A DNA stretch of 64,000 nucleotides from Mycolicibacterium fluoranthenivorans (GTDB lineage: Bacteria; Actinomycetota; Actinomycetes; Mycobacteriales; Mycobacteriaceae), in NCBI RefSeq assembly GCF_011758805.1, contig NZ_JAANOW010000001.1, forward strand, positions 1,860,001 through 1,924,000. The letters run 5' to 3'. Shown piece by piece: positions 1 to 64,000 of the stretch. The position numbers and the translations under genes were made by a program. The notes below the pieces were generated by a model that worked only from the letters and a program-made list of their open reading frames with translations, ran no database searches and was not told where the DNA came from. Each line of letters starts with the position of its first letter. Positions within the stretch are counted from its first letter, which is position 1.

Positions 1-216
1 CCACACCATGAGGTGGTGTACATGGTCAACGCAGCGGTAGTCATAGTGCCTACAACGTAGCGGACCTCATGTGCATGCCCGGCAGCGAAGCGACGTCGTG
101 GGGCGAGCGAAGCGACGGGGAAGAGGCGTCGTGGGGCGAGCGAAGCGACGGGGGAGAGGCGTCGTGGGGCGAGCGAAGCGACGGGGAAGTCAGGTGGGAG
201 AGGCGGGGGAGCGAGG
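1..216. other. Upstream region of uvrD2
   Basis: No gene can be supported here. A short reading frame enters from the left edge and stops at 58-60; it could be the tail of an upstream gene, but I do not recognise it. The rest is dominated by a 33-bp tandem repeat (94-192) that stops just before the uvrD2 ribosome binding site. Confidence 0.5.
94..192. repeat. Three-copy 33-bp tandem repeat
   Basis: Units start at 94, 127 and 160. Each carries GGGGCGAGCGAAGCGACGGG and differs from the others by one or two bases. The array ends 24 bp before the uvrD2 start. It may be a variable-number repeat; no protein-coding role is supported. Confidence 0.85.
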
Positions 217-2340
217 ATGTCACCGCGTCCTGCGATGATGGACGCCATGCCGTCCGTCGACAGCCTCCTCGTCGACCTCGACGACGAACAACGCGAGGCC
301 GTGCTCGCCCCCCGGGGACCGGTGTGTGTGCTCGCCGGCGCCGGTACCGGCAAGACCCGCACCATCACCCGGCGCATCGCGCATCTGGTGGCCGCCGGTC
401 ATGTCGCACCCGGACAGGTGCTCGCGGTGACGTTCACCGCGCGCGCGGCCGGGGAGATGCGGGCCAGGCTCCGAACCCTCGGCGACGAGTCGGGGGTGGG
501 CACCGCGGCGGTGCAGGCGGTCACCTTCCACGCGGCGGCGCGCCGGCAGCTGCAGTACTTCTGGCCCCGCGTGGTCGGCAACACCGATTGGCAGCTGCTC
601 GACAGTAAGTTCGCCGTGGTGGCTCAGGCCGCCAATCGCGCTGCGCTGCAAGCCAGTACCGACGATGTGCGCGACCTCGCCGGTGAGATCGAATGGGCCA
701 AGGCGTCCTTGATCACACCGGAGGGATATGCGACCGCGGTCGCCAAGGCCGGACGTGACATTCCGATGGACGCCGCCACCGTGGCCAAGGTGTACGACGG
801 CTACGAGCACCTCAAGGCCCACCGCGACGGCACCGCGCTGCTCGACTTCGACGACCTGCTGCTGCACACCGCGGCGGCGATCGAGAACGACGCCGCCGTC
901 GCGAGTGAATTCCGGGACCGCTACCGATGTTTCGTCGTCGACGAATACCAGGACGTCACGCCACTGCAGCAGCGGGTGCTCAACGCGTGGTTGGGAGACC
1001 GCGACGATCTGACCGTCGTCGGCGACGCCAACCAGACCATCTACTCGTTCACCGGTGCCACGCCGCGATTCCTGCTCGACTTCTCCCGGCGCTTTCCGGA
1101 GGCCACCGTGGTCCGCCTGGAGCGGGACTACCGCTCCACACCTCAGGTGGTGTCACTGGCCAATCAGGTCATCGCGGCGGCCCGCGGCCGGATGGCCGGC
1201 AGCAAGCTGCACCTGGTCGGCCAGCGTGACCCGGGGCCCAAGCCCTCCTTCACCGAGTACTCCGATGAGGCAGCCGAGGCGGCCGCCGTGGCCAAACGAG
1301 TAGCCAAGCTCGTCCAATCCGGTACGCCGGCATCCGAAATCGCGGTGCTGTACCGGATCAATGCGCAGTCTGAGGTCTACGAGGAGGCGCTGACCGAGGC
1401 CGGCATCCCGTTCCAGGTGCGAGGTGGCGAAGGGTTCTTCAGCCGCCAGGAGGTCCGCCAGGCGCTGCTGGCCATCCAGCGCGCCGCGGGGGCCGAACAC
1501 GACGGTGAGCTGCCGCAGGTCGTGCGCGCGTTGTTGGAGCCGCTCGGGCTGACGGCCGAGCCGCCCACCGGCACCAAGGCGCGGGAGCGCTGGGAGGCGC
1601 TGGCCGCGCTCGCCGAACTGGTGGATGACGAAGTGGCGCAACGGCCTTCGTTGGATCTGCGCACCCTGCTGGTCGAACTGCGGCAACGTGCCGAATCGCG
1701 GCACCCGCCGGTCGTGCAGGGCGTCACGCTGGCATCGCTGCACGCGGCCAAGGGGCTGGAGTGGGACGCGGTGTTCCTGGTCGGTTTGACCGACGGCACG
1801 CTGCCCATCTCGCATGCCTTGGCCAAAGGCGCCGACAGCGAACCGGTCGAGGAGGAGCGTCGTCTGCTCTATGTCGGAATCACCAGGGCGCGGGTGCATC
1901 TCATGCTCAGCTGGGCACTGGCCCGGGCCGCGGGCGGACGACAGGGCCGGCGCCCCTCGCGATTCCTCAACGGCGTGGCTCCGCAGTCCCCGGTCGACGC
2001 TCCAGCCGGGCGGGCCCGTAAGGCGCGCGGCCCCGCGCCTCGATGTCGGGTGTGCAACAAGGCGCTCGAATCCGCGACGGCGATCACGCTGCGCCGTTGT
2101 GAGGGCTGCCCGTCCGATATCGACGAGTCGCTGTTGGCCGAGCTCAAGGAATGGCGGCTGCGCACCTCCAAGGAGCTCAACGTGCCGGCCTATGTGGTGT
2201 TCACCGACAACACCCTCATCGCGATTGCCGAGATGCGGCCGGCCGACGACACGGCACTGGTATCGATTCCCGGTATCGGAGCACGCAAGCTCGAGCAGTA
2301 CGGGACGGATGTCCTGGATCTCGTCAAGAATCGGTCATAG
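217..2340 (+). CDS. uvrD2: ATP-dependent DNA helicase UvrD2
   Basis: SF1A 3'-to-5' helicase acting in DNA repair in the cytoplasm. Walker A GAGTGKT is at residues 41-47 and the Walker B/DEYQD motif lies near 240. The later helicase motifs, including [10 protein letters not shown] and VGITRAR, are present. Four cysteines (about 610, 613, 628, 631) form the zinc tetracysteine linker typical of mycobacterial UvrD2, followed by a C-terminal HRDC domain (about 637-707). The length of 707 aa is close to the roughly 700 aa of M. tuberculosis Rv3198c, which I recognise along its length. The ATG at 217 has GGGGGA six bases upstream. The in-frame ATG at 247 matches the homologue's N-terminus better, so the first ten residues are uncertain. 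whiB7 follows on the same strand, as in other mycobacteria, but behind its own promoter and attenuator. Confidence 0.96.
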
Positions 2341-2380
2341 GTCCCATAAATACTGCCAAAACCGCAGGTCAGAAAATCGC

Positions 2381-2408
2381 TTGTCGGTTTGGGCTGGTAC
2401 CGTTTAAC
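2381..2408 (+). promoter_or_regulatory. Putative whiB7 promoter
   Basis: A TTGTCG -35-like hexamer (2381-2386) lies 16 bp from TTTAAC (2403-2408). It is preceded by an AT-rich stretch (cagaaaatc, 2370-2378). WhiB7 is known to autoactivate through AT-rich DNA just upstream of the -35 element, and its AT-hook binds such DNA. Assignment of the hexamers is by eye. Confidence 0.5.
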
Positions 2409-2459
2409 CTCGAGATCACCAGATTCCGTGCGACTCATCGAAAGGAGGGGAACGACATC

Positions 2460-2669
2460 ATGCTGAACATTCAGGGAACCAGCGGCGTACACGCCGATGC
2501 GGTGGCGATGTCTGTCCTCTCCTGGGCGGCCTTTGACCCGGGCATGCCCGTCATGCCCGCCGTCGCCTCCGCCCATCGAGCTGGTTGGGCGCGCACTGCC
2601 GTTAACCCGCAGTACAAGCGCCGCACCGCCGCCGCGACATCTACGTCCGTCAAGCGGGGCACCACCTAG
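2460..2669 (+). CDS. whiB7 leader upstream ORF
   Basis: A 69-residue reading frame in the whiB7 leader, preceded by an unusually strong Shine-Dalgarno (AAAGGAGGGG, 2441-2450). It ends 22 bp before an intrinsic terminator. In mycobacteria, translation of a leader peptide in front of whiB7 senses ribosome-targeting antibiotics and controls read-through of that terminator. The peptide begins MLNIQGTSG and has a basic C-terminal half. It probably acts in cis through ribosome stalling rather than as a functional protein. Confidence 0.7.
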   Translation: MLNIQGTSGVHADAVAMSVLSWAAFDPGMPVMPAVASAHRAGWARTAVNPQYKRRTAAATSTSVKRGTT

Positions 2670-2691
2670 GTAGCCCCCAGAACGCCGAAAA

Positions 2692-2733
2692 GGCCACGGA
2701 CCCGATGTCACCGGATCCGTGGCCATCGTTTTT
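2692..2733 (+). terminator. whiB7 leader attenuator
   Basis: A perfect 9-bp stem, GGCCACGGA (2692-2700) with TCCGTGGCC (2716-2724), is followed by ATCGTTTTT. It lies between the leader ORF stop (2669) and the whiB7 start (2823), the expected place for a Rho-independent attenuator relieved when ribosomes stall on the uORF. Confidence 0.85.
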
Positions 2734-2822
2734 GGGAAACCTTTTCCGAACTCCCGAACACCTGGTCACCGGTCCACAACAACGACCGACACCGATACAA
2801 CGACCAGGAAATAGGGAGAGAC

Positions 2823-3101
2823 ATGTCGGACATGACATGCCAGGAACTCGAACTGCCCGCGGTGCCGTGCCATGGGGGGGATCCCGACCTGTGGTTCGCC
2901 GAGAACCCGATCCAACTGGAGCAGGCCAAGGCGCTGTGCGCCGACTGCCCCATCCGCAGCCTGTGCCTGTCCGAGGCGCTGGAACGCCAGGAGCCGTGGG
3001 GCGTCTGGGGTGGCGAGATCCTCGAGCGGGGTGCCGTCGTGGCGCGCAAGCGTCCGCGTGGGCGTCCGCGGAAGGACGACCGCGAGGGCCAGGCGGCCTA
3101 G
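2823..3101 (+). CDS. whiB7: Transcriptional regulator WhiB7
   Basis: Iron-sulphur transcription factor that partners the primary sigma factor and switches on intrinsic antibiotic-resistance genes. The four [4Fe-4S] ligands are C16, C39, C42 and C48 (C-X22-C-X2-C-X5-C). The sigma-binding turn EPWGVWGG is at 57-64. The AT-hook RGRPRK at 79-84 distinguishes WhiB7 from other WhiB proteins. The length of 92 aa is normal. The start ATG follows ATAGGGAGAGAC. The gene sits behind a leader with uORF and attenuator and is convergent with the ABC1 kinase gene. The stop codon lies inside a long hairpin shared with that neighbour. Confidence 0.97.
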   Translation: MSDMTCQELELPAVPCHGGDPDLWFAENPIQLEQAKALCADCPIRSLCLSEALERQEPWGVWGGEILERGAVVARKRPRGRPRKDDREGQAA

Positions 3102-3120
3102 CTGAGAAGCTAGGCCGCCT
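3091..3120. terminator. Convergent hairpin at whiB7 / ABC1 kinase ends
   Basis: A perfect 13-bp inverted repeat, AGGCGGCCTAGCT / AGCTAGGCCGCCT, surrounds a GAGA loop. The left arm contains the whiB7 stop codon. There is no T-tract, so it would serve as a symmetric GC-rich terminator for both genes. Confidence 0.7.
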
Positions 3121-3124
3121 GGCC

Positions 3125-4459
3125 TCAGGCGGCGTCGTCCTCGGCGAACCCCGGAACCAGTTCTGTGGCAATCGCTTTCACGGGCACGTGGGCATCCAGC
3201 TGACAGCAGATCGCGATCGTCGACGCGATCACCCGCAGCGGGATGGCCAGCTGCGGCGGCAGATCGAGCTGACGGGCCATCTTGATCTGGGCCACCGAGT
3301 TGTCCATCTGGCCGGCGGCCATCTTCTGCAGCCAGCGCCGGCGATAGTGGAAGACGTCGACCTCGATGGGCTGGACGTACTGGCGCAGCATGTCGTCGAC
3401 CTCTTCCGCCGAGACCTGCTGGCCCTTCTGGATGAAACCGGCGGCCTCCATGGCGGGCAGTGCTTCTTCGTAGTTCTTGTCGCGTGCCAGCCGGATGGTC
3501 CGGCCGAGCGCGGACGGGAATCCGCCGGGCATCGGAGCCACCGCACCGAAGTCGATGACGCCCATCCGGCCGTCGGGCAGCAGCATGAAATTGCCGGGGT
3601 GCGCGTCGCCGTGCATCATCTCCAGGCGCTTCGGTGCACCGAAGGTCAGCTCGGTCAGCCGGGTGCCCATCAGGTCACGCTGCTCGGGGGTGCCCTCGCG
3701 GATGATCACCGACATCGGGATGCCGTCCATCCATTCGGCGATCACCACCTTGGGTGCGCTGGCCACGATGTGTGGCACGGCGAAATGCGGGTCGTTCTCA
3801 TAGGCCTTGGCGAAGGCGCGCTGGTTGTCCGCTTCCAGCCGGTAGTCCAGTTCCATCTCGGTGCGTTCGATCAGCTCGCTGACGACACCCTCGATATCGG
3901 CACCCGGCGCGAGCTGTTTGAACACGCTCACCAGCCGCTGGATGGTTTTCAGGTCGGCGCGCAGCGCCTCGTCGGCACCCGGGTACTGGATCTTCACGGC
4001 GACCTCGCGCCCGTCGGACCACACCGCTTTGTGGACCTGGCCGATGCTCGCCGACGCGACCGGGGTGTCGTCGAAGGACGTGAACCGGTCGCGCCATTTC
4101 GTGCCCAGCTGCGCGTCGAGCACGCGGTGCACCTTGGCGGCCGGCAACGGTGGGGCCTCGCGCTGAAGTTTGGTCAATGCCTCGCGGTAGGGCTTGCCGT
4201 ACTGCTCTGGGATGGCGGCTTCCATCACCGACAAGGCCTGGCCCACCTTCATCGCCCCGCCCTTGAGCTCACCGAGCACGGTGAACAGCTGTTGGGCCGC
4301 TTTGTCCATCAACTCGGCCGTGACCTCGTCCTTGGACTTGCCGGTCAGCCGCTTGCCGAAACCGAGTGCCGCACGGCCGGCGAAGCCGACGGGCAGGGTC
4401 GCGAGCTTGGCGTTGCGCGCCACGCTTCCACGCTTGATATCAGCCACGTTGACCATCAT
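3125..4459 (-). CDS. ABC1/AarF (UbiB-like) kinase family protein
   Basis: Atypical protein-kinase-like ATPase. The family hallmark KxGQ is seen as KVGQ at residues 71-74. The ATP-binding lysine lies in VAVKIQYPG, the catalytic loop reads MHGDAHPGNF, and the DFG-equivalent is VIDFGAV. The 444-aa length is normal for the actinobacterial branch. It corresponds to M. tuberculosis Rv3197, next to whiB7 in the same arrangement. UbiB-family members support quinone or lipid biology, but the substrate here is unknown. Translation may start at the first or second of two adjacent Met codons (4459 or 4456). It is the last of three minus-strand genes, after the ThiF-like and DUF2342 genes. Confidence 0.93.
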   Translation of the reverse strand: MMVNVADIKRGSVARNAKLATLPVGFAGRAALGFGKRLTGKSKDEVTAELMDKAAQQLFTVLGELKGGAMKVGQALSVMEAAIPEQYGKPYREALTKLQREAPPLPAAKVHRVLDAQLGTKWRDRFTSFDDTPVASASIGQVHKAVWSDGREVAVKIQYPGADEALRADLKTIQRLVSVFKQLAPGADIEGVVSELIERTEMELDYRLEADNQRAFAKAYENDPHFAVPHIVASAPKVVIAEWMDGIPMSVIIREGTPEQRDLMGTRLTELTFGAPKRLEMMHGDAHPGNFMLLPDGRMGVIDFGAVAPMPGGFPSALGRTIRLARDKNYEEALPAMEAAGFIQKGQQVSAEEVDDMLRQYVQPIEVDVFHYRRRWLQKMAAGQMDNSVAQIKMARQLDLPPQLAIPLRVIASTIAICCQLDAHVPVKAIATELVPGFAEDDAA

Positions 4460-4505
4460 CCATGACTACGCTGTCCGTCCCGCACGGAACCTGCATCCGC
4501 CCAGG

Positions 4506-5357
4506 TCAGCATGGGCAGGACGGATGCCTGGACCAGCGCCGGGCCAGCACGGAGCCACTGCCCACGTCGAATTCCAGGGTGGTGTCCAGTGTCATCGGCG
4601 GTTCCGGGGTGCCCAGCGGATCACCTGCACAGCGCAGCGCGTGGACCACCCGGTCCACCTGGTTGAGGGCCAGTGCCGCGGTGCCCATCAGGGTGGCGCG
4701 GTCCGCTGCCCCGATGGCATGGCGCAGTTGGGCGGCGACCGCGGGCCAGGCCGCGTCCCGGTCTCGGCGGTGCCGGTCGGCGCAGGACAGACACGACGTC
4801 ACACCGGGAATCACCAGCGGTCCCACCAATCCGGTCCCGTCGCGCACCCGAACCGGCAGGTGCGGGACTTCGGCCGCGTGCAGGTCACGCACCACGCGGG
4901 GATCCGCGACCAGGGCGTCGGTGAGCACCACCAGGTCGGCGCGGTCAGTGGTCACGACGGCATGGGGCTGACTGCTCTGGGTGACGCGGGTTCCTGAGCA
5001 TTTGAGGGCGCCGGCCAGCAGATCCGACAACGGACCGCGGCCGTGGATGCGGATGGTCACCGACCGTCCGGCGCGTTGGCCGGTGGTGAGCACACCGGCC
5101 CGTTCCAGGACACCGAGCAGTTCGGTCACCACCGTGGTGCCGGCGGACTCGGGCGCCCCGAGCCGCCGTGCGCAATCCCACAGCTCGGCCACGGTCGACG
5201 GCGTCTGCATGCGGCGCAGGAGGGCGGCCAGTGAGGTGGAGGTGAGGCCGGCCGGCGGGTGTACCACCACCGCCCGGCGCGGATCCCAGCCCACCTGCAC
5301 CGTGTCATCGGGTCGCAGCAGCACCGGCATCGACGGATTCAGCAGGTAGCGCCTCAT
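4506..5357 (-). CDS. Cyclodehydratase/ThiF-like conserved protein (Rv3196-like)
   Basis: A 283-aa protein with an N-terminal region resembling the leader-peptide-binding (winged-helix-like) part of TOMM cyclodehydratases and a Rossmann-like middle (DLVVLTDALV). CLSC (about residue 189) and a C-terminal CPC are possible metal ligands. No precursor peptide or modification enzymes are nearby, and the gene is kept in all mycobacteria at this site, so a housekeeping role is likelier than RiPP synthesis. It lies between the ABC1 kinase gene (46 bp downstream) and the DUF2342 gene (35 bp upstream) on the same strand and is probably co-transcribed. The exact function is unknown. Confidence 0.8.
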   Translation of the reverse strand: MRRYLLNPSMPVLLRPDDTVQVGWDPRRAVVVHPPAGLTSTSLAALLRRMQTPSTVAELWDCARRLGAPESAGTTVVTELLGVLERAGVLTTGQRAGRSVTIRIHGRGPLSDLLAGALKCSGTRVTQSSQPHAVVTTDRADLVVLTDALVADPRVVRDLHAAEVPHLPVRVRDGTGLVGPLVIPGVTSCLSCADRHRRDRDAAWPAVAAQLRHAIGAADRATLMGTAALALNQVDRVVHALRCAGDPLGTPEPPMTLDTTLEFDVGSGSVLARRWSRHPSCPC

Positions 5358-5392
5358 GTATCGACTGTGCCACGGCCCGAAGCCCGGTCGCG

Positions 5393-6766
5393 TCAGTTAT
5401 TCACAGGGCCCTCGGGGCCTTGTTTCCCTTCGTCTTCGAGCTCGGCCAAGGCCTGATCGATGCCGGTGGTGTCGCCGCCGACGGCTCGGTCGATGAAGGC
5501 GGCCGGCTCATCGAGATCGTCGGCCCCGGGCAACAGATCGGGGTGCTGCCAGACGGCGTCGCGGGCGTCGGGCCCGACCGCCTCGGTCAGCTTCTCCCAC
5601 AACGCCGCCGCCTCGCGCATCTTGCGGGGTCGCAACTCCAGTCCGACCAGGGTGGCGAAGGTCTGTTCGGCGGGGCCACCGGTCGCGCGCCGGCGGCGCA
5701 GTGTCTCCGACAGGGCGGCCGTGCCGGGGATGCGGTCGCCAAGGGCCGCGGTCACCACCGTCTGCACCCAGCCCTCGACGAGGGCGAGCAGGGTTTCCAG
5801 CCGTTCCAGCGTCGCGACTTGTTCTGGGGTGGCCTTGGGCTCGAACATGCCCTGACTGAGCAGTTGCTCCATGGCCGACGGGTCCGCGAGCATGGCCGGG
5901 TTGAGCCCGCTGGCCATGTCCTCGATCCCGCTCATGTCGATCTTCATGCCCTTGGCGAACGCTTCGACGGCGCTCAGCAGCTGACTGGACAGCCACGGCA
6001 CGTGACTGAACAGCCGGTGATGGGCGGCTTCGCGGGCGGCCAGGAACGTGAGTACCTCGCTACGGGGCTGTTCCAGTCCCTCGGACAGGGTTTCGACGGC
6101 CTCGGGTAGCAGCGCGGCGACGCCCTTGGGGCCCAGCGGCAGGCCGATATCCGTCGAGGTCAGGACCTCTTTGGACAGTTTGCCCAGCGCCTGGCCGAGC
6201 TGGCTGCCGAACGCCATGCCGCCCATCTGCGACATCATCGCCAGCAGCGGGCCGGCCATGGCCTTGGCTTCCTCGGGCAGCGCCGACGCCCACACCGTCG
6301 AGATCTGTTCGGCGACCGGATCGCACAGCCGCTTCCAGGTGTTCAGGGTGTTGTCGATCCAGTCGGTCGGCGTCCAGGCCACGGCCTTCGTGGTGCCGGC
6401 GGGCAGCGCCGTGACACCGTCGAGCCACGTCTCGGCCAAGTGGACGGCGTCGGCGATCGCGGAGTTCGTCTTCTCCGATACCGGGGCGACGAATCCGATG
6501 GAGCTGGAGGCCAGCTGACGGGCAAGGTCGTAGTTCACCGGACCGGCCTGTTGGCCGGTGCCCGTCACATTGCCTGCACCGCTGAACATTTCGCCGAGTT
6601 TGGTGAAGATCTGGCCCAGATCGGCCATGTCGAATCCGGCCCCGCCCAGTCCGAACGGGTCCGCGCCAGACCCCTGGCCGGGGTTTTCTTTGCGCTTGTC
6701 ACGGTCGGGGTCGTCCCCGTGGGAGAAGCCGAAGGGCAGGTCAGCCATGGCTTCAACGGTACTCAT
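5393..6766 (-). CDS. DUF2342 / zinc-dependent metalloprotease-like protein (Rv3195-like)
   Basis: A 457-aa protein of the actinobacterial family called putative hydrolase or zinc-dependent metalloprotease (DUF2342). The visible signature is the EAAHHRLF segment (about residue 236), a degenerate HExxH-like helix. The N-terminus is Gly/Asp-rich and low in complexity (FSHGDDPDRDKRK). An internal Met (MADLPFGF, seven residues in) could be the true start. Catalysis has not been shown for the family, so the hydrolase label is by homology. It heads the three-gene minus-strand set and is divergent from the PDZ-Lon gene with only about 60 bp between them. Confidence 0.85.
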   Translation of the reverse strand: MSTVEAMADLPFGFSHGDDPDRDKRKENPGQGSGADPFGLGGAGFDMADLGQIFTKLGEMFSGAGNVTGTGQQAGPVNYDLARQLASSSIGFVAPVSEKTNSAIADAVHLAETWLDGVTALPAGTTKAVAWTPTDWIDNTLNTWKRLCDPVAEQISTVWASALPEEAKAMAGPLLAMMSQMGGMAFGSQLGQALGKLSKEVLTSTDIGLPLGPKGVAALLPEAVETLSEGLEQPRSEVLTFLAAREAAHHRLFSHVPWLSSQLLSAVEAFAKGMKIDMSGIEDMASGLNPAMLADPSAMEQLLSQGMFEPKATPEQVATLERLETLLALVEGWVQTVVTAALGDRIPGTAALSETLRRRRATGGPAEQTFATLVGLELRPRKMREAAALWEKLTEAVGPDARDAVWQHPDLLPGADDLDEPAAFIDRAVGGDTTGIDQALAELEDEGKQGPEGPVNN

Positions 6767-6829
6767 ACCTGGCGATCGCCGTGGGGCCGCGGGTCACGCT
6801 GTGGGTGAACGCGCTCTACTGTGGGCGGC

Positions 6830-7870
6830 GTGAACAGGCGGATTATGACGCTGGTGGTCGCGCTGGTGCCGATCGTGGCGTTCGGCGTACTGCTGTCGTT
6901 GGTGACGGTCCCTTATGTGTCGCTGGGCCCGGGCCCGACGTTCAATACCCTCGGTGAGGTGGACGGTAAGCAGGTCGTCGACATCAAGAGCACCGACAGC
7001 ACGGCCGGCTCCATCGTGCATCCCACCTCCGGGCATCTGAACATGACCACGGTGTCGCAGCGGGACGGGCTGACCCTCGGTGAGGCGCTGGCGTTGTGGA
7101 TGTCCGGACGCGATCAGCTGGTGCCGCGCGAGCTGGTGTACCCGCCGGACAAGTCGAAGGACGATATCGACAAGGCCAACACCAACGACTTCAAGGCTTC
7201 GGAGGACAACGCCGAGTACGCGGCACTGTCGTATCTGAAGTACCCGAAGGCGGTGACGGTCGAATCGGTGACCGATCCCGGGCCGTCGGCGGGCAAGTTG
7301 AAGGCCGGTGACGCGATCGACATGGTCAACAATGTCGAGGTGCCGAACATGGAGGCATTCCAGGCGATCGTGAAGAGCACGAAGCCGGGGGAGCAGATGG
7401 TGATCGACTACCGGCGGAAGAATCAGCCCGCCGGCACCGTCACCGTCACCCTGGGTTCCAATCCCGACCGCGATCACGGGTTCCTGGGCATCGGCGTGCT
7501 GGACGCGCCATGGGCTCCCTTCGACATCGAATTCAACCTCGCCAACATCGGTGGGCCGTCGGCCGGGTTGATGTTCAGCCTTGCCGTCATCGACAAACTC
7601 ACCACCGGCGACCTCAACGACGGGAAGTTCGTCGCGGGCACGGGCACGATCAGTGCCGACGGTGTCGTCGGGTCGATCGGCGGGATCACCCACAAGATGA
7701 TGGCCGCGCAGGAGGCCGGTGCCACCGTGTTCCTGGTACCGACGGACAACTGCGCCGAGGCACTGACGGCGCGCGACGACCGGCTGACCCTGGTCAAGGT
7801 CGATACGCTCACCACGGCCGTCGACGCCTTGCACACCATTTCTGCCGGTGGCGAACCGCCGCGTTGCTGA
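6830..7870 (+). CDS. PDZ domain, Lon-like membrane-anchored serine protease (Rv3194c-like)
   Basis: A 346-aa protein with one N-terminal membrane anchor (residues 5-30), a PDZ domain (about 140-200) and a C-terminal Lon-type protease domain. The Ser-Lys dyad is visible as S244 in NIGGPSAGL and K289 in GGITHKM. There is no AAA module, so it is ATP-independent, and its protease domain is probably extracytoplasmic. The GTG at 6830 (MNRRIM) matches the M. tuberculosis Rv3194c N-terminus better than the in-frame GTG at 6821. It is followed on the same strand by the UPF0182 gene, as in M. tuberculosis. Confidence 0.93.
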   Translation: MNRRIMTLVVALVPIVAFGVLLSLVTVPYVSLGPGPTFNTLGEVDGKQVVDIKSTDSTAGSIVHPTSGHLNMTTVSQRDGLTLGEALALWMSGRDQLVPRELVYPPDKSKDDIDKANTNDFKASEDNAEYAALSYLKYPKAVTVESVTDPGPSAGKLKAGDAIDMVNNVEVPNMEAFQAIVKSTKPGEQMVIDYRRKNQPAGTVTVTLGSNPDRDHGFLGIGVLDAPWAPFDIEFNLANIGGPSAGLMFSLAVIDKLTTGDLNDGKFVAGTGTISADGVVGSIGGITHKMMAAQEAGATVFLVPTDNCAEALTARDDRLTLVKVDTLTTAVDALHTISAGGEPPRC

Positions 7871-7972
7871 GAGTGCGCTTGGCAGGCCATGCGTAGAGTT
7901 ATTGCAGTTGTGGCGGCCCTTCCGGTGGCGGCGGCCACCCGATCAGCATGAACCACAGACTGGAGTTGACGA

Positions 7973-10972
7973 GTGGGTATGCGGCCCGCGGCGCGAATGC
8001 CGAAGCTGACACGACGTAGCCGAATTCTCATCGGGGTGGCCCTGGCCGTCGTCTTACTGCTGTTGGTGGGACCACGGATCATCGACACCTATGTCGACTG
8101 GCTCTGGTTCGGTGAGCTGGGCTACCGGTCGGTCTTCACCACCAGGCTGTTCACCGAGATGGTGCTGGCCGTCGCGGCCGCAGTCGTGATCGGTGCGTTG
8201 GTGTTCGCCGGCATGACGCTGGCCTACCGCACCCGGCCGGTGTTCGTGCCCTCGAACGGGCCCAACGACCCGGTCGCGCGGTACCGCACCACGGTGATGA
8301 GCCGGCTGCGGCTCTTCGGCATCGGCGTCCCGGTGATCATCGGCCTCGGGGCGGCGGTCTTCGCCTGGAACTCCTGGACGATCGTGCAGATGTTCCTGCA
8401 CGGTGGCGATTTCGGCGTCACCGATCCGCAGTTCGGCCGCGATCTCGGTTTCTATGCTTTCGATCTGCCGTTCTACCGGTGGTTGCTGGACTTGCTGATG
8501 ACCGGTGTGTTCATCGCGTTCCTGGCGAACCTGGTGACGCACTACCTGTTCGGTGGAATCCGGCTGTCCGGACGCGCCGGGGTACTGAGCCGGGCTGCGC
8601 GCATCCAACTGGTGTCGTTGGTCGGCACGCTGGTGCTGTTCAAGGCCGCGGCCTACTGGCTGGACCGCTATGAGCTGCTGAGCAACACCCGCGGCGGCAA
8701 GCCGTTCACCGGTGCCGGCTACACCGATATCAACGCCGTGCTGCCGGCCAAGCTGATCCTGCTGGCCATCGCGCTGATCTGCGCGGCCGCCGTGTTCTCC
8801 GCCCTGGTGCTGCGTGACCTGCGCATCCCCGCCATCGGGCTGGTGCTGTTGCTGCTGTCCTCGCTGATCATCGGCGCGGGCTGGCCGATGATCGTCGAGC
8901 AGTTCAGCGTCAAACCGAATGCGGCGCAGAAGGAAAGCGAATACATCAGCCGAAGTATCACCGCGACCAGACAGGCCTACGGGCTGACCGATCAGACCGT
9001 CACCTACCGCGATTACAGCGGCAACGCGGCGACGACCGCCCAGCAGGTGGCGGCCGACCGGGCGACGACGTCGAACATCCGGCTGCTGGACCCGACCATC
9101 GTCAGCCCGGCGTTCACCCAGTTCCAGCAGGGCAAGAACTTCTACAGCTTCCCCGAACAGCTGGCCATGGACCGCTACAACGGGCCCGACGGCAACCTGC
9201 GCGACTTCGTCGTCGCCGCCCGCGAGCTCAACCCGGAACGGCTGATCGACAACCAGCGCGACTGGATCAACCGGCACACCGTGTACACCCACGGAAACGG
9301 TTTCATCGCCTCGCCGGCCAACACCGTGCGCGGTGTCGCCAACGACCCCAACCAGAACGGCGGCTACCCGGAGTTCCTGGCCAGCGTGGTCGGCGCCAAC
9401 GGCAGCGTGGTCTCGCCCGGCCCCGCGCCGCTGGATCAGCCACGGATCTACTACGGCCCGGTGATCGCCAGCGCGCCCGGTGATTACGCGATCGTCGGCC
9501 GCAACGGCGGTGACCGCGAATACGACTACGAGACCAACACCGAGACCAAGAACTACACCTACACCGGTAGCGGTGGCGTCCCGATCGGCAACTGGCTGGC
9601 GCGCAGCGTGTTCGCGGCGAAGTTCGCCGAGCGGAACTTCCTGTTCTCCAACGTGATCGGTTCCAACAGCAAGATCCTGTTCAACCGGGATCCGTCCGAG
9701 CGTGTCGAGGCGGTGGCGCCCTGGCTCACCACCGACAACGGGGTGTACCCGGCCATCGTCAACAAGCGGATGGTGTGGATCGTCGACGGCTACACCACGC
9801 TGGACAACTACCCGTATTCGGAGCTGACCTCGCTGTCCAGCGCAACCATCGACTCCAATGAGGTGGCGGTCAACCGGCTGCTTCCGGACAAGCAGGTGTC
9901 CTACATCCGTAACTCGGTGAAGGCCACCGTCGATGCCTACGACGGCACCGTGACGCTGTATGCGCAGGACGAGAACGATCCGGTGCTCAAGGCGTGGATG
10001 TCGGTGTTCCCGAACACGGTGAAGCCCAAGAGCGAGATGTCTCCGGAGCTGCAGGCTCACCTGCGCTACCCCGAGGATCTGTTCAAGGTGCAGCGTCAAC
10101 TCCTGGCCCGCTATCACGTCAACGATCCGGTGACGTTCTTCTCCACCTCGGATTTCTGGGACGTGCCGCTGGATCCCAACCCGACCGCCAGCAGTTACCA
10201 GCCGCCGTATTACATCGTTGCCAAAGACATTGCGCAGAACGACAATTCGGCGTCGTTCCAGTTGACCAGTGCAATGAACCGGTTCCGGCGCGACTTCCTG
10301 GCCGCTTATATCAGCGCCAGTTCCGACCCGCAGACGTACGGCAAGATCACCGTGCTCACCATCCCGGGTCAGGTCAACGGTCCGAAGCTGGCGTTCAACG
10401 CCATCAGTACCGATACCGCGGTCAGCCAGGACCTCGGTGTCATCGGCCGGGACAACCAGAACCGGATCCGGTGGGGCAACCTGCTGACCCTGCCGGTCAG
10501 CGCGGGCGGCCTGCTGTACGTGGCGCCCGTGTATGCCTCGCCGGGCGCCAGTGACGCCGCATCGTCATACCCACGCCTGATCCGGGTCGCGATGATGTAC
10601 AACGACAAGGTCGGATACGGCCCCACCGTCGGCGATGCGCTCACCGAGATCTTCGGTCCCGGCGCGGCGGCTACGGCCACCGGACCGGCTCCGACCGACG
10701 TCCCGGGTGCCAAGCCGCCCACGTCGCCGCCTGCGGCGCAGACCCCGGCCTCGCCGCCGCAGCAGGGCCAGGCGCCCGAGGTCCCGGTGCCGGTCGGGGC
10801 CATCCCCGGTGGTGGCGTCCAGCTGTCGACCGCCAAAGCCGCTGCGCTGCAGGACGTCAACACCGCGCTGGATGCGGTGCAGCAGGCGCAGCACACCGGC
10901 AATTTCTCCGACTACGGTGCGGCGTTGCAGAGGCTCGACGACGCGATGAACAAGTATCGAGAGGCCAAGTAG
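7973..10972 (+). CDS. UPF0182 family membrane protein (Rv3193c-like)
   Basis: A 999-aa protein with seven predicted N-terminal transmembrane segments (about residues 15-310), a large extracytoplasmic region rich in Tyr/Asn/Asp, and a Pro/Ala-rich linker (about 895-945) before a short helical tail. The family is universal in mycobacteria (Rv3193c, about 992 aa) and has no established biochemical function. The start codon is GTG with GGAG upstream. The stop codon lies in the first copy of a 34-bp tandem repeat, so the 3' end has been duplicated outside the coding sequence. Confidence 0.95.
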
Positions 10973-11042
10973 CTTGCGGATTGGCCCGACTGGCCAGGCC
11001 AAGTAGCTTGCGGATTGGCCCGACTGGCCAGGCCAAGTAGCT
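10963..11042. repeat. 34-bp tandem duplication over the UPF0182 stop
   Basis: Units start at 10963 and 10997, with a third partial copy at 11031. Each begins GGCCAAGTAGCTTGCGGATT. The first contains the final codons and TAG of the UPF0182 gene. The exact identity of the two full copies points to a recent slippage duplication. Confidence 0.9.
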
Positions 11043-11051
11043 CGATGTAGC

Positions 11052-11112
11052 CGCGTTTGTGCGGTTTCATACGTCACTCGCCGGTGCGAGCGTATGAGAC
11101 CGCACAAACGCG
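11052..11112. terminator. 22-bp inverted repeat after UPF0182
   Basis: Arms 11052-11073 and 11091-11112 pair over 22 bp with one mismatch. The 17-nt loop contains its own CTCG/CGAG pairing. It lies between two same-strand genes and has no T-tract, so it is either a strong hairpin terminator or a cruciform-forming site. Confidence 0.75.
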
Positions 11113-11205
11113 TCGCCCGTGTGCTTGGAGTGCGTTCCAAGAAGATCCCAAGTGGGTTCGTCCATTCTTTTCGCCTGTCATACGTGCATGGTTGAAAGGA
11201 CTCCG

Positions 11206-12615
11206 ATGACCCTGGCCGAAACTGTCGGCGATGATGTTCTGTCCACGCTGCCCGACCACGTCAGCGCGCTGGTCGCGCTGCCCGGCGAGCCCGGCTACGA
11301 ACGCTGCACCCCGTGGAATGTGGCTGCGCAGGTGCAGCCGGCGGCGGTGGTCTTCGCCACCGAACCACACCACGTGGCCGAGGCCGTCCGGTTTGCCGCC
11401 GGGTGCGGTAGGCGGGTTACCGTGCAGGCGACCGGTCACGGGGCCATCCCGATCGGGCCGGACGCCATTCTGGTGCTCACCTCGGCGATGACCGAATGCG
11501 TCATCGATGCCGACGTCCGCATCGCGCGGGTGTCCGCGGGTGTGAGATGGCAGCAGGTGATCGATGCCGCTGCACCGTATGGCCTTGCGCCGCTGTGCGG
11601 ATCGTCGACCAGCGTCGGGGTGGTGGGATTCCTCACCGGTGGTGGTGTCGGACCGTTGGCGCGCAGTGTCGGGGTGTCCTCCGACTATGTGCGGTCCTTC
11701 GACGTGGTGACCGGGGCGGGGGAGTTGCTGCATGTAACCCCCGACGAACACGCCGACATGTTCTGGGGACTGCGCGGCGGGAAGGCGACACTGGGGATTG
11801 TGACCGCAGTGGAGATCGAGCTGCTGCCGATTCCCGAATTCTACGGCGGCGCCGTCTATTTCGATGGCGATGAGGCTGCCACGGTGCTGCGGACATGGCG
11901 CGACTGGTGTGCCACGTTGCCCGAGAATGTCAACACCTCGATCGCGCTGCAGCATCTGCCGCCGCTGCCCGGCGTGCCGGAACCACTGGCCGGCCGACTG
12001 ACCGTTGCGGTGCGTTACGCAGCCCTCGACGATTTCGCCGAAGCGGCAACGCTGCTGGACCCCATCCGGGCCGCCGGAACACCGGTCCTCGACACCGTCG
12101 AGGTCCAGCCCTATGCGGCGATCGCAGCGGTACATGCGGATCCGGTCGATCCGATGCCGGTGCACGAGGAGCAGACGTTGTTGCGCGAGCTCACCACTGA
12201 TGCGGTCGACATTCTGCTCGCCGCGGCCGGGCCGGGGTCGGCGTCGGTGCAGACCATCGTCGAGGTGCGGATGCTCGGCGGAGCATTCGCCCGGCAGGCC
12301 GAGCACAGCAGCGCGTTCTGCCACCGAAACGCCGCCTACGCGGTCACCACCATCGGCGTGCTCGCCGGTCCCGCAGCGCAGCTGGTGCCTGCCCAGGCCG
12401 GCGCGCTGGGGCGGGCACTGGAGCCGTGGTCAACCGGTGGTCTGATGCCGAATTTCGTGCCGTCGGCCGATCCCGCGCGGATAGCGCGGGTGTACGACGA
12501 GGACACCCGGCACTGGCTGGCCGCCCTCGCTGACCGGTATGACCCCGACGGCGTGTTCCGGACAGGTCAAGTCGTGCGTCACCCAGCCCCAGAACAGCCC
12601 GAAAAGAGCCTCTGA
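11206..12615 (+). CDS. FAD-binding (PCMH-type) oxidoreductase
   Basis: A 469-aa flavoprotein of the berberine-bridge/6-hydroxynicotine-oxidase class. The N-terminal FAD_binding_4 domain shows QATGHGAI, with the His expected to carry covalent FAD, and the Gly-rich GVVGFLTGGGVGPLARS loop. The C-terminus has a BBE-like RYDPDGVFRTGQV. No secretion signal is seen. The ATG at 11206 has GAAAGGA six bases upstream, which decides it over upstream in-frame starts. The substrate is unknown. It is the last core gene before the tRNA-anchored accessory region, with its stop 51 bp from the tRNA. Confidence 0.9.
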   Translation: MTLAETVGDDVLSTLPDHVSALVALPGEPGYERCTPWNVAAQVQPAAVVFATEPHHVAEAVRFAAGCGRRVTVQATGHGAIPIGPDAILVLTSAMTECVIDADVRIARVSAGVRWQQVIDAAAPYGLAPLCGSSTSVGVVGFLTGGGVGPLARSVGVSSDYVRSFDVVTGAGELLHVTPDEHADMFWGLRGGKATLGIVTAVEIELLPIPEFYGGAVYFDGDEAATVLRTWRDWCATLPENVNTSIALQHLPPLPGVPEPLAGRLTVAVRYAALDDFAEAATLLDPIRAAGTPVLDTVEVQPYAAIAAVHADPVDPMPVHEEQTLLRELTTDAVDILLAAAGPGSASVQTIVEVRMLGGAFARQAEHSSAFCHRNAAYAVTTIGVLAGPAAQLVPAQAGALGRALEPWSTGGLMPNFVPSADPARIARVYDEDTRHWLAALADRYDPDGVFRTGQVVRHPAPEQPEKSL

Positions 12616-12666
12616 GCACTCGATTTGGATCTGCACGCACCCCTTCTGTAACGTTGTATTCACCAA

Positions 12667-12740
12667 CGCGGGGTGGAGCAGCTCGGTAGCTCGCTGGGCT
12701 CATAACCCAGAGGTCGCAGGTTCGAATCCTGTCCCCGCTA
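12667..12740 (+). tRNA. Initiator tRNA-fMet (CAT)
   Basis: A complete cloverleaf with anticodon CAT in loop CTCATAA. Initiator features are visible: three G-C pairs at the base of the anticodon stem (GGG/CCC) and an unpaired first position (C1 against T72). The T-loop reads TTCGAAT. CCA is not encoded. Its 3' half is duplicated at 22405-22449 and, with changes, at 45487-45530, which marks it as an integration target. Confidence 0.95.
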
Positions 12741-12741
12741 C
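12697..12741 (+). other. Attachment site (attB/attL) in the tRNA 3' half
   Basis: These 45 bp are identical to 22405-22449. The repeat runs from the anticodon stem to just past the discriminator base, the classical crossover segment for tyrosine integrases that use tRNA genes. Confidence 0.85.
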
Positions 12742-12750
12742 TAGGTAAGA

Positions 12751-12782
12751 CGGCTCCCGGAGGCAACTCCGGGAGCCGTTTT
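12751..12782 (+). terminator. Terminator of the initiator tRNA
   Basis: A perfect 12-bp stem CGGCTCCCGGAG / CTCCGGGAGCCG with loop GCAA and a TTTT tail. Variants follow the other three attachment-site copies. Confidence 0.93.
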
Positions 12783-13290
12783 CATGGCCGTTGTGTACGG
12801 TTTGTGAACGAATCCCTGGCAGGGTGTCTGGCGCGACTCACGGTCCCTGGTACAGCCCGCCGAGTGCACCGCTGACGGGGCTGGAGTTGGGCGACCCGTT
12901 CAATGGGAGGCGCTGACACGTTCTTCCCGGGCCCGATGGCGGTCGCCGCGGCATGCTGGCGACCTCGACGAGAACTCACCACTTCGCGGCTGGTCGACAT
13001 TTCAAGCGTCGCCGACAGACGGCGTGCCGGTTACGCGATTGGCGTGGGTCGGCGAAACACTCAGGACGGACGGGTGCGGGGGCGTCGGCGAACGGGCTGT
13101 GGCACGGCTCAGTTGTCAGAGTGTCGTGGATGTCAATCGTCATCCATGGTTCGTTCGCTGCAGCCGAGCGTCTAGGCGACCAGCCGCGCGAAAACGTGCC
13201 TCAGCGTTGCGAGAACGACGGAGGCACCTATCCAAGCTGCCGCAACGGGGGTGTTCTGGCAGGTCCAGCCGCCGTCTTTTGGGCTCTGAC
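12783..13290. other. Gene-free left end of island A
   Basis: About 500 bp between the tRNA terminator and the CitE-like gene. Short frames exist on both strands but show no family signature. The segment at 12793-12817 (GTACGGTTTGTGAACGAATC) resembles 22272-22297 at the other island end and could be an integrase arm-site remnant. Confidence 0.4.
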
Positions 13291-14109
13291 TCAGTGGTCG
13301 CGGCAGGCGCTGAGGGGTGGCTCGGCCGCTCGCAGTAGATCCGCCGCCCGGGCAGCGACGGGCGCGTCGACGAATTCGCCGTCGGGCATTCTGAGGGCGC
13401 CGTGACCAGCCTCGTCGAAGGCGGTGAGAACTGCTCGTGCCCAATCGATTTGCTGAGCAGTGGGCGTGAAGACGCGGTGTATTGCCGGCAGTTGCATGGG
13501 ATGGATCGCAGACTTGCCAAAGAAGCCAAGATCTCGGGATTGCTCCGCCTCCAATGTCAGTGCGGCGTCGTCGTCGATGTGAGCGAACACGCTGTCAATT
13601 GGTGGCGGTAAGCCTGCTGCGCGAGCTGCCAGGACGATCTGTGAGCGAGCGTGCTGCAGCGGTGCGAAGCCAGCCCCGGCACCAAGGTCACGGCGCAGAT
13701 CGACCCCTCCGATCGCGAGGAATCTGCACCCAGGGGTAGCAGCGATGTCAGCCGAGGCAAGGACCCCGCGGGCAGTCTCGATCGCACACATGATGGGGAC
13801 ACCCGGACGGCGTGTGGTTACCCATTCGACGTCGGAGGGGTCGTCCACCTTGGGAATCCGAATGCCGGCCACAGCAGGGCCAACGGCGTCGAGGTCGGCC
13901 GCACAGTCCTCTGACCTGACGGCGTTGACCCGTACCCACGCGGCGTTCGTCGTGGTCGAGACGGCCACGTTGCGCCGTGCGTGGGCCTTGTCCTGAGGTG
14001 GTACCGCATCCTCGAGGTCCAGAATTACCGCGTCGGCGCCGGCGGTGAACACCTTGCTCACCAGCTTGTCGACGTGGCCGGGAGCGAATAGATAGCTGCG
14101 GTCCATCAC
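13291..14109 (-). CDS. HpcH/HpaI aldolase / CitE-like lyase
   Basis: A 272-aa TIM-barrel lyase of the CitE/Rv2498c class, which cleaves or makes short beta-hydroxyacyl-CoA thioesters such as citramalyl-CoA or malyl-CoA. Visible signatures are VILDLEDAVPP, the AIETARGVL metal-binding glutamate, GGVDLRRDLG and the C-terminal GFFGKSAIHP. Its start overlaps the stop of the upstream CoA-transferase gene by 4 bp, so the two are translationally coupled. A CoA-activating transferase followed by a C-C lyase is the logic of itaconate/citramalate-type dicarboxylate degradation. The substrate is inferred only at that level. Confidence 0.85.
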   Translation of the reverse strand: MMDRSYLFAPGHVDKLVSKVFTAGADAVILDLEDAVPPQDKAHARRNVAVSTTTNAAWVRVNAVRSEDCAADLDAVGPAVAGIRIPKVDDPSDVEWVTTRRPGVPIMCAIETARGVLASADIAATPGCRFLAIGGVDLRRDLGAGAGFAPLQHARSQIVLAARAAGLPPPIDSVFAHIDDDAALTLEAEQSRDLGFFGKSAIHPMQLPAIHRVFTPTAQQIDWARAVLTAFDEAGHGALRMPDGEFVDAPVAARAADLLRAAEPPLSACRDH

Positions 14110-15362
14110 ATGGTCCCGTCTTGTCGCAGTCTGTCCATCGTGATGCGGTCGACGCCCAGCTCGGCAAAGACGTCGTCATTGTCTTGGCCCAGACGCCGGC
14201 CGGTGTGCTGCACTGATCCGGGGGTCTTGGACATCCGGAAGAAGACGTTTTGCATTTGTAGTGGTCCTAGGTCTTCGTCCTTGCAGGTGATGACGGACTC
14301 GCGTTGTCGCACGTGTGGATCGTTCACGAGCTGTTCGACGTCGTAGATCGGGGCGATGGCGGCGCCGGCATTGGTGAATGCTTCGACGACGGTTTCGAAG
14401 GGCCGTGCCGCGATCCATTCGCCGACGAGTTTGTCGAGAAGATCTGCCCGTTGAGCGCGTTCCCCGGCGTGCGCGAACCATGCCTCTTCGGCGATCTCGG
14501 GATGCCCTACCAGTTGCAGCACACGCCGCGCGATGCTGGTGGCGCTGGCGCTGATGGCCACCCACCGATCGTCGCTGCACTGATAGGCGTTGCGCGGGGC
14601 GTTGTTTGGTGACCGATTGCCGTGGCGCCCGGGGATCTCGCCGAGTTGGTCATAGACCGTGGGGCCGGGGCCGAGAATTCCGAGTAGCGGTTCGAGCAGG
14701 GACAGGTCGATGACCTGACCCTCGCCACCACGAGCGTCGCGATGGTAGAGAGCAAGTGAGATTGCGAGCGCTCCGGTGATCCCTGCAACGCCGTCGGCGA
14801 GCCCGAAGGGCGGCAGAGTCGGTGGTCCCGTTTCCTGTCCGGTCTGATGCGCAAATCCGCTCATGGCTTCTATGAGAGTTCCGAAGGCCCGCCGCTTCGC
14901 ATACGGGCCGGTCTGCCCAAATCCGGTGACCCGCAGAATGATGAGACGTGGGTTGATGTCGTGCATGACGTCTGGGCCAAGCCCCCATGCTTCGAGAACG
15001 CCGGGACGAAAGTTCTCGATGAAGACGTCGGCCTCCCGCAGCAGGGCGCAGAGAAGCTCGCGACCCTCGTCGGCGCTGAAATTCAGTGTGACCGTTCGCT
15101 TGTTACGGGCAATCACCTTCCACCACAGGCCATGGCCGTCCTTCTGCCACCCATGCGCGCGCGCCGGATCCCCATCAGGATGTTCGATCTTGATGACGTC
15201 GGCACCGAAGTCACCCAGCATCATCGCCGCAATGGGCGCCGCATAAACGAATCCTGCGTCCAGCACCCGTAAGCCGTCGAGCGGCCCACGGCTGACCGGA
15301 TGCGAAGCGTCTAGTGTGTCGGGTCCAGGTGAACCGACGGGCGTGGTTGTGGCCATGAACAC
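14106..15362 (-). CDS. CaiB/BaiF family III CoA-transferase
   Basis: A 418-aa class III CoA-transferase. Family features are GLRVLDAGFVYAAPIAAMMLGDFGADVIKIE split over the N-terminus (about residues 29-59), the catalytic-Asp region, and EAMSGFAHQTG. It transfers CoA between carboxylic acids in the cytoplasm. A 48-bp gap separates it from the GntR gene upstream, and that gap contains an operator-like TTGTCC/GGTCAA palindrome, so the transferase-lyase pair may have its own promoter. It overlaps the CitE-like gene by 4 bp. Confidence 0.9.
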   Translation of the reverse strand: MFMATTTPVGSPGPDTLDASHPVSRGPLDGLRVLDAGFVYAAPIAAMMLGDFGADVIKIEHPDGDPARAHGWQKDGHGLWWKVIARNKRTVTLNFSADEGRELLCALLREADVFIENFRPGVLEAWGLGPDVMHDINPRLIILRVTGFGQTGPYAKRRAFGTLIEAMSGFAHQTGQETGPPTLPPFGLADGVAGITGALAISLALYHRDARGGEGQVIDLSLLEPLLGILGPGPTVYDQLGEIPGRHGNRSPNNAPRNAYQCSDDRWVAISASATSIARRVLQLVGHPEIAEEAWFAHAGERAQRADLLDKLVGEWIAARPFETVVEAFTNAGAAIAPIYDVEQLVNDPHVRQRESVITCKDEDLGPLQMQNVFFRMSKTPGSVQHTGRRLGQDNDDVFAELGVDRITMDRLRQDGTM

Positions 15363-15395
15363 ATTGAAGTCGGCGGCCGTCGCCCTGTCAACCTA

Positions 15396-15414
15396 TTGTC
15401 CCACAATAGGTCAA
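15396..15414. promoter_or_regulatory. Candidate GntR operator 1
   Basis: TTGTCCCACAATAGGTCAA, an imperfect inverted repeat TTGNCC-N7-GGTCAA, lies 34 bp upstream of the CoA-transferase ATG and overlaps the GntR stop. Thirteen of the central positions match the site at 20741. Proposed target of the GntR protein encoded alongside. Confidence 0.6.
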
Positions 15415-16097
15415 AGTGAATCAGGGGTGGTCTGTGGATCGTTGAGCGCCGTGCGCGCAGCATTGCCGATGTGTTGACGCCACAGGTCCGCCGCGGCGGC
15501 GGCGTCGCGCGCTTCGATCGCGAGCAGAACGTCTTTGATTTCGTTCTTGCTCCGGGCAGGGCGCCCGGGTTGCGACAGTGACTGTGCGCGCAGGCCGGCG
15601 AGGCGTCCGTTCAACAATTTTGCCTGCGCGCCGACGACCTTGTTTTCCGTTCCGGCATAGATGATTTCGTAGAAGTGGTTCTTTGCGTCGATCATTGCGG
15701 CGACGTCGAGCGAATCGTGGGCAGCGAAGAGCGTTGTGCAGGAGTCATGCAAATCGTTGATGGCATCCTGGGTTGCTCGCTCGACGAAGAGGCGGACCGC
15801 CAAACACTCGAGGGCTTCCCGGAATTCATAGAGGTCGCGAGCGTCTCGATCGGAGATCGTCGATACGACGGGTCCCTTATGCGGTGGAATCTCGATGAAG
15901 CCTTCGGCCTCCAGCTGCCGACAGGCCTCGCGAATCGTGTTCCTGGACACGTCGAGCTGTTCGCACAGCTCTCGTTCGACCAGTCGTTGGCCGGGCAGCA
16001 GGTTGCCTCGGATGATCTCGTCGCGTATCGCCTCGACCGCCTGAGCCCGCACCGGGGCCACTATGCGGGTGATCTTCATACGAACCTCCAGCGACAC
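15411..16097 (-). CDS. GntR family (FadR/FCD type) transcriptional regulator
   Basis: A 228-aa regulator. The winged helix at about residues 15-80 contains RELCEQLDVSRNTIREACRQ. The FCD ligand-binding helical domain follows, with metal-type residues EFREALE, FYEIIY and LWRQHIGNA. FCD regulators typically sense organic acids, which suits the carboxylate genes around it. The start may be the ATG of MKITRIV rather than the listed first Met. It probably acts on the palindromes at 15396, 20741 and possibly 22201. Confidence 0.9.
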   Translation of the reverse strand: MSLEVRMKITRIVAPVRAQAVEAIRDEIIRGNLLPGQRLVERELCEQLDVSRNTIREACRQLEAEGFIEIPPHKGPVVSTISDRDARDLYEFREALECLAVRLFVERATQDAINDLHDSCTTLFAAHDSLDVAAMIDAKNHFYEIIYAGTENKVVGAQAKLLNGRLAGLRAQSLSQPGRPARSKNEIKDVLLAIEARDAAAAADLWRQHIGNAARTALNDPQTTPDSL

Positions 16098-16235
16098 CTT
16101 ATTGGAATGTCCAACTGAGGGACGATACTACTAACGGTGGGGCTTCATGGGTTCGGCTGGCCGCGATGGGAGGCTGCGCAGGCGTCCTGGCTCCGCGGTT
16201 TGGCGGTGGATGACGGCGTCACACGTCCGGGTTCC

Positions 16236-17564
16236 TCATCGCAGGTCGATGCCCTTGGTCTCGGGCGTGAGCAGTGTCGTCAGCAGACCTACCGCGACCA
16301 GTCCGACCATGTAGGCGGAGAACAGCCAGCTCATGTGGTGGCTGTTGAGCCAGGTCAGCACATAGGGAGCTGTTCCGCCGAAGATGGCGACCATCAATGA
16401 ATAGGGGACGCCGACTCCTGAGGCCCGCACGTCTGTCGGGAACAGCTCCGCGAAGTAGGCGGGCATGATCCCGACGAAGGCGCCCAGGAAGAACAGGGCC
16501 ACCATCATGACCAGCGTCAGCACGACCGCCGAGTCGCCGACGAGCGCCATGAGCGGAAACGTCAACACGAGCATCGCCACGCCGTAGGTGATGAAGATCG
16601 GTTTGCGGCCTACCTTGTCGGACAGCTTGCCCCACAGGGGAAGCGAGATCATGAAGAAGACGTTCGCGATGACGCTGGCCCACAGTCCGTGCGTCGGGTC
16701 GAGCCCCCGGTTCGCAATGGCGAAGCCGGGGATTCCCACCGCCCAGGTGTAGTACACGACCGTGACCCCGGCGCTCATGCCGAGGATGCGTGCAATGCTC
16801 GTCTTGTTGCGGCGCAGTCCGCGGACGAGATCCCCTGTGGTGGCATGCTCGCCGGTGCTGCGCTCGTTCTCGAAGGCCTCGGTCTCGTGCATCGTGCGTC
16901 GGATGTACAGCCCGGCCACGGCGAGCAGTCCGCCGATGAGGAACGGTACGCGCCACGCCCAGTCGCGCAACGCATCTGGACCGATGGTGCTCGACGCTCC
17001 CGCGCCGATCAGCGAGGCGAGGACGATCCCTGCGGTCACCGAGACGTACACGCTGGTGGACCACAGGCCGCGTTTGGCCCGCGGTGCGATCTCGGCGATG
17101 TAGGTGTAGGACGCGGCGATCTCGCCGCCGTGGGCCAACCCCTGGATGAGCCTTGCCACGAGGAGAACGAGCCCGGCCCACACCCCGATGACGTCGTGGG
17201 TCGGCGCTATCCCGATCAACAAGCTCCCGGCTGCCATCGTCATCATCGATGTCGTGAGAGCGAAGCGGCGACCGTGGCGGTCTGCGAGCCAACCGAAGAA
17301 GAATCCGCCGATGGGTCGCATCAGGAATCCTGCGGCGAAGATCGCGAGAGTCGACAGCAATGCGCTGGTGGGATTGTCGCTGACGAAGAACTGAGCGGCG
17401 AAGAATGGGGCGAAGATCGCGTAGACGCTCCAGTCGTACCACTCGAGGGTGTTGCCGACACCGGCTCCGAGAAGGGTGCGAAACTTGCTTTGGCCCGGTC
17501 GGCCATCCGGCGGGGTGTGTTCAGCAGTCGGGTGAGCCGGACTGGTCGGTGGCGAGGTGGTCAT
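16236..17564 (-). CDS. MFS transporter, metabolite:H+ symporter family
   Basis: A 442-aa, 12-TM carrier of the MHS branch (ShiA/KgtP/CitA type), which imports organic acids with protons. The signature loop GWLADRHGRRFALT lies between TM2 and TM3, followed by RLIQGLAHGGEIAAS. The second conserved loop is LWGKLSDKVGRKP. It lies in one minus-strand run between the flavoprotein and GntR genes. The family preference for di- and tricarboxylates supports the idea that the island degrades such an acid. Confidence 0.9.
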   Translation of the reverse strand: MTTSPPTSPAHPTAEHTPPDGRPGQSKFRTLLGAGVGNTLEWYDWSVYAIFAPFFAAQFFVSDNPTSALLSTLAIFAAGFLMRPIGGFFFGWLADRHGRRFALTTSMMTMAAGSLLIGIAPTHDVIGVWAGLVLLVARLIQGLAHGGEIAASYTYIAEIAPRAKRGLWSTSVYVSVTAGIVLASLIGAGASSTIGPDALRDWAWRVPFLIGGLLAVAGLYIRRTMHETEAFENERSTGEHATTGDLVRGLRRNKTSIARILGMSAGVTVVYYTWAVGIPGFAIANRGLDPTHGLWASVIANVFFMISLPLWGKLSDKVGRKPIFITYGVAMLVLTFPLMALVGDSAVVLTLVMMVALFFLGAFVGIMPAYFAELFPTDVRASGVGVPYSLMVAIFGGTAPYVLTWLNSHHMSWLFSAYMVGLVAVGLLTTLLTPETKGIDLR

Positions 17565-17628
17565 GGGCGGCTTCCTGAGCGGACGACGAAGCGCAACGGC
17601 GCTGCACTTCGTCTGGGGGATAGAGGGT

Positions 17629-19059
17629 TTAGTGCGCTGTCGTCGCTGGCGTGCGTGAACGTGTGGCTTTCATCGCGACCGCGCCGCTGATGCGGCCGAA
17701 GATCATGCCGCGCAGCACCGATGTCCCACCTGGGTACTTCCCGTGGTAGAGCCCGGTGCATTCACCTGCTGCGTAGAGCCCGCCGATCGGTTCGCCGGCG
17801 TCGGTGAGGACCTGTCCGTTTCTGTCGGTGTCCAGCCCACCGAAGGTGAAGACGATGGCGCATTTGATCGGGTAGGCAAGGTAGGGGCCGTCTTCGATGG
17901 GCAATGCCCAGTTGCTCTTGGGTGGTTCGAGGCCGACGGTCGACTTGCCGTCGGGTTGCCGCCAGTCGAACGGGCCGGCGACGACGGCCTCGTTGAACCC
18001 CTCGACCGTCTGGCGGAGCTGATCGATGGGTAGGCCCAGGGCCTCGGCGAGTTCTTCGATGGAGGGAGCGGTGACCGGTTTGACGGTGGTCAGGATGCCC
18101 CGCTCGCGCGCCTCGACCCTGTCCAGTTGCCGGTCGGTGATGTAGTAGGCGATGCCACCGGGTAGCCCCCAGATTGCTCGGGCGGTGCTCTCGTAGGTCT
18201 CGTCGACGGTTCCGCGGCCCTCGTCGATGAAACGGTTTCCGTTCTGGTCCACCAGGATTCCGTAGGGGAAGACCATGACGAGCGGCTCGGGCGACTCGCA
18301 TCGGGGGTCGACGGGTTCGGCGTGGAAGTTGTTCCACTCACCCGCGCGTGCCGCACCGACGTCCAGGGCCATGGTGATGCCCTCGCCGCGGTTGAAGTGC
18401 ACGCCTGGAGCGATCGGGATGAGCGGTTCCTCGGATCCGAGTTCGCGCGCCAGAAAGTCCGGGTCCCCCTCGAAGCCGCCGGAGGCGATGATGACGGCGC
18501 CGGCGTACACGGTTTCAGGCCCATCCGGGCCCGCGACCTCCACCCCGGTGACCGCGCCGTCCTGGCCGAGGACGAGCCGGTGGGCGGTGGTGTTGTAGCG
18601 GGTCTCCACACCGAGCCGCTCGGCCTCGGGTTGGAGGGCCTTGAGCAGGGCTTCGCCCCCGCCGACGGGCTGAAGCCGTTTGCGGGAGCTGTTGATGAAA
18701 TAGGTCGGCAACCGCTTGAACCGGATGCCGAGAGTCTGGATCCATTCCATGGTTTCGGGAAGGCGCTCGGCGAGTTCCTCCACGTACCACTGCGGGGTGC
18801 GGCCATCGGAGAACTCGACGATGTCGGGGACGAAGGACTCTCCGGGTTCGTAGACGTCGTCGATGCGCAAGTAGGCCGACGTCCACTTCGTCAGGCCTCC
18901 CGCCTCGGCCTTGGTGGCGCGGTCGATGAGGATGACCCGACCGCCCCCGTCCTCTACTGCGGTCTGCGCGGCGGATACCGCGGCGGACATCCCCGCGATG
19001 CCGGAGCCGATCACTACTACGTCGGCGGAGGTCGTAGCACCTTTGCTAGCCGTGGTCAT
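17629..19059 (-). CDS. FAD-dependent dehydrogenase (fumarate reductase/TcuA-like)
   Basis: A 476-aa flavoprotein with the Rossmann GSGIAGMSAA at residues 17-26 and the C-terminal FAD-binding stretch GGLYAAGECTGLYHGKYPGG. The domain belongs to the fumarate reductase/tricarballylate dehydrogenase family, which adds or removes hydrogen at a carbon-carbon bond next to a carboxylate. No TcuB-type electron-transfer partner is adjacent, so the acceptor is unknown. It sits 64 bp upstream of the carrier gene and 92 bp downstream of the aldehyde dehydrogenase gene, all on the minus strand. Confidence 0.88.
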   Translation of the reverse strand: MTTASKGATTSADVVVIGSGIAGMSAAVSAAQTAVEDGGGRVILIDRATKAEAGGLTKWTSAYLRIDDVYEPGESFVPDIVEFSDGRTPQWYVEELAERLPETMEWIQTLGIRFKRLPTYFINSSRKRLQPVGGGEALLKALQPEAERLGVETRYNTTAHRLVLGQDGAVTGVEVAGPDGPETVYAGAVIIASGGFEGDPDFLARELGSEEPLIPIAPGVHFNRGEGITMALDVGAARAGEWNNFHAEPVDPRCESPEPLVMVFPYGILVDQNGNRFIDEGRGTVDETYESTARAIWGLPGGIAYYITDRQLDRVEARERGILTTVKPVTAPSIEELAEALGLPIDQLRQTVEGFNEAVVAGPFDWRQPDGKSTVGLEPPKSNWALPIEDGPYLAYPIKCAIVFTFGGLDTDRNGQVLTDAGEPIGGLYAAGECTGLYHGKYPGGTSVLRGMIFGRISGAVAMKATRSRTPATTAH

Positions 19060-19151
19060 GTCGTCTTCCTTCGTGCTGGAACGGCGTTGTGGCGCCGCGG
19101 ATCTCGAGGTATTGAAGCCCTGGCGGGCTTAGGGCGTGGAGGTTGTGATGC

Positions 19152-20669
19152 TCACGCGCGCGGGTTGAACGGATCCTTCACGCCCTGGCCGGTGTCGACC
19201 CAGACGCTCTTCTCCTCGGTGTACTCCAGGAGGGCGTTCGGTCCGTTCTCTCGCCCAACGCCGCTCTGCTTGTATCCACCGAAGGGGGTCGCGTAGCCGG
19301 TCTTGCGGTAGTTGTTGATCCACACGGTGCCGGCCTTCAGCTGAGCTCCGACGCGGTGTGCGCGCTGAATGTTCTGGCTCCAGACACCTGCGGCGAGGCC
19401 GAACTCGGTGTCGTTGGCGATGCGGATCGCGTCCGCCTCGTCGGTAAAGGGGATGACGGCAGCGATGGGGCCGAACACTTCTTCCTGGGCGATGCGCATG
19501 TCGTTGCGGACGTTGGCGAAAACCGTCGGTCGGATGAACAAGCCGTCCTCGAAACCTTCGACTCTTGCGGGCGATCCGCCTGCAACGAGCTTCGCGCCCT
19601 CATTTTTGGCCACCTCGATGTAGTGCAGAACCTTGTCGTACTGGGCCTTGGAGGCGATCGTGCCCATCTCGCTGGTGTCGTCCTGGGGATTGCCGACCTT
19701 GATGCGCTCGGTCCGGATGACCAGTTCCTCGACCACCTCGTCGTAGATGTTGTCCTGCACCAGGATTCGTGAACCCGCCATGCACGTCTGGCCGCTGGCG
19801 CCGAAGATTCCCGCGATCAGACCGTTCATCGCACTGTCCAGGTCCGCGTCGTCGAAGACGATGTTGGGCGACTTGCCGCCGAGTTCGAGCGACACGCTCT
19901 TGAGGGACTTGCCCGCTGCCGAGGCGATGGCCTGTCCGGTCGCCGTCGACCCGGTGAAGGCGATCTTGTCGACCCCGGGATGCGTGGTGAGAGCGGCACC
20001 GGGTCCACCGAGCCCCGTGATCGCGTTGAAGACTCCGGGCGGTAAACCCGCCTCGGCAGCCAGTTCGGCGATGCGTAGCGTCGACACGGGCGTGATCTCC
20101 GAGGGCTTGGCGATGACGGTGTTACCCGCAGCCAGAGCCGGCCCGAGCTTCCACACCAGCAACAGCAGCGGCGAGTTCCAGGGTGTGATGGCCGCAACGA
20201 CACCCAGCGGTTCGCGCACCGTGTAGTTGAAGATGTCCTTGAGGTGCAGCGGGTTGGTGTTCCCGGTGGGCATCTGCGCGAGACCGGCGTAGTAGTTGAA
20301 GTACTCGGGCATGAGCCTGGCCTGACCCGCCATCTCACGGATCAGCTTGCCGTTCTCGTCGACCTGAAGTTGTGCGATCTCGTCGGCGTTGTCGGCGATG
20401 GCCTGCCCGAACCGGATGAGGAACTTGGCCCGATCGGCGGCACGCCACCCTGCCCAGTCGCCCTCGAATGCCTTGCGAGCGCTGGCAACTGCGCGATCGA
20501 CGTCAGCTTCCGACGCATCGGGCACCTGCGCCCAGACTTCGCCGGTCGCAGGGTTCGTGACGTCTATGTACGTCTCCGTCGAGGCGGGGATGAATTCGTT
20601 GTCGATGAACAGGCCGTATCGCCGGACGCCACTTTCAGTTTCGAGGGGAGTCATCAACGTCTGCGACAT
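19152..20669 (-). CDS. NAD(P)-dependent aldehyde dehydrogenase
   Basis: A 505-aa classical aldehyde dehydrogenase oxidising an aldehyde to a carboxylate. It shows PWNSPLLLLVWKLGPALAAG, the catalytic Glu motif SLELGGKSP, and the nucleophile in GASGQTCMAGS. The frame is open further upstream, but the ATG at 20669 (MSQTLMTP) is preceded by GAAAGG and matches the usual family length. A palindrome resembling a GntR site lies 72 bp upstream. This enzyme opens the run that continues into the flavoprotein and carrier genes. Confidence 0.93.
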   Translation of the reverse strand: MSQTLMTPLETESGVRRYGLFIDNEFIPASTETYIDVTNPATGEVWAQVPDASEADVDRAVASARKAFEGDWAGWRAADRAKFLIRFGQAIADNADEIAQLQVDENGKLIREMAGQARLMPEYFNYYAGLAQMPTGNTNPLHLKDIFNYTVREPLGVVAAITPWNSPLLLLVWKLGPALAAGNTVIAKPSEITPVSTLRIAELAAEAGLPPGVFNAITGLGGPGAALTTHPGVDKIAFTGSTATGQAIASAAGKSLKSVSLELGGKSPNIVFDDADLDSAMNGLIAGIFGASGQTCMAGSRILVQDNIYDEVVEELVIRTERIKVGNPQDDTSEMGTIASKAQYDKVLHYIEVAKNEGAKLVAGGSPARVEGFEDGLFIRPTVFANVRNDMRIAQEEVFGPIAAVIPFTDEADAIRIANDTEFGLAAGVWSQNIQRAHRVGAQLKAGTVWINNYRKTGYATPFGGYKQSGVGRENGPNALLEYTEEKSVWVDTGQGVKDPFNPRA

Positions 20670-20740
20670 GGGAAGCCTTTCAGGGTTCGAGTGAGGGGCG
20701 ACCCTGTTCATGTGATCGGCCCCACAAGTAACGTAGGTGA

Positions 20741-20760
20741 TTGACCCACAATTGGTCAAT
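20741..20760. promoter_or_regulatory. Candidate GntR operator 2
   Basis: TTGACCCACAATTGGTCAAT contains a perfect inverted repeat TTGACC-N7-GGTCAA, upstream of the aldehyde dehydrogenase gene. The rest of 20670-20984 carries no gene. Confidence 0.65.
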
Positions 20761-20984
20761 AGACAATTTGACTGAGTATCGAGCTCTAGCGGAGGCCACC
20801 CGTCGTCGAGATCACGGCAAGCCTGTCGCGGACGCGAGTCGGTCGCGAGCAATGACGACGCATGACCATCTCGGCGGCGCTGCGCGTGACAGCTCCGAAG
20901 GGGCGGAACCTCTAGCTGGGTCGGTGACAACGCGACGAGATCGGCGGAGAGGCCAGTGTGTCTACAAGGAAGACCGCAGGCGAA

Positions 20985-22190
20985 TTAAGCAGGTTGATCG
21001 ACAAGCAGGTGCTGTAGACGACCGATGCCGGAAGTCAGATCTGCGTCACACAACGCGTAGGAGAAGCGAAGGTAGCCAGGGGACCCGAAAGCCTCGCCGG
21101 GTGTGGCCGCAACCCTGACCTCGTCGAGAATGACGTCAGCGAGTTCTGCCGACGACCTGACCCTGCGACCAGCAATCACCGTCCCCAACAGTCGCTTGAC
21201 ACTCGCGAAGGCGTAGAAGGCACCCTCGGGTGTGGGGCAGTCGACACCATGTGTGGCGGAAAGCATTTCGACTATCACGTCCCGTCGACGATGGAATGCG
21301 GAACGCATGTCGCCGACACAGGTCTGATCTCCCGTGAGCGCAGCCAGGGCTGCGTACTGACTGACGTTGGCCACGTTCGACGTCGCGTGAGATTGTAACG
21401 CCGTTGCGCCGCGGACGATGTCGGGTGGCCCGAGCAGCCATCCGACGCGCCAACCCGTCATCGCGTAGGCCTTGGACACCCCGTTGATCACGACGCACCT
21501 ATCGGCCAGGTCCGGCACGAGCACTGGCATCGACGCCGGAACGGAGGCTCCGTAGTAGAGGTGCTCATAGATTTCATCGGTGAGCACCCAGACGTCGTTG
21601 TCGAGGCACCACTGCCCAATCGCACGAACCTCATCGGGGGTGTACACCGCACCCGTCGGATTCGATGGCGAACAGAAGATGAGAACTTTGGTCCGCGAGG
21701 AGTGGGCATCGTCGAGCTGACTCACCGACACCTTGAAACCGGTCGTGTCGTCGGTCGGGATGACGACTGGTGAGCCGCCGAACATGTGGACGATCTCAGG
21801 GTAGGTGGTCCAGAACGGTGCCGGGATGATGACCTCGTCGCCGACGTCCACCAAGGCGGCCAAAGCCTCGTACACCGCCTGCTTGCCGCCGTTGGTGACG
21901 AGCACTTGTTCCGGCATCATGGACAAGCCGGAATCGCGCCGCGTCTTCTCGCAGACCGCCTCGCGGAGCTCCGGCAGACCGCCGGCTGGTGAGTACGAGT
22001 GACTGCTGCGCCGCGTACAGGCGGCCACAGCTGCGGTGACGATATGAGCAGGAGTCGCGAAGTCGGGCTCGCCGGCGCCGAAGTTCACCACGGGCTCACC
22101 AGCGGCAGCCAGGGCCTTGGCTCTCGCGTCAATCGCCAGTGTGGCCGACGGGCGGATACCAGCGACTCGGTTAGACAACGGTGTGCGCAT
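20985..22190 (-). CDS. Class I pyridoxal-phosphate aminotransferase (AspAT-like)
   Basis: A 401-aa fold-type I aminotransferase of the aspartate aminotransferase Ib kind. It shows [23 protein letters not shown], the PLP-Asp region [12 protein letters not shown], the Schiff-base lysine in [18 protein letters not shown], and a C-terminal RFSYA substrate-carboxylate arginine. It converts an amino acid to its keto acid and could feed the oxidative genes downstream. It is separated from the aldehyde dehydrogenase gene by about 315 bp, so it is probably a separate transcript. GTCCCACAATCC at 22201 resembles half of the candidate operator. Confidence 0.92.
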
Positions 22191-22404
22191 GGCTCGAATC
22201 GTCCCACAATCCTACAGTGGCAGGCAACGTGCACGATCCAGCGCAGCAATGGTTGAGCCGGTGTCATTCGATGTGAACGGATTTGTGAACGAAACCGTGC
22301 GCGACAGGGGCGACCGCTTCGACACAGCGTGGCAAGCGAGACGCCAAATCGCGGTTGACCTGCTCGTCAGCGAAGTGAGCGTAACCGTAAGACCGCGAGT
22401 GACC
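22191..22404. other. Right end of island A
   Basis: No gene is supported. The aminotransferase promoter region (with GTCCCACAATCC at 22201) is followed by DNA running up to the attachment-site copy. 22272-22297 resembles the segment just after the tRNA terminator. Confidence 0.4.
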
Positions 22405-22449
22405 GGCTCATAACCCAGAGGTCGCAGGTTCGAATCCTGTCCCCGCTAC
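22405..22449 (+). other. Second attachment site (exact tRNA 3'-half copy)
   Basis: 45 bp identical to 12697-12741 in the initiator tRNA. The 5' half of the tRNA is absent, so this is not a functional gene. It marks the boundary between islands A and B. Confidence 0.9.
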
Positions 22450-22459
22450 CAGTTGAAAT

Positions 22460-22490
22460 GGCCCCCGGAGACTTCTCCGGGGGCCGTTTT
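22460..22490 (+). terminator. Hairpin following the second att site
   Basis: 11-bp stem GGCCCCCGGAG / CTCCGGGGGCC, loop ACTT, tail GTTTT. The same arrangement follows the real tRNA and the 45 kb copy. Confidence 0.85.
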
Positions 22491-22882
22491 CATGGCATTT
22501 GGGAACACGTTTGGGAACATAAGGCTGTCTAACCATGGGTTCAGGGCAGCCCAAAGAGGGGTCAACAGGCGTTGAATTAGCGATCTTTGGCTGCGGCCTG
22601 GTTGTTTGCTCGGGCGGACAGTGGCCGGACCCCGTGAACTGGTCCGCGTGGATCGACGGATCGGGGCCAGGCCAGGGCCGCCACCAGCCACCGACAGCCC
22701 ATCCGTACCCGGCTAGTCCTACAGGACCTCGAGGTGCGCATTCCAGTGGCGGGGGAGCCCGCAATTAGCTAGTTTCTTGCCCCGTCTCATTGCTTTCAAG
22801 TCGTCTGCCGCTGTTGTCGGCCACAGCACTGGCGCATTCCATTGCCGGACTGGGAACGACACCCCCGAACGTCGGCCAAGAG
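22491..22882. other. Attachment-site tail and spacer
   Basis: Begins with a repeated motif (TTTGGGAACA twice, 22499-22520) also seen after the other att copies. On the minus strand it reads VPKRVPKCHENGP, resembling the end of an integrase that read into the att site. No gene is supported up to the WD40 gene stop at 22883. Confidence 0.4.
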
Positions 22883-25800
22883 TCACATGGCGGGCAGTGC
22901 GCCGAAGGCTTCGGCTGGTAGCCGAACCGCCTCGCCTTCGATCACGCCGACCCACCCGAGCCAGCGCCAAGCCGCCTCACTCGCGGCCAGCAGAGTGCCT
23001 GACGGTTCGTGCCATGTAGCGACCTCGCCTTCGGGGAGATGCTCGATCCGCCAGTTGAGCGGCTCGCTAGTGGCCGTGTTCCACAGCCGTACTGACCCAT
23101 CGCCAGCAGCTATGGCCAGTGTGGTGCCGTCAGGGCTGTATGTCACTGCCTCTACTCCGTCCTGGTGGCCGGGAAAGCTGCGGACGGTCTTGCCAGTGGC
23201 AGCGTCACACACTCGTACCGACCTGTTGAAGCGACTGGCTATGGCCAGTGTGGTGCCGTCGGGGCTGTATGCCGCCGCCGCAACTCCGTCCGCGTGGCCG
23301 GGAAAGGTATGCAATTCCTCGCCGGTGACCGCGTCCCAAACTCGAACGGCCCCATCGCCTTTGCCGCCGCTAATCAGTCGTTTGCCGTCGGGGCTATAGG
23401 CCACGGTCGCCACCGCGCCGCGGTGGCCTGCGCAGGAGAGCCGATCTCGGCCAGTGGCCGCATCCCACACTCGCACCGGATCGTTGTACCCGCCGCCGCT
23501 GACCAGACGGGTGCCGTCAGGGCTGTAGGCCACCGCGACCACGCCACCGCGGTGGGCGGTGAAGGCGAGGAGTGGTTCGCCGGTGGCTGGATTCCAGATC
23601 CGTATGGCTCCGTCGCTGCTGCCGGCTGTGGCGAGTTGGGTGCCGTCGGGGCTGTATGTCATTGCCGATACGTCGCCGTGGTGGGCGGTGAAGGTCAGCT
23701 GTGGTTCGCCGGTGGCTGGATTCCAGATCCGTATGGCTCCGTCGCTGCTGCCGGCTGTGGCGAGTTGGGTGCCGTCGGGGCTGTATGTCATTGCCGATAC
23801 GTCGCCGTGGTGGGCGGTGAAGGTCAGCTGTGGTTCGCCGGTGGCTGGATTCCAGATCCGTATGGCTCCGTCGCCGCTGCCGGCTGTGGCGAGTTGAGTG
23901 CCGTCGGGGCTGAAGGTCATCGCCGATACCGCCCCGCGGTCGCTGGGGAATGTGAGGAGCGGTTCGCCAGTGGTCGCGTCCCACACCCGTACTGCTTCTT
24001 CAGCGTTGCCGGCTAAGGCAATGCGGGTGCCGTCAGGGCTGTAGGTCATTGTCGACACGGCCCCGCGGCCGCTGGGAAACGTGACGAGTGGTTCACCGTC
24101 CGCCGCGTCCCAAACCTGAATGGACCCATCGCCGCGGCCGACGATTGCTAGGCGGGTGCTGTCCGGGCTGTACGTCACAGCCGGTACCCAACCGCGGTGG
24201 CCAGCAAAGGTGAGGACCGCTTCGCCGGTCGCAGCGTCCCACACCCGTACCCACCCATCGTGGCCGGTAGTGGCCAGGTTCACGCCGTCGGGGCTATAAG
24301 TCACCGCCGACACCGGGCCGTTGAGGCCGTGAAGCGCGAGGAGTGGCTCGCCGGTGGCGGCGTTCCACACCCGCACGGACTCATCGGCTCCCCCGCCACT
24401 GGCCAGCTGGGTCCCGTCGGGGCTGTAGGCCAGCGCCGCGACTCCGTCTTGATGAGCGCGGAAGGTGAGTTGTAGCTCGCCCGTCGCCGCGTCCCATACT
24501 CGCACCGACTCATCGGCTTCGCCGGCACTGGCCAGCTGGGTCCCGTCGGGGCTGTAGGCCAGCGCCGCGACTCCGTCTTGATGAGCGCGGAAGGTGAGTT
24601 GTAGCTCGCCCGTCGCCGCGTCCCATACCCGCACGGACCCATCCAAGCGGCCGCTGCTAACGACGCGGCTGCCGTCAGGACTATAGATCACCACTGACAC
24701 CGAGCCGTGGTGGCCGGCCAGCGTGAGTAATCCCTCGCCGGTCGCCCCATCCCAGACCCGTACAAACCCATCGTCCCCGGCAGTGACCAGGCGCGCGCCG
24801 TTCGGACTGTATGCGACGGCCGATGCGGGGCCGCGGTAGCCGATCAACGATCGCAAACTGAGCCGCGGATCTGCTTGCGCCGCAGGGTGTTCGACGAGCC
24901 ATCCGGGCTGCGGCAGTGTGCCCGTTCGCTCTGGTCTTAGGTTCTGCGCTCTGTACACCGTGGCACCGACGCAGTCGATGCCACCGAGGCTGCAGCGGCG
25001 AAAGACCGTGCCGATGAGGGTCGCGCTCTGCAGTGAAACCCGACTGAGGTCGCAGTCGTGGATCTCGCTCAGAGTAAGGTTGGCGTTATCGAATCGTGCG
25101 TTTCGCAGACGGACGTTTCGGATTACGGCGTCGCGTAGATCAGCTCCTCGCAGGGAGATACCGCTCAGGTCGAGCGGTCGACTTGGCGGCGCGTCGATGC
25201 AAATGCCGCGCAGTTTCGCCCCGTCTAGCACCGCTGCGGCCATCCGATGCACCGGATAGCCTTGATCGTGACACATCAACCCGTAGGCGAACGTCAGCTC
25301 TGACGCTTCGGGCTGGTATCTGCCCGACAGGCTGGCCAGCGCGCGAAAACCGTTGGCACGATCCGCTTTCGCAAGTCCCGCGAAGCTCTGCCCTAAAAAG
25401 TCCAGCGTCTCTCGGCTTGGTATCGGCATCGTCCATGTCTTCGCCAGCCGATCGGGGTCGGTCGAAAATTCAGTCAAGGCGCGCACCAGATACTGTGACA
25501 GGAAGTATTCGCGCAAAGAAGTGTGCGCGAATTCAAACGTATCGTCGTCGCGCCGGACCAGGAAAGTCGCGGTCCGCAAGTCGTCCTTCCACTGGTCCGG
25601 CATGCGCTGTGGGTAGTGGAGTTCTAGATCAGAACGTGAATGAAGAAACATCACAAGCCACTGCTCGACGTCTGCGATATCCCAACCCGACCGGCCCGTC
25701 CGCCATAAATCTGCTGCCAGATGTTCCATCAAGAGGACCTTGTGCTGGGGCAAAAGGCAGTGTTTGCCCTCGTCGCGGGCAAGCCACCGCGACACAATCG

Positions 25801-27598
25801 CACCGTATAGATCGACTGCGCGGACAGTGCGCCCATCCAGTCGCGCTTGTTCGATGTACTCGAGTTGCTCGGTGATCATTCGTAGGGTCAGCGGGCGGGT
25901 CGCCAGTTCGCGGAGATTGTGAGTGGCATCGATCGTTGCGATCACTGCGTCGACGTCGACGTCTGGCACATTGGCGGCGATGTAGGCGCGGATCTGTGGT
26001 TCGGTGAACGGAACCATCAGCAATGCGAGGTGGTCACGCCCGATGGCGCTCTCGCGATCTTGGCCACTGAAATGAGTTGCTTCGTCACGTATCGACCGGA
26101 AGAAGTGGGTGCGGCAGGTGAGAAGGAGCTTCGACCGCAGCCGGTCTGATGTCATGGTGGTCGAACCCAGATCAGCCGTTGCGCGCCAAAGGGTCCGGGT
26201 AAATAGCTGCTGTTCCTGCGGCGGGAGGTGCACCAGCACTTCGTCGAGCCCGTCGAAGATGACCAAACACTGCCCCTGGCGAATGCAGGTCACGACATCA
26301 TCAACCGTCGGGTGCGGGCCTGTGTCTTCTGTTCCACGCAGAACGGCGTCAAGAATCTCGCGCAGCGTCGGGTTAGCCACAATTACGCGCTTGGGTACAT
26401 CACGGAGGTCGAAATACAGCGGCATCGGGACAGCTGCGCTGGTGCGACGCTCATCGAGCAACCGTTGTGTCAGTAGCTTCGCAGTCGTCGTCTTACCCGT
26501 CCCGACGTCGCCAAGCAACGCACATAGCCGCGGCTCGTCAGTTCCAGCCGCCCAATCGAGGAGCCGGTCTATGGCAGGGGTTGGATCGCCGAGGTGCCGC
26601 TCCTTCGACAACCCCACGGCGGCGGACTCCAACGATGTCTCTCGCAGTGTGCCGGGAACGTGAGCAGTGACGTCCCCGCGGCGTTGCGTGTTCAGCAGCA
26701 CCCACTGTTCGATGCTGCGACCTGCGCTTCGCCCGTTTCCCATTGGGCGGTCCGCCTCGACGGTTATCTCCCTCACCACCTGATCGAGAAGGGATCGCCG
26801 TTCGGCTGGCGTTGATGCGCACCATGCCTTTCCGGTCAGCAAGTGGTCCAGATTGAGGCCGCGTTTTTTCAGCGGACCTCGCGGAAGCGGATAGTAGGGG
26901 ACCAATATGACTCGGCGATGCGCCACGATCCGGGAAAGCTGCCGCTCATCGCCGCCGAGCAGCGCTGGACTTACCAAGACGACAACAATGTCCGCGCCAG
27001 CCATCAGCTCGTCGTTACCAATGCCGAGGCGAATGTCAAGGTCGCTGGTGACTGTCCACTGTCTGTCGGAGCGAACGGCCATCGCAGTTGTCAAGGCGCC
27101 AACAAACTCTTGCAACTTGGGGTCGTGTTCGTGCTCGGATGCGGCACAGGCGTGAACGAGGACGTTAGGTGGCCCGTCGAACACCTCCTGAACGTGCGCT
27201 CCCACGGGTCGACTCGGTGCGCCCCGGCTCGCCTCGTGTCGAGCCATATCGGTCAGCCGCGCCTCCGCCATGTCAGTGCCCTCGAACCAGCACCGGCGCT
27301 GGGTAGGTGCGATTTTCTGCCCGTCGACTTCTATCGAAAACGCAACTCCGACCGCGCTTGCGGCCGACCGCACCGACTTACGAAATTGGCGGAATGCCGC
27401 CTGTCTCGCCCGTTCGTCAGAGCCAGTCGTGGTCACTTCGAGGGCTCGCGAAAACGCGATCATTCCGTCATCGCCGATCGACTCGGCAAGTTCAGCCAAG
27501 CGCCCACGCTGCCTCGGGGTCAGGTCATCGGCCAGGCGCTCAATCATGTCTTGAACCTGTAGTCGCGAGAGTCGCTGTGTCGTCAAAGCCGCCGCCAT
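22883..27598 (-). CDS. NACHT/STAND NTPase with TIR-like region and 14 WD40 repeats
   Basis: A 1571-aa multidomain protein. Residues 1-110 are helical and resemble an effector-associated adaptor. Residues 145-280 form an alpha/beta domain with TIR-like pattern (NVLVHACAAS ... GADIVVVLVSPALL). A NACHT ATPase follows: Walker A GDVGTGKT at 363-370 and Walker B CLVIFDGLDEV at 444-454. Winged-helix and helical regions occupy 520-790, and a pentapeptide-like stretch lies at 809-880 (LSGISLRGADLRDA). Fourteen WD40 repeats at about 920-1535 would make two seven-blade propellers. Such proteins sense a ligand with the repeats, oligomerise through NACHT and trigger an effector, as in prokaryotic NLR-like defence. 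It overlaps the upstream TIR gene by 16 bp. The phage-defence role is inferred. Three adjacent repeats (8-10) are nearly identical at DNA level. Confidence 0.9.
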   Translation of the reverse strand: MAAALTTQRLSRLQVQDMIERLADDLTPRQRGRLAELAESIGDDGMIAFSRALEVTTTGSDERARQAAFRQFRKSVRSAASAVGVAFSIEVDGQKIAPTQRRCWFEGTDMAEARLTDMARHEASRGAPSRPVGAHVQEVFDGPPNVLVHACAASEHEHDPKLQEFVGALTTAMAVRSDRQWTVTSDLDIRLGIGNDELMAGADIVVVLVSPALLGGDERQLSRIVAHRRVILVPYYPLPRGPLKKRGLNLDHLLTGKAWCASTPAERRSLLDQVVREITVEADRPMGNGRSAGRSIEQWVLLNTQRRGDVTAHVPGTLRETSLESAAVGLSKERHLGDPTPAIDRLLDWAAGTDEPRLCALLGDVGTGKTTTAKLLTQRLLDERRTSAAVPMPLYFDLRDVPKRVIVANPTLREILDAVLRGTEDTGPHPTVDDVVTCIRQGQCLVIFDGLDEVLVHLPPQEQQLFTRTLWRATADLGSTTMTSDRLRSKLLLTCRTHFFRSIRDEATHFSGQDRESAIGRDHLALLMVPFTEPQIRAYIAANVPDVDVDAVIATIDATHNLRELATRPLTLRMITEQLEYIEQARLDGRTVRAVDLYGAIVSRWLARDEGKHCLLPQHKVLLMEHLAADLWRTGRSGWDIADVEQWLVMFLHSRSDLELHYPQRMPDQWKDDLRTATFLVRRDDDTFEFAHTSLREYFLSQYLVRALTEFSTDPDRLAKTWTMPIPSRETLDFLGQSFAGLAKADRANGFRALASLSGRYQPEASELTFAYGLMCHDQGYPVHRMAAAVLDGAKLRGICIDAPPSRPLDLSGISLRGADLRDAVIRNVRLRNARFDNANLTLSEIHDCDLSRVSLQSATLIGTVFRRCSLGGIDCVGATVYRAQNLRPERTGTLPQPGWLVEHPAAQADPRLSLRSLIGYRGPASAVAYSPNGARLVTAGDDGFVRVWDGATGEGLLTLAGHHGSVSVVIYSPDGSRVVSSGRLDGSVRVWDAATGELQLTFRAHQDGVAALAYSPDGTQLASAGEADESVRVWDAATGELQLTFRAHQDGVAALAYSPDGTQLASGGGADESVRVWNAATGEPLLALHGLNGPVSAVTYSPDGVNLATTGHDGWVRVWDAATGEAVLTFAGHRGWVPAVTYSPDSTRLAIVGRGDGSIQVWDAADGEPLVTFPSGRGAVSTMTYSPDGTRIALAGNAEEAVRVWDATTGEPLLTFPSDRGAVSAMTFSPDGTQLATAGSGDGAIRIWNPATGEPQLTFTAHHGDVSAMTYSPDGTQLATAGSSDGAIRIWNPATGEPQLTFTAHHGDVSAMTYSPDGTQLATAGSSDGAIRIWNPATGEPLLAFTAHRGGVVAVAYSPDGTRLVSGGGYNDPVRVWDAATGRDRLSCAGHRGAVATVAYSPDGKRLISGGKGDGAVRVWDAVTGEELHTFPGHADGVAAAAYSPDGTTLAIASRFNRSVRVCDAATGKTVRSFPGHQDGVEAVTYSPDGTTLAIAAGDGSVRLWNTATSEPLNWRIEHLPEGEVATWHEPSGTLLAASEAAWRWLGWVGVIEGEAVRLPAEAFGALPAM
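23560..23946 (-). repeat. Three near-identical 129-bp WD40 units
   Basis: Units at about 23560-23688, 23689-23817 and 23818-23946 encode repeats 10, 9 and 8 of the NACHT-WD40 protein, each with TYSPDGTQLATAGS or a close variant. They differ at only a few bases, far less than the other repeats, indicating recent tandem duplication or gene conversion. A second near-identical pair lies at about 24435-24620. Confidence 0.88.
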
Positions 27599-28080
27599 CC
27601 GCGTCCCTGAACGCGACCTTGTATTGCCGTCGCGAGATTACTTGCGTACCTATCTCGGAGTGCTCCTGCCAGGTCGGCATAGGATTTGCCCGCATCGGTG
27701 AAGACTTGGGCGTTCTCGACGCCATGCATGGTTCGGGACCCGTCGAGCGGCACCGTGCGGAGCATCACGGGTAGCGCACGCGCGCTCGCTTTGGCCCCGA
27801 TGATGCGCGGCAACTCTTCGGTCGTCACAAACCGGCTGGCAAAGAATCCGGGACTGAGAAGCAGCAGCGCATAATCGCACTCTGATAGTCGATCAAGGAT
27901 TCCCCGTCGCCAAGCCTCGCCGATCTCCAGCTGCGAATCTTCCCACCAGGAGAAATCAATCCCGCCCAAGATGGCGAGATTCGGTTCGAGGCGCTCCACC
28001 AAGTCCGTCTTGAGAGCGACATCGCGGTGACACCAACTCAGAAACACTCTTACCCGGATCGGCGGTGGCGCCAACATCAT
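27583..28080 (-). CDS. TIR-domain protein
   Basis: A 165-aa protein consisting almost entirely of a TIR domain. It shows VRVFLSWCHRD (first strand and BB-loop region), CDYALLLLSPGFFASRF and the following TTEELPRI, whose Glu is placed like the catalytic Glu of bacterial TIR NADases. The start has GTGAGGAG immediately upstream of two adjacent ATGs. The gene overlaps the NACHT-WD40 gene by 16 bp, which implies translational coupling and a shared pathway. The likely role is NAD+ depletion or signalling nucleotide production on activation by the NACHT partner; this is inferred from the family. Confidence 0.85.
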   Translation of the reverse strand: MMLAPPPIRVRVFLSWCHRDVALKTDLVERLEPNLAILGGIDFSWWEDSQLEIGEAWRRGILDRLSECDYALLLLSPGFFASRFVTTEELPRIIGAKASARALPVMLRTVPLDGSRTMHGVENAQVFTDAGKSYADLAGALRDRYASNLATAIQGRVQGRGWRRL

Positions 28081-28093
28081 CTCCTCACGTTTC

Positions 28094-28112
28094 TCACGAT
28101 AAAATCACGATA
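28094..28112. promoter_or_regulatory. Direct repeat upstream of the TIR gene
   Basis: Two TCACGATA octamers spaced by 3 bp, 14 bp upstream of the TIR start. This is a possible regulator-binding site or part of the promoter. Confidence 0.4.
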
Positions 28113-28666
28113 CCCTACGTTGTCGCATGTCGCGGACGATTACAGCGCGCCATCCGATGCGTCGATCACCGCTACGCGGCAACAGTGCCCGGAGTGCGTC
28201 GGATTGAGTGTGATTGCCGCCAGTTTCACTGAGGTCGAACAATTGAGGCCGGAAGAGGCCGGAAGACAATAAAGGACACGACGACATGCGGCGAAGGGCC
28301 AAATCGCAGGAATACCGTCTGGTCTCAGTGATGTTGTAGGTCAGTCTTTGATTGGGCAACTGCCAACTCCACCGAGACGGCCGTCGTCCCGTTCGTCTCA
28401 ATGATGTGGTCATCTCCGTAATGGCGGCTAGTTGAATCACCTCTGCGTTTGAGACAGGTAGTGCGCGGCATTGCGCAAAGCCGAGGGGGCGGAGGAGGAG
28501 GTCGAGATCTTTCGCGGGTTCGAGACTCACCGTTGCTGACATAGCCCGTATTGTCGCGAACGCCCGGTGCAGACACTTCCGTCGAGCATCGAGCTTTCCA
28601 GGTTCCTCACAAGGTGCGGTTGACAGGCCGCAATTCCTACGCTTCTGGTCGTTTAACTCCGTGGCG
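28113..28666. other. Gene-free spacer between the TIR and HigBA loci
   Basis: About 550 bp with lower GC than the core. Several short frames exist on both strands but none has a recognisable domain or good ribosome binding site. Probably regulatory DNA plus decayed sequence. Confidence 0.4.
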
Positions 28667-28996
28667 TCAGGCCGTCAGTTCGACAGTGTCATCACCGAAC
28701 TCAGCGACGATGCGCAGTTGACCGCCGAGCGCGGCGACGTACGCCTGAAGCGTGCCCAGCTCAGTGTGTGACAAGTCGCCGCTCTCTAGCTTCGAAACGC
28801 GGGCCTGAGAGACGCCCATAAGCGCGGCAACGTCCGCTTGGCGGGAGTGGCCCAGCGCCTTGCGGATCTCGGCCAGACGGTGCGCCTGGACGGCCTCACG
28901 CATCTCCTCGCGCGCAGCGCTGGCCCGCTCGGCATCGAGTGCACCCTGCGCGATCGCATCCGCGCGAATGTCTCGCCAGTTACGCGCCATGGTCAT
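28667..28996 (-). CDS. XRE-family antitoxin (HigA-like)
   Basis: A 109-aa protein with a C-terminal Cro/C1 helix-turn-helix (RQADVAALMGVSQARVSKLE) and a charged helical N-terminus. In HigBA-type modules this subunit binds and neutralises the toxin and represses the operon. It starts one base into the toxin stop (TAATG), so the toxin gene comes first, the order typical of HigBA. Confidence 0.88.
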   Translation of the reverse strand: MTMARNWRDIRADAIAQGALDAERASAAREEMREAVQAHRLAEIRKALGHSRQADVAALMGVSQARVSKLESGDLSHTELGTLQAYVAALGGQLRIVAEFGDDTVELTA

Positions 28997-29349
28997 TACC
29001 CTCCGTGCTCGGTCGCCAGCCAGCTCTCGAAGCGCGCGTCCGCAATCGGAATGTTCCTGTCGTACCAGCGCTTCGAGTCACCTGCCTTGTCGCCGCCCAG
29101 GAGCAGGATCGCCTGCCTGGCCGGGTCGAAGATGAACAGGACACGGATGCTGGTGCCGGCCGGGCGCAGCTCCTTCATGTTGTGAAACCTCGAGCCGTTC
29201 ACCTTGTCGACGACCGGCCGGCCCAATGTCGGCCCCTCCAGCTCCAGCAGGTCGATGGCGCCGGCAACCGTCGCCATCGTGTCCCTGTCGAGCGTGAAGA
29301 ACCATTGTTCGACCTCGTCGAGCAGGATCACGTCCCAACGCTTCGACAT
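28996..29349 (-). CDS. RelE/HigB-type toxin
   Basis: A 117-aa protein of the phage-derived Gp49/HigB RelE-fold family, expected to be a ribosome-dependent mRNA endonuclease. Family landmarks are WDVILLDEVEQWF at the N-terminus, GPTLGRPVVDKVNGSRFHNM in the middle, and the strand IRVLFIFDPARQAILLLGGD. It is coupled by overlapping stop and start to the XRE antitoxin gene. The start lies just downstream of the truncated integrase, so the pair is a typical island passenger. Confidence 0.88.
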   Translation of the reverse strand: MSKRWDVILLDEVEQWFFTLDRDTMATVAGAIDLLELEGPTLGRPVVDKVNGSRFHNMKELRPAGTSIRVLFIFDPARQAILLLGGDKAGDSKRWYDRNIPIADARFESWLATEHGG

Positions 29350-29360
29350 CAGTATAACCT

Positions 29361-29660
29361 CTACGTTATATCGTGCGGGGGCAGATTCGCGGGAGCATCG
29401 TCGCCGTCTGTCCAGCTGTCACCGAGCAGGAACGAGGCGGCCCGCTCAGCCGCTTCACTGTCGTCGTTGTCGAGTACGTGAGCGTAGGTCTCTAGGAAGA
29501 AACCGATGTTCGCGTGGCCGATGCGCTCGCTGACGATCTTCGGGCTCACCCCGGCCCGCAGGGCGCCGGTGGCATACGTGTGGCGCAGATCGTGAAACGT
29601 GATGCGGGACAGACCAGCCCTAGCGCGGCCCTGACCGGGCGTGCATCGCGGGCGAACCGA
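29361..29660 (-). pseudogene. Tyrosine recombinase (integrase), C-terminal fragment
   Basis: Only the last 90 or so residues remain. The H-x-x-R box is seen as FHDLRHTYATGALRAG, followed by GVSPKIVSERIGHANIGFFL and the catalytic tyrosine in ETYAHV. The N-terminal and central domains, including the first catalytic Arg, are missing upstream of about 29,660. This is the only recognisable integrase in the island stack and cannot be active. It may be the recombinase that once used the tRNA site. Confidence 0.85.
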
Positions 29661-29882
29661 GTTGGTCGCCGGCGTGCGTCAGCTCACAGGTTGTGGCATG
29701 ACGCTGACATCACACCGGCGATCTCGGCCAGATCCGCAGGAGGGCATGGCATCCCAACTCCTGTAGCCGAGGCTCACCACATCGAAGTCACCGTCGACAT
29801 GGACGTGCGGCCTTCGGGGCGCAGTCCGGTCCTAAACCAGGAAGAGTCGGTAGTCGTGTGGAAGGCGGCGGGCTAAAACCCG
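29661..29882. other. Spacer after the integrase fragment
   Basis: About 220 bp at the breakpoint of the deleted integrase. No gene or structure is supported. Confidence 0.35.
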
Positions 29883-30851
29883 TTATGGATTTAAGTCGCC
29901 GGGCTCAGCGATATCGGTTTCAGCGGTCAAGTGGCCATGGCCGCTCAGGTACGTAGGAAGGATCGTGATATCTGCGGGCAGGTCTTCAACATTTGCCATG
30001 AACTGTCTGAACTCATCTTCTTCTAGCCTTGCGCCCGACAGAATAAGGTCGATTTTTGGCTTGCTCCAAGCCTCACTGACTCTCACATCCTCCACGGGGC
30101 GGAGTTCTGCGGCGAGAGATAACACATGGTCAAGAGTCGCCGTGACATCAACTGCGGCCTGTCGAGGATTGACGACAAGAAGCTCTTCGGTCTGTGAAGG
30201 CCTGAGCAACATCGGATCTCTCAGAATTCGAGCTCCTGACGCAAGGAACTGTTCGCACCAGATGTCTCCCACATAGTCAGACCAACTTGGGAGCTCTGCC
30301 GGATAGAAATCTAATACCACCTGAACTAAAGGACCAAGAACGTCACCAAATGTAGCTGCGTACAGCAATTCGCCGTCTAAGGCTTGTTGAGATGATAGCC
30401 ACGGCGAAAACACAGATTCCAAGTTCCGCTGTAGCGGTCGTTCGTAAAATGCAAGGTACTGCCCAACGGCTAGCGGCGCCACTGGCCGGCTAACGACACC
30501 CGCTCGCTTTAGAATCGCCGCACCGCTGTGCGAATTGCGCTTGCTTTCTATCTCGCGAAGGTCGAGTTCCGGTGGTCCCACGCGTCGATAGTCCGAAGCG
30601 AGCTGATCTAAGAACAGCCGTGACGTAGTCGCCGCGCTGGCTCGGTTGGCGGTGGGGTGGACCGACGGGAGGAGTGGGAGGGAGAAGCGATCCACCCTAT
30701 CGAGCTGGTTGTCCCAGACTTGCGATGCGGCCCAAACGATCCGGAGCATTTCCGATTCCTGCGGATCAGCTGCAGGCGCAGGCTTCACAATACCGGCGCG
30801 CAACCTGCGCACCTCAGCCTCAAGCGTCCCAGGCTCCTGCTCTATCGCCAT
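29883..30851 (-). CDS. Unknown protein coupled to the phosphorylase-fold gene
   Basis: A 322-aa soluble protein with no family I recognise. The N-terminus has a short charged helix (EAEVRRLRAG). The middle is rich in Leu and aromatic residues (FYERPLQRNL, VVLDFYPAELPSWSDYVGDIW), and the tail is acidic. No membrane segment or nucleotide motif is seen. It starts at the stop of the phosphorylase-like gene (TAATG), so the two are co-translated and probably act together. The residue pattern suggests an alpha-helical partner or sensor. Base composition is lower in GC than the core genes. Confidence 0.7.
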   Translation of the reverse strand: MAIEQEPGTLEAEVRRLRAGIVKPAPAADPQESEMLRIVWAASQVWDNQLDRVDRFSLPLLPSVHPTANRASAATTSRLFLDQLASDYRRVGPPELDLREIESKRNSHSGAAILKRAGVVSRPVAPLAVGQYLAFYERPLQRNLESVFSPWLSSQQALDGELLYAATFGDVLGPLVQVVLDFYPAELPSWSDYVGDIWCEQFLASGARILRDPMLLRPSQTEELLVVNPRQAAVDVTATLDHVLSLAAELRPVEDVRVSEAWSKPKIDLILSGARLEEDEFRQFMANVEDLPADITILPTYLSGHGHLTAETDIAEPGDLNP

Positions 30852-31711
30852 TACATACCCAGCATAGTCGCGATGGCGCCCGCGAGTTGATTTGAACCCG
30901 CTCTCAGCCGCGCAAGCTGAACCGCATCAGTTTGACCCTGCTTATCCGTTAAGGCGTCGGTCACTACGCGCAAGACGACCACTCGCAAGCCCAAACCCAT
31001 TGCCTCCATGGTGGAAGCGATCCCGAAGGTCTCCATGTCAATCAGGATGGGCGTCTCAGGTTCCATTCCCACGTATTGCGCAAGCGCCTGCGCATACGTC
31101 CAATCCTCCTTGGAGTAGATAGCACCACTGGGTGGCTTATGTATCGGAACAGGTTCAATGCCTGGTGCGACTTTAATAACCTTGTCCGTCGCAAGGACGT
31201 GCGCATCGCGAAGACCCAGCACTGGCTCAGAGCCTGGAGCGCCCGACCAAGCTGGTAGCTCAATTGGGTCGAGTGGCTCTTGCTCGCTAGGCTTGGTGCG
31301 TACGATCCATTTATTTTTTAGCTTGACGACTTCGCCTTGGGGGGAATCGGACACCACGCCGAGCGACATGTAAGACACCCAAGCAACCCGAAATATCTCA
31401 CCAACATGGTTCGTATCTACGGCTCCGCAGCAGCCGTAGAACAAGTAGTAGTCGGCGCGCTCCCCCCAAGCTGACCTGCTGAGCGCCGCGGCCGCAATGA
31501 CATTCCCTTGGGCACTCAACGGGCGGTGCTCCAACCTAGCTACCCGACCATCAGAAAGCTGGCCTTCAACTACTTCCTGTCCGGCCCCAATCAGCGCCCA
31601 CACTGTTGGCCCGAACGCAGGTAAGCCAACATGAACGCGATTCAGCAACTCGGTGACGGCGGTTGCTTCGTTCTTATTGAACGTAAAGATTACGATCGTC
31701 ACATCCGCCAC
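30851..31711 (-). CDS. Purine nucleoside phosphorylase-fold (PNP/MTAN-like) protein
   Basis: A 286-aa protein of the phosphorylase superfamily, which cleaves nucleosides or nucleotides at the N-glycosidic bond. Landmarks are YLFYGCCGAVD (equivalent to the Gly-rich strand), LIDMETFGIASTMEAMGL (equivalent to the EMEGA substrate-binding helix), and VVLRVVTDALTDK with the catalytic Asp. Stand-alone housekeeping enzymes rarely sit in such islands. In defence systems this fold serves as an effector that destroys nucleotides. It is co-translated with the downstream unknown gene. The defence role is inferred. Confidence 0.78.
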   Translation of the reverse strand: MADVTIVIFTFNKNEATAVTELLNRVHVGLPAFGPTVWALIGAGQEVVEGQLSDGRVARLEHRPLSAQGNVIAAAALSRSAWGERADYYLFYGCCGAVDTNHVGEIFRVAWVSYMSLGVVSDSPQGEVVKLKNKWIVRTKPSEQEPLDPIELPAWSGAPGSEPVLGLRDAHVLATDKVIKVAPGIEPVPIHKPPSGAIYSKEDWTYAQALAQYVGMEPETPILIDMETFGIASTMEAMGLGLRVVVLRVVTDALTDKQGQTDAVQLARLRAGSNQLAGAIATMLGM

Positions 31712-31807
31712 GACGGCATCATAAACCTAAGAGATATGCAAGCAGGCAATTTGGGACGGACGACCGTCCTTGCGCAACAGCAAGTCGATCGAAGGCCTCT
31801 ACGGGCG

Positions 31808-32359
31808 CTGCAGACAACAGCCCGCGATACGAAGACGATTGCCAGTCGGGCTAAGAAAGCAGCGTCGACAATATTCTTCATCAATGGCATCGAAATGTCC
31901 GCGCTGGAGACAAATCTGAACCAGCACGTGTGGGGCCGACCCGCGATGGCGGGCGTCGTCCGCGCCGTCGCTGACCGGACGCGGGACCTACTGCCCGCAG
32001 TCGGTGCTGTCCTGATCGAGCTGTATGCGGCGCATGTCAGCGAGATTCAGGATCTGGTCAGCAGGACGATCACCCGCCTTGAATTTGGCATTCCGCCAGA
32101 GTTGATCGACTTGGCACAACTGGGCCTCGGCCTCAATCGGCAGCAGCTACTCGCGCTGAAACATCTTGGTCTGACGGAGCTGCAAGAAGTTGTAGATGCG
32201 GACACCGAAAGTCTGAGCGAGGTTGTCGCCGGCAAGAAGGTGTCCATGGCCATGAAAGAGTCCTCACTGGTGGTCGCGGAGACGCTGCAGGCCGCCTGCC
32301 GTACAGCGATCGAAAAACGGGCAACAACCCAGATCGACCTATCGCCCCCTACCGAGTAA
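31808..32359 (+). pseudogene. Ski2-like DEAD/DEAH helicase, 3' fragment
   Basis: The frame carries only the C-terminal part of a superfamily 2 helicase: FINGIEMSALE, then VRAVADRTRDLLPAV, then a helix-hairpin-helix-like LEFGIPPELIDLAQLG followed by LLALKHLGLTELQEVV. All ATPase motifs are missing. An ATG at 31895 could allow a 154-aa product. The reading frame extends upstream over the 5' end of the phosphorylase-like gene on the other strand, which argues that its 5' part was lost. A relic is the simplest reading. Confidence 0.6.
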
Positions 32360-32461
32360 GTGGAAGTAATCCACATCGAGAAATGAACATCAAATGGATG
32401 CGGAATCTCGAATTGACCGGCAGGACATAGCGTAAGAGAGCACTGTGGGCCGGTCGACAAT

Positions 32462-33940
32462 CTAGGCGATGTTGCTCCAGATCGCATTGATGCGTTCCTT
32501 GACGGCTGGTTCAAACGGTTGGCCGGTTCGAATTGCTTGGCGTGTCGCAGCTTCGAGCGCAAAGAGGTGTTCTAGCGAAAAGTACGTGTGTCCCTCGGTG
32601 CGTCCCGGTGACGCGCGGAAGATCTTGGCCAGGCGGTCGCGCACTTCAGTGCAGTCGAACATAGCTATCTCCGGTCTTACGTACTCCCAAGCCATGTTCG
32701 ACAGTGCGCGTGGACCCACGGTAAGCGAGTTGATAAGGCTGTCGACATCGGCGACCATGCCGAGGCGCATGGCAGCGAGCTGGGTGCAGGTGAGCCCCTT
32801 TAGCGACAGTTTGGCGAGATCGTGCAAAGGGATCTCGTGGAAGTCACAGCGTTTGCCATGAAGCACTTCGGCTGCGAAGGTGGCGCTTTGATATGAGTAG
32901 TCGTACTCGTCGGGATCTTTAGAACGAAGCGCCGCTCGATGCCGCTCAAGCTTTTGAAGGCAATCCGCGGCCACTTGAGGTCGGAACAGGCCGACCGCTT
33001 CCACTGTCAACACAATATTGACCAGATCGGCAAGGAACATGGTGTCTGGTCGCTCGACTCGTGTGTCGTCCTGTGTCGTGACGGCCTGCACGAACTTCGA
33101 TACCCAGCCCTCGAACATTTGACGTAGTTCATCCTCGTCCTTGGTGTCGCGACACGACACGACCTCCGCGATGAACTCACGCGATAGGGCATTGATTAGC
33201 CACCCATCTCTCGTCATCGAGATTTGGTGTTTGCGTATGAATGACGCACCCTCTCGAAGGAGACGTATGGCCTCCTCCGCGTGAGCGTCGGCGACGAGAT
33301 GATCAACTGGCGTAAGCAGTGCCGTCGCGTGGGTGTCCCGCATGGCTTGCCGTTGCACGTGATGCAAGCCGTGTTCTCCGGCTAGAGCTTCTGCCTGCTG
33401 CGCGATCGCAATCACCTCGTCTCGCGTAACAGGGAGGTTGTCATCCAAGGTTTCGACGAGCGCAACTCGACAAAGGAACCGTAATTCGGCGCTTGATCCG
33501 TCGTTATCGGCCTGTGCCACTAGCTCGCGGGCTCGCGCCGCATCACTCCGGCGCCACATGAAGTGAAGTTCGGCCCTCACCTTCGCCTCGGCGTCTGAAC
33601 TCGCCATCATTCTGGCTTGTTCGGTCCGCGCCAGCGCCTGCACCTCAGGGTCTAGGGGTCGGTTCGACACCTTGGCGTTGTCGGCTAGCTGCAGCGCGAT
33701 TGCGCCCACACCTGCGGGAAAGTGGTTGTAAACGCTTGAAATCGCAACGTTAGCGCGGCGAGCGATTTGCTTGACCGTGATGAACATCGCGCTACCGCCT
33801 TGCGCACGAACATCCCGAACTAAGTCCTCGGTGGCGCGCAAGATCGCCGCCTGCGTCGCGGCCTTCCTAGTCGCCCCCGACCGTGCCCGCCCCTGATCAG
33901 CTGCTGCTCCCATGCGATGGATTCCTCCAACTTGGTTCAA
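32462..33940 (-). CDS. Large TetR-type DNA-binding protein with long helical C-terminus
   Basis: A 492-aa protein, over twice the usual TetR length. Residues 25-80 form a TetR helix-turn-helix (TVKQIARRANVAISSVYNHF). The remaining 400 residues are predicted mostly alpha-helical with repeat-like Ala/Leu/Arg patterns (for example ARARELVAQADNDGSSAELR), reminiscent of TPR-like arrays, and show no enzyme motif. A start at the second Met (MGAAADQG, 33913) is possible. It lies alone, opposite the helicase relic. It could be a regulator with a protein-sensing domain for the surrounding defence-type genes; function unknown. Confidence 0.75.
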   Translation of the reverse strand: MNQVGGIHRMGAAADQGRARSGATRKAATQAAILRATEDLVRDVRAQGGSAMFITVKQIARRANVAISSVYNHFPAGVGAIALQLADNAKVSNRPLDPEVQALARTEQARMMASSDAEAKVRAELHFMWRRSDAARARELVAQADNDGSSAELRFLCRVALVETLDDNLPVTRDEVIAIAQQAEALAGEHGLHHVQRQAMRDTHATALLTPVDHLVADAHAEEAIRLLREGASFIRKHQISMTRDGWLINALSREFIAEVVSCRDTKDEDELRQMFEGWVSKFVQAVTTQDDTRVERPDTMFLADLVNIVLTVEAVGLFRPQVAADCLQKLERHRAALRSKDPDEYDYSYQSATFAAEVLHGKRCDFHEIPLHDLAKLSLKGLTCTQLAAMRLGMVADVDSLINSLTVGPRALSNMAWEYVRPEIAMFDCTEVRDRLAKIFRASPGRTEGHTYFSLEHLFALEAATRQAIRTGQPFEPAVKERINAIWSNIA

Positions 33941-34260
33941 AAGTCCATTTTGGCCTACCGCTCCATTATGTACTCAGGATACATTTTGGACAGAGTAGCT
34001 GGTCGAAGGAGGTGACTGACTTGACTCGACAGAAACGGACACCCGAGCGCCTCGCATTATGGGTATCGGCAGCGGTGCAAATAGCTCGACTCGCGCTGGA
34101 AATTATCCGAGACTGCCTCCGATGACTTCCCGCACGACCAACGCCGGAGTGGCGATAGCCGCTCCGGCGTTGTTGTTGCGTGCAGTTCGACAGCCATATC
34201 CGCATACGTGCCGGCGCAGGACTGCGTGCCCTGGCGCACTGGGAAGGTTCCTATTCACTC
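33941..34260. other. Spacer with hairpin
   Basis: No gene. A perfect 11-bp inverted repeat CAACGCCGGAG / CTCCGGCGTTG (34139-34149 and 34162-34172) followed by TTGTTG could terminate transcription from either side. Confidence 0.5.
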
Positions 34261-34527
34261 TCAGTACCGTTGCCCCTGCGGCCGCACAGAGACACCCGCA
34301 GCCTTCAAGATGTTCAGAACCGTGGTCCGCCCAACCACCCACTCTTCTGCTACGTGCCGGCTCGTCTGCCCGGACTTGTACGCTGCCACCACATCAGCGC
34401 GGAGTTGGGCAGTGATCCGATGTCGTTGACGCGGAGGAGAGACGAACTTCGGAGGTCGATTGGTCGCATCGAAATGTGGTTGCCGGTAAATCAACTTTAT
34501 GTTCGGAATGAACCGACCGAGGGCCAC
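34261..34527 (-). CDS. Small Hin-type helix-turn-helix protein
   Basis: An 88-aa frame whose last 55 residues are a Hin/resolvase-type HTH (ITAQLRADVVAAYKSGQTSR ... GRTTVLNILKAAGVSVRP). The start is uncertain and the N-terminal 30 residues have no signature. It is clearly paralogous to the HTH gene at 35,040 (same LRADVV, GRTTVL-ILK-AGV-VRPQG frame). It may be a functional mini-regulator or the tail of a decayed recombinase. Confidence 0.5.
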   Translation of the reverse strand: MALGRFIPNIKLIYRQPHFDATNRPPKFVSPPRQRHRITAQLRADVVAAYKSGQTSRHVAEEWVVGRTTVLNILKAAGVSVRPQGQRY

Positions 34528-34560
34528 CAGATCTGGTCGAGCTAGTGCCGTGAGCGCGGC

Positions 34561-35037
34561 TTACTCCCTCCCCGCGCCCGCACCCTCAGCAACTAACGCT
34601 CGCCGCACGACATTAGGGGAGATCCCGAACTGCTCGCCGAGCCGCGCCAGTGTCATGCCGCTGCGATACAACTCGGCCGCGATAGCAACGTCGTCGGCAA
34701 GACCCTGGTTTCGCATGTCCACCCCATGCTCACGCAGGATCTTGATGAAACTGCCTTGGCCAACCTCATAACGGTGTCGTGGTTGGGTTGTTGATGCTCC
34801 CTCCCGATACGCCTGCACTAGTTCACTGATCATCTCAGCAGACAGTCGTCGGTCTACCCCGATGCTCGCGAACCAATCGATCGCGGGCCCTGACCGGCAT
34901 ATTCACTGATTTCTCGACCAGTTCAGCCATCTGCCGTAACCGTTGCCCCTGGTACACGGGGTTCGAGTAACGTTTCACCAGCTCTAGCACGGAGGTCTTA
35001 CTCGAACCCCGGAGTGGTAGGACGGTGACCGTGGGTT
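34561..35037 (-). pseudogene. Two-HTH protein broken by a frameshift
   Basis: The upstream frame encodes SSKTSVLELVKRYSNPVYQG then QRLRQMAELVEKSVN and RARDRLV. The downstream frame continues RRLSAEMISELVQAYREG, FIKILREHGVDMRNQGLADD and LARLGEQFGISPNVVRRAL. Joined across a one-base shift near 34,880 they form one protein with two Hin-like HTH motifs, a layout common in mycobacterial mobile regions. The 90-aa downstream part has its own ATG at 34833 and might still be made. Confidence 0.6.
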
Positions 35038-35039
35038 AA

Positions 35040-35285
35040 TTAGTATTTCCGCCCCTGCGGCCGGACCGCTACACCAGCATCTTTCAGAATTTTGAGCACA
35101 GTTGTCCGTCCAATCCCGACCATGGCGGCGACTTGCCGAGTGGCCATGCCTTTGGTGTAGTAGCCCACGACGTCAGCCCGCAGCGTCGCGGTGAGCCGCT
35201 GCCGTTGACGCTGGCCAACTGCCGGGGCGACATGGGTGGATGTCTCTTGCGGGGAGACGGGAGACCTCTGGCGACACGCTGTGTT
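35040..35285 (-). CDS. Small Hin-type helix-turn-helix protein (second copy)
   Basis: The HTH portion (RLTATLRADVVGYYTKGMAT ... GIGRTTVLKILKDAGVAVRP) is paralogous to the protein at 34,261. The frame stays open upstream through the eroded attachment site, so the true start is unclear. Only about the last 75 residues are supported. Confidence 0.5.
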   Translation of the reverse strand, partial: NTACRQRSPVSPQETSTHVAPAVGQRQRQRLTATLRADVVGYYTKGMATRQVAAMVGIGRTTVLKILKDAGVAVRPQGRKY

Positions 35286-35292
35286 TGAACAG

Positions 35293-35410
35293 AATCGTTC
35301 GAGGGCTACTAGGTAGAACGGCCCTCGGAGATTACTCCGGGGGCCGTTCTCGTTCTGCTCGGGAACACTTTTGGGAACATTCGCAAAACCAGCGAGTTCG
35401 GGAACTGATC
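35293..35410 (+). other. Third, eroded attachment-site copy
   Basis: The tRNA 3' flank survives: GGGCTACTAGGTAGAACGGC resembles the real flank at 12,738, followed by a hairpin (35316-35347) and the tail TTTGGGAACATTCGCAAAAC. The tRNA core itself is largely lost. The tail matches that of the 45 kb copy. It marks the border of islands B and C. Confidence 0.65.
35316..35347 (+). terminator. Hairpin of the third att copy
   Basis: Stem AACGGCCCTCGGAG with CTCCGGGGGCCGTT (one non-Watson-Crick pair) and loop ATTA. Homologous to the tRNA terminator. Confidence 0.65.
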
Positions 35411-35653
35411 GGTCGGGCAACTGCTGCGACTTCACTCGAGTCCGCTGAGTGCGCCAACGTTGGGTCGAGTGGTCCAGGCCGTAGGGCCCCACACCGACAC
35501 GGCGCAGGCCTCAGAGGCAGCTTTGCCCGACAGCGTTCGTGCGCTTAGGGCACAAAACGCGGCGGCGGTAGACCGTCGGTCGTGGCTGACCAAACCCGCC
35601 TGGCTGTCGCGTGACGACGACCGTGCCGGCGTTCAACTCCATGACAAAGCTTG

Positions 35654-36301
35654 TCACTCAGTCCGGCGTCGGGTCCGGCTGCGGTGTAGGTGATCGGCCA
35701 TCAGCTGCGCCATGGCTTGTCGTTGGGGTTCGGTCGGTAGTGGCACGGTGGTGACCATTTGACCGACCATGAGGCCGACGGGGGCGGCCCAGAGAAGGTC
35801 GGCGATGGCCCTCGCGTGAGGCGACGGTGCTCCGATGAGTTCGGCGATACGTTCGAGGCCAGGTTGTAGGTCGATGAGTTGCTCGATGTCGAGTGTGGAT
35901 CGCAGTGACCGCGTGGCGATGAGGATTTCCATGGCCGTCATGCTGGCGGGGTTAAGGAAGGTTGCCCATGCAGCGTCGGCCAGAGCTGTCATTCGGTCGT
36001 CTATGTTTTTGATCCCGGCGACCTTGTCGGCTAGATCGTTCACAGACGTGACCAGCGTGGATATAGCGTGGTCGATGACCGCGGTGAGCAGACCATCGCG
36101 GTCGCCGAAGTGGTATTGAACGACCCCGGTGCTCACTCCTGCGCGTTCGATGATGTGTCGGGTGCTGGCTGCCGCGAAGCCCTCTTCGCGGATGCACTCG
36201 ATGGCTGCGTTGATGACCAGTTCACGGGTCCGGTCGGCACGTTCTTGGACTCGCTGCCGGGATCGCCTCGGAGCTGCGGAATCTTTGGACTTGGATGTCA
36301 T
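35654..36301 (-). CDS. TetR family transcriptional regulator
   Basis: A 215-aa protein with an N-terminal TetR HTH (STRHIIERAGVSTGVVQYHF, residues 46-65) and a C-terminal ligand-binding helical domain with a basic end. It lies downstream of the mce operon on the same strand, separated by about 215 bp. It may regulate the mce promoter at 44.1 kb, where a palindrome is present. The ligand is unknown; lipids or sterols would fit the neighbours. Confidence 0.88.
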   Translation of the reverse strand: MTSKSKDSAAPRRSRQRVQERADRTRELVINAAIECIREEGFAAASTRHIIERAGVSTGVVQYHFGDRDGLLTAVIDHAISTLVTSVNDLADKVAGIKNIDDRMTALADAAWATFLNPASMTAMEILIATRSLRSTLDIEQLIDLQPGLERIAELIGAPSPHARAIADLLWAAPVGLMVGQMVTTVPLPTEPQRQAMAQLMADHLHRSRTRRRTE

Positions 36302-36518
36302 GGAAGAGGTGATTCTGCCGAGCGGTCGTGACTGTCGCTGCCAGCATGGCAGGCACAGCGCAAAGCTGAACGGCCCGCTCCGTTAACGGGGTTCTGCGGT
36401 CCAGGATGATGAAAGACGTTTTCCGCGACCACGGGCTCGATCCTAGGTGCCTCGCGTTGGCCTCTCATCAAAAGTCACCCGCGTGTCAGGATTGCGGAGG
36501 AGCGAGCATGAGGTCGGC

Positions 36519-38168
36519 TCAGTTCTCAGCGGGTTTGATCTTGCTGCTGGCGGCGGCGAAGACGCCGAGGTCTCCGTTCTGGTCCTGGAACAGACCGTTG
36601 CTGGAGTCGTACGTCGTTACGGTAGGGCTGGCGACGGGCGGCGGTATTTCCGATGGCGCTCCGACGGGAGCAGATGAAGGGGTGAGCGCCGGCACAGGGT
36701 TCTGTCCATAGGGTGGGACCTGTTGGTCAGGGGGCGGGTTGTAGGGCAGAGGCGGCGGTGGCGGGCCAAGTGTGACTGGCGGGACGGGCAGCGGATACGG
36801 TGCATACTCTGCTGGCCCCGGGCCGGGGGGCACGCCAGGGGGCAACTGGGTGACCGGGGGACCAGGATCGTAATCTGCACCCGGTGGGATGTAGGGGAAT
36901 TTGTTGTAGGGCAGGATGTTTCGTGGATCGTTAATCGCTGTCGCTTCGGGGACGGCGGGCCCACGCCACGCCTGGTTGCCGATCGGAATATAGCCGGCGG
37001 GGTCCCTACATAGGGCCACGGTGGGAGCGCGCTTGCCGGGGAATTCCTGGCAGGGGTAGTTGCGTGCCCCGCGGACCACCGCGGACGAGTTTTGCGGAAC
37101 TTTGCAGTACATGTCTTTTGGTAGGTCGCGCAGCGTTTGGTCACCCGGGGATCGGATCTCGGTGGGGGGGATGAAGCCGACATTGCACGGTGGCGGATCG
37201 CCCAATCCGAGCTTGAAGTCGACTTTGACGCCTTCATCGGCGGGTAGCTGTTCAGCTGCGCTGATCAGCACGGCGGTCACGGCGGGAAGAACGACGAGAG
37301 TCTGTTCGATGGACTTGTGGTAGATGACACCGATGCGGCCGAAGTTGGCGAGGTTGGCGGCGAGCATCGGGAACGACGGCCTGATGCCACTGAAGGTATT
37401 GGTCGCCGACTCCGCTGCTGCGGGCGTGGTTTGGAGCAGCGCGCGCAGCTGCGGATCGGCTTTGCGTAGTTGGGTGGTGAATCGGGCCAGTCCGTCGGCC
37501 AGCGAGGTGATGTTGTCGCCGCTGCGGATCTGGGCGTCGAGGAACGGGCCGAGTTGGTCGATCAGGGTGGTGGTGTCTTCGCTGCCGGCGTGGAGTTCGT
37601 CGAGCAGCGCTTTGGTGGAGTTGATCAATCGTGCAAGTTCGGGACCGGAGCCGTCGAAGGCGGTTGCTGTTTCGCGCAGGACGTCTTTCAGTTTGCTTTG
37701 ATCCAGCGAGCTGACCAGTCCTTGTGCCTCGCGTAGCAGTCCTGCGATGTCGCCGCTGAGGGTGGTGTGGGATCGGTCGATCACCGATCCGTTGCGCAGA
37801 TCGGCGGCCGAATGGCTGTCGGCTGTGGGGATGAGGTCGACGTATTGTTCGCCGATTGCGGAGACGCTTTTGGCTGCCGCGGTGACGTCGGCGGGAATTG
37901 CGGTGTCGGAGTAGAGCCGCATGTGTACGTCGACGCTCAGGTTGTCGGTCAGCGTGACGGCGGTGATGCGCCCGACGGTGGAGCCACGGTAGGTGACGTT
38001 GCCGTTGGGGTAGAGCCCGCCGCTGGCGGCGAAGTTGGCCGTGACGGTGTACCGCCCGATTCCCAGTGCTTCGGGCACGCGCAAGTAGTACAACGCCAGG
38101 GTGCCGATGGCGAAGACGGTGACGGCCGCGAAGATGCTCAGCTGCCAGCGAGCGAGCCGGGTGAGCAT
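36519..38168 (-). CDS. MCE family protein, MceF type
   Basis: A 549-aa cell-envelope protein with an N-terminal membrane anchor (residues 8-30, LSIFAAVTVFAIGTLALYYL), an MCE/MlaD domain (about 40-120), a long helical stretch, and a Pro-rich C-terminus (about 420-520). Mce proteins form hexameric tubes that carry lipids across the periplasm for an ABC permease. It is the last of six; its ATG shares a base with the MceE stop. The extracytoplasmic C-terminal proline tail is usual for MceF. Confidence 0.92.
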   Translation of the reverse strand: MLTRLARWQLSIFAAVTVFAIGTLALYYLRVPEALGIGRYTVTANFAASGGLYPNGNVTYRGSTVGRITAVTLTDNLSVDVHMRLYSDTAIPADVTAAAKSVSAIGEQYVDLIPTADSHSAADLRNGSVIDRSHTTLSGDIAGLLREAQGLVSSLDQSKLKDVLRETATAFDGSGPELARLINSTKALLDELHAGSEDTTTLIDQLGPFLDAQIRSGDNITSLADGLARFTTQLRKADPQLRALLQTTPAAAESATNTFSGIRPSFPMLAANLANFGRIGVIYHKSIEQTLVVLPAVTAVLISAAEQLPADEGVKVDFKLGLGDPPPCNVGFIPPTEIRSPGDQTLRDLPKDMYCKVPQNSSAVVRGARNYPCQEFPGKRAPTVALCRDPAGYIPIGNQAWRGPAVPEATAINDPRNILPYNKFPYIPPGADYDPGPPVTQLPPGVPPGPGPAEYAPYPLPVPPVTLGPPPPPLPYNPPPDQQVPPYGQNPVPALTPSSAPVGAPSEIPPPVASPTVTTYDSSNGLFQDQNGDLGVFAAASSKIKPAEN

Positions 38169-39334
38169 TAGCGGGGTCCTGTCGGCGGGATGGTGAACGG
38201 GTCGGCAGCTTGTCCGGACAGGTTGGCCTGTTCGCCGATGAGGAAGTCCGGCGTGGTGAGGATTTCGTTGAGGTGCTTCATGTTTGGGTCCAGCGGTGAG
38301 GTGGTGAAGATGTTCTCGCCGAAGCGGCGCTGGGTGAGGTCCAGGGTGGCGATCGCGTTGAGGTAATCACCGCGGATGGCTTGTTTGATCCCGGTTTGAG
38401 GGAAGGGGTAGGTCACGGTGATGGGGAGGGCGTCGATGAGTTCCTGCGCGTGATCGGTTAGTGGTTTGACGACGGCGTAAGAGGCCTTGAGGTCGGCGGT
38501 GATGTCGGTCTTGGTTTGCGCGAGGATGCGTGAGGCGATCTCGCTGAAGCGGCGTAGTGCGGCGAAGGTGTCAACGATTCGTCCGGCGTTGGCGTTGAGA
38601 ATCTGGGTTGCTTGCGGAAGAGCGGCCAGTGCGGCGGTGACCGTGGTGTCCTTGGTGGCGAATTTTGCGGCGACGCGATTGATCGACTCGGTGGCGTTGA
38701 CGATGTCGGTGCTTTGCCGGTCAATCGATGCGGTGAGGTCGGCCAGTTGCGGAAGTAGGTTGGTGAATTGCCCGGCGCGGCCGGCGACGGCGGAGTACAG
38801 CTCGTCGGTGATGTCTTGGAGTGCACCGAGATTGCCCTTGTTGACGACGACACCCAGTGTGGACAGGACTTCCTCGGTGGTGGGATAGCGGCCGGCCCGC
38901 TGCAGCGGGATCGTGGCGCCGTCGGACAACGCGCCTTCGGGTGCTTCGGTGGCAGATTCGGCGAGCGCGACGTGTTGAGAGCCCAGCAGTGAGGTCTGCC
39001 CGATGGTCGCGACGGCGTTGCCCGGCAGGTGTACTGCTGAGCTGAGCGAGAGCTGCAGTGCGGCGTAGAAGGTTCCGTCTGCGCGTTGCCTGACATGTTG
39101 TCCGGACACGCTGCCGACGGTGACATCGTCGACGAGCACCGGCGAGTTCTGCGCCAGTGTGGACACATCCGGTAGTTCGACGGTAATCGTGAACGATCCG
39201 GCGCCGTGCCCGACGGTGCCGGGCATGTCCAGTGAGTTGAGGCCGCCGAACTGGCACCCACTGACCACCGTGATGAGTGACCCGAACGCGGCGAGCCGCC
39301 GCGATGCCCGACCGCGGAGTCGTATGCGGGTCAT
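38168..39334 (-). CDS. MCE family lipoprotein, MceE type (LprK-like)
   Basis: A 388-aa protein whose start is set by the ATGA overlap with the mceD stop at 39331-39334, although the frame is open further upstream. The signal peptide ends in a lipobox VSGC (about residue 29), so the protein is predicted to be a lipoprotein, as MceE usually is. The MCE domain (TVELPDVSTLAQNSPVLVDD) follows. It contributes one subunit to the hexameric lipid channel. Confidence 0.93.
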   Translation of the reverse strand: MTRIRLRGRASRRLAAFGSLITVVSGCQFGGLNSLDMPGTVGHGAGSFTITVELPDVSTLAQNSPVLVDDVTVGSVSGQHVRQRADGTFYAALQLSLSSAVHLPGNAVATIGQTSLLGSQHVALAESATEAPEGALSDGATIPLQRAGRYPTTEEVLSTLGVVVNKGNLGALQDITDELYSAVAGRAGQFTNLLPQLADLTASIDRQSTDIVNATESINRVAAKFATKDTTVTAALAALPQATQILNANAGRIVDTFAALRRFSEIASRILAQTKTDITADLKASYAVVKPLTDHAQELIDALPITVTYPFPQTGIKQAIRGDYLNAIATLDLTQRRFGENIFTTSPLDPNMKHLNEILTTPDFLIGEQANLSGQAADPFTIPPTGPR

Positions 39335-40725
39335 CGGCCGGGTCCCGGTGGCGGTGGCGCCGGCGCGGGTTGTTGCGCCGGATCGGTTTCGGCAGCGGGG
39401 TTCCCCGGTGGAGTCGGTGGGGTCGGGACTGCCTCTGATGCCGGTGGTGGAAGCAGCAGGCTGGCCAGATCGGGTGGGGGCGAGCCAGGCGGCGGGCTCA
39501 TTCCGGGTAGCGGTTGCCATTGCAGCTGCGATACCGGTGTTTGGGCCTTGGCCTGGGTTTGTGGTGTGTCATAGACCATCTGGCCCTTGTAGGCGGTGAT
39601 GGTGTTGATGGGGTGGAAGAGCACGGGCGGGAAGTTCATCATGATTCTCTTGAGGACGGGCGCCATGCGCTGCCGGCAGATCTCGGTGCGTTTGAAGTAC
39701 TCGGGGGTCGCTGCCGCGTCGAACACGCCCGCACAGAGGAATTGGACCGGGTTGGCGATGTTCGGCAGAGACAGGATCGCTCCGATCGAGCCTTGGGCGG
39801 GGTTGTAGATGTTGTAGAAGTTCGCCAGGCCGTTGGGCGCAACGTGCAGTACCTGTTCGATATCTTCGCTGTGCTCGGTGAGCAGCGAGGTGAACTCGGT
39901 CAGCTTGTTCACCTGATTGCCGATCGTGGTGTTGTTGTGGCTGAGGAAGGTTTTGACCTGGGCCAGTGCGGACGTGAGGGCATCCAGCGCGCCAGCCAGG
40001 TCGGTGGAGCTGTCGGCGAAGACCTGTGACAGGGAGGCGACGTGGCCGGTGAACTGGACGATTTGGTCGTTGCTGTGAGACAACGCGTCGACAAGGGTGC
40101 GTAGGTTTTTCACCGTGCCGACCAGATCGTGACGGGAATCACCAAGTCGCCCAGCAGTTTTGGAGAGTTCACGGACGGCGTCACGAAACGATTGACCGTT
40201 GCCGTCGAAGGTGTCGGCTGCTTGATTGATGGCGTCACTGAGCGGACCCTGGAGGCGGCCGTTCTGCGGTCCCAACCGGGTCGACAGCTGGGTCAGTTCA
40301 TCTTTGACGTCATCCCATTCAACGGGAACGGCGGTGCGATCGGCGGGAATGGTGGTGTGGTCGGCGAGTTTGGGTCCGTCTGTGTAGACCGGTGCCAGTT
40401 CGATGCTGCGCGCTGACAGTAGGTTTGGTGCCACAATGACCGCGGCGGCGCCGGCCGGCACGGGAACATCAGGCCGGATAGTGAAGGTGATCTCGGAGTG
40501 CTCTGGCCCGGGTTTGATGCTGGTTACGGATCCGACCGGTACTCCGAGGATCTCGACATCGTCGCCGGGATACAGGCCGACGGCCGAGGAGAAGTACCCG
40601 GTGATGGTCAGGGGCTGGGGTTTGGGCCATGCGGTCAGCAGACCGCCGGCGAGCACGGTCAGCAGGACCGCCAGCAGGTAGAGGCGCCGGTATCCGTTGC
40701 GGAGCCGAACATTGAGTGTGGTCAT
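39331..40725 (-). CDS. MCE family protein, MceD type
   Basis: A 464-aa protein with an N-terminal anchor (RLYLLAVLLTVLAGGLLTAW, residues 14-33), an MCE domain (YFSSAVGLYPGDDVEILGVP), a coiled helical middle, and a Pro-rich C-terminus typical of MceD. It overlaps MceC by 4 bp and MceE by 4 bp. Confidence 0.92.
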   Translation of the reverse strand: MTTLNVRLRNGYRRLYLLAVLLTVLAGGLLTAWPKPQPLTITGYFSSAVGLYPGDDVEILGVPVGSVTSIKPGPEHSEITFTIRPDVPVPAGAAAVIVAPNLLSARSIELAPVYTDGPKLADHTTIPADRTAVPVEWDDVKDELTQLSTRLGPQNGRLQGPLSDAINQAADTFDGNGQSFRDAVRELSKTAGRLGDSRHDLVGTVKNLRTLVDALSHSNDQIVQFTGHVASLSQVFADSSTDLAGALDALTSALAQVKTFLSHNNTTIGNQVNKLTEFTSLLTEHSEDIEQVLHVAPNGLANFYNIYNPAQGSIGAILSLPNIANPVQFLCAGVFDAAATPEYFKRTEICRQRMAPVLKRIMMNFPPVLFHPINTITAYKGQMVYDTPQTQAKAQTPVSQLQWQPLPGMSPPPGSPPPDLASLLLPPPASEAVPTPPTPPGNPAAETDPAQQPAPAPPPPGPGR

Positions 40726-41789
40726 GGTGATTTCGGCCTCACGACGGCGCGTTCGGTGAGAAAGCCGCGCAGGAAGTCGGCGAGACTGTCAGGTAGCTTC
40801 CCGGGTTGGAAGTATGAGTCGAGAAGGACTCCGCCCAAGGTTGGCGGTGGCACTCCGAACACATTGGCCTGGAAGCCAGGGCCCGAGCCGACCACTTCGC
40901 CGAGCGCGGTCGCATATGCGGGAAGCCGGGTGAGCGCTTGGGAGATGTGTTCTCGACGTTCGTTGAGGTTGTCGAGTACAAGGTTCAGCTTGGTCAGGGC
41001 GGGGCCGAGCTGTTCCTGGTTGTCGGTGACGAAACCGGAGAGTTGTCCGGCCAGTGCTTTGATGCCGGTGATGAGTTGGTCGATGGCTTGGCGGCGCGCC
41101 GCGAGTTCACCGAAAAGGACGTTGCCGTCGGTGATCAGCTGGTCGATCTGACTGGAGCGGGCGGCCACGACATCAGAGAGCGACTTGGCGTGATGCAGGA
41201 GCTGTTGGACCTTCTCGTCGCGATTGTTGACGCTGCGCGACAGGCTGGTGATGCCGTCGAGGGCCGCCCGCACCTGCGGGGTGGCATCGCGCATGGCGTC
41301 AGTCAGTGTCTGGAGTGCCTCGACGAATCGGGGTTGATCGAGTTCGCCGACGTTGTGTCCGAGGTCTTGCAGGGCGTTGTTGAGGGTGTAGGGGGTTGTG
41401 GTGCGGGCCAATGGGATGGAGGTGACAGAACCGGATCCGTGGGGTGCGACCTCAATGGAACGTTGGCCGAGCACGGTGTCGGTCTTAATGGCGACCAGTG
41501 ATTGGTCCCCAACTCGGATCTTGCGATCGATGGTGAAGCCGATCTTGGCCGCGCGATGGGTGATGTCGAGTTCGACGCTGTCGACTTTTCCGACGGTGTA
41601 TCCGAAGATCTGCACCGGATTGCCGGTGGCGATACCGCCCGCATGGGCGAAGTAGGCGGTGTACCGCTGGCCTTTGGGCCAGAACGGGAGCTCAGTGTAG
41701 CTGAAGGACACCAGTACCAGGCAGGTCACTACGGCGATACCGAAGATTCCGGTGCGCAGCGGGTCTCGGCGCTCGGGATTATTTGGCAA
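40722..41789 (-). CDS. MCE family protein, MceC type
   Basis: A 355-aa protein with an N-terminal anchor (GIFGIAVVTCLVLVSFSY) and an MCE domain (TAYFAHAGGIATGNPVQIFG), followed by a helical region with regularly spaced Leu. It overlaps MceB by 11 bp and MceD by 4 bp, so translation of the operon is coupled. Confidence 0.92.
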   Translation of the reverse strand: MPNNPERRDPLRTGIFGIAVVTCLVLVSFSYTELPFWPKGQRYTAYFAHAGGIATGNPVQIFGYTVGKVDSVELDITHRAAKIGFTIDRKIRVGDQSLVAIKTDTVLGQRSIEVAPHGSGSVTSIPLARTTTPYTLNNALQDLGHNVGELDQPRFVEALQTLTDAMRDATPQVRAALDGITSLSRSVNNRDEKVQQLLHHAKSLSDVVAARSSQIDQLITDGNVLFGELAARRQAIDQLITGIKALAGQLSGFVTDNQEQLGPALTKLNLVLDNLNERREHISQALTRLPAYATALGEVVGSGPGFQANVFGVPPPTLGGVLLDSYFQPGKLPDSLADFLRGFLTERAVVRPKSP

Positions 41790-42810
41790 AGTCGCACCTA
41801 CCGTTATTGGTCGAGGGTGGGGTCACCGCGGGTAACAGAATGTCGCTGCCGGCCGGGCCGTTGATCTTGATCTTGACCGAGCAGAAATAGATGTTGAAGA
41901 ACGACCCGTAGGCGCCCAGCGCGCTCAGTCGCAGGTAGTCCTCGGCGAGCGGCTCAATCGCGGCATTGACATCCTTCTTGCGGTCATCCAGTGCGGTGGC
42001 GAGTGGGCCGGTGTTCTCGATGACCCCCTGGAAGGGGCGCCGCGCGGTGCTCAGGACATCGGTGAGGTCCTGCTGTGCAGAGGCCAGTGGCGGCAAGCCG
42101 TTGGCAATGGGGTCGCTGCCGCGGCTCAGAGTCGTGACCAGCTGCTGGAGTTGGTCGATCCCGGTACTGAGGTCGGCGCTTTTCTCATCCGCTGCACTGA
42201 GCACGGTGTTGAGATTGTCGATCGTCTGGTCGATGAGTTGATCTCGGGCGGCAATGGTCTGGGTGAAGCTGGCGGTGTTGGCCAGCACAGTCGACAAGGT
42301 CCCGCCCTTGCCCTGCAGCAGTTCGATGAGGGCATTGCTGACCTCGTTCAGCTTGGCTCCGTCCAAGCCTTTGAGCACCGGCCGCAGACCACCAAGCAGT
42401 GCGTCCAGATCCAAGGCGGGTTTGGTGTTGCTGCGCGGGATCGTCGCGCCGGCAGGAAGTTTCCGTAGATCGCCGGGTCCGGCCAGGATCTCCAGGTAGC
42501 GGTCACCAGTGAGATTCTGATAGCGGATCGCGGCTCTCGTGGAGGTGTAGAGCTGCTGTCGTTTATCGACGGTGAAGGTGACCTCGGCATGATCACCGTC
42601 GATGGCGATCTCTTCGACGCTGCCGACCGGGATGCCGGCGATACGGACGTCCTGGCCGGTTTTGAGTCGCGAAACCGAGGTGAATTCGGCGTGATACACA
42701 GTGCTGGAGCCGAATCGGAATTGGCCGAACGTCACCACCAGCCCCGCTAGCACGAGCAGCATGACCACCGTGAACACGCCGACCTTGAGGCCGGTCCGGG
42801 ACGTGGTCAT
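41779..42810 (-). CDS. MCE family protein, MceB type
   Basis: A 343-aa protein with an N-terminal membrane segment (VGVFTVVMLLVLAGLVVTFG) and an MCE domain (AEFTSVSRLKTGQDVRIAGI). Cysteine-containing C-terminal segments (IYFCSVKIKI, GRCDFAK) are typical of MceB. The start overlaps the MceA stop by one base. Confidence 0.92.
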   Translation of the reverse strand: MTTSRTGLKVGVFTVVMLLVLAGLVVTFGQFRFGSSTVYHAEFTSVSRLKTGQDVRIAGIPVGSVEEIAIDGDHAEVTFTVDKRQQLYTSTRAAIRYQNLTGDRYLEILAGPGDLRKLPAGATIPRSNTKPALDLDALLGGLRPVLKGLDGAKLNEVSNALIELLQGKGGTLSTVLANTASFTQTIAARDQLIDQTIDNLNTVLSAADEKSADLSTGIDQLQQLVTTLSRGSDPIANGLPPLASAQQDLTDVLSTARRPFQGVIENTGPLATALDDRKKDVNAAIEPLAEDYLRLSALGAYGSFFNIYFCSVKIKINGPAGSDILLPAVTPPSTNNGRCDFAK

Positions 42811-44066
42811 CAGTAGTCGTCTCGTTCGGCGTAGGCGCCGTTGAACAGGAACTGCAGCGTGGAGGGGGCGTCGAACTGTAGTTCGGTGTTCGGCTGATAG
42901 GGGACATAGGCGTTGTCGGTAACCAGGAACGGTGGTCGATACCAGGAGCCTGCGCCCTGTTTAGTGGGCAGGTCCGGCAATCCGCGGCAGTTGGGCCCAC
43001 CGGAGGCGTTGACGATCGGCAAACTCTCGGGATACGTGTAGGCCGGCGAACCGGGGATGAAGCCGGCGTTGACGAACAGTGCGGGTTTCACACCGCCGAT
43101 GTAGGGGCCGAACTTTTTGTACGCCTTCGCCAATGCCGTGATCAGGCAGCCATATTCGGGTGAATAGTCGCTCAAGACGGTCAACGGAGCGCGGAGTCGT
43201 TGGATCGCCGCGATCAAGTCACCTTCGGCCGGCGCGAGGGTGTCGGCGCCGGCAGTGGCGACGCCGGCCGCGGACAGCAACGTGGCACTGAGATTGTCTT
43301 GCTCGTCGACGACTGTGCGGCTGATGGTGGGGACATTGCCCAGAGCGGACACCAGGTCGTCGGCGGCGGAGCTGTAGATGTCGGCGGTACTGCTCAGTTT
43401 CTGGATATCAGACTGCAGCGTGGGTAGGTGCGGGTTGATCCGGCTCATGAGATCGCCCAACGTGGCTAGGGTGTCTCCGAGGTTTTTTCCGTTGCTGCGC
43501 AGTCCATTTCCCAACGCAGTGAGCGTGGTGTTGAGCTGCACGGGGTCGATCTTGCGCAGCGTGTCGACCAATGTCTGGAACAAGGTGTTCACTTCAAGGC
43601 TGACGTCTGAGGCCTGTAGGTGGGCACGTGGGGATAGCCGGTCGGCGGTCGGGTGCTCGGGCAACTGGAATTCGACGGACTTCGCGCCGAAGATCGTGTT
43701 GCTGGCGATCCGTGCGGTCACGTTGGCCGGGATCTTGGCGAGTTCGTCGGCGCGGATCGCCAGGGTCAGCTGCGCCGAGGCCCCGTCATAGTCGATCTGG
43801 GACACGGTGCCGATCGGGACACCCAGAAATTTGACCTTCGCGTCGCGATCCATGACCAGTCCCGCACGCTGGGACGTGAGGGTGACCGTGTCAGTGTCGG
43901 CGAACGCGCCCTGATACCCCAGATAGACGACGCCCGATGCGAAAGCAAGTAGCGCCGTCATCACTGCCGCGGCGACGCGTACGTGAGCGCGACGACTCAC
44001 CCGACGCTCTTCGTTGCTGCATCGCACACCGACCGCGACGGCGAATTGGTGCGCGCGCATCGCCAC
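42810..44066 (-). CDS. MCE family protein, MceA type
   Basis: A 418-aa protein that opens the mce operon. The anchor is VRVAAAVMTALLAFASGVVY (about residues 29-48) and the MCE domain follows (QRAGLVMDRDAKVKFLGVPI). The basic N-terminus before the anchor suggests the true start may be the in-frame GTG of SRRAHVRV. In known mce loci two yrbE permease genes precede mceA. Here the upstream 230 bp are a divergent promoter and the next gene runs the other way, so no permease is encoded. The operon must borrow a YrbE/MceG transporter or use a different one. Confidence 0.93.
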   Translation of the reverse strand: MAMRAHQFAVAVGVRCSNEERRVSRRAHVRVAAAVMTALLAFASGVVYLGYQGAFADTDTVTLTSQRAGLVMDRDAKVKFLGVPIGTVSQIDYDGASAQLTLAIRADELAKIPANVTARIASNTIFGAKSVEFQLPEHPTADRLSPRAHLQASDVSLEVNTLFQTLVDTLRKIDPVQLNTTLTALGNGLRSNGKNLGDTLATLGDLMSRINPHLPTLQSDIQKLSSTADIYSSAADDLVSALGNVPTISRTVVDEQDNLSATLLSAAGVATAGADTLAPAEGDLIAAIQRLRAPLTVLSDYSPEYGCLITALAKAYKKFGPYIGGVKPALFVNAGFIPGSPAYTYPESLPIVNASGGPNCRGLPDLPTKQGAGSWYRPPFLVTDNAYVPYQPNTELQFDAPSTLQFLFNGAYAERDDY

Positions 44067-44105
44067 ACCGGCAGCGGCGATGAGTCTGCCGGTGTGGCGA
44101 GCGCG

Positions 44106-44125
44106 GCGTCCGCGTTTCGGACGCG
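44106..44125. promoter_or_regulatory. Short hairpin in the mce divergent region
   Basis: GCGTCCG and CGGACGC arms flank CGTTT. It lies in the mce leader and could be a regulatory stem or a weak terminator. Confidence 0.35.
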
Positions 44126-44157
44126 GGCAGCGATCGGGCGCAGAAACATATTGATCG

Positions 44158-44181
44158 TTATAACATCACACGTGATATAAA
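44158..44181. promoter_or_regulatory. Palindrome in the mce / EBP-like divergent promoter
   Basis: An AT-rich palindrome centred on ACACGT (TATAACATCACACGTGATAT begins at 44159), with ATCAC and GTGAT arms, lies between the divergent mce operon and membrane-protein gene. Its size and symmetry fit a TetR operator. The TetR at 35.7 kb is the obvious candidate. Confidence 0.55.
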
Positions 44182-44296
44182 CCTAGTCGGATCGAAGCTC
44201 AGATTCGTATCCAGGTTGTCGTCACCCGATGTGTGGGCCGGCGCCCCGCAAGGCAGGTTTCGCGACCGGCCCTGCTCCCTCAATGCGGAGGTTCAC

Positions 44297-45058
44297 ATGA
44301 CAGACACGATCGCTCGTGACGGCAAGCGGGAGTCATCGGCCAAGCGCGGACTGTCCTCGCTTCAGAAGGCGCTCTTCGGGGTCCTCGCGTTCTTCTTCGC
44401 CATCCATCCGGTGTTCTGGTATCTGGAGTTCCACGCCGGGGTATCCCACGCCGTAGCGTCGACAGTGTTGGTGCTCGTCGTCGTCGGATGCTTTGCGACA
44501 GCGCTGATCTTGCCGTGGCTGCCACTACCCGATCAGCGCGACCGCACCAAGTGGGAGCGCCTGAGTGCGATGGTGATCGTCTGGGTGTTCATCGCACTCA
44601 TCCCGCGTTTCATCTGGGAACTGCCCTGGCTTCTGCTCTTCGATCAGATCCGCGCCGGCGTCGAAAGCGGGTCGCTCTGGACCTACATGTGGTCGCCGAT
44701 TCTCCTTGGCGGAGACGCCCGCTACCTCAACGGTGATCCGCTCATCGTCTGCATGGAATGGATCGCCCTGTTCGTCGGCCTCTTCGAGGCGTACGCGCTA
44801 GGTCAGTTCTTCCGAAACGGAAAGCGATTCACCAGCATTCAGCTATCGCTGATTATGGCGGGAATGATCGTGGAGGTCACTCTGCCAGCTGTCTACTTCG
44901 GCGTGGAAATCGCCAACAACCTGCAGAGCATGTCCAGCCCAGTAGAAATGTGGGTCAAGTTCGTCCTGATCAACGTCCTCTGGTGCACCATGCCACTGGT
45001 CACCTACTTCTGGGGTGTCCGCAGGCTGACTCGCCAAGATCTTCAAGTGAAATTCTAG
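44297..45058 (+). CDS. Emopamil-binding (EXPERA-like) membrane protein
   Basis: A 253-aa protein with about six or seven hydrophobic segments. I recognise the mycobacterial emopamil-binding family layout: FIWELPWLLLFDQIR, the soluble DARYLNGDPLIVCMEW, and VEVTLPAVYFGVEIANN. Members of the EXPERA superfamily bind or isomerise sterol-like lipids. The ATG at 44297 is followed by a polar N-terminus. It is divergent from the mce operon across a palindrome, which suggests co-regulation and a lipid or sterol uptake theme for island C. Confidence 0.75.
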   Translation: MTDTIARDGKRESSAKRGLSSLQKALFGVLAFFFAIHPVFWYLEFHAGVSHAVASTVLVLVVVGCFATALILPWLPLPDQRDRTKWERLSAMVIVWVFIALIPRFIWELPWLLLFDQIRAGVESGSLWTYMWSPILLGGDARYLNGDPLIVCMEWIALFVGLFEAYALGQFFRNGKRFTSIQLSLIMAGMIVEVTLPAVYFGVEIANNLQSMSSPVEMWVKFVLINVLWCTMPLVTYFWGVRRLTRQDLQVKF

Positions 45059-45486
45059 GTTCCATTTACATGCTTGGCTGCATGGTTAGCGGACAAGACG
45101 GGTAGGGCGCCACGCTCCGGCAATGCGCTTCCGTCGGTGGTTGCACAACGACTCACCCCACTCTAGGTAGTGACTGATCGTTGGCAGGCGATGTCTGGAG
45201 TGGGTAAGCGCCCTGTGCCGATTCAGGTCGGTGACCATTGGCCGGAGGCGCTGACTCGCAATCACCGGGTCCGGTGTTCGAAACCATGACGCCGTTGGAA
45301 CTGCGTGTGGTCTCGTACCTGGCAGATTTGGGAACAAATACCTGGCAGATTTGGGAACAAATTTGGGAACAAAACTCTGCGAAACCCCCTCCGAGCGGTG
45401 GGATCGAGCGCTATAGCCCGGACCATGCACCCAGAATGACCTGCACTTTTGGAACTCAACGTAGGTGCAAGAATTCCCGGTATCTA
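45059..45486. other. Right end of island C
   Basis: No intact gene. On the minus strand the frame contains SQSFVPKFVPKSARYLF, resembling the tails next to the other att copies. A 23-bp tandem repeat is at 45316-45361. Confidence 0.4.
45316..45375. repeat. 23-bp tandem repeat near the island end
   Basis: Two full units start at 45316 and 45339 (each containing CTGGCAGATTTGGGAACAAA), followed by a partial TTTGGGAACAAA. TTTGGGAAC is the same motif seen after the att copies. Confidence 0.8.
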
Positions 45487-45530
45487 GCTCATAACCCAGA
45501 GGTGCAGGTTCGAATCCTGTTCCCGCTACC
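45487..45530 (+). other. Fourth attachment-site copy (right boundary)
   Basis: Matches the tRNA 3' half from CTCATAA to CCCGCTAC with one missing base and one C-to-T change. This damages the T-stem, so it is not a tRNA gene. It is the rightmost copy and probably the end of the island stack. Confidence 0.85.
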
Positions 45531-45538
45531 AGTAGGAA

Positions 45539-45570
45539 CGGCCCCCGGAGATCTCTCCGGGGGCCGTTTT
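45539..45570 (+). terminator. Hairpin following the right att copy
   Basis: 12-bp stem CGGCCCCCGGAG / CTCCGGGGGCCG with loop ATCT and TTTT. Confidence 0.85.
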
Positions 45571-46277
45571 CATGCCCATTGGCAACATTTGCAAAGCCAA
45601 CGAGTTCGGGAAATTGTGGGCGCGCGGGTTTGGGGGCGGAGAGGGTCACGCACTCGGTCTCCAATTCCTTCGTGGCATGGAACTACAAGCAGTAGTTCAC
45701 CGCGGGCTCTCGCTGGCGCCAGTTTGCGGGCATCCCCAACGAGGATGGCTTCTTCTTGCGCACCGCGGTGCCGGTGGTCGGCCGCCGGCGTGTTCAAGCT
45801 CGGCCCGACGCTGAGCTAGCGATCATCGAGGGCTCAGTTCACACCGGCAGTCCGGCAATGCGAACCTCCGTCCTTAGCGCAGTCGCCAAGCAGCATCTGG
45901 GGCTGCCTCAGTCCTAGTAGATGTGGGAGGGATGTTTCTGGTCTCAGTTGCGCCCATCGACCTTGTCGTTGCTCGATGCAGTGGGGGCTGTGTCGGTGAG
46001 ATGGCTGGGCTCTGCGCATGGAAGGTTGCCCGATAGCCACCACTCTTACAGGATTGACATTCCAGTCGCGGATATGTGAGGGTGCGCCATCGGGGTTGTG
46101 CTGGGATCTTCCGCATCTGTGACGGGTGAATGTGCGCTGCGCAGTATCGGGCGAGATCGCCGAGATTGTTGCTGTGGGCTAGATCACCGTTCGGTTTCGG
46201 GGTGGGTTCCCGACTACACCTTGCAGATGCTCGTCGTAGCTGGCGGGCCGGGGATCTGAATTTTGGGGGGAATGATC
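45571..46277. other. Gene-poor stretch after the island stack
   Basis: About 700 bp. An att-type tail (GCAAAGCCAACGAGTTCGGG) comes first. A frame at about 45,700-45,780 reads WRQFAGIPNEDGFFLRTAVP and may be a gene remnant, but it lacks a start and a family. Nothing else is supported. Confidence 0.35.
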
Positions 46278-47525
46278 GTGGGGGATTTTCTGCCGGGTGA
46301 CCGGTCGGGGTGGAGTATCGGTCGGTGGTGGCAGGTCAGCTTCGCGTTGATCGTCACGGTGGCGCTCACCGTGGGTGGGGTGCACTGGCTTTCTGACCGA
46401 GGCCGGCCCGGTGCCGGTGCGGGGTCGGTTTCGCTAGCTCAAGGATTCGCCGATGCCGCGTGGGCCGCATTCAGTGGATCCACCACCGTCACCGCGGCCG
46501 ATGCGGCGTTGACGGCGGGGCAGCGTGCGGCGGGCTTGCCGACCGACCCTGTTGCCGGGTTGACCTCGAACACTGCGGCGGGGCCGGTGCAGGTGGTGCT
46601 GCCCGCAGGTTTGGGTGCTGCCCAGCACACCTCCGGTGGGCAGGTGGTCTACCCCGATACCGGTGCCGGGTTCGACATGCTGGCCGAGAACACCGCCACC
46701 GGGACCCGCACGGTGGCCCGCATCAACACCGCTGGTGGGGTGCGGATGGTCACCACCTTCGTGCGCACCCCGGCCGATACGGTGATGCTGGCCCACACCA
46801 ACGGCTACCTGACCATCAACCGGGCCACCCCGACCGCCGAGACCGTCGGCATGTTCGCCCCGGCGGAAACCCGCGACGCCACAGGCCGACTCGTTCCGTC
46901 GTCGTACGTGGCGCGTCAACTACGACCCGGCCTGTATCAACTGTCGGAGGTCATCGACCCCCGCCCGGACACCGTGTGGCCGGTCTTCGTCGACCCGCCG
47001 CTGCATGTGGGCGGTATGGGTGGGGCACCGTTGCCGGCCGGACTTTTCGATTCTTTCACCTCCACGATCAGCAGTGCTGCCAGCGCAGTAGGGGATGCGG
47101 TCACCACTGCCGCGTCGGCCACGGTGTCCGGGGCCAAAGCTGTGGGCACGTTCGTGAAGAACAACCCAATGGAAACCGCGATCATCGTCGCCGGTGCCGC
47201 GGTCGCGGTCACCGGTGTGGGCGGGCCGGCCGGGGCAGCCGCGATCGCCGCTGCCGTCGCCAATGTGAGTGCCGCCGGTTTGCAGATCGCCTCAGAAGCC
47301 ATGCCCGACAACCAAGCCCTCGGTGTGGCTTCCACGTTGGCGGACGTCGCGACGATGTTCACCCCGACCGGGGCGGCGAAGAAGATCGCCGAAGAAGCAA
47401 GAAGAAGAAAAAGAAGAGCAGCCAACACCATCCCAAACCGAAGGGCTAGACCGAAGGAGTCCTCACATGGCTCGCACCCCGCTGCACCAAGCGGCTGTCC
47501 GGGGAACCCAGGACAGTGTTCGTGA
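46278..47525 (+). CDS. Membrane-anchored toxin-like protein with Lys-rich tail
   Basis: About 415 aa. An N-terminal transmembrane helix (WWQVSFALIVTVALTVGGVH) is followed by an extracytoplasmic domain and a second Ala/Gly-rich hydrophobic region (IIVAGAAVAVTGVGGPAGAA). The C-terminus is basic. The GTG at 46278 is six bases from GGGGGGA; an ATG at 46272 is possible. Near 47,400 an A-rich run (aagaagaaaaagaag) separates two reading outcomes. The printed frame runs to 47525 into the ankyrin gene. The other reads KKKKKKSSQHHPKPKG and stops at 47449, 17 bp before it. Layout and partner suggest a polymorphic toxin with a lost or very short toxic tip; no catalytic domain is visible. Confidence 0.6.
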   Translation: MGDFLPGDRSGWSIGRWWQVSFALIVTVALTVGGVHWLSDRGRPGAGAGSVSLAQGFADAAWAAFSGSTTVTAADAALTAGQRAAGLPTDPVAGLTSNTAAGPVQVVLPAGLGAAQHTSGGQVVYPDTGAGFDMLAENTATGTRTVARINTAGGVRMVTTFVRTPADTVMLAHTNGYLTINRATPTAETVGMFAPAETRDATGRLVPSSYVARQLRPGLYQLSEVIDPRPDTVWPVFVDPPLHVGGMGGAPLPAGLFDSFTSTISSAASAVGDAVTTAASATVSGAKAVGTFVKNNPMETAIIVAGAAVAVTGVGGPAGAAAIAAAVANVSAAGLQIASEAMPDNQALGVASTLADVATMFTPTGAAKKIAEEARRRKRRAANTIPNRRARPKESSHGSHPAAPSGCPGNPGQCS

Positions 47526-47862
47526 CACGATCGACGAAGGTTTCGACGTCAACGAACCCGACGCCGACGGCCTCACCCCCCTGCACATGGCCGCCATCAA
47601 CAAGAACTATGACGCAGCAAAGGCACTTCTGGAAGCCGGCGCCCAGGTCGATCTCCAGGACAAATGGGGAAACACGTCCCTATGGCGTGCCGTCTTTGGC
47701 AAGGACGGCACTTTACCCCTCGTTGAGCTACTCATCCATTACGGTGCAGACCCCACTATCGAGAATGAAAGCGGGAACAGCCCGCTGAAACTAGCGCAAC
47801 GACTCCAGAAATCGGACTACTTGGATGCCTTCGCCAAAAGGGGTCCCGAGGCCAACAGCTAG
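47467..47862 (+). CDS. Ankyrin-repeat protein (possible immunity protein)
   Basis: A 131-aa protein of about three and a half ankyrin repeats (TPLHQAAVRGTQDSVRDTID, TPLHMAAINKNYDAAKALLE, TSLWRAVFGKDGTLPLVELL). It starts at the ATG at 47467 with GAAGGAGT upstream. Ankyrin proteins directly downstream of contact-dependent or secreted toxins often serve as immunity factors. The coupling to the gene upstream supports that reading, but it is an inference. Confidence 0.85.
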   Translation: MARTPLHQAAVRGTQDSVRDTIDEGFDVNEPDADGLTPLHMAAINKNYDAAKALLEAGAQVDLQDKWGNTSLWRAVFGKDGTLPLVELLIHYGADPTIENESGNSPLKLAQRLQKSDYLDAFAKRGPEANS

Positions 47863-48198
47863 CATTGCGTTTCTACTTGCTTCCGAACCGTTGCCGGTAT
47901 CCTCGCGAGGGCCGTTAACCAATCTGGTTGTGGTGGCCCCTGATGGGACCGGTGTCGTGAAGATGCTGGCCGTGGTTCACCCTTGCGGCCCCGGCCGTTG
48001 GCAAACGCCTATCTCGTTTCCGGACCGGGAGTCCTTTCTCTAGACCGTGCGCGTCGCGGCGGGGTCGCAAGGGTTCTTGTCGGTGGGATTAGCCGCGTGG
48101 TTCTTGCCCACCGCACGGATACAACGCCTCAACGTTCACGAGCCGAGAGCTCTGTCATAGACGGGCGCCGTGCGGGTTCGCTGGTTTGGGAGGTTGAG
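47863..48198. other. Spacer after the ankyrin gene
   Basis: About 335 bp with no supported gene; contains the ribosome binding site (GGGAGG) of the next small gene at its right end. Confidence 0.35.
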
Positions 48199-48438
48199 AT
48201 GATGCTTAGCGTGGGGGAGCAGCGCGGGCGATGGATTGAGGCGACAAAACACGTGGCCGCTGGGAGCTGGGACAATATTCGTTGTCCCGCAAATGATGAC
48301 GAATTCCTTGAAATCCATGTGAGTGAGTGGCGTTCCGATCCGGAGGCGCCGACCATGCATGAGTACCGACTGCGCTGCCCCCGCTGTGGCGCTGAGAACT
48401 TCATGCATGGGCCTCAAAAGTACAGCCCGAAGGGCTGA
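48199..48438 (+). CDS. Small zinc-ribbon-like protein
   Basis: A 79-aa protein with a CP near residue 29 and LRCPRCGAENF near the C-terminus, giving a possible three- or four-cysteine zinc site. GGGAGGTTGAG lies just upstream of two adjacent ATGs. No family is recognised. Its place among toxin/immunity-like genes suggests an immunity or accessory role, unproven. Confidence 0.55.
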   Translation: MMLSVGEQRGRWIEATKHVAAGSWDNIRCPANDDEFLEIHVSEWRSDPEAPTMHEYRLRCPRCGAENFMHGPQKYSPKG

Positions 48439-48572
48439 CTACGCCGCTGGCAATGTACGAATAGCTGGTGCAGGCCATCAGTGGTGACGGGTTATCCATG
48501 TGGTGCACTTCGTCCAAATCGACGCATCTATCGGGCCTATTCCAGTCAACGAGAAGGCCGAGCCATCTCGCC

Positions 48573-48932
48573 TCAGACCACAATTATGCGATCGCCGTTT
48601 TTTATAGTAAAACACTCATAATTTTCGTCCGAGTCGTGCAGTATTAGCGTGTATTCATCATCGAATACCAGAAACAAGGCGCGTTGAGTGGACTTAATAT
48701 CGGTGATCGTCTTACCGAGAAAGTCTACGAGATCACTGGCAAGCGAGCGCGGGTCTTCTGCCAATCTACGTCCACGAATGTGGGTGACGATCTCGATGTC
48801 GGCCATGATGACGATGGAGATCGTAGGATCATCGAAGCGAAGAATTAGCTCATTCTCGCCAAAACACATCTGCTGTAGCAACTTCCGGTCGAGAAAGTCG
48901 AAATTCTCTTCGGGTGAAATGCCGTACACCAA
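48573..48932 (-). CDS. Immunity-like acidic protein
   Basis: A 119-aa acidic protein with alternating strand-like segments (ELILRFDDPTISIVIMADIE, RALFLVFDDEYTLILHDSDE) and a low-GC coding sequence (near 47% by eye), unlike its neighbours. The pattern matches the DUF6188-like immunity class in style; exact membership is not certain. No partner toxin is adjacent, so it may be an orphan immunity gene. Confidence 0.6.
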   Translation of the reverse strand: MVYGISPEENFDFLDRKLLQQMCFGENELILRFDDPTISIVIMADIEIVTHIRGRRLAEDPRSLASDLVDFLGKTITDIKSTQRALFLVFDDEYTLILHDSDENYECFTIKNGDRIIVV

Positions 48933-49264
48933 CGTCCCCTTACGCGTTCGAATATCAGGCTATACGACGTCATGTTACTAGATTTGGTTGACATTCGCTT
49001 TCGCTCGCCTGAATCTAAGCGAGGCCATGTCATTCTCATTGGCAAAGCTTTTTGAAAATCTTCGCAAAGCGAACGAATTGTTGTTGACGGACCTGGAACG
49101 CCGTGTGTGCTGGCGAGGCCACGTGACGCTGAAATACGCAATCGAAGCCAGACCAGATCAAAACTGCAATGAGCATTTCATACCGTGGAGTGTGGAGACC
49201 GTCGTGCGCTCCGCCAGGCTCTCGGTCGGATACCTCATTGGCGGTGGGGCCGGCATATCAATTC
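48933..49264. other. Low-GC spacer with a weak open frame
   Basis: A + strand frame from 49027 (MSFSLAKLFENLRKANELLL) runs out without a family signature and into the end of the MocR gene. Possibly a decayed gene. Confidence 0.3.
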
Positions 49265-50602
49265 TTAGCGGTAGATCTCTGCATCGACGGCCTGCCTGAC
49301 CGTCCTCATCGTCACGCCGAGGGTGTCGATGTCCGCGGAGCCGAGGGCGAGTCGAAGCGCCTGCGGGACCTGGCCGGAGATGGAAAAGGGTTCGGCCGTC
49401 GACACGGAGATGTTCTCGCGCAGCAGTGCTGCGGCGATCCGGTCTACGCGGGCTGGCTCGGGCAGCGGGAGCCATACGTAGTACGACGAGGGGTGGGTGA
49501 TGAGCGCCAGGTCACCGAATGCCTCACGGGCGATGGCTTGTCGGGCCCGCGCGTCTGCACGTTTTTCGCTTTCGAGCCGGTCGACGGTGCCGTCGTGAAG
49601 CCAGCGGGTCGCGATGGCTGTCGTCAATGCCGGCGTGTTCCACGTGGTGGCGCGGATGGCGCGCTCGATCGCAGAGATCAATGATGTTGGGGCAGCGAGG
49701 AACCCGACACGCAGCCCGGTGGCGACGCTCTTGGACAGCCCCGATACATAGACGGTGCAGGCGGGGGCCAGCGCGGCCAGGGGAGGGGGTGGCTTCTCGT
49801 CGAGGTAGGCGTAGGAGGCATCTTCGATGATGAGGAGTTGATGTTCTTGGGCAATGTCGACCAGGCGCCGTCTCGCAGCGAGGTCCATGACCCAACTCAA
49901 CGGGTTGTGCATGGTCGGCATCGCGTACACGGCGCGAACCCTGCGCGTGGTGCACAGGCGGGTGAGCGCGTCGAGGTCCGGACCGTTCTGGGTCGACGGG
50001 ATGGGTGCCAGTTCGAGGTGCAGACTTTCGGCGAGCACTTTGAAGCCCGGGTAGGTGAGGGCGTCGGCGGCGACCACGTCGCCGGGGCGCAGTGCCGCCA
50101 GCATCGTGGTGGTGAGTCCGTGCTGTGCCCCGTTGACGATCAGCACGTGCTCGGCGTCGACGGCGAGTTTCCGGCGTCGTAGGTGCTCGGCGAAGACGGC
50201 GCGCTCGTGTGGTCGGCCGCCGTGGGGCTGATACCGCAGCAGAGTTTCCAGGTCACCGGAGTTCGCGAGGTCGCGTAGTGCCTGCCGGAGTGTCTCGGCC
50301 TGACCGGGCACCGAGGGGTAGTTGAAGTTGAGATCGACGGTGCCGCTTCTGGTGACCTGTTGGTCGATGCCATGGCCGGGGGACAGCGTGACCTCCCGCA
50401 CGAAGGTGCCCCGCCCCTGTTCGGCGCTGACCAGGCCCATGGCTTCGAGTTCGGCATACACCCGCGACGCGGTCGCCAACGCGATGCCCTCGCGGGCGGC
50501 GAGGTCGCGATGGGTGGGCAGACGTGTTCCCGAGGTCAACCGCCCCAAGCGAATATCGGACGCCAGCGCGTCCACGATCGTCTTGTAGCGGGGAGCCGGC
50601 AC
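49265..50602 (-). CDS. MocR/PdxR-type transcriptional regulator
   Basis: A 445-aa fusion. A GntR winged helix (about residues 1-75, THRDLAAREGIALATASRVY) is followed by a class I aminotransferase domain that binds PLP through the lysine in YVSGLSKSVATGLRVGF. MocR proteins usually regulate genes for vitamin B6, amino acid or related metabolism and often act on a divergent neighbour. Here the neighbour is a DJ-1/PfpI-family gene. The 78-bp intergenic region has a near-palindrome (ATTGTATCTAGAACAAT, 50609-50625). Confidence 0.92.
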   Translation of the reverse strand: MPAPRYKTIVDALASDIRLGRLTSGTRLPTHRDLAAREGIALATASRVYAELEAMGLVSAEQGRGTFVREVTLSPGHGIDQQVTRSGTVDLNFNYPSVPGQAETLRQALRDLANSGDLETLLRYQPHGGRPHERAVFAEHLRRRKLAVDAEHVLIVNGAQHGLTTTMLAALRPGDVVAADALTYPGFKVLAESLHLELAPIPSTQNGPDLDALTRLCTTRRVRAVYAMPTMHNPLSWVMDLAARRRLVDIAQEHQLLIIEDASYAYLDEKPPPPLAALAPACTVYVSGLSKSVATGLRVGFLAAPTSLISAIERAIRATTWNTPALTTAIATRWLHDGTVDRLESEKRADARARQAIAREAFGDLALITHPSSYYVWLPLPEPARVDRIAAALLRENISVSTAEPFSISGQVPQALRLALGSADIDTLGVTMRTVRQAVDAEIYR

Positions 50603-50608
50603 GCCGCG

Positions 50609-50625
50609 ATTGTATCTAGAACAAT
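50609..50625. promoter_or_regulatory. Near-palindrome in the MocR / PfpI divergent region
   Basis: ATTGTATCTAGAACAAT, centred on TCTAGA, is imperfect by one position. Candidate MocR-binding site. Confidence 0.4.
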
Positions 50626-50680
50626 TTCTTGAATGTCATGAATAGGTCTCCTACGCTTTCGGCGACGACAGGAGACACCC

Positions 50681-51298
50681 ATGCACATCGCCATCCTCAC
50701 CTTCGAAGGTTTCAACGAACTCGACTCGCTGATCGCCCTGGGCGTGCTCAATCGGGTGCGCAAAGCTGATTGGCGCGTCTCGATCGCATGCCCGACACCG
50801 CGTGTGCGTTCCATGAACGGTGTGGTGATCGAGTCGATGGCGAGCCTGCAGGAGGCCCGCTCCGCCGACGCCGTGATCGTCGGCAGTGGCATGCAGACAC
50901 GCGAGGTGGTGGCCAATCCGGCCCTGATGGAACAACTTCGACTCGACCCATCACTACAGTTGCTCGCCGGTCAATGCTCAGGGACGTTGGTCCTGGCCAA
51001 ACTCGGCTTGCTGCAAGGTGTTCCGGCATGTACCGATCTGACGACGAAGCCGTGGGTGATCGAGGCCGGCGTCGAGGTCCTCAATCAACCCCTGTACGCC
51101 AGGGGTAACGTCGCGACCGCAGGCGGTTGTCTGGCGTCACCGTATCTGGCCGCGTGGATCATTGCTCGCCTCGAAGGCATTGGCGCAGCGGAAAGCGCGT
51201 TGCATTACGTTGCGCCCGTGGGTGAGAAGGAAGAGTACGTCACTCGGGCCATGGGCAACATCGCCCCGTACCTGGAACACGCGGTCGCTGCCGTCTAG
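50681..51298 (+). CDS. DJ-1/PfpI family protein
   Basis: A 205-aa glutamine-amidotransferase-like protein. The nucleophile elbow is GQCSGTLVLA with a Cys near residue 107, and a conserved AGGCLAS follows. Members include isonitrile hydratases, glyoxalases and regulators. A single-domain form next to a MocR gene suggests an enzyme acting on a small metabolite. The start ATG is preceded by GACAGGAGAC. Confidence 0.87.
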   Translation: MHIAILTFEGFNELDSLIALGVLNRVRKADWRVSIACPTPRVRSMNGVVIESMASLQEARSADAVIVGSGMQTREVVANPALMEQLRLDPSLQLLAGQCSGTLVLAKLGLLQGVPACTDLTTKPWVIEAGVEVLNQPLYARGNVATAGGCLASPYLAAWIIARLEGIGAAESALHYVAPVGEKEEYVTRAMGNIAPYLEHAVAAV

Positions 51299-51697
51299 CG
51301 AGGCCGCAGGAGTCAGGACCGCGGCCCGACTGCGGACGTGACCTCTGAACGCGCCTGGAAAGCAAAGCCCAGTTGGCGGATCCGTGCCTGTTGATCGCGG
51401 TGAGAAGCCTTGTCAGCCAAGGCCCATCACTGATGCCCGTGACGGTCCCGAACTTATGGCGGGCCCGGCCGCACCGGAGTGGGCGCCGTGTGTGAAGCCG
51501 CAGTGTGTTCGGCGAGCGTCGTCACAGCGGTTCTTTCGTTCGTCGCGCTGAAGTCACGGTTCCGAACAGTAGGTGCCAGGTCGCGGGGCAACCATAGTTC
51601 TGATCGCCGTCAGGCGAAGTCCTGTGCCCAGCTGGTTCGGCGTGCCCCCGTCGAAAGTGACCTTCGCCGCCGGTTCGAATCCGCGGATGCGGCACTG
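51299..51697. other. Spacer between PfpI and CadI genes
   Basis: About 400 bp without a supported gene. No repeat or hairpin of note. Confidence 0.35.
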
Positions 51698-52180
51698 CTA
51701 CTGAGCGGGGTGGCTTCCGGCCAGGCGCGTATCCAGGTCGATCGCCTGACTCCCGCAGCACCCACCCGCGGCATCGGCGTTCTCGTCGAGATGCTGCGGG
51801 CTGGAGCCGAAGGTGTCGGAGTCCGCGAGCACGGTATAGACCTCCCACTTCTCGCCGGCCGGACCGGTCACCCACACCTTGTCCTGGGTGGCGAAGCAAC
51901 AGGTGGTGCCGATCTCTTCGTCGGTGAACAAGCCCTCGCCGGTCAGGCGGGCGATCTCGTCGTGCACGGTCTCGCTGGAGGCGACCTCGACGCCCAAGTG
52001 GTTGATGGTGCCGCCCTTGCCGGGGTTCTCCAAGAGCACCAGCTTCAGTGGCGGCTCGGAGACGGCGAAGTTCGCATAGCCGGGCTTCACCTTGGCCGGG
52101 GCGGTGTTGAACAGCTTGGTGTAGAACGTGATTGCTTCCTCAAGGTCGTCGACGTTGAGTGCCAGTTGTACACGGGACAT
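51698..52180 (-). CDS. cadI: CadI/ArsI family metal-induced VOC protein
   Basis: A 160-aa VOC-fold protein of the ArsI/CadI group, induced by cadmium or arsenic. ArsI members are Fe(II) C-As lyases that remove methyl groups from organoarsenicals. Two adjacent Cys in GTTCCFATQDKVW correspond to the arsenic-binding pair. NHLGVEV provides one metal-ligand His, and a CCG lies near the C-terminus. It is divergent from an ArsR gene across about 100 bp containing inverted ATATATGT boxes. Whether it is enzymatic or only metal-binding cannot be read here. Confidence 0.88.
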   Translation of the reverse strand: MSRVQLALNVDDLEEAITFYTKLFNTAPAKVKPGYANFAVSEPPLKLVLLENPGKGGTINHLGVEVASSETVHDEIARLTGEGLFTDEEIGTTCCFATQDKVWVTGPAGEKWEVYTVLADSDTFGSSPQHLDENADAAGGCCGSQAIDLDTRLAGSHPAQ

Positions 52181-52200
52181 GACTCACCCTCCTCGGGTTG

Positions 52201-52262
52201 TTGGACATATATCGAACTAATGCGACACCGCCCAGCATGCCACCTTTTGGATATATGTCAAT
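52201..52262. promoter_or_regulatory. ArsR-type operator boxes
   Basis: ACATATAT (52205-52212) and ATATATGT (52251-52258) form an inverted pair, one facing each divergent gene. Each lies in a TTGGA-ATAT context. Confidence 0.55.
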
Positions 52263-52282
52263 CTTTCTGGCAGACTTGGGCC

Positions 52283-52642
52283 ATGCCTAAAGCGCTGCCC
52301 GTGATCGATACGTCCGCGCCGGTGTGCTGCGCCCCGGTCGCCGCCGGCCCGATGAGCGATGACGATGCGCTCAACGTGGCCCTGCGGCTCAAGGCGCTTG
52401 CCGATCCCGCGCGCGTGAAGGTGATGTCCTACCTGTTCTCCTCGGCGGCGGGGGAAGAGAACAGTGGCGACTTGGCGGCCGCGCTCGCGCTCACCGAATC
52501 CACGGTGAGTCACCACCTCACTCAACTGCGCAACGCTGGCCTGGTGCTCTCTGAGCGCCGCGGCATGAAGGTGTTTCACCGCGCTCATCCGGAAGCGATG
52601 CAGGCGTTGTGCGTCGTCTTGGATCCCCACTGCTGCAGGTGA
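52283..52642 (+). CDS. ArsR/SmtB family metal-responsive repressor
   Basis: A 119-aa winged-helix protein (SGDLAAALALTESTVSHHLT, with RNAGLVLSERRGMKVFH as wing). Cys pairs at the N-terminus (VCCAP) and C-terminus (PHCC) are the likely thiophilic-metal ligands. Related to M. tuberculosis Rv2642. It probably represses itself and the divergent CadI gene and releases DNA on binding As or Cd. The frame is open further upstream; the ATG at 52283 fits the family length. Confidence 0.9.
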   Translation: MPKALPVIDTSAPVCCAPVAAGPMSDDDALNVALRLKALADPARVKVMSYLFSSAAGEENSGDLAAALALTESTVSHHLTQLRNAGLVLSERRGMKVFHRAHPEAMQALCVVLDPHCCR

Positions 52643-52685
52643 GTCGCCACGCCGCTCTGGCGCGCAATGCGATAGGGCGTGGCCG

Positions 52686-53510
52686 TCAGGGATGGGCGAC
52701 CAGATACGTCTCGTTATCCAGGCCGACGGTCAGTTCGTCGACGTCGAAGGGCCGGTCCAGCCGTGCACGGAGCTCGGCGGGGTCGATGAGCAGACTGATC
52801 TCCACGGTTTGTCGTGCGAATACCCGGCCGATGAGCGGATAGGCACGTCTCATGATCGCTCGCTCGGCGGGTGTGCATCGAGAGGCGCAGTAGCCGACGT
52901 GACCGATCTCGTCGGTGAGGATTTCGGTGTAGAGCCGCTGAATGCGCTCGCAGACTTCGGGCTCGTCGGCGAACAGTTCCATCCCGACGCGTCGGAGTTC
53001 ATCGAACATCACGCACCCCGCCATCTCGGCTGCGCCGACGAACATCACCCCGAGCCGCTCGGGCAGGAACACTCCCGCTTTGACGAACTGGCGCATCACG
53101 AACGGGGGAGGCACCACCTGGAAGGTCAAGTCGAAAACATCCAGCACGTAGGCGAGAAGCCTTGTGTGATAATGCTCTTCGAGTTCGAGATAGACACGCT
53201 CGGGAGGCAGGTCCTCGTCGCTGTTCATCCCGTAGGTTTCGCCGAGTCCGACGCCGAACCGCTCAGCTTGATTGAGTTTGGCGGTCGCCAACAGGAACAG
53301 CATCTTCCGGTCCAGACCCGGTTCGGGCACCCGGCGTCGGAGGTTTCGCAGGAAGGTGGTCCGGTCGGCAGGCCGCTGTGACCGGATCGGATTGGTCTCG
53401 AGATGGTCGAAGAATTCTTCGCGATTCGCCAGGCGTCGATTGAGGAGGTCGGCTTCACCGTCGCGCCTGCGCAGATAGTCGCGATAGCCCTCGATACTCG
53501 TTGTGCTCAC
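52686..53510 (-). CDS. Ferritin-like diiron protein of unknown function
   Basis: A 274-aa all-helical protein. Carboxylate/His pairs typical of diiron centres are present: ELEEHYHTR (E-x-x-H), a Glu in GAAEMAG, and TDEIGHVG (E-x-x-H). This resembles AurF-type N-oxygenase or other ferritin-like oxygenases. No reductase lies nearby. The start overlaps the TetR stop by 4 bp, so the regulator is translated first and the oxygenase-like gene is its likely target. Confidence 0.72.
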   Translation of the reverse strand: MSTTSIEGYRDYLRRRDGEADLLNRRLANREEFFDHLETNPIRSQRPADRTTFLRNLRRRVPEPGLDRKMLFLLATAKLNQAERFGVGLGETYGMNSDEDLPPERVYLELEEHYHTRLLAYVLDVFDLTFQVVPPPFVMRQFVKAGVFLPERLGVMFVGAAEMAGCVMFDELRRVGMELFADEPEVCERIQRLYTEILTDEIGHVGYCASRCTPAERAIMRRAYPLIGRVFARQTVEISLLIDPAELRARLDRPFDVDELTVGLDNETYLVAHP

Positions 53511-54136
53511 CGTGTCTCCATTCCTTTGACAATCGTTGTGACATAACGACCCAGCACCGCGTCTGCGGTGGGGGAGTCCTGCACGCCGGTGGCAAGCAAC
53601 GCGAATAGGCCGGTGAGAAAGAAGACCCCGAGTTCACCTGCGTCCGCCTCCGGGGGGATCCGTCCGGCGTGTTGCGCCTCGGTGACGACGTCGGACAGGA
53701 ACTCCGCAAGTGGGTGCTCGGCCACCTCGTCTTCGACCGGCCGTGTTGAGGAGAAATGCAATCCCAGCATGTCCCGAAAGACAACGGGTCCCAATCGGCG
53801 TTCTGCGGCGAGCACGTGCCGCACCAACAGCAGCAGAATCGATACCAGGTCGCCGTCACCGGTTGGTGCGTCGCGAAGTTCGGCGACGATATTGACCTCT
53901 TCGTGGCGTTCCAACTCGACCAAGACGTGTTCCTTGGTCGGAAAGTGAAAGTAGAAGGTTCCGCGCACCACGCCCACCGCGTTGGCGATGGCGGTGACGT
54001 CCGCGGCCGCCAGGCCCGAACGGCCCATTTCGGCCACCGCGGCATCGAATATGCGCGCGCGCGTTTCGAGTCGTCGGGCCTCTCGGGCGCTGCCGGTGGG
54101 CGATCCGTCTTTTCGCGTGGTGTGCGACGACTGCAT
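53507..54136 (-). CDS. TetR family transcriptional regulator
   Basis: A 209-aa regulator with an N-terminal HTH (AADVTAIANAVGVVRGTFYF, about residues 43-62). It is coupled by a 4-bp overlap to the diiron gene. The upstream DNA at 54159-54183 has two adjacent copies of a TGAC-N4-GTCA palindrome, so autoregulation is likely. The ligand is unknown. Confidence 0.9.
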   Translation of the reverse strand: MQSSHTTRKDGSPTGSAREARRLETRARIFDAAVAEMGRSGLAAADVTAIANAVGVVRGTFYFHFPTKEHVLVELERHEEVNIVAELRDAPTGDGDLVSILLLLVRHVLAAERRLGPVVFRDMLGLHFSSTRPVEDEVAEHPLAEFLSDVVTEAQHAGRIPPEADAGELGVFFLTGLFALLATGVQDSPTADAVLGRYVTTIVKGMETR

Positions 54137-54142
54137 ATCGTC

Positions 54143-54183
54143 ACCGTACGGTCACTGCTGACGATCGTCAATGACAGTCGTCA
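54143..54183. promoter_or_regulatory. TetR operator candidates
   Basis: TGACGATCGTCA (54159-54170) is a perfect palindrome. TGACAGTCGTCA (54172-54183) is a near-copy one base away. A further TCACCGTACGGTCA at about 54141-54154 is imperfect. Confidence 0.6.
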
Positions 54184-54311
54184 ATGAGAATTGAGAGGGC
54201 GTGCGTTTCCCCGTCCGTGGGCAGGTGTGATCGACCCCGACACGGGGTACACGGCGCTATCGGTATCCGCGGCGCTATTGTTGCGGCCCCTCGGTAAGGA
54301 CGGATGAAACC

Positions 54312-54617
54312 ATGGCAGCGACAGTTGACTACGACGCACCGCGACGGCGCACGATCGAAGAGGAGGGCACTGTCGCGGACCCGCTGGCCGACCTGGCTGC
54401 CGAATTGAAGCCCGTGCCTACAGATGCTGATGACCCAGCCGAACTGGCCGAGTCCTTTGAGCTCCCAGGTGCCGATATCTCCGGCGAAGAGTTCACTGTC
54501 ACGGTTGTTCCCAAACAGGACGACGAATTCACCTGTACCAGATGCTTTTTGGTGACGCACCGGCATCGGCTCGGTTTCGCCCGAGGGGCAGAGACGGTCT
54601 GCGCCGACTGCGCCTGA
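54312..54617 (+). CDS. DUF4193 domain protein
   Basis: A 101-aa actinobacterial conserved protein with an acidic N-terminal half and a zinc-finger-like C-terminus: FTCTRCFLVTHRHRLG and CADCA, four Cys. DUF4193 proteins accompany RNA polymerase or ribosome-related genes in actinobacteria, but their role is unsettled. Confidence 0.88.
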   Translation: MAATVDYDAPRRRTIEEEGTVADPLADLAAELKPVPTDADDPAELAESFELPGADISGEEFTVTVVPKQDDEFTCTRCFLVTHRHRLGFARGAETVCADCA

Positions 54618-54652
54618 CAAGCCGTCCACGCAAAGCGGTGTGAGTCGGCGCC

Positions 54653-54853
54653 TCAGCGTCCGTACTCGTCGGATTCCGGATCGATTTCGACGGGGTCGTT
54701 CTGCTCCTGCCAGTCGGGGGCTTCGGCCTCCAGCGGTGGGGTGTCGGGCCCAGTGGCGGTGGCCTCGATATCGGTGTCCGTTGCGGTGAGGTCGCGCAAC
54801 TGCTCGACGGCGTCGGCAATCGGCACGTCATCGGGAAGGCTCTCAGGGTCCAT
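54653..54853 (-). CDS. Small acidic conserved protein
   Basis: A 66-aa acidic protein starting at the ATG at 54853 (MDPESLPDDVPIADAVEQLR) and ending VEIDPESDEYGR, a style typical of small mycobacterial proteins. The longer frame upstream to 55048 is not supported by composition. No known domain. It is convergent with DUF4193 (35 bp apart). Confidence 0.55.
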   Translation of the reverse strand: MDPESLPDDVPIADAVEQLRDLTATDTDIEATATGPDTPPLEAEAPDWQEQNDPVEIDPESDEYGR

Positions 54854-55284
54854 CCAGGCGGAGTACCCGCTAGCCGGGACATCAAACCGGGAGTGTGCGG
54901 AAATCGATCTTTGTCTACAGGGCATCAGCGTCCACTTCCGGTTACAGAAATTGACGTGGGTGTCAACGAATAATGTGTGCACGCCCGAATGTGGGCCGTC
55001 GCCGTAACGGCGATCACCTATCGGTGTGAAATCCACTCGGGCTGCCACGGCGGCGTGTCGGAGAAATCGGTGTCGCCTCTAACCCGCGGTGATGATTCCG
55101 GTCCGGCTTTGTCGGATTCGCCGAATCAATACGAAAGGTCTCCGGCCTCCTATGTGAGATGAGCATCTCCCGTCAAGTCGCTATGAACCGGCCCTGAATC
55201 ATTAGAATCTGGTAGTTGATATGTGAAAGAGCGTGTACTCGCTGGTAGCCTGCGAAGGCAATCGAAGAGATGGGGGCATTTCCA
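54854..55284. other. Upstream region of the lsr2-like gene
   Basis: About 430 bp, AT-richer to the right, as expected for a promoter region. No gene supported. Confidence 0.35.
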
Positions 55285-55647
55285 ATGGCCGAACGAGTTG
55301 TCCGCCAATTAATTGACGACCTGGATGGTTCTGAAATTTCGGATGGCGGCGGTGAGCGTATCGAGTTCTCGGTGCGCGGTGTTGAGTATCAGATCGACTT
55401 GGCGGCGTCGAACATCGCCAAGCTCGATAAGGCGTTGAAGCCGTTTGTCGACGCAGCGGTGAAGGTTCGCGGATCGCGCCCGCGCCGCGCCGTGAAATCG
55501 ATTTCCCTCAACGGTAGTGGCAACGGCGGCGGCTCCAAGGAGCAGCTCGCGGCCATCCGGAAGTGGGCCAGGAAGAACGGGTTTGAGGTTTCCGACCGGG
55601 GACGCATCAAGGGCGAGATCCTCGAGGCCTTCGAGGCTGCGCACTAG
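55285..55647 (+). CDS. Lsr2 paralogue (H-NS-like nucleoid protein)
   Basis: A 120-aa Lsr2-family protein. The N-terminal dimerisation domain contains DDLDGSEISDGGGERIEFSV, and the C-terminal DNA-binding domain ends GFEVSDRGRIKGEILEAF with the minor-groove RGR motif. Lsr2 bridges AT-rich and foreign DNA in mycobacteria and silences it. It is one of perhaps several copies. It diverges from canonical Lsr2 in the linker (SLNGSGNGGGSK). A perfect 19-bp inverted repeat follows the stop. Confidence 0.88.
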   Translation: MAERVVRQLIDDLDGSEISDGGGERIEFSVRGVEYQIDLAASNIAKLDKALKPFVDAAVKVRGSRPRRAVKSISLNGSGNGGGSKEQLAAIRKWARKNGFEVSDRGRIKGEILEAFEAAH

Positions 55648-55658
55648 ATATCGGCACG

Positions 55659-55710
55659 AACGTCGACTTCTCGTCGATATAGGGAAGTTTCTCGACGAGA
55701 AGTCGACGTT
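55659..55710. terminator. Perfect 19-bp inverted repeat after the lsr2-like gene
   Basis: AACGTCGACTTCTCGTCGA and its exact reverse complement (55692-55710) flank a 14-nt loop. No T-tract. It is the strongest palindrome in the window and could be a terminator or a nucleoprotein site. Confidence 0.85.
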
Positions 55711-56086
55711 GACGAACAGTGGCGATAACCAACGATCTGTTCCGCTATTCAGACTCAGCACTGCCGGACCTCCCGCTCACCGTTTCGAGGCGCGCCGGAC
55801 TCTGGCCCTGAGGTAGCAATTCATCGACTACGTTGCCGACGCCGGATGCGCCGATGGCGACCTGTGCGAGTCGGCAATTCTTGCGGCGACGTGGATTCCC
55901 GGATAGTCGCAGGATTGACGGGGCGCGCCGCAATAGCGAGCAAAAAGAATTGACGCCCACTTCCATCGTGTATTGGGCTCGTCGGTGTCGATCGAGCGGC
56001 AAACCGTCCCTCGGGGGCAACGCCGGCCGGGGTCGCGCCGCACCGACGATCAAGCCAGGTCCCATCCGATTGTTACCCTTGCCCTC
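55711..56086. other. Spacer between lsr2-like and membrane protein genes
   Basis: About 375 bp; no supported gene or structure. Confidence 0.35.
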
Positions 56087-56662
56087 GTGTCCGCTGATAA
56101 CGAGCCCGACGACGAGAACGTATCCGAGGATTCCGCACCGGATGCGGAGGAGGCCAAGTCCGGGTCCAATTTCGGTCCCGGTGTATTGGCCATGATCGCG
56201 GTGCTGATCGCGATAGCCACCCTGGGTGCGTCGGCGTGGATGTGGCGAAATCCGACGAACAGTGCACCCAACGCACCCGCCGAGGCGGCCGCGCCGACCT
56301 TCAGCGATACCGAGAAGAACGACGCCAAGACCAAGCTGTGCGCCGCGTTCGAACTCGTGCGCGCCGGTGTGGCCAACAGCAGCGCCCTGCAGGCCCCCGG
56401 GGGCGACGAAGATGTGACCGGCGCGCTGGCCGTGGCGGCCAACGCGCGCCTCGCGCTTTACGGCGGTGGTCAGTACCTGCTGGCCCGGATCGAGCCCGCC
56501 GCGCCCGCCGACGTTGCGGACGCAGCGCGCAAGTTCGGCAACACCTTGATGGATATCGGCGCCGCCGCGATGGCACAGGTACCCAAGAGCGATCCGGGAC
56601 AGGACGCGCGCCTCAAAGATGCGGACGCCCAGAACGCCGCGGTCGAGGAACTCTGCAAGTAG
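56087..56662 (+). CDS. Mycobacterial membrane protein of unknown function
   Basis: A 191-aa protein starting at GTG 56087 (VSADNEPDDENVSE). It has an acidic cytoplasmic N-terminus, one transmembrane helix (FGPGVLAMIAVLIAIATLGA) and an Ala-rich extracytoplasmic helical domain with a conserved KLCAAFELVRAGV and a C-terminal EELC pair of Cys. It resembles other mycobacterial Ala-rich single-TM proteins; function unknown. A longer frame upstream is open but starts poorly. Confidence 0.7.
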   Translation: MSADNEPDDENVSEDSAPDAEEAKSGSNFGPGVLAMIAVLIAIATLGASAWMWRNPTNSAPNAPAEAAAPTFSDTEKNDAKTKLCAAFELVRAGVANSSALQAPGGDEDVTGALAVAANARLALYGGGQYLLARIEPAAPADVADAARKFGNTLMDIGAAAMAQVPKSDPGQDARLKDADAQNAAVEELCK

Positions 56663-56666
56663 CGCC

Positions 56667-57329
56667 CTACCGGGGCGTGACGATGCGCTGCTCGTAGGCG
56701 AACACGATCGCCGAAGCACGGTCGCGCAGGCCGAGTTTGGTGAAGATCCGGCCGATATGGGTCTTCACCGTCAGCCCCGAGATGAATAACTCGTCGGCGA
56801 TCTCGGTGTTGGTGTGGCCCTTGGCGATCAAGGTGAGCACATCGCGTTCGCGCGGGGTGAGTTCCGCCAGCGCGGAACCGTCGGCGACCGGCGCCGCGGA
56901 GTTGCGGTAGGTGGTCAGGACGCGGGCCGTCACGGCTGGGTCGAGATAGCTCTGGGCGCTGCCGACGGCCCGTACGGCGCGAATGAGTTCTTCGGCGGGG
57001 GAGTCCTTGAGAACGAACCCGTCGGCACCGGCGCGCAGGACATCGGAGAGCAGCTCGTCGTCGTTGAAGGTGGTGAGGGCAAGCACGGGCGGGCCCCCGG
57101 CGGCGGTGAGCCGTCGGGTGGCCTCGATACCGTCGACGCGTTTCATGCGCAGGTCCATCACCACGACGTCGGGACGGTATGTGTCGACGGCGGCCGGGAC
57201 CTCGTCCCCGTCGGAGCATTCGCCGACCACCACGATGCCGTGCTTCTCGCGCAGGATCAACGACAGTCCGGACCGCACCAGCTCCTGATCGTCGACGATG
57301 AGCGCGGTGACCGGCGCGCCGGCGGTCAC
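56667..57329 (-). CDS. NarL/LuxR-type response regulator
   Basis: A 220-aa two-component regulator. The receiver domain has VDDQELVRSG and the phospho-acceptor Asp in VVVMDLRMKRVDGIEA. The LuxR HTH is LTPRERDVLTLIAKGHTNTE with LTVKTHIGRIF. It overlaps the sensor kinase gene by 4 bp and is expected to be phosphorylated by it. Target genes unknown. Confidence 0.93.
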   Translation of the reverse strand: MTAGAPVTALIVDDQELVRSGLSLILREKHGIVVVGECSDGDEVPAAVDTYRPDVVVMDLRMKRVDGIEATRRLTAAGGPPVLALTTFNDDELLSDVLRAGADGFVLKDSPAEELIRAVRAVGSAQSYLDPAVTARVLTTYRNSAAPVADGSALAELTPRERDVLTLIAKGHTNTEIADELFISGLTVKTHIGRIFTKLGLRDRASAIVFAYEQRIVTPR

Positions 57330-58537
57330 GAGGCCCGCATCCTGGCCGGCAGGTCCATATCCGCCGCGTACGACGGCACGGTGGCCTGCACCGACCAGCT
57401 GACCGGGCCCGCTCCGATGTCGACGGTGCCGCCGAGCAGTTCGATGCGCTGGCGCATGCCGCGGACACCACGGCCCTGGGTGGTGTTCGGCGGGATGTCG
57501 TGGTCGGGCAGCGCGTTGATCACGGTGAGTGTCGCGGCGGTGCGGGATACCGTCAGGGTCACCGTGGCCGGCGAGGCCGGCGCGTGTTTGGCGATATTGG
57601 ACAGCGACTCCTGGGCAATCCGGTACAGCGCCAGACCGGCAGCGGCGGACACGTATTCGAGTTTGCCGCCGATCTCGAGGGTGAGGTCCAACCCGGCGCG
57701 CGCGAAATCCTCGGCCAGAGTCGAGATGTCGGACACACCGGGTTCCGGCGCCATGGGGTCGGCATCGGCCGCGAGCAGCCCGACGGTGTGGCGGATATCG
57801 TCCATGGCCTGGCGTCCCAGGCGTTCGGCCTGCTGCAGCGCGTTGACGGCCTCGACATCGTCGCCGTCATGCTGGAGTGCGTGCCGTGCACCGGTGAGGT
57901 GCAGCAGCGTGATGCTCAGCGAGTGGGCGATGACATCGTGCACTTCGCGGGCGATGCGCCGGCGCTCGTCGGCCGCGGCGAGCGTGGCCAGCTGTGCCTG
58001 GGCTTCGCGCTGTTTGACGAGCAGCAGCTGTTGACCGCGCACCAGATATCCGATCAGCCAGGCGATCCCGACGAAGCTCAGGTAGATCGCGGGAGTGTCG
58101 ATGCGGTGGGTGATCGCGGCGTACACCAACAGGGCGGCAGCCGACGTCGCGGCCAGCGCGCCGCCGCGGGTCGAGGTGATGGCGCCGACGACGCCGGCGA
58201 CCAGTCCGAGCAGGAACGGTGCGAAGTCGCCGTGAATGGGGGTGGAGGTGCCGAAGAGCAGAATGGCCGAGGCGGCGGTCCAGGCCGCCCACAGCGCGGG
58301 GCCCTCACATCGGTGGTCCTTGAACACGAAGAACATCGCCCACGGGATGATCGCGATCGCATTGGCGAGTACCGCGGCCGGCCAGTCCGACATCGGCCGT
58401 TGCAGGGTGGCGATGACGCCGATCATCACCATGGTGACATCGATGGTCAGAACGAAGGGCCAGCTGAAGCCGCCCGGGATGCGCGGCTGCTGTAGACGCG
58501 CCCAGGCCCGTATGTAGCGTGTGGCCGCTTCCAGCAT
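57326..58537 (-). CDS. Sensor histidine kinase (NarX/DesK type)
   Basis: A 403-aa kinase with five or six N-terminal membrane helices (about residues 25-175), a HisKA_3 dimerisation domain (phospho-His in REVHDVIAHSLSITLLHLTG) and a HATPase_c domain (GRGVRGMRQRIELLGG). Its stimulus is unknown; the membrane-embedded sensor suggests an envelope signal. It precedes the response regulator and is transcribed with it. Confidence 0.93.
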   Translation of the reverse strand: MLEAATRYIRAWARLQQPRIPGGFSWPFVLTIDVTMVMIGVIATLQRPMSDWPAAVLANAIAIIPWAMFFVFKDHRCEGPALWAAWTAASAILLFGTSTPIHGDFAPFLLGLVAGVVGAITSTRGGALAATSAAALLVYAAITHRIDTPAIYLSFVGIAWLIGYLVRGQQLLLVKQREAQAQLATLAAADERRRIAREVHDVIAHSLSITLLHLTGARHALQHDGDDVEAVNALQQAERLGRQAMDDIRHTVGLLAADADPMAPEPGVSDISTLAEDFARAGLDLTLEIGGKLEYVSAAAGLALYRIAQESLSNIAKHAPASPATVTLTVSRTAATLTVINALPDHDIPPNTTQGRGVRGMRQRIELLGGTVDIGAGPVSWSVQATVPSYAADMDLPARMRAS

Positions 58538-58604
58538 CGTCTCATGCTAAGGCGATGGGCCCTCGTGCACGTCATGCCCGGGTTGTACTACCAGGGTAGG
58601 AGGC

Positions 58605-58847
58605 CTAGAGCCGGTACATCTCGCGGGCCATGGCCGCGTCCTCGACGAATGCGGCGCGCCGAGGCGGGTAGTAGGGCAGGTACTTCTCTGCCGGCGTGTT
58701 GCGTACCGCCACGAGCACGGCGGCGAGCCGTCGTCGGGCGGCACCGCGCGCGACTGCGGGAGCCATACTGATGCCCGGCGCGACGGTATGCCCCATCAGC
58801 AGGAACCTCAACAGGCCGACCCGTCGCGGACTTGTGTTGCTAGCCAT
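58605..58847 (-). CDS. Small basic hypothetical protein
   Basis: An 80-aa basic frame ending NTPAEKYLPYYPPRRAAFVED, with no domain. The start is uncertain, perhaps MGHTVAPGIS. Weak evidence, kept because the composition is protein-like. Confidence 0.35.
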   Translation of the reverse strand: MASNTSPRRVGLLRFLLMGHTVAPGISMAPAVARGAARRRLAAVLVAVRNTPAEKYLPYYPPRRAAFVEDAAMAREMYRL

Positions 58848-59143
58848 GATCTTTGGCTACTTCTGGTGTCATACCTCGACGCTACGAAGCGTGAGCCCTC
58901 GGCACATCGTGCCGAGGGGCGATCTTGATCTGCGACCGTGGTAGGAGGAGTGCCCCGCCAGGGCAGGAGACCACGCGTTGCGCGCCCCGGTCCTCGAGTC
59001 CATGTCGGCGGGTGAGAAAAAATCTCACTTTTGTGTGGACAGCTCACAATTCATGTCATAGATTCACACGCAATGAACGCATCAGGGGCAGTCTGGCCGG
59101 TATCGGTGACTGTTAATGTGAATTTTACACAGTGGAGTTGGGT
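58848..59143. promoter_or_regulatory. Upstream region of the DeoR operon
   Basis: About 295 bp. TGTGAATTTTACACA (59117-59131), an inverted repeat directly upstream of the start, and several TCACA half-sites (59050-59075) are candidate DeoR operators. Confidence 0.5.
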
Positions 59144-59938
59144 GTGAGCGTGGACGCGAAGACCCGTCGCGACCGCATCGAGCAGCGCGTCAGAAGCGAC
59201 TTCGAAGTCGGCTACGCCGAACTGGCCTCCGAGTTCGCGGTATCCGAGATGACCATCCGGCGTGATGTGGAAGCGCTGGAGGCCTTGGGTGTGGTGCGCC
59301 GAGTGGTCGGCGGCGCGATCGCCGTGAAAGGCAAAGATGCCGAACCCTCCTTCGCGACGCGGGTGGCCGACGCCGCCGAGGAGAAACGGCATATCGCCGA
59401 TGCCGTGGCCGATCTCGTGAGCCCCGGTGAGACCCTGATCCTGGATTCCGGCAGCACCGCGCTCGCGGTGGCCCGCTCACTGCGCGGCCGCCGCCTCGGC
59501 CTGACGGTTGTCACGCCGAGCATCCTGGTGGCGCTGGAACTCGTCGACGAACCGGACACCACCGTCGTGCTGACCGGAGGTGAGGTGCGGCCGGGCGAAT
59601 TGAGCCTGATCGGTCCGACCGCCGAGGACACGCTGGCTCAGTACAACTGCGACACCTTCGTCATGGGCGTGGCCGGCATCGATGTCGACCGCGGGATCTC
59701 CGACTACCACCACGGTGAGAGTCGGGTGAAGCGGTCGGCCAGCCGTCGCGCGGACCGGGTCATCGTCGCCGCCGACAAGAGCAAGCTGGGGCGCGTCACG
59801 TTCGTCAGCATCGCCGCACTGGCCGATATCGGAGTCATCGTCACCGACGGTGAGGTCGACCATCCGGCCCTGGTCGCCGCCCGCGGTGCCGGTGTGGAAG
59901 TCATCTGCGTCGCCGGGGATGAGGACGCCAACTCGTGA
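59144..59938 (+). CDS. DeoR/GlpR family transcriptional regulator
   Basis: A 264-aa repressor starting at GTG 59144 with GGAG upstream (an in-frame GTG at 59132 is alternative). The N-terminal HTH (YAELASEFAVSEMTIRRDVE) is followed by a DeoRC sugar-phosphate sensor domain (LDSGSTALAVARSL, GVAGIDVDRGISDYHH). It opens the kinase and transporter operon and probably represses it until a phosphorylated sugar is present. Confidence 0.92.
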   Translation: MSVDAKTRRDRIEQRVRSDFEVGYAELASEFAVSEMTIRRDVEALEALGVVRRVVGGAIAVKGKDAEPSFATRVADAAEEKRHIADAVADLVSPGETLILDSGSTALAVARSLRGRRLGLTVVTPSILVALELVDEPDTTVVLTGGEVRPGELSLIGPTAEDTLAQYNCDTFVMGVAGIDVDRGISDYHHGESRVKRSASRRADRVIVAADKSKLGRVTFVSIAALADIGVIVTDGEVDHPALVAARGAGVEVICVAGDEDANS

Positions 59939-61416
59939 GCGACTACACCATCGGCGTCGACATCGGCACCACCGGCACCAAGACGGTGTTGTTCAGCACG
60001 GACCGTGGCATCGTTGCCACCGCCACCCGTGAGACCGCGCTGTACTCGACCGGGCCGGGTATCGCCGAAGCCGACACCACGCAGTGGCACGACAATGTCG
60101 TCGAGTCCATCCGCGAAGTCCTCACCGTCGGTGGCGTTTCCGCCGCTTCCGTCGGCGCCGTCGCCACGTCGGGCATGGTGCCCGCCGTCGTCCCGGTGGA
60201 CCGCGAGGGAAACCCGTTGCGGCGGGCCATCCTTCAGAACGATGCCAGGGCCCACCGTGAGGTGGCCGAACTCGGCGCTGCATTGTCCGGGGTCGACCTG
60301 GTCACCCTGACCGGGTCCGCACTGACCCAGCAGTCGGTGGCGCCCACCACCGTCTGGCTTCGTGAGCACGAACCCGAGATCTATGCTCGCACCGCACACT
60401 GGGTCGGTTCCTACGACTGGGTGCTCACCGCGTTGGGCGCGCCGTGTCACGTCGAACAGAACTGGGCGCTGGAATCGGGACTGTTCAGCATCGATGGACC
60501 GATCGCCACCCCTGTACTCGAGGCCGCGAAGCTGGACCCGGAAACCCTCGCGCCGGTGCACCGTCCGGGCACTCGCGTCGGTGAACTCAGTGCACGGGCC
60601 GCCGAACTGACCGGCCTGCGTGCGGGCACGGCACTGGTGGTCGGCGGCGCCGATCATGTGCTGTCCGCGTACGCCGCCGGAGTCAACAGGCCCGGCGACG
60701 CGCTGGTGAAACTCGGTGGTGCGGGCGACATCCTGGTCGCCAGTGACACTCAGGTCGTCGACGAACGCCTTTACCTGGATGCGCACCCGGTACCCGGGCA
60801 CTGGCTGCCCAATGGGTGTATGGCCACCAGTGGCAGCCTGATCCGCTGGTTCCAGGCGCTCGTCGGGGGCGCCGACCTGAGCGCCCTCGATGACGAGGCG
60901 GCTCAGCGCGCGCCCGCCGAGATCCTTTGTCTGCCCTATTTTCTCGGCGAGAAGAGCCCGTTGCATGACCCGGACCTGCGCGGCACGTTCGCGGGTCTTC
61001 ACCTCGGCCACACCAGGGCCGACATGTACCGCTCGGTATTGGAGGCGATCGCCTTCGGTTTCCGTCACCACGTCGACGTGTTCACCGATATCGGCATCCC
61101 GCTGAGTCGGGTGATGATCACCAACGGCGGCTCGAAATCCACACTGTGGAAACAGATCCACGCCGACGTGCTCGGCCTGGAGATGCTGCCCGTACGCGGG
61201 CACCCCGGAGCGTCGCTGGGCGCCGCGGTGATCGCCGCCATCGGCATCGGTGCGTTGGACGACTGGTCCGATGCCGGCCGGTTCATCACCCTGGACGCGC
61301 CGTACGTACCCGATCCGGCCCGGGCTGCGGCCTACGACGACGGGTATTCGGCATGGCGTGAACTCGGTGCGGCGATGACGCCCATCTCGCACCGGTTGGC
61401 TCGTACACCTCGATGA
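59935..61416 (+). CDS. FGGY family carbohydrate kinase
   Basis: A 493-aa kinase of the xylulokinase/gluconokinase family. The N-terminal ATPase signature is GVDIGTTGTKTVLF, the second domain contains GGADHVLSAYAAG, and a C-terminal Gly-rich GGSKSTLWKQIHADVLG follows. It phosphorylates a sugar, ketose or polyol. The start GTG overlaps the DeoR stop by 4 bp. The substrate cannot be set by sequence alone; a pentulose, erythrulose or polyol is plausible. Confidence 0.92.
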   Translation: MSDYTIGVDIGTTGTKTVLFSTDRGIVATATRETALYSTGPGIAEADTTQWHDNVVESIREVLTVGGVSAASVGAVATSGMVPAVVPVDREGNPLRRAILQNDARAHREVAELGAALSGVDLVTLTGSALTQQSVAPTTVWLREHEPEIYARTAHWVGSYDWVLTALGAPCHVEQNWALESGLFSIDGPIATPVLEAAKLDPETLAPVHRPGTRVGELSARAAELTGLRAGTALVVGGADHVLSAYAAGVNRPGDALVKLGGAGDILVASDTQVVDERLYLDAHPVPGHWLPNGCMATSGSLIRWFQALVGGADLSALDDEAAQRAPAEILCLPYFLGEKSPLHDPDLRGTFAGLHLGHTRADMYRSVLEAIAFGFRHHVDVFTDIGIPLSRVMITNGGSKSTLWKQIHADVLGLEMLPVRGHPGASLGAAVIAAIGIGALDDWSDAGRFITLDAPYVPDPARAAAYDDGYSAWRELGAAMTPISHRLARTPR

Positions 61417-61441
61417 GTAACACGAAAGGATCAGTGCCGCA

Positions 61442-62776
61442 ATGAAAATCACCACCACCCCGACACCAGGGCGGAGGCGGCCGTTCTTCCTGGCCGCCCT
61501 GTTCGCCCTGGTGTCCGCCGTCGCACTGCTGCTGAGCGCCTGCGCGGGCAGCGGAGGCCCGGAGCAGGCTTCGTCGCCCTCGGCCACCGGCACCGGCGAG
61601 ATCCCGAAGAGTACCTCGGGCAACGTTCGCATCCTGATGGAGAACGTCCCCGACAGCGATATCGTCAAATCGATGGTGGCCGACTTCAACAAGGACTACC
61701 CGGACATCAAGGTCGATATCGAACAGCTGACCTATGACCAGATGCGCGACAAGCTGGTGTCCTCGTTCCAGTCCAGCACCCCGAACTACGACCTGATCGT
61801 GGTGGACAACCCGTGGATGGTGGACTTCGCCAAGGCTAAGTTCCTGCAGCCGCTGGATGCCCGCATCGACAGCACCCCCGACTACGATGCTGCCGATTTC
61901 TTCAAGCCGCTCACCGACATCACCACCGTCGACGGCGTGCGTTACGGCGTGCCGTTCTACAACTACGCACTCGGATACCTCTACAACACCGACGATATGG
62001 CGCAGGCCAAGCAGACGGTGCCGACCACACTGGACGAACTGGTCTCGGTGTCCAAGGCGCTCAAGTCCGGCGACCGTGCGGGTATCGCCATGCAGCCGCA
62101 GCGCGGGTACAAGATCTTCGAAGAGTGGGGCAACTGGTTGTTCGCCGCGGGCGGTTCCATCTACGGCCCCGACGGCAAGCCCACGCTGAACACGCCGGAA
62201 GCCAAGCGTGCGCTCGAGGCCTACATCGACACGTACAAGAACGCGGCCCCGGCGAACAGCCTGAACTGGAGCATGGACGAGGCGCAGCGCTCGCTGGCCG
62301 CCGGCCAGTCGGCGTCGATGATCAACTACAACTGGCAGCTGCCCGCCGTCAACGAACCCGGATCCGGCCCGTCCGCCGGCAAGTTCAAGCTGGCGACCAT
62401 CCCCGGTGGCAAGCAGGTGCTGGGCTCGTGGAGCTGGGCCATCCCGGCCAACTCCGGTGCCTCGGACGCCGCGTGGGCGTTCGCCTCGTGGATCACGGCC
62501 AAACCGCACGATGTCGTGCGCACGGAGAAGGGCGGCGCCGCGATCCGGCAGAGCACCCTCAAGGATCCGGCCGTGCTCAACGGCACGTTCGGCGCGGACT
62601 ACTACGAGACGGTGGAGAAGCTGCTGGCCAACTCCGCGCCGTTGAGCCAGGGGCCCAGCGGCGAGGAGATGATCCAGGCCGTCGGCACCGAACTCAACGA
62701 GGCCGTCGCCGGCACCAAGAGCGTCGACGACGCGCTGGCTGCGGCGCAGGCCGCCGCCGAGAAGATCCAGGGCTAG
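61442..62776 (+). CDS. Extracellular sugar-binding lipoprotein (ABC importer)
   Basis: A 444-aa type 1 periplasmic-binding protein. The signal peptide ends in lipobox LLLSAC (Cys about residue 37), so it is attached to the membrane surface. The mature protein has the usual SBP fold pattern (NVRILMENVPDSDIVKSMVA, AASINYNWQLP-like hinge). Preceded by AAAGGA. It captures the sugar taken up by the two permeases downstream. Confidence 0.92.
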   Translation: MKITTTPTPGRRRPFFLAALFALVSAVALLLSACAGSGGPEQASSPSATGTGEIPKSTSGNVRILMENVPDSDIVKSMVADFNKDYPDIKVDIEQLTYDQMRDKLVSSFQSSTPNYDLIVVDNPWMVDFAKAKFLQPLDARIDSTPDYDAADFFKPLTDITTVDGVRYGVPFYNYALGYLYNTDDMAQAKQTVPTTLDELVSVSKALKSGDRAGIAMQPQRGYKIFEEWGNWLFAAGGSIYGPDGKPTLNTPEAKRALEAYIDTYKNAAPANSLNWSMDEAQRSLAAGQSASMINYNWQLPAVNEPGSGPSAGKFKLATIPGGKQVLGSWSWAIPANSGASDAAWAFASWITAKPHDVVRTEKGGAAIRQSTLKDPAVLNGTFGADYYETVEKLLANSAPLSQGPSGEEMIQAVGTELNEAVAGTKSVDDALAAAQAAAEKIQG

Positions 62777-62838
62777 CTCACCCCCCCGACGAGCTGGCCC
62801 TTCCCGAAACCGACCGCCCCACGAAAGGAGCGATGACC

Positions 62839-63693
62839 ATGGTGCAGTTCAAACACGGCATGGTCGCCCCCCTGATCGCCCTTTTCGTCGGGGTGGTCGG
62901 TTTCCCTCTGGGATACGCCTTCTACCTCAGCGTCACCGACTTCAAGCTCACCAATCACGGCACACCGAATCTGGTGGGCGCCGACAACTACGTCAACACC
63001 TTGGGCGACGGGGAGTTCTGGCACGCGTTCGGCACCACCGCGCTGTACGTACTCATCGCCGTCGGGCTGGAACTGGTGATCGGGCTGGCCCTCGCCCTTT
63101 CGCTGCAAAAGCAGCGCTGGGCACGCGATCTGACCCGTTCGATGCTGTTGGCTCCGATGTTCATCACCCCGATCGCGGTCGGGCTGATCTTCCGTTTCCT
63201 GCTCAACGACCAACTCGGTGCCATCCCACACCTGCTGCGGGCGATCGGCATCGACTACGACTTCTTCGGGCCCGGACGGGCGCTGTTCACCATGGCGTTC
63301 ATCGATGTCTGGCAGTGGACGCCGTTCATGGTGCTGCTCCTGCTGGCCGGCCTGGAATCCATTCCGCGCCAACCCCTGGAGGCGGCCCGGGTGGACGGCG
63401 CGAGTGGCTGGTATGTGCTGCGCCGGGTGACACTTCCGCTGTTGGCTCCGGTGTTGGTGGTGGCCATCATGCTCCGGTCGCTGGACGCCATGAAGGTGTT
63501 CGAGTATGTCTTCGCCACCACCCGCGGTGGCCCGGGCACCGAAACCGAGACGCTGCAGTACTTCATCTACCAGACCGGCATCCAGTTCTTCCGGCTCGGC
63601 TCGGCGTCCTCGATGGCGTTCGTGGTGCTGGTACTCGTGCTGGCGGTCATCGTGGTCACGTTCCGCCGGATGGAGAAGGCGAAACAGTCATGA
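62839..63693 (+). CDS. ABC sugar permease (MalF type)
   Basis: A 284-aa inner-membrane permease with six TM segments and the EAA-loop motif EAARVDGASGWYVLRRVTLP. Starts at the ATG at 62839 (eight bases from GGAG), although ATG 62833 is also possible and the frame is open further upstream. It pairs with the next permease and the binding protein. Confidence 0.9.
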   Translation: MVQFKHGMVAPLIALFVGVVGFPLGYAFYLSVTDFKLTNHGTPNLVGADNYVNTLGDGEFWHAFGTTALYVLIAVGLELVIGLALALSLQKQRWARDLTRSMLLAPMFITPIAVGLIFRFLLNDQLGAIPHLLRAIGIDYDFFGPGRALFTMAFIDVWQWTPFMVLLLLAGLESIPRQPLEAARVDGASGWYVLRRVTLPLLAPVLVVAIMLRSLDAMKVFEYVFATTRGGPGTETETLQYFIYQTGIQFFRLGSASSMAFVVLVLVLAVIVVTFRRMEKAKQS

Positions 63694-64000
63694 AGAACTC
63701 CCGCCTATTGACCGCCTGCCGGATCGCCCTGCTGTGGGCTGCCGCGATCACGGTGCTGTTCCCGGTGCTATGGGTGGCGCTGGCGAGCGTGAAAACTGCC
63801 CAGCAGCTCAATGATCCGTTTCTGCTGAGCTTCACCCCGGTGCTCGACAGCTGGCGCAACGTGCTGTCCTCGGGCATCCTCGCGGCGGCCGGACGCAGCG
63901 CGCTGGTCGCACTGGTCACCGTCGGCATCAGTGTCGTGGTCGGCAGCATGGGCGCCTACGCCATCGCGCGGTTCCGCGCCGGCGGCACCGCGACCCGGTT
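63690..64000 (+). CDS. ABC sugar permease (MalG type), partial
   Basis: The first 103 residues, beginning MKNSRLLTACRIALLWAAAI, contain the first two TM segments and run off the window. The start overlaps the previous stop by 4 bp. An ATPase gene is expected beyond the edge. Confidence 0.85.
   Translation, partial: MKNSRLLTACRIALLWAAAITVLFPVLWVALASVKTAQQLNDPFLLSFTPVLDSWRNVLSSGILAAAGRSALVALVTVGISVVVGSMGAYAIARFRAGGTATR

What the first reader, a model, noticed from the sequence alone, without database searches (positions are those of the whole stretch)
22883..28080. TIR protein coupled to a NACHT protein with 14 WD40 repeats: candidate undescribed NLR-like defence system
Two overlapping genes encode a stand-alone TIR domain and a 1571-aa protein with adaptor-like N-terminus, TIR-like alpha/beta region, NACHT ATPase, pentapeptide-like stretch and 14 WD40 repeats. 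Both have intact landmark residues (TIR Glu; Walker A/B). They lie in a tRNA-anchored island among other defence-like genes. The architecture fits sense-oligomerise-kill logic, but a separate TIR effector plus a TIR-like internal domain is unusual.
Basis: partly seen in the sequence, partly recalled or inferred. Interest (0 to 1): 0.88.

Follow-up and report, generated by a model that had tools for sequence, protein, structure and literature searches.

The report
Bacterial immune receptor with split TIR
This is a two-gene bacterial immune-receptor system in which the presumed killing enzyme (a TIR domain) sits in its own small protein while the receptor keeps a worn-out copy of the same domain without the catalytic residue, which probably serves as its docking site.

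Summary
In detail: a 165-aa TIR protein (27583-28080, -) runs into a 1571-aa protein (22883-27598, -) with NACHT ATPase, pentapeptide repeats and 14 WD40 repeats. The "adaptor" is Pfam NNH6; the internal "TIR-like" part is a TIR homologue that has lost its catalytic Glu. The pair is conserved: of 394 class genomes sampled, the same 13 (window's own included) carry both genes, adjacent. The main finding is a rule across phyla. Of 50 loci that could be scored, 37 have a separate upstream TIR, always with the Glu, and the receptor's own domain lacks it in 35 (2 doubtful); 13 show no separate TIR in the DNA held, and all 13 keep the Glu in the receptor. Separate and fused states need about 4 changes on the NACHT tree. 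The degenerate copies keep the BB-loop Gly (36 of 37) and have dN/dS below 1 in 12 of 12 pairs. Best reading: a split-effector NLR in which a pseudo-TIR recruits and templates the catalytic TIR, giving NAD+ loss on activation. Docking, phage defence and NADase activity are inferred. Ten literature searches showed no description of this split.

The parts
27583..28080 (-). stand-alone catalytic-type TIR protein, 165 aa (first gene of the pair)
   Evidence: TIR_2 E 2e-9; model pLDDT 90.5; E89 invariant in the 32 sequences of alignment A4
27814..27816 (-). codon of Glu89, the presumed catalytic Glu of the stand-alone TIR
   Evidence: Glu in 37 of 37 stand-alone TIRs counted, window included
22883..27598 (-). 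NLR-like receptor: NNH6 - pseudo-TIR - NACHT - pentapeptide - 14 WD40, 1571 aa as listed from ATG
27583..27586 (-). TTGA: likely true start (TTG) of the receptor, overlapping the TIR stop codon by 4 nt
   Evidence: a start with a 4- or 1-nt overlap is available in 25 of 40 paired entries (doubtful ones and window included)
27233..27556 (-). NNH6 (PF22737) N-terminal helical domain
   Evidence: E 6.4e-26; found again in the genome search
26747..27175 (-). pseudo-TIR domain, residues about 142-284
27023..27025 (-). Gly192, in the loop between strand B and helix B (BB loop) of the pseudo-TIR
   Evidence: Gly in 36 of 37 pseudo-TIRs
26489..26518 (-). Walker A of the NACHT ATPase (LLGDVGTGKT)
26240..26266 (-). 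Walker B-like motif LVIFDGLDE
24956..25237 (-). pentapeptide-repeat stretch, residues about 788-881
23039..24850 (-). 14 WD40 repeats, presumed sensor; two neighbouring units are 126/129 identical in DNA
22405..22449 (+). 45-bp copy of the tRNA-Met 3' end, possible attachment-site duplicate next to the pair

Best explanation
A split-effector NLR. The WD40 repeats sense an intruder (inferred); the NACHT ATPase then oligomerises (inferred from the family); this clusters the receptor's pseudo-TIR domains, which dock the stand-alone catalytic TIR by TIR-TIR contact and supply the neighbour, on the BB-loop side, of the two-subunit composite active site that TIR NADases need (inferred); the TIR then consumes NAD+ and the cell stops growing (inferred). 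In sister lineages the TIR is fused to the receptor and keeps its Glu; in the split lineages the enzyme is a neighbouring gene and the fused copy has become a non-catalytic docking domain. Shown here: the conserved gene pair, the mutual exclusion of a Glu-bearing fused TIR and a separate TIR in the loci scored, loss of the Glu with retention of the BB-loop Gly, dN/dS below 1, and repeated changes of state.
For: Gene pair: 13 of 394 class genomes have the receptor and the same 13, next to it on the same contig, have the TIR at E<1e-30. Rule: 37 loci with upstream TIR, fused Glu absent in 35; 13 loci without, Glu present in 13 (alignment). Repeated switches: 4 changes on the NACHT tree, 4-5 in bootstraps, 3 forced by starred branches; one clade rejected, p-AU 1.3e-35. 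In Amycolatopsis the pseudo and separate TIRs are sisters (SH-aLRT 86, quick tree) inside a 99% branch with the fused Glu-bearing TIR of Nocardia aurantia, as expected from duplication and decay. Kept in pseudo-TIRs: BB-loop Gly 36/37, L74 34/37, S76 34/37; lost: F13 (2/37 kept), E89 (2/37). dN/dS of the pseudo-TIR 0.21-0.66 in 12 of 12 pairs. TIR homology of the slot by profile-profile comparison: probability 90.5 (window and Frankia type), 96.1 (Amycolatopsis), 99.0 (Pseudonocardiaceae type). Composite TIR active sites built by head-to-tail BB-loop contacts: passages of PMC12847820 and PMC11156904.
Against: No complex was modelled and no activity measured. In 18 of the 37 paired receptors, the window among them, my TIR profile finds nothing in the slot, so their column counts rest on a MAFFT alignment of weak homologues. 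Pseudo-TIRs change faster than the ATPase (dN/dS above NACHT in 11 of 12 pairs, equal in 1). Two paired loci (L061, L078) show Glu in the aligned column, in doubtful stretches. L045 has a weak fused TIR_2 match below cut-off and no separate TIR in its short upstream DNA. In six paired loci the genes are about 95-1374 nt apart. Outside Amycolatopsis the pseudo-TIRs do not group with the separate TIRs, so duplication is not visible there. Gly can be kept for the fold alone, and 3 of 16 fused Glu-bearing TIRs lack it.
Confidence: 0.6

Rival explanations
1. The pseudo-TIR is an inhibitor or decoy: it holds the separate TIR inactive, or absorbs phage anti-TIR factors, and releases the enzyme on sensing.
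For: Homologous domain, same operon, constraint on the domain. Kaur et al. 2020 suggest decoy roles for effectors with inactive enzymatic domains (passage, PMC7159879). SPARTA's TIR is inactive in the resting complex (passages).
Against: Does not by itself explain the retention of the BB-loop Gly (36/37), nor why none of the 13 loci with a Glu-bearing fused TIR shows a second TIR copy. Neither point is strong.
Confidence: 0.2
2. Thoeris-like order: the separate TIR makes a nucleotide signal that the pseudo-TIR or NNH6 of the receptor binds, and the receptor acts downstream.
For: Best PADLOC match of the TIR is ThsB, 37.9 bits.
Against: No other effector enzyme was recognised in residues 1-305 of the receptor; in fused relatives the TIR is part of the receptor; the close gene overlap suggests a complex.
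Confidence: 0.1
3. The internal domain is a decaying remnant with no function; the separate TIR works alone or through NNH6.
For: Catalytic Glu gone, faster change than NACHT; no TIR profile match in 18 of 37.
Against: The slot is still filled in each of the 37 paired receptors aligned; dN/dS below 1 in 12 of 12 pairs; one near-invariant Gly across several phyla.
Confidence: 0.1

Closest known systems
NNH6-TIR-NACHT-WD40 receptors with a fused Glu-bearing TIR (e.g. loci L019, L023, L047, L068; L023 and L068 are Azospirillum, L047 Hyalangium)
   Same: Same chassis: NNH6, TIR slot, NACHT; relatives of this kind also list pentapeptide and WD40 models
   Different: TIR in the same chain, Glu kept, no separate TIR gene in the DNA held
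Bacterial NACHT (bNACHT) antiphage proteins
   Same: Effector - NACHT - sensor order
   Different: bNACHT25 and 32 carry a nuclease effector in cis, bNACHT02 and 12 have no discernible effector (passages of PMC12169576); here the enzyme is a separate gene
Effector-associated-domain (EAD) coupled conflict systems
   Same: Homologous domains on the core protein and on the neighbouring effector protein, predicted homotypic recruitment (passages of PMC7159879)
   Different: EADs are described there as small domains without enzymatic features; here the shared domain is the enzyme fold itself, dead on one side
SPARTA TIR-APAZ/Ago
   Same: TIRs must assemble into a composite site; only two of four may be competent (passages of PMC10474274)
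   Different: All TIRs there are copies of one protein; nucleic-acid sensor, no NACHT
Animal TLR/MyD88 TIR adaptors
   Same: Non-catalytic TIRs used for docking (recalled); TLR and MyD88 TIRs are among the fold matches of the pseudo-TIR
   Different: No NACHT receptor and no partnered TIR enzyme in the canonical pathway (recalled)

Membership tests
TIR_2 / TIR NADases (stand-alone protein) | TIR domain above curated cut-off | tested here: met
   38.4 bits, cut-off 28
TIR_2 / TIR NADases (stand-alone protein) | conserved Glu at the catalytic place | tested here: met
   E89, invariant in 32 aligned sequences, 37 of 37
TIR_2 / TIR NADases (stand-alone protein) | NAD+ cleavage | not testable with these tools
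   needs an enzyme assay
TIR NADases (receptor's internal domain) | catalytic Glu | tested here: not met
   Gln in the aligned column of the window; no Glu in 35 of 37 paired loci
NLR-related bacterial NACHT proteins | NACHT module with Walker motifs between an N-terminal effector region and C-terminal repeats | tested here: met
   Walker motifs, WD40, PF05729 precomputed for P0009, a 100%-identical entry; the live effector is in trans
NLR-related bacterial NACHT proteins | antiphage activity | not testable with these tools
   no assay
Thoeris | ThsA partner next to the TIR | tested here: not met
   no ThsA match among 7 neighbourhood proteins (PADLOC) and no SIR2 or SLOG match in the neighbours given to Pfam
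Avs | match to Avs models | tested here: inconclusive
   none among PADLOC matches at E 0.01; I did not check which Avs models the library holds
EAD-coupled systems | small non-enzymatic domain shared by core and effector | tested here: not met
   the shared domain is the TIR itself, and the separate copy keeps its Glu
DUF4062 (Swarozyc) TIR-like NADases | DUF4062 domain | tested here: not met
   not among Pfam matches at E up to 1 of receptor residues 1-305 or of the TIR

The most novel reading that the evidence does not exclude
Bacterial NLRs repeatedly split their TIR effector into a dedicated catalytic TIR and a dedicated pseudo-TIR that donates the BB-loop half of a shared active site: a heteromeric enzyme in which one subunit is a receptor-borne pseudoenzyme, convergent with the adaptor use of TIRs in animals.
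Probability: 0.4. Interest if true: 0.87.

Novelty: new variant of a known kind. Interest (0 to 1): 0.72.

Why it matters
If true it gives a clean natural system for how a TIR domain turns from enzyme into adaptor, with fused and split relatives as matched controls; it also makes the composite-active-site model of TIR NADases testable with two different, separately mutable halves. For annotation it says that a NACHT receptor without a recognisable effector may have its enzyme in the overlapping upstream gene.

Tried and rejected
Tried without gain: plasmid collection (tblastn, no match); viral contigs (1 weak locus); literature search for 'pseudo-TIR' (7 unrelated papers listed) and 'pseudoenzyme' with NACHT and TIR (0 papers). 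A hold-out sample in the class added little: by ORF length, 11 of the 12 other genomes found are those of loci already held, and one, G134 (L092/L112, separate TIR at 180 bits), is new. So the 13 of 394 and the 50-locus count are not independent sets. The phylum sample (396 genomes) gave one further genome, G529, with divergent loci L106-L108.

Rows dropped before counts: of 189 relatives the tool kept the best 80; L034 has no Walker A in its best frame and was dropped, leaving 79 loci plus the window. Of these 80, 30 were set aside: 23 with no TIR found in the slot and none separate, 4 with under 600 nt upstream (L051, L056, L060, L070), 3 doubtful (L036, L058, L071). L051 (no Glu, contig ends upstream) can neither support nor break the rule. 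The TIR profile was trained on 8 fused and 7 separate TIRs, one of them the window's own, so its scores favour these kinds. 'No separate TIR' means none in the DNA held (1.3-7.9 kb upstream); one elsewhere in those genomes is not excluded. In the NACHT tree the rows L036, L058, L071 and L080 were dropped; the label PNPlong was given by slot length, and Pfam confirmed it in 7 of 18. Fisher p 3e-10 ignores relatedness; the tree counts are the fairer test. The dN/dS pairs were picked by me as close pairs and share members.

Full report
1. What is there. On the minus strand a 165-aa TIR gene (28080-27583) is followed with overlap by a 1571-aa gene (27598-22883). Pfam gives TIR_2 for the first and WD40 (14 stretches) for the second. 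Residues 15-122 of the second are NNH6, PF22737; Walker A and a Walker B-like motif begin at 361 and 445; about 788-881 are pentapeptide repeats. In 25 of 40 paired entries a receptor start with a 4- or 1-nt overlap on the TIR stop is available; in the window this is TTG at 27586, residue 5 of the listed ORF. It is the only TIR_2 match of the window's genome at E 0.001.

3. The pair in other genomes. A scan of GTDB genome contigs found 189 relatives, of which the best 80 were returned. A TIR profile built from 7 separate and 8 fused TIRs was run on all six-frame ORFs of 60 aa or more in these loci. In a class sample of 394 genomes, 13 have the receptor, 13 have NNH6 and 18 have a TIR match at E 1e-8, of which 13 at E below 1e-30; these 13 are the same genomes, window's own included, with the TIR next to the receptor on the same contig. 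Of 98 sampled genomes of the window's genus, only its own has a strong TIR match (six others at best 5.6e-5); the pair is therefore probably horizontally acquired (inference).

4. The rule. After setting aside 30 of 80 entries (listed under Tried and rejected), 50 could be scored: separate TIR present 37, of which the receptor's own domain lacks the Glu in 35 and shows a Glu in the aligned column in 2 (L061 and L078, both in doubtful stretches; relatives of L061 have G, D, F or P there); separate TIR not found 13, of which 13 keep the Glu. All 37 separate TIRs have the Glu. Profile scores of the fused domain are at most 83 bits with a separate TIR present (no match at all in 18 of 37) and 32-204 bits without. 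In 17 of 37 the column is a gap, in 11 of them (Frankia-like clade) because a longer stretch is missing. Of the 23 receptors with no TIR found at all, 10 were given to Pfam: 7 have a nucleoside-phosphorylase-like domain PF01048, one a weak TIR_2 (L045, 22.9 bits, cut-off 28), two only NNH6 (L062, L080; L080 is cut at a contig end). So the slot usually carries the effector, and a TIR without Glu in the slot goes with a separate TIR that has it.

5. Not one event. On a careful IQ-TREE tree of the NACHT region (76 rows; 37 separate, 13 fused) separate versus fused needs 4 changes (4-5 in bootstraps, 3 forced by starred branches); holding the 37 as one clade is rejected (p-AU 1.3e-35). In a quick TIR tree (SH-aLRT only) the Amycolatopsis pseudo-TIRs and separate TIRs are sisters (86) inside a 99% branch with the fused TIR of Nocardia aurantia, the picture expected from duplication of a fused TIR and decay of the fused copy; the Acidobacteria separate TIRs lie among Glu-bearing fused TIRs (91), but their pseudo-TIRs branch elsewhere, and the actinobacterial pseudo-TIRs, the window's included, sit apart on long branches, so origin by duplication is shown only for Amycolatopsis. 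Direction of change is not shown by the counts.

6. Dead but kept. In 12 close pairs, dN/dS of the pseudo-TIR is 0.21-0.66, of the separate TIR 0.22-0.48, of NNH6 0.21-0.39, of NACHT 0.08-0.40: constrained, though less than the ATPase. Residues conserved in separate TIRs fare very differently in the pseudo-TIRs: F13 2/37, S15 9/37, W46 9/37, I61 2/37, G120 7/37 and E89 2/37 are mostly lost; G54 (receptor Gly192) 36/37, L74 34/37, S76 34/37 and L107 31/37 are kept. That F13, S15 and W46 lie in the pocket is inferred. G54 lies between strand B and helix B in the model, that is in the BB loop, the part that makes head-to-tail TIR contacts and the composite active site: passages of PMC12847820 (SpbK; a BB-loop mutant loses NADase activity), PMC11156904 and PMC10474274 (SPARTA, where two of four TIRs may be competent). 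That G54 matches the SARM1 BB-loop glycine is recalled.

7. Mechanism. Sense (WD40), switch (NACHT) and kill (TIR) as in bacterial NACHT proteins (passages of PMC12169576), but with the enzyme recruited in trans by a pseudo-TIR of the same fold. The tight overlap of the genes fits co-translation of partners. Two neighbouring WD40 units of the window are 126/129 identical in DNA, a sign of recent repeat duplication. Docking, activation and NAD+ loss are inferred.

8. What is known. Ten paper searches, limited to open-licence full texts, listed no paper whose title or abstract start describes a NACHT receptor with a dead TIR and a separate TIR; in eight of the papers I read passages only. Kaur et al. 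2020 and 2021 describe effector-associated domains and STAND systems with TIR; the 2026 preprint on DUF4062 describes another TIR-like NADase beside NACHT and WD40 in human proteins; the 2024 PNAS paper mentions TIR domains on or near STAND and ternary-system genes. Papers outside that library, and supplements, were not seen.

9. Verdict. A new variant of a known kind: an NLR-like system whose effector is split into live and dead TIRs, with paired loci from Actinomycetota, Pseudomonadota, Acidobacteriota, Myxococcota and Armatimonadota (origins as printed).

Noticed in passing
12697-12741, 22405-22449, about 45487-45531: Copies of the tRNA-Met 3' end (45 bp exact, third imperfect), each followed by a similar hairpin: looks like stacked attachment sites. 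No integrase among the ORFs I gave to Pfam; not all ORFs of the window were given.
   Followed up: partly
29883-31711 (-): Two genes overlapping by 1 nt: an unknown 322-aa protein and a 286-aa protein with a weak PF01048 phosphorylase match, 24 bits, cut-off 25.1; PF01048 is also the alternative domain in the NNH6-NACHT chassis.
   Followed up: partly
28667-29349 (-): Gp49-like (PF05973) and HTH_3 gene pair, likely a HigBA-type toxin-antitoxin pair (name recalled).
   Followed up: no
36519-44066 (-): Run of six MlaD/Mce4_CUP1 genes, an mce-type operon between the second and third tRNA-end copies.
   Followed up: no
   Followed up: no
L042, L046, L056: Competibacteraceae receptors with a divergent fused TIR-like domain that keeps the Glu but not the BB-loop Gly; L058 looks like a broken relative.
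   Followed up: no
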